From positions 1 through 23,772 of the IMG/VR virus record IMGVR_UViG_3300044638_003774: 23,772 nucleotides of DNA. One strand, given 5' to 3'. How positions within the stretch are numbered: position 1 is the first letter of the stretch; every line of letters starts with the position of its first letter. The notes below the pieces were generated by a model, which ran no database searches, was not told where the DNA came from, and saw nothing but the letters and a program-made list of their open reading frames with translations. Below are positions 1 to 23,772 of the stretch, piece by piece. This stretch comes from a virus. The translations under genes were made by a program, and so were the position numbers.

Positions 1-1366
1 GCAGCCCTAGCGCTGGCTCCAGCACCTTCAGCGTCTCATCCTCCAACACGTCAAGGTAGTTGAGCCAGCGGCGCAGGTCCGGGGCCCGCTGCTCCACCTC
101 CAAGCGGCACCGCTCATTCAGCAGCCGCCGGGCTACCACAGGATGCGCCTGGGCCAGCAGGTCAGGGGTGATTTCGATCAGCTTGGCGCCGGTCTGGTGC
201 ACCTCTGTCTCGATCGGCTCGCCCTCTGTGACCTCGCCGGTGTCCGGGTCAATCACTGCCTGGCGTTTCTCACGGGGTTCCTGCACCTCGGCGTTCAGCT
301 TCCAGTCCATCTCCGCATCAGGCGGCGGCAGCCGGCGCCAGTTGTCGGTGTGATCGATCAGCAGCGCCGCATCCTTCCCTGGCGCTGGCCGCAGCACCCG
401 CCCGATCAGCTGGCGCCACAGCCTGAGGCTGGCGGTGGGCCGCAAGATCTGCAGGCAGGTCGCCTCCGGCACGTCGAGGCCCTCATCAATCACAGCACAG
501 GCGCAGAGCACCGTGATCTGGCCGCGGCGGAATCGCTCGAAGATCCCCCGTCGCTCAGGTTTCGGGGTGTCGCCGTCCACCGCTTCGGCGGCGATGCCCT
601 GGTCTCGGTACTGCTCCGCCACCTGGTGCGCATGCGGAACACTCACCGCCACGGAGATGGTCCGCTCACGGTTCGGGTTGAGCTGCATCCAGTCGCGGAC
701 GATCTCGCCTTGGATCTCGACCACCTTGCGCTCCATGTCAGCGGTGGTGAAGTCGCCGCCGCGCTTGCGCATGCCCCTGGAGTCGATCCGATGCGGGGCG
801 GCGAATAGCCGGTAGCGGCACAATTTGCCGGCTGCCATCAGCTCGCCGGCCTCCGGGCCATTAAGCAGTAGGTCGAACATCTCTTCGTCGCCCAGCCCTT
901 TGCCATCGGGGCGAACCGGGGTAGCGGTCAGCCCGCCGAAGCGTCGCGGCTGCGCCGCCTCGATCACCTTGCGCCAGGTGGGGGATGGTGCGTGGTGGCA
1001 TTCATCGGCCAGCAGGGTGCAGCCCTGCAGCTGCTCCAGCAGCTTCAGTCGCCGCACCATCGTGGGCACCATGCCCACCACCACCCGGCGATCCATGCGG
1101 GGGCGGCTGCCGGCCGTCACCATGGCGATCACCTGCTGCGGCCCTAGGTGGGCCTGCAGGCTGGCTACGATCTGAGTCAGAATCTCCTCTCGGTGGCAGA
1201 TCACCACCACCTGATCGCCACGGGCAAGGGCGCGGCGGGCCAGCTCGGCGATGATCACGGTCTTGCCGGCGCCGGTGGGGGCCACCATGCAGGGCCGCCG
1301 CCCGTCAAGCATGGCCGCATCGCCGGCATCGGCGAGGTTGGTCTGGTAGTCGCGGAGGGTGAACAT
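1..1366 (-). CDS. SF2 DEAD/DEAH-type helicase, C-terminus beyond left edge
   Basis: ATP-dependent superfamily 2 helicase, probably unwinding DNA in phage replication or recombination. I translated the reverse strand from the ATG at 1366 and found no stop before the window edge, so about 455 residues are visible and the C-terminus is missing. Motifs appear in order: Walker A APTGAGKT (29-36), DECH box (121-124), motif III LTATP (146-150), motif V IDEGLDVP (293-300) and motif VI QLIGRVLRP (319-327). These define the two RecA-like lobes seen in many phage and plasmid helicases (RecQ/RadD/DEAD-like). The region after residue 340 carries no motif I recognise. The start codon lies 2 bp past the stop of the upstream nuclease gene, so both are probably one leftward operon. 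Helicase assignment is secure from the motifs. The substrate is not shown. Confidence 0.93.
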   Translation of the reverse strand, partial: MFTLRDYQTNLADAGDAAMLDGRRPCMVAPTGAGKTVIIAELARRALARGDQVVVICHREEILTQIVASLQAHLGPQQVIAMVTAGSRPRMDRRVVVGMVPTMVRRLKLLEQLQGCTLLADECHHAPSPTWRKVIEAAQPRRFGGLTATPVRPDGKGLGDEEMFDLLLNGPEAGELMAAGKLCRYRLFAAPHRIDSRGMRKRGGDFTTADMERKVVEIQGEIVRDWMQLNPNRERTISVAVSVPHAHQVAEQYRDQGIAAEAVDGDTPKPERRGIFERFRRGQITVLCACAVIDEGLDVPEATCLQILRPTASLRLWRQLIGRVLRPAPGKDAALLIDHTDNWRRLPPPDAEMDWKLNAEVQEPREKRQAVIDPDTGEVTEGEPIETEVHQTGAKLIEITPDLLAQAHPVVARRLLNERCRLEVEQRAPDLRRWLNYLDVLEDETLKVLEPALGL

Positions 1367-1368
1367 GT

Positions 1369-2019
1369 CTACTTGCTCCCTTGGTTGCGGCCGAACTCTT
1401 TACGCGTGTAGTTGACGCGCTCGCCATCCATCAACCAAATATCATCCGCAAAGGTAATTCTTAAATGCTTTGCATCGTTGGATCCACGGGCAATCCTGGA
1501 GAAAAACATTTCCCCGACCCCAAAGCCAGCGACAAACCTCCTTACCAAATAAGCCAATGACTCTCCGTGTACTTCTGCCAGCGTTGGAGTTCTAGGGTTC
1601 ATGTCAACTTTTTCGCAGATCAGCTCAGTAAGGCCTGGGCAAGCAACGACAGGAAGCTGTCCATAATTCTTCCAGCTTGTCTGCCTGTAATCCACGCACT
1701 GCCGCATGAAGGCGCCGATTTCGGCCGTGCGCATTTTCCCGCCCTTGAACTCAACGCCTAAACAAGTTTCGTAGCGGTCAACTGATTTGTGCAGTTGAAC
1801 GACCGCATCAATGCGCACCTTTTTGTGCTTTTGCGCTTCGCAGTCAGAATGGAACGCATAATCACAAACGCCGGTCACTTCTGTTTCAACCACGCCCAGC
1901 TGCTGCAGCGCTGGCATGAAACGGTTTTTGACCTGCGCCTCTCGGTCGGGGTACAGCTCCCAGTAGTAGCGGCTGTCCGTTTGCCTGGCTGTCGTGCGCT
2001 GACGCGCTTCCCAGTCCAT
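1369..2019 (-). CDS. PD-(D/E)XK-like nuclease-fold protein
   Basis: 216-residue soluble protein. The centre reads RIDAVV (69-74) followed by GVEFKGG (88-94), giving Asp71, Glu90 and Lys92. This D-x18-E-x-K spacing is typical of the PD-(D/E)XK nuclease core, with hydrophobic beta-strand residues around each. Many Cys, Tyr and basic residues follow, but no separate domain is recognisable. The gene is visibly richer in A+T than its neighbours, suggesting a different origin. It is first in a leftward operon with the SF2 helicase, whose ATG begins 2 bp after its stop. The start at 2019 is the ATG inside a CATATG that is mirrored at the start of the divergent gene at 2057. A helicase/nuclease pair could act in replication-fork processing, host DNA degradation or inter-phage conflict. 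None of these is proven. The fold call is motif-based, so moderate. Confidence 0.7.
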   Translation of the reverse strand: MDWEARQRTTARQTDSRYYWELYPDREAQVKNRFMPALQQLGVVETEVTGVCDYAFHSDCEAQKHKKVRIDAVVQLHKSVDRYETCLGVEFKGGKMRTAEIGAFMRQCVDYRQTSWKNYGQLPVVACPGLTELICEKVDMNPRTPTLAEVHGESLAYLVRRFVAGFGVGEMFFSRIARGSNDAKHLRITFADDIWLMDGERVNYTRKEFGRNQGSK

Positions 2020-2056
2020 ATGCTAAGGTTCTACAAACACTGCGCAACCCTACCAT
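2020..2056. promoter_or_regulatory. Divergent promoter/operator region with imperfect dyad
   Basis: A 37-bp gap separates the leftward nuclease-helicase operon from the rightward replication genes. TAAGGTT (2024-2030) and AACCCTA (2046-2052) form an imperfect inverted repeat, 6 of 7 pairs, with a 15-bp spacer. Each half reads as a TAnnnT-type -10 element on its own strand (TAAGGT on plus, TAGGGT on minus). The whole is flanked by CATATG at both start codons. Both transcripts would have very short leaders. I infer a shared operator, plausibly bound by the ribbon-helix-helix protein encoded just downstream. Confidence 0.5.
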
Positions 2057-2221
2057 ATGCCGCCCGCAGCCCGCAGCACCCCCCTCAACGTCATGGTCAA
2101 GCCATGGCACGTCGAGGCCCTTGACCGCATCGCCGCCGCCACAGCCGGGGTTGACACCCGCAGCGCCGTTGTCCGCATGCTGATTGAGCAGGCAGACGCG
2201 CAGCTGAAAGCGAAGGCCTGA
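2057..2221 (+). CDS. Ribbon-helix-helix (CopG/Arc-type) DNA-binding protein
   Basis: A 54-residue protein. Residues 10-16 read LNVMVKP, an N-terminal beta-strand with alternating hydrophobic residues. They are followed by helix ALDRIAAATAG and then VDTRSAVVRMLIEQADAQL, the turn and second helix typical of CopG/Arc/MetJ ribbon-helix-helix dimers. It ends 5 bp before the primase-helicase ATG and is co-transcribed with it. The likely role is transcriptional autoregulation through the inverted repeat in 2020-2056, or a copy-number or replication control function. That role is inferred from fold and position only. The start is the ATG of CATATG, and no clear Shine-Dalgarno sequence precedes it, in line with a very short leader. 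Confidence 0.7.
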   Translation: MPPAARSTPLNVMVKPWHVEALDRIAAATAGVDTRSAVVRMLIEQADAQLKAKA

Positions 2222-2226
2222 CCCTG

Positions 2227-4839
2227 ATGCAGCCACTCGATCACGCCGGGGCGCCCCGCTTCGATGGCGCTGCGGCATTGTCCTTCCTGCAGGCCCTCGG
2301 CGCTGAGCCGTCGGCAGTGCACTACCGCGCCATCCACTGGGACAAGAATCACGAGCCCAAGGGCGAGCGGGCTGTGCACCTGGCACCCACTTTCCAACCA
2401 CGGGGGGCCCGCCTGGAGCAGCTACAGCAGGCCGGCTATCGGCTGTACTGGCTGCCCAATGGCGGGCCGAACGACGCCGACGTGAAGGCCTGCAGCTTCC
2501 TGTTCGTCGAGTGGGATGAGCAGCCGATGGAGTGGCAGGTGGGGGCATGGCAAGCCCTCGGGCTGCCAGAGCCGACCGTACTGCTGGCCACTGGCGGCAA
2601 GTCCGTCCATGCCTACTGGCGCCTCAGTGAGCCCATCACCCCTGAGCGCTGGCGCCCGCTGATTCAGCGGCTGATCGCCTACTGCAAATCGGACCCCACC
2701 TGCAAAAACCCCTCGCGACTGATGCGCTTGGCGGGCAGCAGCTACATCCACAAGAGCGACGACCTGGGCCCCGATGGCCAGAGCATCGGCGGCAGCCTGG
2801 GCGCTCACCCCGCCCGCATGATCCGCCACAGCCCAGCGGCGATCTACTCGGCGGACGTGTTCGAGGAGCGGCTGCCGGAGCTGCCGAAACCTGAACCGCC
2901 AGCACCGGCGCCAGCCCCAGCGGCACCAACCCGGAGCGCAGCAGCAGATCAGCCGCGCACCTATGAGGAGCTGGAGCGGCTGGTCAGCAGCTACCCGCAG
3001 ATCCTGGCCAAGAACGGCCAACGCGAGGAGGCGCTGCGGCTGGTGTGTGGTTTGGCGCGTTGCATGGAGTTGATCGGCAAGGGAAAGCTCGACGCGATCG
3101 CCCTGGCCAGCCGCTACCACCCCCAGGCGGCCGACACGTTCGAGCAGGTGGACCGCTGGAAGTTCGATCAGTTCGACGCCGGCAGCTTCATCAAGCAATG
3201 CAAGGGTGCCGGGGTGGACGTGAAGCGCCACGACATCCCCAAGCCGCCGCCGCCAACCCCACCGCTGAACGGCGAGCAGTTCATCCCGCCTGATGCGCCG
3301 GTGAAGCCCGCAGCGGCCGATCCATGGCAGACGGAGCCCCTCGACGATGAAGACGCCGCTGCTGCCCGCAGCGACCTGCTGGCGGAGCTGCAGAGCTTCC
3401 GCGATGCCGGGGAATTGGCCGCGGTCGTCACTCCTCAGCTGCTGTTCCCGCCGGATACGGCCACCAAGCTGCTGAGCTACGCCGAAGAGCAGCAGCTTCC
3501 CGTACGTGGCTTCTACCTGCCGATCTTCACCACGGTGGCATCGATCATCGGCAACCGTGCCCACTGCGTCCCACGCTCAGGCGATGAGGTGCGCGGCATC
3601 GCCGTGCTGTGGGGCATGTCCATCGGTGGCGTGAGCGCCGGCAAGTCGCCCATCACCGCACCCGCCATCGAACGGCCGCTGGTGGCCTGGCACGCCGCAG
3701 AGCGGGAGAAGCATGAGGCTGCCATCAAAGAGTGGAACCGCGGCAAGGCCAAGGCCGAGGAGGCCGAGAAGCGGCGCCGCAATGGCGACGACGCCGGCGG
3801 CTCTGAAGATCCGGTCGGCGACTTTCTGGCAGAAAACCCGCAGCCCGAGCGGCGCTACATCATCTCCACCGACACCACCATCGAGAAGCTGGAGATCAAC
3901 CTGCTCAGCGCCGAGACGCCAGGCCACCTGTCGTTTCACGATGAGCTCTCTGGCTGGTTCGCCAACCTCTGCCGTGAGCGTGGCGGCAAGAGTGATCGCC
4001 CGAAGTGGCTCTCGATCGGCTCTGGGTCGTCCCTGATGACTGATCGGGTTAACCGCACCGAGGTGCTCATCCAGAACCCGCGCTGCTCGCTGTTCGGCAA
4101 CCTGCAGCCGGCCCGCATCGCTGGTCTATGGGAGGCAGACGTGAAGGCCTGCCAGGGCGTGCCGGATGCCGATGGCCTGTGGGCCCGGTTCCACATGGTG
4201 CAGCTCCCTGAGTGGGACTACCGCTATCGCCCCACCACGGTGCATCTCACCCCGGTGCTATCCAGCCTCTATAAGGCCATTGACGCCACCGCGGCGCGGC
4301 TGCCGATGCCGGCGCCCGGCAAGAGCTGCGAGATCCTGCTGGCGGAAGATGCCATCCCCCTGTGGACCCAGTGGGTGGATGACCTGCTGGAGATGCGCAG
4401 GGCGCGCACTCTGCAGGAAGATAAGGGCTACATCATCAAGCTGCGCGGAACCACGCTGACCCTGGCCCTGCTCATCCACGCCATCCGCTGCGGCGCCAGC
4501 GGCATTCGCATGGATGGCCCGATCAGCGCCGACACCCTGATGGCAGCGATCAGCTTCGCTGGCATGCTGATCGTCGAGCGTGATCGGGTGCTGTGCGCCG
4601 TGCGGGATGCCGATGCCACCGGCAAGGTCAAGGAGCTGCTCGCCCGTGGTCAGGAGTGGCGCCGCGCCAATGGCCCTATCCCTGTGCCCCTCGATCAGCT
4701 GCGCAAGTGGTGCCTGCCGCAGAAGCGCATGAAGGCTGCCGAGCGCCGCGCCTGGCTGGAGCAGGTCGTTAGCGATGCCCCGGACATGGGAGAGCTCAGG
4801 GAGGTGCAGCGGTCGCTGCAGTGGCTGCCGCCTGCCTGA
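2227..4839 (+). CDS. Phage primase-helicase (AEP-like primase plus DUF3987-like ATPase)
   Basis: An 870-residue replication protein. The N-terminal domain (about 1-210) has the three blocks of the archaeo-eukaryotic/RepB primase type: FVEWDE (93-98, metal-binding acidic residues), GGKSVHAYW (123-131, the sxH block) and SRLMRLAGS (163-171). A proline/alanine-rich linker follows (about 217-240), then a helical segment that includes a PriCT-like region around 245-335, then a second Pro-rich linker. The C-terminal half resembles DUF3987: a Walker A-like GGVSAGKSP (467-475), a charged coiled-coil insertion (490-520) and a Walker B-like FHDELSG (570-576). It should prime and unwind DNA at the phage origin. 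The gene is followed immediately by the iteron-rich region at 4864-5156, its likely target. A GAAGG sequence precedes the ATG. The domain calls are from motifs, and the order matches other phage and plasmid primase-helicases. Confidence 0.85.
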   Translation: MQPLDHAGAPRFDGAAALSFLQALGAEPSAVHYRAIHWDKNHEPKGERAVHLAPTFQPRGARLEQLQQAGYRLYWLPNGGPNDADVKACSFLFVEWDEQPMEWQVGAWQALGLPEPTVLLATGGKSVHAYWRLSEPITPERWRPLIQRLIAYCKSDPTCKNPSRLMRLAGSSYIHKSDDLGPDGQSIGGSLGAHPARMIRHSPAAIYSADVFEERLPELPKPEPPAPAPAPAAPTRSAAADQPRTYEELERLVSSYPQILAKNGQREEALRLVCGLARCMELIGKGKLDAIALASRYHPQAADTFEQVDRWKFDQFDAGSFIKQCKGAGVDVKRHDIPKPPPPTPPLNGEQFIPPDAPVKPAAADPWQTEPLDDEDAAAARSDLLAELQSFRDAGELAAVVTPQLLFPPDTATKLLSYAEEQQLPVRGFYLPIFTTVASIIGNRAHCVPRSGDEVRGIAVLWGMSIGGVSAGKSPITAPAIERPLVAWHAAEREKHEAAIKEWNRGKAKAEEAEKRRRNGDDAGGSEDPVGDFLAENPQPERRYIISTDTTIEKLEINLLSAETPGHLSFHDELSGWFANLCRERGGKSDRPKWLSIGSGSSLMTDRVNRTEVLIQNPRCSLFGNLQPARIAGLWEADVKACQGVPDADGLWARFHMVQLPEWDYRYRPTTVHLTPVLSSLYKAIDATAARLPMPAPGKSCEILLAEDAIPLWTQWVDDLLEMRRARTLQEDKGYIIKLRGTTLTLALLIHAIRCGASGIRMDGPISADTLMAAISFAGMLIVERDRVLCAVRDADATGKVKELLARGQEWRRANGPIPVPLDQLRKWCLPQKRMKAAERRAWLEQVVSDAPDMGELREVQRSLQWLPPA

Positions 4840-4842
4840 AGC

Positions 4843-4863
4843 GCCCTCACCCCGACTGAGGGC
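4843..4863 (+). terminator. Stem-loop after primase-helicase, no T-tract
   Basis: GCCCTCA (4843-4849) and TGAGGGC (4857-4863) are perfect 7-bp inverted arms with a 7-nt loop, starting 4 nt after the stop codon. No run of T follows, and the repeat array begins at once. It could be a weak or factor-dependent terminator, an mRNA 3'-end stabiliser, or part of the origin. Confidence 0.35.
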
Positions 4864-5156
4864 ATTCCACCCGGCATTCCACCCCGTTCACACCACTCCA
4901 CACCGGGCGGTGTGAACGCAATCCATTGGAATGACTGGTGTTAGGGGCAATTCCACCCATTCCACCCACTTACGGGGAAAGAAGGGAGAGAGGGCCCTGG
5001 AGGTTAAGAAAAAATAAAGAGAGAGAATATAAAACTAATTCTCTCCCTATGGGGTGAAATGGGTGGAATAGGGCAAGGCGCCTGTCGTGGACAGGATTCT
5101 ATTTCACACCGCCAGGGTTGAAATGGGTTGAAATGGGGTGGAATCGCTTTCAACCC
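4864..5156. other. Candidate replication origin: bidirectional iteron array with AT-rich core
   Basis: This non-coding stretch is dominated by a 9-10 bp element. Forward copies ATTCCACCC lie at 4864-4872, 4876-4884, 4950-4958 and 4959-4967, with degenerate forward copies at 4886-4894, 4895-4904, 5101-5110 and 5148-5156. Reverse copies lie at 5052-5060 (GGGTGAAAT), 5061-5069 (GGGTGGAAT), 5115-5124 and 5125-5134 (both GGGTTGAAAT) and 5135-5144 (GGGGTGGAAT). The pair 4950-4967 mirrors 5052-5069 with 17 of 18 matching. Between them is an AT-rich core (5004-5040). Perfect hairpins are CGTTCACACC/GGTGTGAACG (4885-4894/4909-4918), GAGAGAAT/ATTCTCTC (5021-5028/5038-5045) and CCTGTC/GACAGG (5081-5086/5090-5095). 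Iterons plus a melting region beside a primase-helicase gene is the usual origin layout. The origin role is inference. Confidence 0.65.
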
Positions 5157-5196
5157 TCCGAAATCCCGTTGTTTGGTGCTGATGGGTGCATCTGCC

Positions 5197-5213
5197 GGTA
5201 GGATGCCCCTACC
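5197..5213 (+). promoter_or_regulatory. Leader hairpin before gene at 5226
   Basis: GGTAGG (5197-5202) and CCTACC (5208-5213) form a perfect 6-bp stem with a 5-nt loop, ending 12 nt before the GTG start at 5226. It resembles in position the leader hairpins before 6038, 6262 and 6766. The intervening ATG at 5221 opens only a two-codon frame (ATG CCG TGA) whose stop overlaps the GTG start, possibly a coupled mini-ORF. The rest of the 5157-5225 stretch shows no convincing promoter. Confidence 0.4.
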
Positions 5214-5225
5214 CGCCGCCATGCC

Positions 5226-5612
5226 GTGAACGTCCTGCAGCAGCTGCGCGCCGCCGTGGCCCAGGAAGGCGCCTCGACCGCTCCGCCGGTGCCCACACCC
5301 ACCCCATCGCCTGCAGCCCCCGCAGCGGCGCCCCTGCGGCCCTGCCCGTTCACGTTCGGCGACTGGCTGCCCCGCACCGACCCGCAGGCCCACCCCGGCG
5401 AGGCTCAGCGTGCAGTGCTGCTGGGTGGAGCCGTGGTGGCTTGGTGGCGCCGCGAATGGGTGCCGCCGCTGCCTATCCCCAGCTACAGCCCGCCCCTCAC
5501 GCTGGAGCCGTACCAGCGCAACGCGATCTATCTGCCCGACGGCAGCGAGGTGGAGAGCAGCTGCTGCCCTCAGACTGCCCTGCAGCGACTCGCCGCACGT
5601 CTCGGCGCTTGA
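5226..5612 (+). CDS. Small proline/alanine-rich protein of unknown function
   Basis: 128 residues with a GTG start. Residues 1-12 look helical. Residues 13-40 are low-complexity Pro/Ala/Thr, probably a flexible linker. The rest contains FGDWLP (44-49), an Ala/Val/Trp-rich segment AVLLGGAVVAWWRREW (about 63-78) and a tyrosine/proline-rich stretch with a CC pair. I recognise no family. The hydrophobic segment is short and broken by charged residues, so I do not call a membrane helix. The gene ends 3 bp before the resolvase-like gene and starts the rightward cluster after the putative origin, so an accessory role in replication is possible but unsupported. An in-frame ATG is lacking near the start. 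The GTG overlaps the stop of a two-codon ORF beginning at 5221. Confidence 0.6.
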   Translation: MNVLQQLRAAVAQEGASTAPPVPTPTPSPAAPAAAPLRPCPFTFGDWLPRTDPQAHPGEAQRAVLLGGAVVAWWRREWVPPLPIPSYSPPLTLEPYQRNAIYLPDGSEVESSCCPQTALQRLAARLGA

Positions 5613-5615
5613 TCC

Positions 5616-5939
5616 ATGGCCAACCCCCAGAAACGCAAGGGCTCGGCCTTTGAGCGGCTGATCGCTGACTACCTGGCGGAGCGCATCCCCTGCGAGCGCA
5701 TCCCTGCCGGTGCCACCCTTGACCGCGGCGACCTGTGGACACCGAGCTGCGCAATTCAGGCGAAGTGCTGCCGCACCCTGAGCCTCGGTGCTTGGCTGCG
5801 CGATGCGATGGAGCAGCAGGTCAACGCCGGGAAGCGCCTCCATGCCCTGGTGGTGAAGCGCAAGGGCATTACGGACCCGGCCGATCAGTTCGTGGTGATG
5901 AGCCTGGAGCAGTTCCGCGAGCTGCTGGGCGAAGTGTGA
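5616..5939 (+). CDS. Hjc-like Holliday-junction resolvase family protein (PD-(D/E)XK fold)
   Basis: 107 residues. The N-terminus KRKGSAFERLIADYLAE (6-22), then DRGDLWTP (36-43), AIQAK (46-50) and VVKRKG with FVVMSLEQF near the C-terminus follow the block order I know from small phage resolvases related to archaeal Hjc. Expected active-site positions are Glu13, Asp39, position 48 and Lys50. Position 48 is Gln instead of the usual Glu (normally E-x-K), which may lower or alter metal binding. The length fits the family. The protein would cleave branched DNA during replication or packaging as a homodimer. It begins 3 bp after the previous gene and precedes the duplicated leader at 5949. Family call is fairly confident, activity less so because of the Gln. 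Confidence 0.72.
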   Translation: MANPQKRKGSAFERLIADYLAERIPCERIPAGATLDRGDLWTPSCAIQAKCCRTLSLGAWLRDAMEQQVNAGKRLHALVVKRKGITDPADQFVVMSLEQFRELLGEV

Positions 5940-5948
5940 CGATCGGTT

Positions 5949-6037
5949 AACTGGCTGCCCACGGTCACCCCAGCCCATAAGGCACGCGCTAAGCTATGGG
6001 GACAGGAGCCGAGGCGCTCCGCCACTCACTGCCAGCC
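5949..6037 (+). promoter_or_regulatory. Duplicated promoter-hairpin leader, copy A
   Basis: This 89-bp leader matches 6677-6765 with identical internal spacing. It holds AACTGGCTGCCC (5949-5960), a 21-bp block starting TAAGGCACGCGCTAAGC (5978-5998) with a TAnnnT-type -10 (TAAGCT, 5990-5995), and a hairpin GGAGC/GCTCC (6005-6009/6016-6020). Then come CACTC and a CAGCC sequence directly before ATGACC. The hairpin would sit at the very 5' end of the transcript. No Shine-Dalgarno sequence lies close to the start codon. Confidence 0.6.
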
Positions 6038-6205
6038 ATGACCTTCACCACCCTTGAGCAAGTCAAGCTCCGCAAGAACATCGCCACCGTTCCCGCCGAC
6101 AGCCAAGGTCGCCAGTTCTTCGCTTTCGGCACAGGCGCACCACAGCGCGCAATGACAGAGCAAGAGGTGATCAGCTGGGCCAATGGCAACTACCACATCC
6201 GCTAA
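6038..6205 (+). CDS. Small protein of unknown function downstream of leader copy A
   Basis: 55 residues, starting at the ATG of CAGCCATGACC, which is the point matched by the second leader copy. The upstream in-frame ATG at 5996 lies inside the promoter block and is unlikely. The sequence begins MTFTTLEQVKLRKNIATVP, has a central FFAFGTGAP and ends EVISWANGNYHIR. It looks like a compact mixed alpha/beta fold with no transmembrane segment, Cys pairs or recognised motif. Its first codons resemble those of the J-domain gene, which shares the leader (ATGACC...CACC), suggesting that the duplication included the translation start. Function unknown. It is probably an early accessory gene controlled together with the gene at 6766. 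Confidence 0.6.
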   Translation: MTFTTLEQVKLRKNIATVPADSQGRQFFAFGTGAPQRAMTEQEVISWANGNYHIR

Positions 6206-6218
6206 CCCACCCCAGCCC

Positions 6219-6237
6219 GCCGGGGGCTCACCCCGGC
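6219..6237 (+). promoter_or_regulatory. Leader hairpin before gene at 6262
   Basis: GCCGGGG (6219-6225) and CCCCGGC (6231-6237) form a perfect 7-bp GC stem with loop GCTCA, 24 nt before the ATG at 6262 and 13 nt after the previous stop. Downstream spacing contains CACTCC and GCC-ATGACA, echoing the leaders at 5949 and 6677. No T-tract follows, so a simple terminator is less likely. Confidence 0.45.
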
Positions 6238-6261
6238 AATCACTCCACTGCATCGCACGCC

Positions 6262-6456
6262 ATGACAACCGCCGCAGACCAGTACGCCATCGGCCACGCC
6301 GCAGCCTTGAGCCTCTTGGCCCAGCTGCAACAGGCAATCGAAGACATGCCCGAGCCCGACTCCATCGGCAGCAACTGGGGATACGCCGGCAACATGAGCC
6401 ACATCAACGGCCAACTCCGCGAACTGCTCGCCTTTACTGGCGGCCCTAATGCCTGA
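6262..6456 (+). CDS. Small helical protein of unknown function
   Basis: 64 residues beginning MTTAADQYAIGHAAALSLLAQ. The N-terminal two thirds (1-30) is an amphipathic Ala/Leu-rich helix, followed by DMPEPDS, a Gly/Asn-rich turn (SIGSNWGYAGN) and a second helix HINGQLRELLAF. There is no signal peptide, membrane segment or recognised family. The stop overlaps the next start as TGATG, so the two genes are translationally coupled. A perfect GC hairpin lies 24 nt upstream of the ATG. Function unknown. The context suggests an early accessory protein. Confidence 0.6.
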   Translation: MTTAADQYAIGHAAALSLLAQLQQAIEDMPEPDSIGSNWGYAGNMSHINGQLRELLAFTGGPNA

Positions 6457-6677
6457 TGCCCCTCACCAACGCCGAACACCAGCGCCGCTGGAGGGAACGC
6501 CAGGCCGGCCGCCTGCCGCCTGTGGAGCGCCCCTGCTGCACTGCCTGCGGCAAGGTCCACCGTGGCGCCCATGGCGCCCTGTGTGCCAGCTGCTGGGAGC
6601 GCATCACGCCAGAGGGCAAGGCGGCTCACGCCGAGCGGGTCAGACGCGCTCAGCGCCGCAAGCGTGACGGATTGTGA
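6456..6677 (+). CDS. Small zinc-ribbon-like basic protein
   Basis: 73 residues. The N-terminus NAEHQRRWRERQAGRLPP is basic and helical. It is followed by two Cys pairs, CTAC (28-31) and CASC (43-46), about 11 residues apart, the layout of a zinc knuckle. A basic tail AHAERVRRAQRRKRDGL closes the protein. This suggests a small nucleic-acid-binding protein. The ATG overlaps the stop of the previous gene (TGATG), so expression is coupled. I do not recognise a named family. Similar short proteins starting with an N-A-E-x-Q-R-R-W/Y-R-E-R block are common next to phage replication genes. That comparison is from memory. Confidence 0.65.
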   Translation: MPLTNAEHQRRWRERQAGRLPPVERPCCTACGKVHRGAHGALCASCWERITPEGKAAHAERVRRAQRRKRDGL

Positions 6678-6765
6678 ACTGGCCGCCCTGATGGTCGTCA
6701 CGCCGTAAGGGACGCGCTAAGGTATGTGCATCGGAGGGACGCCCTCCACCACTCGCCAGCCAGCC
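6677..6765 (+). promoter_or_regulatory. Duplicated promoter-hairpin leader, copy B
   Basis: Counterpart of 5949-6037, with the same distances between all parts. It contains AACTGGCCGCCC (6677-6688), a block starting TAAGGGACGCGCTAAGG (6706-6726, 19 of 21 identical to copy A) with -10 TAAGGT (6718-6723), and a hairpin GGAGGG/CCCTCC (6733-6738/6742-6747). It ends CACTC then CAGCC directly before ATGACC. The stem sequence differs from copy A, but pairing is kept. Confidence 0.6.
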
Positions 6766-7266
6766 ATGACCGCCACCTACTTCGCCGGCCTCACCACCCC
6801 TGAAGAGATCAAGCGCGCCTACCGCGATCTCGCCCGCCAGCACCACCCCGACCTCGGCGGCGACCTGGAGACGATGAAGGCCATCAACGCCGCCTACCAC
6901 GCTGCCCTGAGCGGCCAAAACGGCAAGACCAACGACGGCCGCACCTACAAGTACAACGCCAAGTCGGAGCAAGAGATCATGGATGTGATCGCTGAACTGC
7001 TCAAGCTCCCCAACCTGGAGATCAGCCTGATCGGCTACTGGATCTGGGTGCAGGGTGACACCAAGCCCGTCAAGGATCAGCTCAAGGCTCAGCAGTGCCG
7101 CTGGCACTCCGGCCGCAGCTGCTGGTACTGGAAGCCCGCATGGTGCGGCAAGAGCCGCAGCAACCCCGGCGGGCTGGAGACGCTGGCCGCCAAGTACGGC
7201 TATCAGGGTTTCACCAGCAGCGAGGCTAAGCAGCCTGCCCAGCGCCGCCAGCTGGCCGCCGCCTAA
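6766..7266 (+). CDS. J-domain (DnaJ-like) protein with C-terminal Trp-rich domain
   Basis: 166 residues. The N-terminal J-domain is clear: TTPEEIKRAYRDLARQHHPDLGG, with the HPD tripeptide at 27-29 that activates Hsp70 ATPase, and ETMKAINAAY as the last helix. Residues 50-85 are a helical linker. The C-terminal part (86-150) has WIWVQGDTK (92-100) and CRWHSGRSCWYWKP (111-124), a pattern I recall in J-domain proteins of phages and plasmids. The protein probably recruits host DnaK to a phage complex, such as origin or replication proteins, as lambda does with host DnaJ and DnaK. That target is inference. The start at 6766 is chosen because it matches the sister leader at 6038. The in-frame ATG at 6724 lies within the promoter block. 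The transcription unit ends at the terminator at 7316. Confidence 0.87.
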   Translation: MTATYFAGLTTPEEIKRAYRDLARQHHPDLGGDLETMKAINAAYHAALSGQNGKTNDGRTYKYNAKSEQEIMDVIAELLKLPNLEISLIGYWIWVQGDTKPVKDQLKAQQCRWHSGRSCWYWKPAWCGKSRSNPGGLETLAAKYGYQGFTSSEAKQPAQRRQLAAA

Positions 7267-7315
7267 CGGCCATCCCCTACACTGCCCTCGGTGCATGGCG
7301 CATCGAGTGGACCCC

Positions 7316-7347
7316 AACCCTCGCCCTGGCAGGCGGGGGTTTTTTAT
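7316..7347 (+). terminator. Rho-independent terminator after J-domain gene
   Basis: AACCCTCGCC (7316-7325) pairs with GGCGGGGGTT (7332-7341) in a 10-bp stem with a single G-U pair. The loop is CTGGCA and a T-run ending TTTTAT follows. It lies 49 bp after the J-domain stop. TACACT at about 7279-7284 could be a -10 giving a short leader RNA ending here, but no matching -35 is evident. Confidence 0.8.
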
Positions 7348-7383
7348 GCCCGCTGGCAGACTGTGCGCAGATGCCCTGCCACC

Positions 7384-7614
7384 GTGAAACGCGCTGCCAC
7401 CCCTTGGCACCTGCTAGACCGCTCGACCCCGTGGCTGGCCTGGTGGCAGGAGCTGATCCTCAACTGGGTCAGCAGCTGGCACACCATCGGCTGCCTAACC
7501 GTCACCTCGGCCGCCGACCCTGACGAGTTCGCCGCCTGGGATCTGCCGACTGATCTGGAGCTGCAGCGGATGGAGCTGGGGGAGCTGCTGGCCGTGGGAG
7601 AGGACGACGGGTGA
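7384..7614 (+). CDS. Small Trp-rich protein of unknown function
   Basis: 76 residues if the GTG at 7384 is used. The reading frame is open further upstream to a GTG at 7291, but that would place the terminator at 7316-7347 inside the gene. A GTG at 7363 is the other option. The segment TPWHLLDRSTPWLAWWQELILNWVSSWHTIGCLTV is rich in Trp and Leu and may be a membrane-associated helix pair. The C-terminal third is acidic (DPDEFAAWDLPTDLELQRMELGELL). No family is recognised. Its stop overlaps the start region of the next gene (GTGATG), so the two are coupled. Confidence 0.5.
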   Translation: MKRAATPWHLLDRSTPWLAWWQELILNWVSSWHTIGCLTVTSAADPDEFAAWDLPTDLELQRMELGELLAVGEDDG

Positions 7615-8357
7615 TGCTGGAGCTCTCGATCACAACCAACATCCCCGATAAGGTCGGCAAGCTGGCGCTGCTGACGGATCTCCAGTTCCGCTATGCCGTG
7701 GCCCAGGCCATGACCGACAGCGCCAAGGCTGGACAGAGGGCCATCACCGACAGCATGAGCCGCTACATCGATCGGCCTACGCCATTCACCCAGCGCAGCA
7801 CCTACGTGAGCTTCGCCAACCCGAACAGGCTCAGCGCCGAGGTGGGCTTCAAGCAGTTCGCCGCCAAGGGCACGCCAGCCGGCAAGTACCTCTCGGCCAT
7901 GGCCCGTGGCGGGGACCGCTCGCACAAGCGCTCTGAGTCGGTCCTACGCGGTGCTGGCGCCATCGGCCGCGGCCAGTACATCGTGCCCCGCCGCGAGTGG
8001 CAGGGAGACCCTTACGGCAACGTCCCACGCGGCACTATGTCGATGGTGCTGAGCCAGCTGAAGGCGTATCAGGGCAGCCTGTCCTACATGAATGCCAGCG
8101 GCAGCGCACGGTCACAGCGCAAGCGGGCCCAGGCTGGCCAGTTCTTCATGTCGCGATCAGGTCGGGCGATCCTCTACCGCCCGCCTGGCGGGGACAGCCG
8201 CGACGTGGAGACGGCCTTCATGGTGCTGGACGATGCACCCAACCATGAGCAGCGCTTCCCGATCGTGCGGCTGCTGAATGAGGAGATCGACCGCACCTAT
8301 CCCCGGCTCATCAGGAGCAGCCTGGAGCGGGAGCTGAAGCGGGCTGGGTTCGGGTGA
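7614..8357 (+). CDS. Conserved prophage virion-type protein, possibly minor tail Z-like
   Basis: 247 residues from the ATG at 7614. A GTG at 7611 is equally possible because AGAGGA lies 6-9 nt upstream. Landmarks are ALLTDLQFRYAVAQAMTDSAK near the start, IDRPTPFT, KGTPAGKYL, GGDRSHKRSE and DPYGNVPRGTMSMVLSQLKAY. I know this combination (RPTPFT, KGTPAxKYL, DxYGNxxRG) from a widespread prophage protein sometimes linked with the minor tail protein Z group. The length is right, and the C-terminus is helical and basic (IRSSLERELKRAGFG). It would be a virion or assembly protein. Its position before the terminase genes is unusual for a tail gene. Family membership is likely, the exact role uncertain. 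Confidence 0.6.
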   Translation: MLELSITTNIPDKVGKLALLTDLQFRYAVAQAMTDSAKAGQRAITDSMSRYIDRPTPFTQRSTYVSFANPNRLSAEVGFKQFAAKGTPAGKYLSAMARGGDRSHKRSESVLRGAGAIGRGQYIVPRREWQGDPYGNVPRGTMSMVLSQLKAYQGSLSYMNASGSARSQRKRAQAGQFFMSRSGRAILYRPPGGDSRDVETAFMVLDDAPNHEQRFPIVRLLNEEIDRTYPRLIRSSLERELKRAGFG

Positions 8358-8418
8358 GGGCAGGTGATAGCTGTGGCTGCGGGCATGACGGTAGCGTGAT
8401 AATGGCGCGGGTCCTCCT

Positions 8419-8503
8419 GGGGAAAACGCGGACTGCGGTGTATGCGAAGTACGTCTCAAAACCAGCGGACGAATTTGAGAGCGTTTAACCCCAGATCGCA
8501 GTC
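8419..8503. other. Nested inverted repeats; candidate cos/terminase site
   Basis: Three overlapping inverted repeats lie about 80-165 bp before the TerS start. GGGGAAAACGC (8419-8429) pairs with GCGTTTAACCCC (8481-8492), with one indel. GACTGCG (8431-8437) pairs perfectly with CGCAGTC (8497-8503). ACGTCTCAAA (8451-8460) pairs with TTTGAGAGCGT (8474-8484), with one extra base. No ORF crosses the region. In lambda, cos lies just upstream of the Nu1 gene, and this phage has Nu1- and GpA-like terminase subunits, so a cohesive-end site is a reasonable inference. The cut positions cannot be read from the sequence. Confidence 0.45.
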
Positions 8504-8533
8504 AGGCACACGATCCCCCACCCCTTGTCGGCC

Positions 8534-8586
8534 CACTTAAGCAAGGCCTTAGCCTTAACTTAAATGCACGCAGGCCTGTTTAAGTG
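8534..8586. promoter_or_regulatory. Inverted repeat overlapping the TerS start codon
   Basis: The arm starting CACTTAAGCAAGGCC (8534-8548) and the arm GGCCTGTTTAAGTG (8573-8586) are inverse copies with a single indel and mismatch. The right arm ends exactly on the GTG start of terS. The 24-nt interior holds GCCTTA-type repeats (8546-8558). It could be a TerS operator, a translation-limiting stem or the TerS-binding part of cos. Confidence 0.45.
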
Positions 8587-9162
8587 CTGATCAGTTTCAG
8601 CGATTTCGCCCGATTGAAAGGTGTTTCTGCGCCAGCGGTGACGATTGCGGCAAAAAACCGAATCAAAGATGCGATCGTCGAAAACGGCGGCAAGCGCATG
8701 CTCGACCGTGACAAAGCGCTGGATCTTTGGGACCGCAACACCAAGCGCAACGGATCAGAAAAGCTGTCACCCGAGGCAAGGGCCCGCGCCCGCCGACCAC
8801 TGAAGTCTGACAACGGATCGCCGGCTGGCGAGATACTCAAGCCCACCCCTGACCAGCTCAAGACGCTGATCATGGGATTGCCTGAGGATCAGATCCCAGG
8901 ACTCGATGTCAGCCGAGAGCGCAAAGAGCACTACCTGGCCGAGGTCGCACGCATGGATGCGCTGGCCAAGCGCGGCGAGCTGGTGCCAAATGATGGCGTG
9001 ACGAAAGAGGCCAGCCGCTTGGGCCGCCAGGTCCGCGACCTGCTGCTGATCATCCCTGGCCGCAATGCGGCAAGCCTGGCGACGATGCAGGACGCCGAGG
9101 CGATCAAAGCTCTGCTGGAGGCCGAGATTCACACGGCGCTGCGAGGGCTGGCAAATGACTGA
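8584..9162 (+). CDS. terS: Terminase small subunit (Nu1-like)
   Basis: 192 residues. The N-terminus SFSDFARLKGVSAPAVTIAAKNRIKDAIV and then RMLDRDKALDLWDRN form the winged helix-turn-helix of the Nu1 family, which recognises the packaging site. Residues 60-95 are a charged, Pro-rich linker. The C-terminal part YLAEVARMDALAKRGELV ... RQVRDLLLIIPGRNAASLA is the helical oligomerisation and large-subunit-binding region typical of phage small terminases. The GTG start directly follows an in-frame TAA, and later starts would remove the recognition domain. The start lies in the right arm of an inverted repeat and lacks a Shine-Dalgarno sequence, hinting at controlled translation. It overlaps terL by 8 bp, so the subunits are made together. 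Confidence 0.85.
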   Translation: MLISFSDFARLKGVSAPAVTIAAKNRIKDAIVENGGKRMLDRDKALDLWDRNTKRNGSEKLSPEARARARRPLKSDNGSPAGEILKPTPDQLKTLIMGLPEDQIPGLDVSRERKEHYLAEVARMDALAKRGELVPNDGVTKEASRLGRQVRDLLLIIPGRNAASLATMQDAEAIKALLEAEIHTALRGLAND

Positions 9163-11020
9163 CGGTGCCGCGCTCTACCGCCAGGCGTTCATCGAGGCGC
9201 TGCAGCCGCCGCTCGACCTGACCGTCAGCGAGTGGGCGGATCAGAACCGGATCCTGACCCGCCGCAGCAGCTCTGAGCCTGGCGGCTGGCGCACTGACCG
9301 GGCGCCGTATCTGCGCGAGCCGATGGATCTGCTCAGCCCGAAGGAGAAGCGCATCAAGCGGGTGGTGCTGATCTTCGGCAGCCAGACCGGCAAGACGGAG
9401 GTGGGCCTGAACTGGCTAGGCCGCACGATCGCGCTGGACCCGTCGCCGTTCCTGGCGATGTTCCCGACCGAGAGCTTTGCCAAGCGGCAGATCCGCCAGC
9501 GCCTCACGCCGCTATTCACCGACTCCCCGGCGGTGGCGGCCAAGTCGATCAGCACAAAGTCCAGGGACGCGGCGAACGCGATGTTCCTAAAGGAGTTTCA
9601 GGGCGACATGCTGGTGAGCATCATCGGCGGCAACAGCGGCAGCGCTGCGCAGGGCATGCCGGCGCAGAACGTGTGGGCCGATGAGGTGTCATCCCTGCCG
9701 CTGGAGATGGATGACAAGGGCGACCCGCTGGAGAATGCCGAGGCCCGCCAGACCAACTTCCCCGACCGCAAGGCGCTGGTCACCTCCACCCCCGGCAGCC
9801 GCGGCGCCTGCAGGATCACCAGCGAGTTCGAGGTGCGCAGCGACCGCCGCCGCTACGGCGCCCTGATGCCCTGCTGCGGCGGCCATGCCGTGATCGAGTG
9901 GCCGCACATGGTATGGGATAAGCGCGACGGCGAGGTGTGGTGCCAATGCCCGCTATGCAATGAACGGGTGGCGCAGCACCACAAGACCGCCATGCTGGCC
10001 GGCGGGATCTGGACACCTACGGCCAAGGGCGACGGCGAGACGGCGGGCTTTCACCTGCCGGGCTGGTATGCGCCGTATGGCTGGCTGAGCTGGGAGAAGA
10101 TCCGCGATGAGTTCCTGCGCGCCAAGGCGGACCCGCTGCTGCTCAAGGGCTGGGTCAACAAGCGGGCCGCTGAGGCATGGGAGGATGAGAGCCTGGCGAA
10201 GGTGAGCGCCGATGGCTTGATGGCCCGCGTCGGCGGCTACGGCCACGGCACTTGCCCGGATGGCGTACTTGCGGTGCTGATGGCCGTGGACGTGCAGGAC
10301 ACCTGGCTGGAGGTGTCTGTGTGGGGCTACGGCCGCGGCAAGCCTGAGCAGGCCTGGCGGATCTGGCACCAGAAGATCGAGGGCGATCCGGGGCAGGATC
10401 ACGTCTGGGATCAGGTGACGACGATCCGCGAGATCGAATGGCCGCACGCAAACGGCGGCAAACTGAAGGCGATCCACTGCGCGGTTGACACCGGCGGCCA
10501 CTACACCAGTGAGGGGTATGACTACTGCCGCCGGTACGCCAAAGAGGGTGTGGTGGCTATCAAGGGCAGCAGCCAAAAGAACGCGCCGCCGCTCGGCAAA
10601 GGCTCAAAGCAGGACGTGACCTTCAGGGGCAAGACCGTGAAGGGTGGCGTCACGCTCTACATGATCGGCACGCACGCAATCAAGCGGACCATCTACAGCC
10701 GCCTCAAGATTGAAGAGCCCGGCGACGGCTACATCAACTTCGACGACGCCACCACGGAAGACTACCTGCAGGGCCTCACCTGTGAGCGGCTGCAACCGCG
10801 CTACGTGAAAGGGTTTCAAGTCTTGGAATGGGTTAAGCCCAGCGGCGCCCGCAACGAACCGCTTGACCTGAAGGTGTACTGCCTAGCGATGCTGGAGCTG
10901 CTCAAGCGCCGCTACAACCGTCAAACCATGTGGGACCAGCTGGCGGCACAACTGGCGGCCTCCGTAGCCTCTAAGGGAGAGCCCGCGCCGCGCCGGGCAC
11001 GATCATTCAAGGTGATATGA
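9155..11020 (+). CDS. terL: Terminase large subunit (GpA family)
   Basis: 621-residue packaging motor and nuclease. The ATPase half contains GSQTGKTE (75-82, Walker A), VWADEV (173-178, Walker B) and TSTPG (210-214, coupling motif). A Cys cluster PCC (239-241) with CQCPLC (263-268) is the zinc-binding element seen in GpA proteins. The nuclease half has AVDVQ (Asp379) and AVDTGGH (Asp445) as metal ligands. The length is close to lambda GpA (641). The start at 9155 overlaps the end of terS. An upstream in-frame start at 9065 lies inside terS and is not needed. The stop overlaps the next ATG (ATGA). With TerS it should cut at cos and translocate DNA through the portal. Confidence 0.96.
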   Translation: MTDGAALYRQAFIEALQPPLDLTVSEWADQNRILTRRSSSEPGGWRTDRAPYLREPMDLLSPKEKRIKRVVLIFGSQTGKTEVGLNWLGRTIALDPSPFLAMFPTESFAKRQIRQRLTPLFTDSPAVAAKSISTKSRDAANAMFLKEFQGDMLVSIIGGNSGSAAQGMPAQNVWADEVSSLPLEMDDKGDPLENAEARQTNFPDRKALVTSTPGSRGACRITSEFEVRSDRRRYGALMPCCGGHAVIEWPHMVWDKRDGEVWCQCPLCNERVAQHHKTAMLAGGIWTPTAKGDGETAGFHLPGWYAPYGWLSWEKIRDEFLRAKADPLLLKGWVNKRAAEAWEDESLAKVSADGLMARVGGYGHGTCPDGVLAVLMAVDVQDTWLEVSVWGYGRGKPEQAWRIWHQKIEGDPGQDHVWDQVTTIREIEWPHANGGKLKAIHCAVDTGGHYTSEGYDYCRRYAKEGVVAIKGSSQKNAPPLGKGSKQDVTFRGKTVKGGVTLYMIGTHAIKRTIYSRLKIEEPGDGYINFDDATTEDYLQGLTCERLQPRYVKGFQVLEWVKPSGARNEPLDLKVYCLAMLELLKRRYNRQTMWDQLAAQLAASVASKGEPAPRRARSFKVI

Positions 11021-11583
11021 CCCAGCCGGCCGAGCTCTACCAATCTGACGCGGTCTCCTGGATTGAGCTGCGCGTTCACCCTGACGCCACTGCCGTTCGC
11101 GTGTGGTTTCGCGCTGCAGCAGCTGGCGCCGGTATCGAGGCAGTGGCCACCGACACTGACGACGGCTGGAAGGTGGAGCTGAGCGCCGCCACGACGGCCA
11201 CCATGGCAGCTGGCAGCTGGGAGCTGCAGATTGTCAGCACCGTCAACGGCGCACCGCTCACCACTGGTCGCGGCAGCCTGACCGTCCGCAAGAGCCTGGC
11301 CTTCAGTGGCACCCCTGGGGCATTTGATGATCGCAGCCAGGCGCAGAAAGACCTAGAGGCGGTTGAAGAGGCGATCCGCGCCCTGGCCACGGGTGCGGTT
11401 GAGTATCAGATCGGCTCTTTAGGTTCCGGCGGCAGGAAAGTTCGCCGGGTGGACCTGCCAGATCTAATCATGTGGCGCGACCGCCTCAAGGCCGAGGTCG
11501 CCCGTGAAAAACGCGCCGAGATGATCGCGCAGGGCCTCGGCGATCCGCGCCGGCTTTATGTGCGCTTCACGGGGGTGAGCTGA
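11017..11583 (+). CDS. gpW-like head-tail connector fused to an N-terminal beta domain
   Basis: 188 residues. The C-terminal part (about 106-188), with KDLEAVEEAIRALATG, then VEYQIGS, RKVRRVDLPDLIMWRDRLKAE and DPRRLYVRF, follows the whole length of lambda gpW: a helix, a beta-hairpin and a second helix. gpW binds the portal ring and closes the filled head. The N-terminal part (about 12-92) is beta-rich (WIELRV, VRVWFRA, DGWKVEL, GSWELQIV, GRGSLTV), an immunoglobulin-like sandwich of the kind seen in tail-fibre or baseplate N-termini. Classic gpW is only about 68 residues, so this is a fusion. It overlaps terL by ATGA and the portal by TGATG. The gpW part is well supported, the beta domain is described by pattern only. 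Confidence 0.72.
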   Translation: MTQPAELYQSDAVSWIELRVHPDATAVRVWFRAAAAGAGIEAVATDTDDGWKVELSAATTATMAAGSWELQIVSTVNGAPLTTGRGSLTVRKSLAFSGTPGAFDDRSQAQKDLEAVEEAIRALATGAVEYQIGSLGSGGRKVRRVDLPDLIMWRDRLKAEVAREKRAEMIAQGLGDPRRLYVRFTGVS

Positions 11584-13127
11584 TGGGTGTTCGATCCTGG
11601 CTGCAGCGGCAGATCCTGACCACCCGGCACGGCCGACAGCAGGGCCAGCGGATGTTTGAGGGCGCCCGGCGTAACCGGCTGCTCCACGACTTGGTGGCAC
11701 CTACCACCTCCGCCGATGCCGAGCTGCGCGTCAGCCTGGCGGTGCTGCGCGACCGCTGCCATCAGCTGGTCAGGGACAACCCCTATGCCCGCCAGGCCAA
11801 GCGGACCACTCAGATCAACGTGGTGGGGCCGCGTGGGATCCAGATGCAGGGGCAGGTGATGCGCCCTAACGGCACGGAAAAGGACGTGCGCCGCAACCGG
11901 CTGCTGGAGGAAGCATGGCGCCGCTGGTGCCGGCCAGACACTTGCGACGTGGCGGGCCGGCTGTCGTTCCACGGCTTCGAGATGATGGTGGCCGGCAGCC
12001 TGCCGGAGTCGGGCGAATGCCTGATCAGGATCGTGCGGCAGCCGATGGGGCAGGGCCGCACCCCGCTGGCGCTGGAGCTGATCGAGGCGCACCAGCTAGA
12101 TGAGGACAAATCAGGCGTGAGCGACCGCGCTGGCCACGAATGGCGGCTGGGTGTCGAGATCAACCAGTGGGGCCGCCCGACCCGGTATGCAATTTTGACC
12201 CGCCACCCTGGCGATGTGGAGCTCGGCCTGAACCGCCGCGGCGTGGAGCGGAAGCACGTCCTAGTGCCGGCGGCGGACATGATCCATGTGTTCCTGCCGG
12301 AGCGGATCGGGCAGAACCGGGGCGTGCCGTGGTTGGCGTCGGTGATCACGACGGTGCATGGCCTGTCGGAATACGAAAAGGCGCATCTGACCAGGAAGCG
12401 CGTCCAGGCAGCATCGCTGGGATGGATCCGCACCCCAGACGGTGAGCTGCAGGGTGATGAGGTCAAAAACGGCCAGCAACTGTTCAACACTGAGCCCGGT
12501 AGCTGGAACATCCTCGACCCTGGCCAGGAACCGGTGCCGCCGAACTTCGGGCCGGATGATGGCCAATACCAAGCTGTGGTCAAGAATCTCACCCGGCGGT
12601 TTGCGGCTGGGTTCGGATGCAGCTACGCCACGATCAGCAAGGATTTTTCGGACACCAACTACAGCAGCATGCGCACCAGCGTGCTGGAGGATCGCGACCA
12701 CTGGCGGGTGGTGCAGAGCGCGATCATTGAGGTGTTCCACCAGCGCGTATTTGAAGAGTGGCTACGCGCTGCGATGCTGGCGGGTGAATTGCCGTCGCCT
12801 GCATTCTCCGATTATTGGACTCGCCCAGAAAGGTATAACGCTCCACGCTGGCAGGCTAGATCATGGGACTGGGTGGACCCAGTTAAGGATGTTTCCGCCA
12901 TGGAAAAAGCCAAGGCGATGCTACTGAAATCTCACAGCGAGCTGATAACTGAATACAGCGGCGAGCAGTTTGAGCAGGTGATGGCGCAAATCGCCATGGA
13001 GAACGAGCTGAAAGAATCACTGGGCCTGATGCCCACCGTCGAGCAACCGCCTGAGCCCGTGGTGGAGCCGCCTGAGCCGGAAGAGGATGACGACGAAGAC
13101 GAAGACGCCGCAGATGATGTAGAATAG
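11583..13127 (+). CDS. Portal protein (lambda GpB family)
   Basis: 514 residues. The protein forms the dodecameric ring at one capsid vertex through which DNA enters. The family landmarks are present: R-x-x-A-R near the start (MFEGARRNRL), RDNPYARQAKRTTQINVVGPRG, a GESGECLIR-like core (LPESGECLIR), LELIEAHQLD, VLVPAADMIHVF, GVPWLASVI, NYSSMRTSVLEDRDHW and SWDWVDPVKD. The C-terminus is strongly acidic (EEDDDEDEDAADD), as often in portals with C-terminal cleavage or charge tails. The length is near lambda GpB (533). It starts in a TGATG overlap with the connector gene. It is separated from the protease-capsid gene by an inserted HNH endonuclease. Confidence 0.95.
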   Translation: MGVRSWLQRQILTTRHGRQQGQRMFEGARRNRLLHDLVAPTTSADAELRVSLAVLRDRCHQLVRDNPYARQAKRTTQINVVGPRGIQMQGQVMRPNGTEKDVRRNRLLEEAWRRWCRPDTCDVAGRLSFHGFEMMVAGSLPESGECLIRIVRQPMGQGRTPLALELIEAHQLDEDKSGVSDRAGHEWRLGVEINQWGRPTRYAILTRHPGDVELGLNRRGVERKHVLVPAADMIHVFLPERIGQNRGVPWLASVITTVHGLSEYEKAHLTRKRVQAASLGWIRTPDGELQGDEVKNGQQLFNTEPGSWNILDPGQEPVPPNFGPDDGQYQAVVKNLTRRFAAGFGCSYATISKDFSDTNYSSMRTSVLEDRDHWRVVQSAIIEVFHQRVFEEWLRAAMLAGELPSPAFSDYWTRPERYNAPRWQARSWDWVDPVKDVSAMEKAKAMLLKSHSELITEYSGEQFEQVMAQIAMENELKESLGLMPTVEQPPEPVVEPPEPEEDDDEDEDAADDVE

Positions 13128-13140
13128 GTGTGCCCCGGCG

Positions 13141-13181
13141 CTGTGTCACCAGCCCGAGGCTTGACCAACCTGAGGACACAG
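13141..13181 (+). promoter_or_regulatory. Stem that partly sequesters the HNH gene ribosome site
   Basis: CTGTGTC (13141-13147) and GACACAG (13175-13181) are perfect 7-bp arms with a 27-nt loop. The Shine-Dalgarno-like GAGGA (13172-13176) before the ATG at 13186 runs into the right arm. Such a stem would limit translation from long late transcripts. Confidence 0.35.
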
Positions 13182-13185
13182 GCCG

Positions 13186-14061
13186 ATGGCATCAGTATCG
13201 CAGACTGGGCGGCAAAAGGCCAAGCCGTTCACTGTTCAAGACCAAATCACGGCAGAAGTGGCCGCCGCGTGTGGCGTTGGCATTCGGGAGATCGGCAGGA
13301 TAGTCGGATGGACTCACACCCGAGTCAGGACCCACCTGTTGCCGACGGTTGCCGAGAAAAAGCGTGTTGCTCAACGTGCCTATTATGCGCAAAATGCGGA
13401 CGCTTGTCGCCAATTCGCCCGTCGCTACTATCGATTAAACATTGAATATCGGCGCAAGCAAGATCGGTTATACTACGCTAGAAACGCCGAGAAGTGTCGG
13501 CAATATAAGCGTCAAAAACGGCTGGAAAACCCCACTGAAAACCGCGAAAGATGCCGTCGTTACTACGAAGCCAATCGCGACAGGATGCGTGAATGTTGCC
13601 GCCGGTATCGAGAGGTAAACCCAGAAAAGCATCGTGAATACTGCCGCCAGTGGCGCAAAGTCAACCTTGATAAAGAACGTCAAGCCAGCCGCCGCCGTTC
13701 TGCGTGGAAGCGCGCAGCAAGGAGACGGGCACTGCATCCTGTCACGCAGCAGCAAATCGACGCCCGCTTCGCGCTGTGGAGCAACCGCTGTGCATTCTGC
13801 GGAGTGGATGCCGGGCATGAACGCAACCGCAGGTACGAACGGCTGACCGTTGAGCACGTGCTGGCCCTGACCAAGGGCGGACTCGATGAGGCGAGCAACA
13901 TCATCCCGGCCTGCTCCACGTGCAACACCAGCAAGAAAGCCTCGCCGGTTGAGGCTTGGTACCGCCGCCAACCGTGGTTCACGGATCAACGCTGGCGGAA
14001 GATTAAACGCCATTGCCCTGCCGCCGTGGTGGGTCAACTTCCGTTGGCGCTGGCGGCGTAG
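13186..14061 (+). CDS. HNH endonuclease with seven 15-residue repeats (mobile insertion)
   Basis: 291 residues. An N-terminal helix-turn-helix-like segment (16-52, TAEVAAACGVGIREIGRIVGW) is followed by seven consecutive 15-residue repeats (64-168) with consensus R-x-Y-Y-x-x-N-x-E-K-x-R-x-x-C/A, rich in Arg, Tyr and Cys. Then come a basic stretch and an HNH domain: Cys202/Cys205, Glu223-His224, Asn238, Cys243/Cys246 and Asn247. The two Cys pairs bind a structural zinc. The gene interrupts the normal portal-capsid order and is richer in A+T and less codon-biased than its neighbours, consistent with a free-standing homing endonuclease. It could instead be a packaging-linked HNH, but those usually lie beside terminase. 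The nuclease fold is secure, the mobility inferred. Confidence 0.88.
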   Translation: MASVSQTGRQKAKPFTVQDQITAEVAAACGVGIREIGRIVGWTHTRVRTHLLPTVAEKKRVAQRAYYAQNADACRQFARRYYRLNIEYRRKQDRLYYARNAEKCRQYKRQKRLENPTENRERCRRYYEANRDRMRECCRRYREVNPEKHREYCRQWRKVNLDKERQASRRRSAWKRAARRRALHPVTQQQIDARFALWSNRCAFCGVDAGHERNRRYERLTVEHVLALTKGGLDEASNIIPACSTCNTSKKASPVEAWYRRQPWFTDQRWRKIKRHCPAAVVGQLPLALAA

Positions 14062-14096
14062 GTAGTCCATAGCCTGACGCCAGCGACTGTCTGGCC

Positions 14097-16091
14097 TTGG
14101 ATTCCACCCTAGATCTCACGAAGCTGCGCGGCCCCCAGCGGCGAGAGCTGCCCGGCGGCATGCAGCTGGAAGAGAAAACCGACGAAACGCTCACATTCTC
14201 GTTTTCTAGCGAGGCGCCCGTAGAGCGATTCTTCGGCCGCGAGATCCTGGTGCATGAGCAAGGCGCCATGGACCTGTCGCGATTGAACGACGGCGCGCCA
14301 TGGCTCTGGGGGCATGACCCCAACAAGGTCTTGGGCGTTGTTGAAAAGGCCTGGCTGGGTGACGATCGCCGTCTGTACTCCACGGTGCGGTGGAGCCCAA
14401 ACACTACGGAACGCGGAACAGAAGAGCACCGCCGCCGCGTCGATATTGAAGCCGGCATTACGAAAAACGTCTCGTTCGCCTACAGCATTGACGACATCGA
14501 AGAGCGCAGCGGCGACTTTTACGTGACTAGATGGAAGGCCCTGGAGGTCTCCAGCGTTTCCGTCCCCGCCGACCAGACCGTAGGCCTGGGCCGCGCCATG
14601 GATGAGCCGGCGGCTGAGCCTGAGCCTGCTGCTGAGCCCACCCCGGAGCCCCCCGCGCCGGCAGAGCCGACCGTGACGATTGACCCCGAGTTGGTCAAGT
14701 CTGCTGTTAGCAAGGCCCTCCATAGCCTGACAGCACAGACCGCCGAGCGGACTGAATCATCCGATCCAATCCCAATGACCACTGAAACGATCAACGTGGA
14801 GGAGGTGGCGCAGAACGCCCGGCAGGCCGAGCGTGAACGCGTCGCAGCCATCCGCGGCATGTGTGACCAGTTCCAACTCCCGGAGCTGGTCGAGAAACTC
14901 ATCAATGACGAAGCTTCCATCGATGCCGCCCGTGCGGTGGTGATGGAACAGATCGGCATGCGCAAGGTTCCCTTTGAGGGCCGCGTGCACGATGCCGGCG
15001 GCGCTGAGCTGGGCCTGAGCAAGCGTGAGGTGAAGCGCTACAGCTTCCTGCGTGTCGCTCAGTATCTGGCCGACCCCAACCCCCGTACCGCTGAGGCCGC
15101 CGGCTTTGAGCTGGAGGTGGCCCGTGCCGCCCAGGCCAAGCACAGCCGCTCTGCCAATGGCGTGCTGATCCCCTGGGAAGTGCTGGGCTCCAGCCGCGCT
15201 GCTGAGACCCCCGGCCAGGTGGTCGGCACCTTCGGCGATGGTGGTGCACTGGTCGGCACCGATCGGCTCGATGCACAGTTCATTGATCTGATCCGCAACC
15301 GCAGCGCCTTCTTGAACAGCGGCCTCACCATGCTCTCCGGCCTGGAGGGTAACGTTGAGATCCCCAAGAAGCTCAGCTCCAGCCAGTATTACTTCGTCGG
15401 CGAGAATGCTGATGTTGCCAACAGCAAGCTCACCTTCGGCCTGGTGAACATGATCCCCCGGACCATCGGCGTTCGCGTGCCGATCAGCCGCCGGATGATG
15501 ATCCAGAGCTCCCCCGACGTGGAGAACCTGGTGCGGATCGACATGGCCGAGTCCGTGGCCTTGGGCATGGACTACACCATCGGCTACGGCACCGGTTCCA
15601 ACGGCCAGCCGCTGGGCATCATCAACACCACCGGCATTGGCTCGGTGACCTTCGCTGGCGGCACTGCTAAGGACTTCCCCGCCAGCCTCGGCGGTGGCTC
15701 TGCTCTGAACTGCGGTGACTGGGGCGACTACGTGGACCTGGAAACCGAACTGGCGATCGACAACCTCGACGCCGGCTCAATGCGCTACATCGGCAACAGC
15801 GTGGTGCGCGGCGCCCTGAAGCAGACCCTGAGGGCATCCTCGGCTGGCTCTGACTACATAATGACCGATGCCGGCACTGTGAACGGTTACCAGTTCACCG
15901 TGTCCAACCAGATGCAGCAGAACGATGTTCTGTTCGGCAACTTCGCCGATTGCGTGGTGGGCATGTGGAGCGGCCTGGATGTGGTGGTTGACCCCTACAC
16001 CCAGAGCGCCAGCGGCCAGGTGATCCTGACCGTGCATCAGGACTTCGACGTAGCAGTGCGTCGCGCTCAGTCGTTCGCTCTGGGCACCTGA
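14097..16091 (+). CDS. Prohead protease-major capsid protein fusion (HK97 fold)
   Basis: 664 residues. Residues 1-168 are the prohead protease: LTFSFSSEAPVERFFG, then LSRLNDGAPWLWGHD (His73), ITKNVSFAYSIDD (Ser126 region) and LEVSSVSVPAD. A Pro/Glu-rich hinge (169-195) leads to a helical delta/scaffold segment (about 196-300), then an HK97-type capsid domain (about 305-664) with AQFIDLIRNRSAFLNSGL, VGENADVANSKLTFGLVNMIPRTIG and GTGSNGQPLGI. The protein should self-assemble and cleave itself to mature coat. The TTG at 14097 is the first start after an in-frame stop at 14070. The ATG at 14160 would shorten it by 21 residues and is the alternative. No clear ribosome site decides between them. 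Single-gene fusions of this type are known in other phages. Confidence 0.92.
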   Translation: MDSTLDLTKLRGPQRRELPGGMQLEEKTDETLTFSFSSEAPVERFFGREILVHEQGAMDLSRLNDGAPWLWGHDPNKVLGVVEKAWLGDDRRLYSTVRWSPNTTERGTEEHRRRVDIEAGITKNVSFAYSIDDIEERSGDFYVTRWKALEVSSVSVPADQTVGLGRAMDEPAAEPEPAAEPTPEPPAPAEPTVTIDPELVKSAVSKALHSLTAQTAERTESSDPIPMTTETINVEEVAQNARQAERERVAAIRGMCDQFQLPELVEKLINDEASIDAARAVVMEQIGMRKVPFEGRVHDAGGAELGLSKREVKRYSFLRVAQYLADPNPRTAEAAGFELEVARAAQAKHSRSANGVLIPWEVLGSSRAAETPGQVVGTFGDGGALVGTDRLDAQFIDLIRNRSAFLNSGLTMLSGLEGNVEIPKKLSSSQYYFVGENADVANSKLTFGLVNMIPRTIGVRVPISRRMMIQSSPDVENLVRIDMAESVALGMDYTIGYGTGSNGQPLGIINTTGIGSVTFAGGTAKDFPASLGGGSALNCGDWGDYVDLETELAIDNLDAGSMRYIGNSVVRGALKQTLRASSAGSDYIMTDAGTVNGYQFTVSNQMQQNDVLFGNFADCVVGMWSGLDVVVDPYTQSASGQVILTVHQDFDVAVRRAQSFALGT

Positions 16092-16093
16092 TT

Positions 16094-16327
16094 ATGAGGC
16101 TGCAGATTCTCTCGAACTGCAGAGCAGACGGTCGCCACCTCGCCATGGGTGAGGTGGCTGACCTTCCTCAAGGCCCAGCTAACGAGCTGCTGGCGCTGGG
16201 CATGGCGTCGATTGCGCCAGAGCCCGAGCCAGAGCCCGAACTTGAGCCCGCCCCGGCCTGTCCACCCAAGCCGCGGCGCTCTGCAAAAACTTCCACCCCT
16301 GACCCCACCCCCACCCCGGAGGATTGA
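16094..16327 (+). CDS. Small head-associated protein with Pro/Glu tail
   Basis: 77 residues. The N-terminal 40 residues (MRLQILSNCRADGRHLAMGEVADLP ... ELLALGMASIAPE) have the small beta-barrel pattern of short phage head proteins encoded just after the capsid gene: a VxG-type turn, a GEVxDLP strand, a helix and LGxA. The rest is low complexity, with alternating Pro-Glu followed by a basic KPRR stretch, probably disordered. The ATG is 2 bp after the capsid stop. It may be a decoration or connector adaptor protein. I cannot assign it to a named family with confidence. Confidence 0.6.
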   Translation: MRLQILSNCRADGRHLAMGEVADLPQGPANELLALGMASIAPEPEPEPELEPAPACPPKPRRSAKTSTPDPTPTPED

Positions 16328-16330
16328 TCA

Positions 16331-16711
16331 ATGGCCATTGAACTCAGAAACCTGGAGCAGCTCCAGGCCTTCGACATCCGCACTCCCTCGACCCTCAGCG
16401 CCAACGGCAACACCACCGGCGTTGATCTGTCGGGCATCGACGGTGACGCCCTGTTCATCCTGAGCGCCGGCACCAGTTCGACGGGAACCATCAATGCCAA
16501 GCTGCAGCACTCGCTGACCGTCGGCGGCACTTATGACGACGTGCCCAACGGCGCGTTCGCTCAGCTGACCGCTGCTGCCAGCACCCAGAAAGTGGCGGTT
16601 GCCCGCGAGGAACTGCGCCCCTTCCTGCGCATCTCCTTCTCCGGCCTGGCATCCTCCTACTCGGCTGCCGTGAGCTGTGTGGCAGTCGGCGGCGCCCGTT
16701 ACGCGGTCTGA
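16331..16711 (+). CDS. Putative virion structural protein (head decoration or completion)
   Basis: 126 residues, beta-rich and hydrophilic: LQAFDIRTPSTLSANGNTTG, DGDALFILSAGT, TGTINAKLQHSLTVGGTYDDVP, FLRISFSGLASSYSAAVSCVAVGG. Such alternating strands with a TYDDVPNGAF-type loop are common in small phage structural proteins next to the head-tail joining gene. A strong Shine-Dalgarno GGAGGA (16318-16323) lies 7 nt before the ATG, fitting high expression. The gene sits between the capsid cluster and a gpFII-like gene, so a decoration or head-surface role is likely. No specific family recognised. Confidence 0.6.
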   Translation: MAIELRNLEQLQAFDIRTPSTLSANGNTTGVDLSGIDGDALFILSAGTSSTGTINAKLQHSLTVGGTYDDVPNGAFAQLTAAASTQKVAVAREELRPFLRISFSGLASSYSAAVSCVAVGGARYAV

Positions 16712-16713
16712 CC

Positions 16714-17016
16714 ATGATCCAGGAAGTCCCCGACGATTTCCTGCTGGCTGACTTCGGCTCCAGCGTCACTGCTGGGGCCGTTGTTGGTTTGGGGTTTATG
16801 GACCGCGCCAGCCAGATCATTATGAATGACAACGTGGTAACGGTGGACTATGCGCTGACCGTCAGGACTGATCAGTTCGGCGGTTTGCAGTATGGCGACC
16901 AAGTGCAGCACGAAGGCCTGACGTACAGGCTGCAGCATGAACCGTTGCGTCTGGCTGATGGCCGGTTCTGCGTGATGGTGCTGGAGCTGCTGAGCCCGCA
17001 GCCGACGCCGATTTAG
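16714..17016 (+). CDS. Head-tail joining protein (gpFII-like)
   Basis: 100 residues. The pattern DDFLLADFG (7-15), then GLGFMDRAS, a polar beta region VVTVDYALTVRTDQF, GLQYGDQVQHEGLTYRLQHEP, and LADGRFCVMVLELLSP at the end is the small beta-barrel of head-tail attachment proteins such as lambda gpFII. The G-D-x-V-x-x-x-G-x-x-Y segment and a C-terminal DGxFxxxxL strand are the strongest cues. It would sit below gpW and provide the tail docking site. The ATG is 2 bp after the previous stop. In lambda the next genes are tail genes (Z, U, V), but here the fibre module intervenes. Confidence 0.68.
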   Translation: MIQEVPDDFLLADFGSSVTAGAVVGLGFMDRASQIIMNDNVVTVDYALTVRTDQFGGLQYGDQVQHEGLTYRLQHEPLRLADGRFCVMVLELLSPQPTPI

Positions 17017-17051
17017 ACATTGAGTCAGCAGCCGATCGTTACTCTGTAAGC

Positions 17052-20000
17052 ATGACCCAGCCCACGACGATTTCAGGCCTGCCCGACGCGACGGGGCCGC
17101 TTACAGGCGCTGAGCGGGTACCGATTGATGATGTAGTAGCGGGTGTCACCAAGGATTGCAGCACGCTGCAGATTGCGCAGACGCTGCCTGATGCGGCAAG
17201 CAGCAATCGCGGGGCGATGACGGCTGCGCAGGCGCTGAAGCTGGCGGGGATTGCCGCGGGTGCCACCGCCAACGCCACTGATGCACAGCTGCGCGACCGA
17301 GCGACGCATACCGGTGAGCAGGCGATTAGCACGATCACGGGCCTTGCGGCTGCGTTGTTGGGCAAGGAGAATGTCGGCGTTGCTGCTGCTGCTGTAGCGC
17401 AACTGGTGACGCAACTGCGCAACAGCAGGAAGATTTACGTTTCGCTGGAGGGCAACGACTTCAACAACGGCACCAGTGATGCTGAGCCACTGCGCACGCT
17501 GCGTGCTGCGTCATTGGCTGCGCTGCCGGGTGATGTGGTGTTCGTTGCACCGGGCACGTATGTGGAGTCGATTCTGCCGATTCGTTGGAAGTATGACGTA
17601 ACGATTTTCGGCTCAGGGTTGCGCAGCACGATCGTGCAGGGTGCAGCCGGGCAGGAGTTTAACGATATTTTCAAGGTCGATTCTGGTTTCTGGTGCTGGG
17701 GCGTGTCGTTTGCTGGGCACCAGGCGGATGAGACGCGGCAGGCATGGGCGATTGATTTTGATGAGCTGGCGGATAATACAGCGCGTGGTGCTGTCGGACT
17801 TGGCGCGTTCATTCTGAAGTCGCCCTACATCCAGAATTGCACCAGTATTACGGCTGAGGATGATGGTGGTCTAGCTGGTTCACAGAGCACGGGGAACACA
17901 GGCGGCGGCATCCGTGTGGATGGTGGCAAGTGTGCGTTGAACAGTCCCATCAGGTCGATGGTGGTGGACAGTTATACGCAGGTGAATCTGGGCGGCCCTG
18001 GCTGCCTGGTGGTGAATGATGGTTATGCGCAGTTGGTGAGCTTCTTCGGGACGTTCTGCACGTATCACGTTCGGACCGAGAGTGGCGGCCAGGTCAATTT
18101 GAGTGGTGGCGGCACTACTGACTTTGGCGTGTATGGCCTGATGGCAGATGGCTACAGCAGCAGGCCGCTGTTCACTGGTAGTGCGCGAGTGGCTGGCTAT
18201 GGCGCTGTGCGGCTGCAGAAGACGGTCACGATTGACGTGGCGACCAATGTGTTCGGCTGCGTCGCGCACGGGCTGTCAGCGGGCGATCAGGTGGTGTTCA
18301 GTGCCACGCAAGGCACGCTGCCTACGGGTCTGACGGCCAACACGATTTACTTTGTGATCAGCAGCGGCCTAACGGCTGATGCGTTCCAGGTGAGCACCAC
18401 GTCGGGTGGTGGTGCGCTGGATGTGACGGGCACTGCTAGCGGCACCTATGAGTTTGTGCGGCAGGGCGCTACGCAGCTCGATGTGATCGGCTTCGGTGCC
18501 AACCGCTTGGGGCGTCAGATCAAGTATCCGAGTGCCGGCAGCCTGGGCAGCCCTGGCAATGCGGTGCAGGTAACAGCACGGGGCGGCAGCACGCCTGGCA
18601 GCACGTTCACGGTGACGCTGGCGAGTAGCACCATCGGCCACGAGTACGTGGGTGGCGGCACGGTGACGGTGGGTGGGACTGGTTACCCGATCACCAGTGC
18701 CAGCTACAACAAGTCCACGGGTGTGACGGTGTTGACGGCGACGGGGTATGCACCAACGATCGGCGCAAGCGTGACGCTGGCGGGACTTTCGTTTATCTGT
18801 GATTCATCGTCACGCCCGAATGCTGGGCAGTTGATGTTCCCGCAGTTGGTGTTCCCGCGAAATGCTACGACGGAGGTGGCTGAGGCTAAGACGTTTGCTT
18901 ACACCAGGGTCAGCAATTATGTGCTGACTTATACCGAAGCGACATCACCATCGGGCCCTGAGCACGAGTATGTGAGCGGCGGCACGGCAACGATCGGCGG
19001 CACGGATTATGGGGTGGCCGGTGCGGTTTACAACAAGACCACAGGCGTGGTGACGCTGACGGTAAAGACGATCCTGCCTGCCGGCAATGGCAACGTGACG
19101 GTGAATGGGCTGCGATTCATCTGCCCAACGAGCGCCTACATCGTCACCAGCAGCGTGCCGATCAATGCCAGCGGCGTTGCGGTGGCGAACACTGATCCGA
19201 CCAGGGCGGGTTATCGGGTGGTGTTCTACTCGGGGTTGAATGGTGGGTTGAAGGATGCGGTGACAGCGGGCCAGGTGCTCGACTTCCGCAACCGGTCGCA
19301 GATTAGCGCACCTTCACATACGTTTGAGTTTGTGGGTGCGGGCACGAATTATGACGCGCTGCCGTGGAATGGTGGTGTACCAGTACCGGCCAATGCGATT
19401 GTTGAGACGAACAATGGCAAGGTGTATAGCAGCAACACGAATGAGAAGGGTGACTTCAAGGTTGGCAGCCAGTTCGAGGTAGACGGCACCACCGGCAGCG
19501 TCACGATCAACACGGATCAGTTCAATCTGAGCGGTCTGAACTTCATCGGGCCATTTTCGCGGAACGGCGGGATCAGCACCGTTGGCGAGCAGCTCAGGGA
19601 GATCAGCAACAACACCTCACTGATCGCCTCAACCGGCGCCCCTGACGGGAACACTGCACCGACGCAGTTTGCGGTCAAGACCTATGCGGATAACAAGTTC
19701 CTGCAGAACGTGACGGTGACAGCGGGCCTGCCGCTGACGATCACCGACACCAGCACGCAGGACGGGCAGGGGTACTGGACGCGGACCAGGCGGCTGGAGC
19801 TGTCGGTAAACACCGCCAACGGCCTGGCCAGGCTGGACAGCTCGGGCCTGATCCCATTGTCGCTGCTGTCGCTGTTCACCTCCACTGCTGCTGGATTGGT
19901 CCCTGCCAGCGGTGGTGGTACGAGCACCTTCCTGCGGGCTGACGGCACGTTTGCGGCGCCTCCTGCTGGCCCTGATGGCACGGTGACCAGCGTTGCGCTG

Positions 20001-20594
20001 GATCTGCCTAGCAGTGTGTTTTCAGTATCTGGCAGCCCGGTGACGAGCTCTGGCACGCTAACCGGTGCATTCCAGACGCAGGCGGTTGGCGCGGTGTTTG
20101 CTGGCCCGGCCAGTGGCGCTGCGGCAGCACCGACGTTCCGAGCGTTGACGGCTGGTGATGTGAGCTTGGGCACCAGTAGCACGCCGCAGTTTGCAGGGCT
20201 GGGCCTGGGTACGGCTGCCGTGACGGGATGGGAACTGACGGTAGGCGGTGCGACCTGCCAGGTGCGGAATACGGTGACGGCGGTAAGCAATGTTTACACG
20301 TTGGATGTGCAGGCTGCTAATGAGTTTGTCACTGCTGCAGCGATTGCAGCGGCAACTACAATTAACCTGTCGAATCTTAATACGATTCCGAGCGGGTATT
20401 TGTGGCGGGGGGTGCTGAGTTTTCAGTATACATCAGGTACGATTTCATGGTTTACGGGAAACAGTGGTTACACGGTGAAGTGGGATGGTGGAACGGCAAT
20501 GACACCCACTGCCAGCGAGGTTGAGAAGGTTGTCATTGAAGTTGTTGGTGGTGGCACGACGATTGAGATTGCACCACTTAAGGGGAGGGCGTGA
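17052..20594 (+). CDS. Large tail fibre/tailspike-like adsorption protein
   Basis: 1180 residues. Residues 1-45 (TISGLPDATGPLTGAERVPIDD) are the usual virion-attachment start of many fibres. Residues 127-375 (IYVSLEGNDFNNGTSDAEPLRTLRAAS ... DVVFVAPGTYVE) begin a right-handed parallel beta-helix. About 393-466 is a CVAHGLSAGDQVVFSATQG ... GTYEF domain seen in phage fibres. Two related domains follow, each with EYVxGGTxTxGGT, YNKxTGV and a LxFIC ending (about 520-580 and 635-700). The C-terminus has GGGTSTFLRADGTFAAPP and FAGPASGAAAAPTFRALTAGD, standard fibre repeats. It should bind host surface glycans. Codon choice (GCG, ACG, GTG) differs from the capsid genes (GCC, ACC). The gene's position between head-completion and tail genes is atypical. 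Confidence 0.82.
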   Translation: MTQPTTISGLPDATGPLTGAERVPIDDVVAGVTKDCSTLQIAQTLPDAASSNRGAMTAAQALKLAGIAAGATANATDAQLRDRATHTGEQAISTITGLAAALLGKENVGVAAAAVAQLVTQLRNSRKIYVSLEGNDFNNGTSDAEPLRTLRAASLAALPGDVVFVAPGTYVESILPIRWKYDVTIFGSGLRSTIVQGAAGQEFNDIFKVDSGFWCWGVSFAGHQADETRQAWAIDFDELADNTARGAVGLGAFILKSPYIQNCTSITAEDDGGLAGSQSTGNTGGGIRVDGGKCALNSPIRSMVVDSYTQVNLGGPGCLVVNDGYAQLVSFFGTFCTYHVRTESGGQVNLSGGGTTDFGVYGLMADGYSSRPLFTGSARVAGYGAVRLQKTVTIDVATNVFGCVAHGLSAGDQVVFSATQGTLPTGLTANTIYFVISSGLTADAFQVSTTSGGGALDVTGTASGTYEFVRQGATQLDVIGFGANRLGRQIKYPSAGSLGSPGNAVQVTARGGSTPGSTFTVTLASSTIGHEYVGGGTVTVGGTGYPITSASYNKSTGVTVLTATGYAPTIGASVTLAGLSFICDSSSRPNAGQLMFPQLVFPRNATTEVAEAKTFAYTRVSNYVLTYTEATSPSGPEHEYVSGGTATIGGTDYGVAGAVYNKTTGVVTLTVKTILPAGNGNVTVNGLRFICPTSAYIVTSSVPINASGVAVANTDPTRAGYRVVFYSGLNGGLKDAVTAGQVLDFRNRSQISAPSHTFEFVGAGTNYDALPWNGGVPVPANAIVETNNGKVYSSNTNEKGDFKVGSQFEVDGTTGSVTINTDQFNLSGLNFIGPFSRNGGISTVGEQLREISNNTSLIASTGAPDGNTAPTQFAVKTYADNKFLQNVTVTAGLPLTITDTSTQDGQGYWTRTRRLELSVNTANGLARLDSSGLIPLSLLSLFTSTAAGLVPASGGGTSTFLRADGTFAAPPAGPDGTVTSVALDLPSSVFSVSGSPVTSSGTLTGAFQTQAVGAVFAGPASGAAAAPTFRALTAGDVSLGTSSTPQFAGLGLGTAAVTGWELTVGGATCQVRNTVTAVSNVYTLDVQAANEFVTAAAIAAATTINLSNLNTIPSGYLWRGVLSFQYTSGTISWFTGNSGYTVKWDGGTAMTPTASEVEKVVIEVVGGGTTIEIAPLKGRA

Positions 20595-20596
20595 TC

Positions 20597-21349
20597 ATGC
20601 TGGGACGTAGTGCATTGCTGGCAGCAACGAATAGTGGCGGGCCGCCGGGCTTCGGCACAAAGTACACCAACCCTGCGACGTTGCCTGCAGGCGAGGGCAA
20701 CGGCGTTGCATTCTCCCCCGCTGGTGATGCTCTTGCAGTGGCTCATCAAAGTTCTTCCTACATCACCGCCTATCCGTGGTCTGCATCAGGATTTGGCACA
20801 AAGTACACCAACCCTGCGACGTTGCCTACAGGCGCCGGCAGGGGCGTTGCATTCTCCCCCGCTGGTAATTCTATCGCGGTGGCTCACACCTCCTCCCCCT
20901 ACATCACCGCCTATCCATGGTCTACATCAGGCTTCGGCACGAAATACACCAATCCTGCGACGTTGCCTGCAAGCACCGGCGCGGGCGTTGCATTTTCACC
21001 CGCTGGTGATGCTCTTGCAGTGGCTCACATCTCCTCCCCCTACATCACCGCCTATCCGTGGTCGGTATCAGGCTTCGGCACGAAATACACCAACCCTGCG
21101 ACGTTGCCTACAGGCACCGGCAGGGGCGTTGCATTCTCCCCCGCTGGTGATGCGATTGCAGTGGGTCATGACAACAACCCCTACATCACCGCCTATCCGT
21201 GGTCTGCATCAGGATTTGGCACAAAGTACACCAACCCTGCAACGTTGCCTGCAGGCGAGGGCAACGGCGTTGCATTTTCACCGGCTGGTGATGCTCTTGC
21301 AGTGGCTCACGCCTCCTCCCTCATCACCGTCTACCCCTGGAACTCCTAA
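20597..21349 (+). CDS. Five-repeat beta-propeller protein, probable receptor-binding factor
   Basis: 250 residues. After a short lead of 17 residues, the whole protein is five tandem 47-residue units (last one 45), each GFGTKYTNPATLP-x-GxGxGVAFSPAGD-ALAVAH-xSS-YITAYPWS. The GVAFSPAGDxLAVAH and ITAYPW strands match WD40-like propeller blades. Five units of 47 residues is the arrangement of the sugar-binding five-bladed propeller tachylectin-2, so a closed five-bladed lectin-like ring is plausible. Start choice: AGGGGAGGG (20581-20589) lies 7 nt before the ATG at 20597 but only 1 nt before the GTG at 20591, so 20597 is preferred. Neighbours are a fibre and a fibre-assembly protein. The receptor role is inferred. 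Confidence 0.75.
   Translation: MLGRSALLAATNSGGPPGFGTKYTNPATLPAGEGNGVAFSPAGDALAVAHQSSSYITAYPWSASGFGTKYTNPATLPTGAGRGVAFSPAGNSIAVAHTSSPYITAYPWSTSGFGTKYTNPATLPASTGAGVAFSPAGDALAVAHISSPYITAYPWSVSGFGTKYTNPATLPTGTGRGVAFSPAGDAIAVGHDNNPYITAYPWSASGFGTKYTNPATLPAGEGNGVAFSPAGDALAVAHASSLITVYPWNS
20648..21346 (+). repeat. Five tandem 141-bp repeats inside the propeller gene
   Basis: Units begin at 20648, 20789, 20930, 21071 and 21212, the last being 6 bp shorter. Each starts GGNTTYGGCACRAARTACACC. Units 1 and 5 share long identical stretches, including the GCAGGCGAGGGCAACGGC segment that units 2-4 lack. Near-identity at the DNA level points to recent duplication or recombination within the gene. The unit length is a multiple of three, so loss or gain keeps the frame. 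Confidence 0.92.
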
Positions 21350-21615
21350 TGAACAAACTCTCCATCCTCACCCCCGCCCTTGAAGGCCGCGACCAAGAAC
21401 TGCTCACCTATCAAATCAACATCGACAACTACCGCTTGGCCATCGCCAAAATCAATGCCGATCACGCCGATAACCACGACCTTCTCGCATTCCGTGATGA
21501 TCTACAGGCTCGCCTTGACGAAGAACTCCGCCAGCAGCTTCGCGCTCGCATTATCCGCGACGTGATCGCGGAGCAAGTTGCCGAGCTGTCCACACAGGAG
21601 GAACTCACCCCATGA
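21349..21615 (+). CDS. Small helical protein in the fibre module
   Basis: 88 residues, almost wholly helical by pattern: LTPALEGRDQELLTYQINIDNYRLAIAKINADH, then LLAFRDDLQARLDEELRQQLRARIIRDVIAEQVAEL. The heptad-like Leu/Ile spacing suggests a coiled coil. It overlaps the propeller gene by 1 bp (TAATG) and the next gene by ATGA, so it is made with them. I recall similar small proteins near cyanophage fibre genes but no named family. It may be a fibre chaperone or trimerisation factor. That is inference from location. Confidence 0.6.
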   Translation: MNKLSILTPALEGRDQELLTYQINIDNYRLAIAKINADHADNHDLLAFRDDLQARLDEELRQQLRARIIRDVIAEQVAELSTQEELTP

Positions 21616-22181
21616 ACTACATCCACATCACTGCAGACGGTCAGCCTGAGTACCCCTACAACCTCTGGCAGCTTCGCAAGGCACACCCCAACATCTCATT
21701 CCCGGCTGAACCGACCCCGGAAGACCTGGCGCCATTCAACGTCTTCCCCGTCACCATCAACCCTCAGCCCGATGGTTACAACCGTCGCCTGCAAACCATC
21801 GAGCAGCTCCCGCCAGTGCTCGGTGAAAACGGCTGGGTGATTGACTGGGCGCTGCGCGACACCACCCCAGAAGAGCAGGCCAGCTACGACGCTGCTCACA
21901 CCCCTGAGCCTCAGTGGATGAGTTTCGGCATTGAGCTGGCAGCTAATCCTGCCATCTCCGAGCTGTACGACAGCATTCCCACTGCACTGGCCAATGGCCT
22001 GAGCATCGGCCTGTCTGAAGCCAGCAAGGGTGACACCAGGCTGTTCATTGGCTTGTGGCAGCGTGTGCTGGCTGCTGGCGGTGTCTCTGCTGAGTTGTTG
22101 GGAGAGATCGGGGCGCTGGCCTATCAGTTCAACCTGCCTGCTGGCTTCGTCGCTCAGATGATGCCGCAGTCTGAGGCATGA
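21612..22181 (+). CDS. Tail-fibre assembly-like protein
   Basis: 189 residues. The N-terminal part YPYNLWQLRKAHPNISFPAEPTPEDLAPFNVFPV, with a following PDGYNRRLQTIEQLPPVL, NGWVIDWALRDTTPEEQ, has the order of the tail-fibre assembly / DUF4376-like chaperone domain: NxSFP, a short acidic helix, FxVFPV, and a W-x-x-x-W-x-x-x-D-x-T-x-E-E end. The C-terminal half is helical (SELYDSIPTALANGLSIGLSEASKGD ... VAQMM) and may be specific to this phage group. A strong AGGAGG (21596-21601) lies 10 nt before the ATG, and the start overlaps the previous stop (ATGA). It likely helps fold or attach the fibre encoded at 17052. The stop overlaps the tail terminator start. Confidence 0.68.
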   Translation: MNYIHITADGQPEYPYNLWQLRKAHPNISFPAEPTPEDLAPFNVFPVTINPQPDGYNRRLQTIEQLPPVLGENGWVIDWALRDTTPEEQASYDAAHTPEPQWMSFGIELAANPAISELYDSIPTALANGLSIGLSEASKGDTRLFIGLWQRVLAAGGVSAELLGEIGALAYQFNLPAGFVAQMMPQSEA

Positions 22182-22639
22182 CCAACCCAGCACCCAGCAT
22201 CCGGGAACAGATCCTCACCAGGATCGCCACCGTCACACTGCTTGGCACGGTGCAGGTGGGCAGCAGGATCTACCGCAGCAGGGTGCAGGCCTACTCCAGA
22301 TCAGAGGCCCCAGCGATCACCGTCAGCCCTGGCGATGACAACCCGATCAACGCACCACGCACCATCGGCGCCAGCCTTGGGCGTCTCGATCAGGCGCTGC
22401 CGGTGCTGATCGAAATCTACGTTCGCGGTGATGTGCCCGATCAGCTGGCCGATCCGATCGGCGTTGACCTGCACGCCCGGATGATGGCCGACCGCACCCT
22501 CGGCGGCCTGGCGCATGACGTGCAGCCTGATGGCTGGGCGCCGCAGTACGAACCAGCTGATGCCACAGCTGGATGGATCGGCCATCGCTTCCTGATCCGT
22601 TACCGCACCCGTGACGATGCCATCAATCTGGCTCCATAG
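22178..22639 (+). CDS. Tail terminator protein (lambda gpU-like)
   Basis: 153 residues. IREQILTRIATVTLLGTVQVGSRIYRSRVQAYSRSEAPAITVSPGDD opens with a helix and an R-x-Y-R-S-R block, followed by the strand LPVLIEIYVRGD, a helix DLHARMMADRTLGGLAHDV and the C-terminal strand FLIRYRTRDDA. This is the fold order of the gpU/gp-tail-terminator family, which forms a hexameric ring stopping tail-tube growth and joining the tail to the head. It overlaps the fibre-assembly gene by ATGA. It is followed by a 49-residue gene and the tail tube gene, as expected for U then V. Confidence 0.75.
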   Translation: MTNPAPSIREQILTRIATVTLLGTVQVGSRIYRSRVQAYSRSEAPAITVSPGDDNPINAPRTIGASLGRLDQALPVLIEIYVRGDVPDQLADPIGVDLHARMMADRTLGGLAHDVQPDGWAPQYEPADATAGWIGHRFLIRYRTRDDAINLAP

Positions 22640-22668
22640 CCTGATGGTGCGGAAGCTCACCCCATCTC

Positions 22669-22818
22669 ATGGCGGCAGATTCATTCTTTGAGCATCACGG
22701 CCAGTCCGGTGAGTACGTGATGCTGCCCAGCGGTCAGATGGTGCCCGCTGCTGAGGTCGTCGCGCCTGTTGAACCTGCTGAGCTTGCCAAGCCTGTCAAG
22801 ACTGCCACCAAGGACTGA
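22669..22818 (+). CDS. Short hypothetical protein between tail terminator and tube
   Basis: 49 residues: MAADSFFEHHGQSGEYVMLPSGQMVPAAEVV, then a Pro/Ala/Lys tail. The motif EYVMLPSGQMVPAAEV reads like a short beta-hairpin seen in small phage structural proteins. The stop overlaps the tube gene start (TGATG), which argues that it is really translated. A competing 15-codon frame begins at 22643 but is not convincing. Function unknown. Confidence 0.5.
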   Translation: MAADSFFEHHGQSGEYVMLPSGQMVPAAEVVAPVEPAELAKPVKTATKD

Positions 22819-23772
22819 TGACTGCTCTCCTGATCCGTAATTCGTTCTTGCTGGCCAAGACGGAAACCGCATACGGCACGCTCGCCTCTGCGATCGGTGC
22901 ATCCGATGCGGTCAAAATCATCTCGATGGAGGTCAACCCCATCACCGGTGATCGCGTTGAACGCAACCTGATCAAGGGATTCCTTGGTGCCGACCGTCAA
23001 CCGCTCACCAATGAGCACGTCGCAGTCACCATCACCTTTGAGTGGGGCGGCTCTGGTGTTGCTGCCACCGCGCCGCGGTTCTCGCCGCTGCTGCTGGCTG
23101 CCGGCATGAATCTGGCCGCATCGGCTGAGATCACCGGCACGGCCACTGCAGGCGGCGCCAACACCATCACCCTGGCGGACCTGGGCGGCAGCAACCCAGC
23201 GACTGACGCCTACGTGGGTTTCCCGATCGAGATCACCAGCGGCGTCAACTCCGGCGACAAGGGCGTGATCGTGGCCCACAACGGCACCACCCGAGAGGTG
23301 ACGGTGGTGGCGTCCACGGCATCGTTCACCGGCGGCGCAGTGAACTACAAGATTCCCGCGCTGTCGCTGTACCAGCCGATCAGCACCTTTGGCAACGGCT
23401 CCAGCTGCACGCTGGTGGCGGTGAAGGATCAGAACGTGCACCGCATCGAAGGCTTCCGCGGCTCCCCGGCGCTCAACTCACCGCTGAACAGCTACGGCAC
23501 CTTCACGATCACCGGCATCGGCAAGTACGTCACCCCAACCGCCAAAAGCTCTGAGAGCTTCACCTACGGCAACCAGGCCGAGCCGGTGCCCGTCACCCCG
23601 CGCCACACCAAGGCGCTGCGGTTCCAAGGCTACGGGCCCTGCACCGAGGGCTTCACCTTCGACTGGGGCCTCACTACCTCGTTCCGTTCGCTGATCAACT
23701 GCGAGCCTAACGCCCGTATCACCGATCGCCCGAACCCCAATGGAACGCTGACGATTGAGAATCCGCCGGTTG
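22818..23772 (+). CDS. Major tail tube protein, C-terminus beyond right edge
   Basis: At least 318 residues with no stop before the window end. The start MTALLIRNSFLLAKTETAYGTLASAIGASDAVKIISMEVNPITGDRVERNLIKGFLGA has the L-A-K-x-E-x-x-Y-G-T block, then an L-x-P-x-x-G-D-x-x-x-R segment followed by LGA, known from tail tube proteins of siphophages with lambda-like heads. A middle segment with GTATAGGANTITLAD ... SGVNSGDKGVIVAHN (about 96-150) looks like an inserted small beta domain. Hexamers stack into the tube of a long non-contractile tail. It starts in a TGATG overlap with the 49-residue gene and follows the tail terminator, the usual order. Confidence 0.85.
   Translation, partial: MTALLIRNSFLLAKTETAYGTLASAIGASDAVKIISMEVNPITGDRVERNLIKGFLGADRQPLTNEHVAVTITFEWGGSGVAATAPRFSPLLLAAGMNLAASAEITGTATAGGANTITLADLGGSNPATDAYVGFPIEITSGVNSGDKGVIVAHNGTTREVTVVASTASFTGGAVNYKIPALSLYQPISTFGNGSSCTLVAVKDQNVHRIEGFRGSPALNSPLNSYGTFTITGIGKYVTPTAKSSESFTYGNQAEPVPVTPRHTKALRFQGYGPCTEGFTFDWGLTTSFRSLINCEPNARITDRPNPNGTLTIENPPV

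Follow-up and report, generated by a model that had tools for sequence, protein, structure and literature searches.

What is the array of a short word, repeated in both orientations directly behind a phage primase-helicase gene, and which protein reads it? The window, by which we mean the whole stretch of DNA that was analysed, is a virus record of 23,772 bases with tailed-phage genes for the small and large terminase subunits, the portal and a minor tail protein. Since the terminase is nearest to those of the Synechococcus phages S-CBS3 and S-CBS1 (60-62%), it is likely, judging by sequence similarity, that the host is a cyanobacterium. These two nearest isolated phages were rejected as a direct test because their replication protein is RepA-like and not of the DUF3987 kind. 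In S-CBS1, a cluster of GTGAGAAAC/GTGCGAAAC repeats (L157:28717-29004) lies within the RepA-like helicase gene and represents a possible in-gene origin. Two other features of the window were recorded in passing. A tail-region protein encoded at 20591-21349 has about five near-identical 45-aa repeats (FGTKYTNPATLPAG...) that are weakly beta-propeller/WD40-like, and an HNH endonuclease gene with a charged, repetitive N-terminus lies at 13186-14061, between the portal and capsid genes; it is possible that it encodes a homing endonuclease.

The initial annotation had counted the word at least thirteen times and had looked to its enrichment as support for an origin. The count is roughly fair, since allowing up to two mismatches gives 14 matches in 4840-5170, two of which are overlapping double counts. 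The enrichment is also present: with at most one mismatch, word A, ATTCCACCC, has 10 copies in the window, seven of them within 4864-5144, whereas whole-window shuffles averaged 4.67 copies and none gave more than 9. The best 9-mer of the region 3' of the gene has 10 sites there compared with a shuffle maximum of 4, and when the first 12 kb were scanned the best-scoring 400-bp iteron stretch was the array region. The array does follow the primase-helicase gene directly, as had been claimed, beginning 25 bp past the stop codon at 4839. Its right-hand limit, which had been placed at 5156, needed to be moved. The final unit, TTTCAACCC (5148-5156), sits where the exchanged cassette described below ends on the right and the flank resumes, and since most of this unit lies in flank common to loci with a different word (word B), the array proper ends at 5144. 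A look for a change in GC skew had also been proposed; neither the window nor any of three longer relatives has a skew inflection at the array, and GC skew was dropped as evidence for an origin. In a tandem-word pattern scan of all viral contigs, which returned 62 stretches, clusters were found only in close relatives, and most of the remaining stretches, with two or three copies each, look like chance occurrences.

The array had been described as two clusters, one mostly forward and one mostly reverse, around an AT-rich core. Its two-sided nature stands, but the layout is more regular than this: twelve sites form six mirror pairs in the order +++ − ++, AT-rich core, −− + −−− (Table 1), an arrangement that we refer to as the blueprint. 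The mirroring of the two inner pairs and the three tandem copies at the right end had been correctly reported.

Table 1. Positions in the window of the array elements and of the genes and domains discussed.
Feature	Position	Strand	Remarks
Small ORF, 54 aa	2057-2221	+	ribbon-helix-helix-like; directly 5' of the primase-helicase gene
Primase-helicase, 870 aa	2227-4839	+	AEP/PrimPol-like N-terminus, MCM-like DUF3987 helicase, C-terminal winged helix
Exchanged cassette	3318-5150	+	helicase half and whole array; from comparison with L002
C-terminal winged-helix domain, candidate word reader	4591-4836	+	predicted H-H-H-E-E model of the last 82 residues, pLDDT 76.7
Extra word copy outside the dyad	4864-4872	+	exact ATTCCACCC
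Outer-left trio	4876-4904 (4876-4884, 4887-4894, 4896-4904)	+	two of the three degenerate; the L001 copies aligned to them are intact
Left reversed single site, GGTGTGAA	4909-4916	-	matches the reverse complement of 5103-5110 exactly; the two sites mirror each other about 5009.5
Inner-left pair	4950-4967	+	ATTCCACCC twice
AT-rich core, putative melting site	4968-5051		contains the dyad centre, 5009.5
Inner-right pair	5052-5069	-	mirrors 4950-4967 at 17 of 18 positions
Right reversed single site, TTCACACC	5103-5110	+	kept in L001 and L008
Outer-right trio	5115-5144	-	10-bp spacing
Terminase	8584-11020		
Portal	11583-13127		

The six site pairs of the window are all centred at 5009.5-5010.5, and in the relatives L001, L004 and L146 the mirror centres fall at 7719.5-7720, 3120-3120.5 and 4939.5-4940, respectively, that is, within about 0.5 bp. 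Self-complementarity about the dyad amounts to 63-75% in the words and only 28-41% in the spacers. Since the spacers are not palindromic, the symmetry resides in the placement of the sites, as would be expected for a bound protein. The most AT-rich 50 bp of the array (74% AT, compared with 49% for the array as a whole) lie almost entirely inside the core. For the window itself a template-free mirror test is weak (p 0.34 with random positions). Four sites are degenerate here, two in the outer-left trio and the two reversed singles; alignment with L001 and L008 served to place the degenerate copies, and the symmetry of the window is apparent only after these sites, found by homology, have been added. 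In L002-L004 a single site of word B occupies the blueprint place of TTCACACC.

The sole Pfam match of the primase-helicase is PF13148 (DUF3987) at residues 429-789 (E=2.4e-45; 155.7 bits against a curated cut-off of 27), a domain predicted to act as a helicase in primase fusions (PMC5862659). The N-terminus, for which no Pfam match was obtained, is 41% identical to the DNA primase/polymerase of cyanophage S-2L, and the alternative primase module found in L008 matches Pfam Prim-Pol and PriCT_2. A search of solved structures with a helicase sequence profile gave no match. The helicase half was modelled at pLDDT 78 from a 22-sequence alignment, and the AAA+ part of this model aligns to MCM helicases (best Z 15.9, 3.7-3.9 Å over ~260 residues). 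The structural matches of the modelled winged helix include those of CMG/MCM and MCM8 (Z about 7-8). That the window protein combines an AAA+ fold of the MCM type with a winged helix behind it rests on predicted models only, both of which were built from modest alignments.

Natural exchanges between related phages bear on the question of which protein reads the word. The window and L002 are 93.8% identical over 1201-3317 and 92.6% identical from 5151, with no nucleotide match in between. The flanks of L002 and L004 share about 93-97% DNA identity with the window on both sides, and those of L003 share 87-90% in the parts that align cleanly. The helicases of these three loci are only 43% identical to that of the window, and their arrays are built of word B, TTTGGGACA, in the same order as in the window. 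In a set of 22 related loci, primase modules of three kinds and helicases of two types have been shuffled into the combinations AEP1-HelA, AEP1-HelB, AEP2-HelA, AEP2-HelB and AEP3-HelA, and in all 22 the word tracks the helicase type and not the primase, ATTCCACCC being found with HelA and TTTGGGACA with HelB. Among these loci recombination has separated the helicase from the primase and the array from the downstream gene, but never the helicase from the array. Since the array adjoins the helicase gene, linkage alone accounts for part of this co-inheritance; the primase side, however, is equally close and yet recombines.

These exchanges also weigh on the possibility that the array is an operator, at which a transcription regulator such as the 2057-2221 protein binds the repeats and controls the downstream genes. 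Operators do contain repeated words in both orientations, and this small protein, a putative ribbon-helix-helix protein by a family assignment guessed by eye (a Pfam search with it matched no family), is encoded in the same operon and is possibly its repressor. However, copies that are 93-100% identical accompany a completely different word (word B) in L002, L075 and L083, and the protein therefore does not set the word. Furthermore, the genes on both sides are common to both word types, so that no other neighbour tracks the word, and on plasmids arrays also follow DUF3987 genes whose surroundings are different. We consider an operator to be very unlikely. The comparative evidence, being confined to sequences, points to the DUF3987 half of the 2227-4839 protein as the word reader and away from the 2057-2221 protein.

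The blueprint is not limited to words A and B. In 21 further viral DUF3987 loci, taken from a second alignment, the 3' region beat every shuffle in 16, with new words, and in most loci the region 3' of the DUF3987 gene outscored all other stretches for iterons. For the orientation of the sites, all 4096 strings of twelve orientations were scored on each array using the same broad spacings, with no fitting of orientation to individual loci. The string +++-++--+--- ranked 1 to 5 among the 4096 in 18 phage and prophage loci that together carry about a dozen words on this blueprint (several alike; about ten not used in finding it). The ranks are slightly favoured because the spacing ranges were chosen after the loci had been inspected. 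Three things rest directly on computation: the dyad of twelve sites, its persistence in loci that use other words, and the inheritance of each helicase type together with its word.

The two-sided layouts of L100, L088, L090, L162 and EcCICFT073 are different, and the blueprint does not fit them. Of these, the cyanobacterial plasmids L088 and L162 and the Bartonella plasmid L090 carry looser two-sided arrays 3' of their DUF3987 genes. Two-sided 3' arrays were found in four of 28 testable DUF3987 loci from cyanobacterial genomes, with no clear one in the other 24. No 3' array was found in most cyanobacterial chromosomal loci, the Nostoc plasmids L086 and L087, Rhodovastum L091, phage DSL-LC05 or Allocoleopsis L161, which means that not every DUF3987 protein has such an origin. 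The position of the repeats also varies. In two viral relatives the strongest array is displaced downstream and does not adjoin the gene: that of L149, which fits the blueprint, lies 0.7-1.2 kb past the DUF3987 stop, and that of L153 lies 1.5-2 kb past it. In L161 (Allocoleopsis plasmid pMIC7113.05) twelve ATCCCTAAG-like repeats are located within the DUF3987 coding sequence, about 0.4-0.8 kb before its stop. In the cyanobacterial loci L123 and L100 the N-terminus preceding the DUF3987 helicase has the look of a Toprim and not of a PrimPol domain. The blueprint is nonetheless complete in L123, and primase type seems to be irrelevant to the layout of the array.

A further alternative is that the origin is a stem-loop formed by the inner inverted arms, as proposed for the region 3' of the replication gene in pRN1 (PMC4234260). 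With ORF56 and ORF904, pRN1 has a small regulator gene and then a PrimPol-helicase-winged-helix protein, whose gene is followed on its 3' side by a region that is essential (PMC4234260), and thereby shares its gene order with the window. The dimensions are also comparable, as the window has 18-nt arms 84 nt apart just 3' of the primase-helicase gene, where the 100-bp stem-loop of pRN1 has a 21-nt stem and a 58-nt loop. Unlike the window, however, the pRN1 region is explicitly without iteron structure. Eight of the twelve sites would lie outside the stem, the tandem trios would add nothing to such a hairpin, all copies switch word together between relatives, and the mismatch of 5052-5060 with 4959-4967 is uncompensated. 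The layout and the joint word changes therefore fit iterons better than a pRN1-type stem-loop, and although a stem is possible we hold it to be highly improbable that it constitutes the origin. A packaging (cos/pac) or recombination site is hardly tenable: the array does belong to a phage genome, and phages have repeated packaging sites, but it adjoins the primase-helicase and not the terminase, it is exchanged along with the helicase, and comparable arrays are present behind the DUF3987 genes of non-phage plasmids (L088, L162), where a packaging role is unlikely.

The two-sided symmetry had been thought unusual. It is not unique, since in the origins of SaPIs and PICIs, too, an AT-rich region lies between two sets of iterons (PMC6092414). 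SaPI Rep helicases bind iterons directly downstream of their own gene through the C-terminal domain (PMC7581432), and the pri-rep-ori of an E. coli PICI, similar in general layout, replicates when the origin is cloned with its initiator (PMC6092414). The window array resembles these origins, of which SaPIbov1 and EcCICFT073 are examples, in lying immediately 3' of the initiator gene and in having two iteron sets around an AT-rich region. Unlike the PICI satellites, the window record has capsid, portal and minor tail protein genes of its own and a terminase at 9065-11020, and the helicase is of the DUF3987 rather than the DUF927 or D5/Primase_Cterm family. The array would work like a PICI/SaPI origin but is not a PICI, as element type, helicase family and layout differ. 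In EcCICFT073 of E. coli CFT073, whose protein has Pfam matches to D5_N and DUF5906, a mirror-symmetric array of the word CTGTCTACC lies 3' of the primase gene (L155:7010-7236), with 10 of its 11 detected sites paired. Its order, ++ - +++, -- + --, is the reverse nesting of the window blueprint, which ranks 34 there; a third inner-right copy may be degenerate.

The DUF927 protein Cch of SCCmec (5dgk) is among the structural matches of the DUF3987 helicase model. Cch2 is encoded upstream of direct repeats, to which it binds via its C-terminal domain (PMC7581432); its putative origin has only three iterons, with no twelve-site dyad described, and replication of SCC is unproven in vivo. The AEP-DUF3987 fusions of the PrimQH and All3500 families have, like the window protein, a predicted helicase and a C-terminal winged helix, the latter suspected of origin recognition (PMC5862659). 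In the open-access literature, to which our search was limited, we found no origin or iterons described for DUF3987 proteins.

We therefore favour the reading that the array serves the phage as its replication origin and that the words in it are read by the DUF3987 helicase half, to which we assign a probability of roughly 0.85, with both function and binding being inferred. The proposal in the initial annotation, namely an origin of the iteron type at which the neighbouring primase-helicase acts and the initiator assembles in two directions, remains the best-supported reading on comparative evidence, the start of replication being unmapped. By analogy with SaPI Rep and PICI origins (PMC7581432, PMC6092414), the winged-helix end of the DUF3987 half would bind the twelve words, six on each side of the AT-rich core and presumably one subunit per word. 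One six-subunit MCM-like helicase ring would then assemble on each arm, the core between the two rings would melt, and the fused primase would start synthesis in both directions, although bidirectional firing is itself an inference. Six sites per arm hint at two hexamers without proving them, and we give about even odds to two opposed MCM-like hexamers forming a double ring at the array. The case is just as finely balanced for an undescribed class of origin, in which a fixed twelve-site exact mirror provides one site for each subunit of two opposed MCM-like hexamers and in which, across phages and prophages, word and DUF3987 helicase have been replaced jointly on about a dozen occasions.

We judge the novel part to be the fixed blueprint with exchangeable words. 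The layout is similar to, but stricter than, that of the PICI/SaPI kind, and is found in full phages with another helicase family, with looser forms on plasmids. Since helicase and array are exchanged as a cassette, and about a dozen words share a single blueprint, these loci may reveal the code by which an initiator reads its origin, and the same natural exchanges may show how new compatible origins evolve. If the twelve sites are taken as two sets of six, the loading of opposed ring helicases without a separate loader would become testable in a small phage protein.
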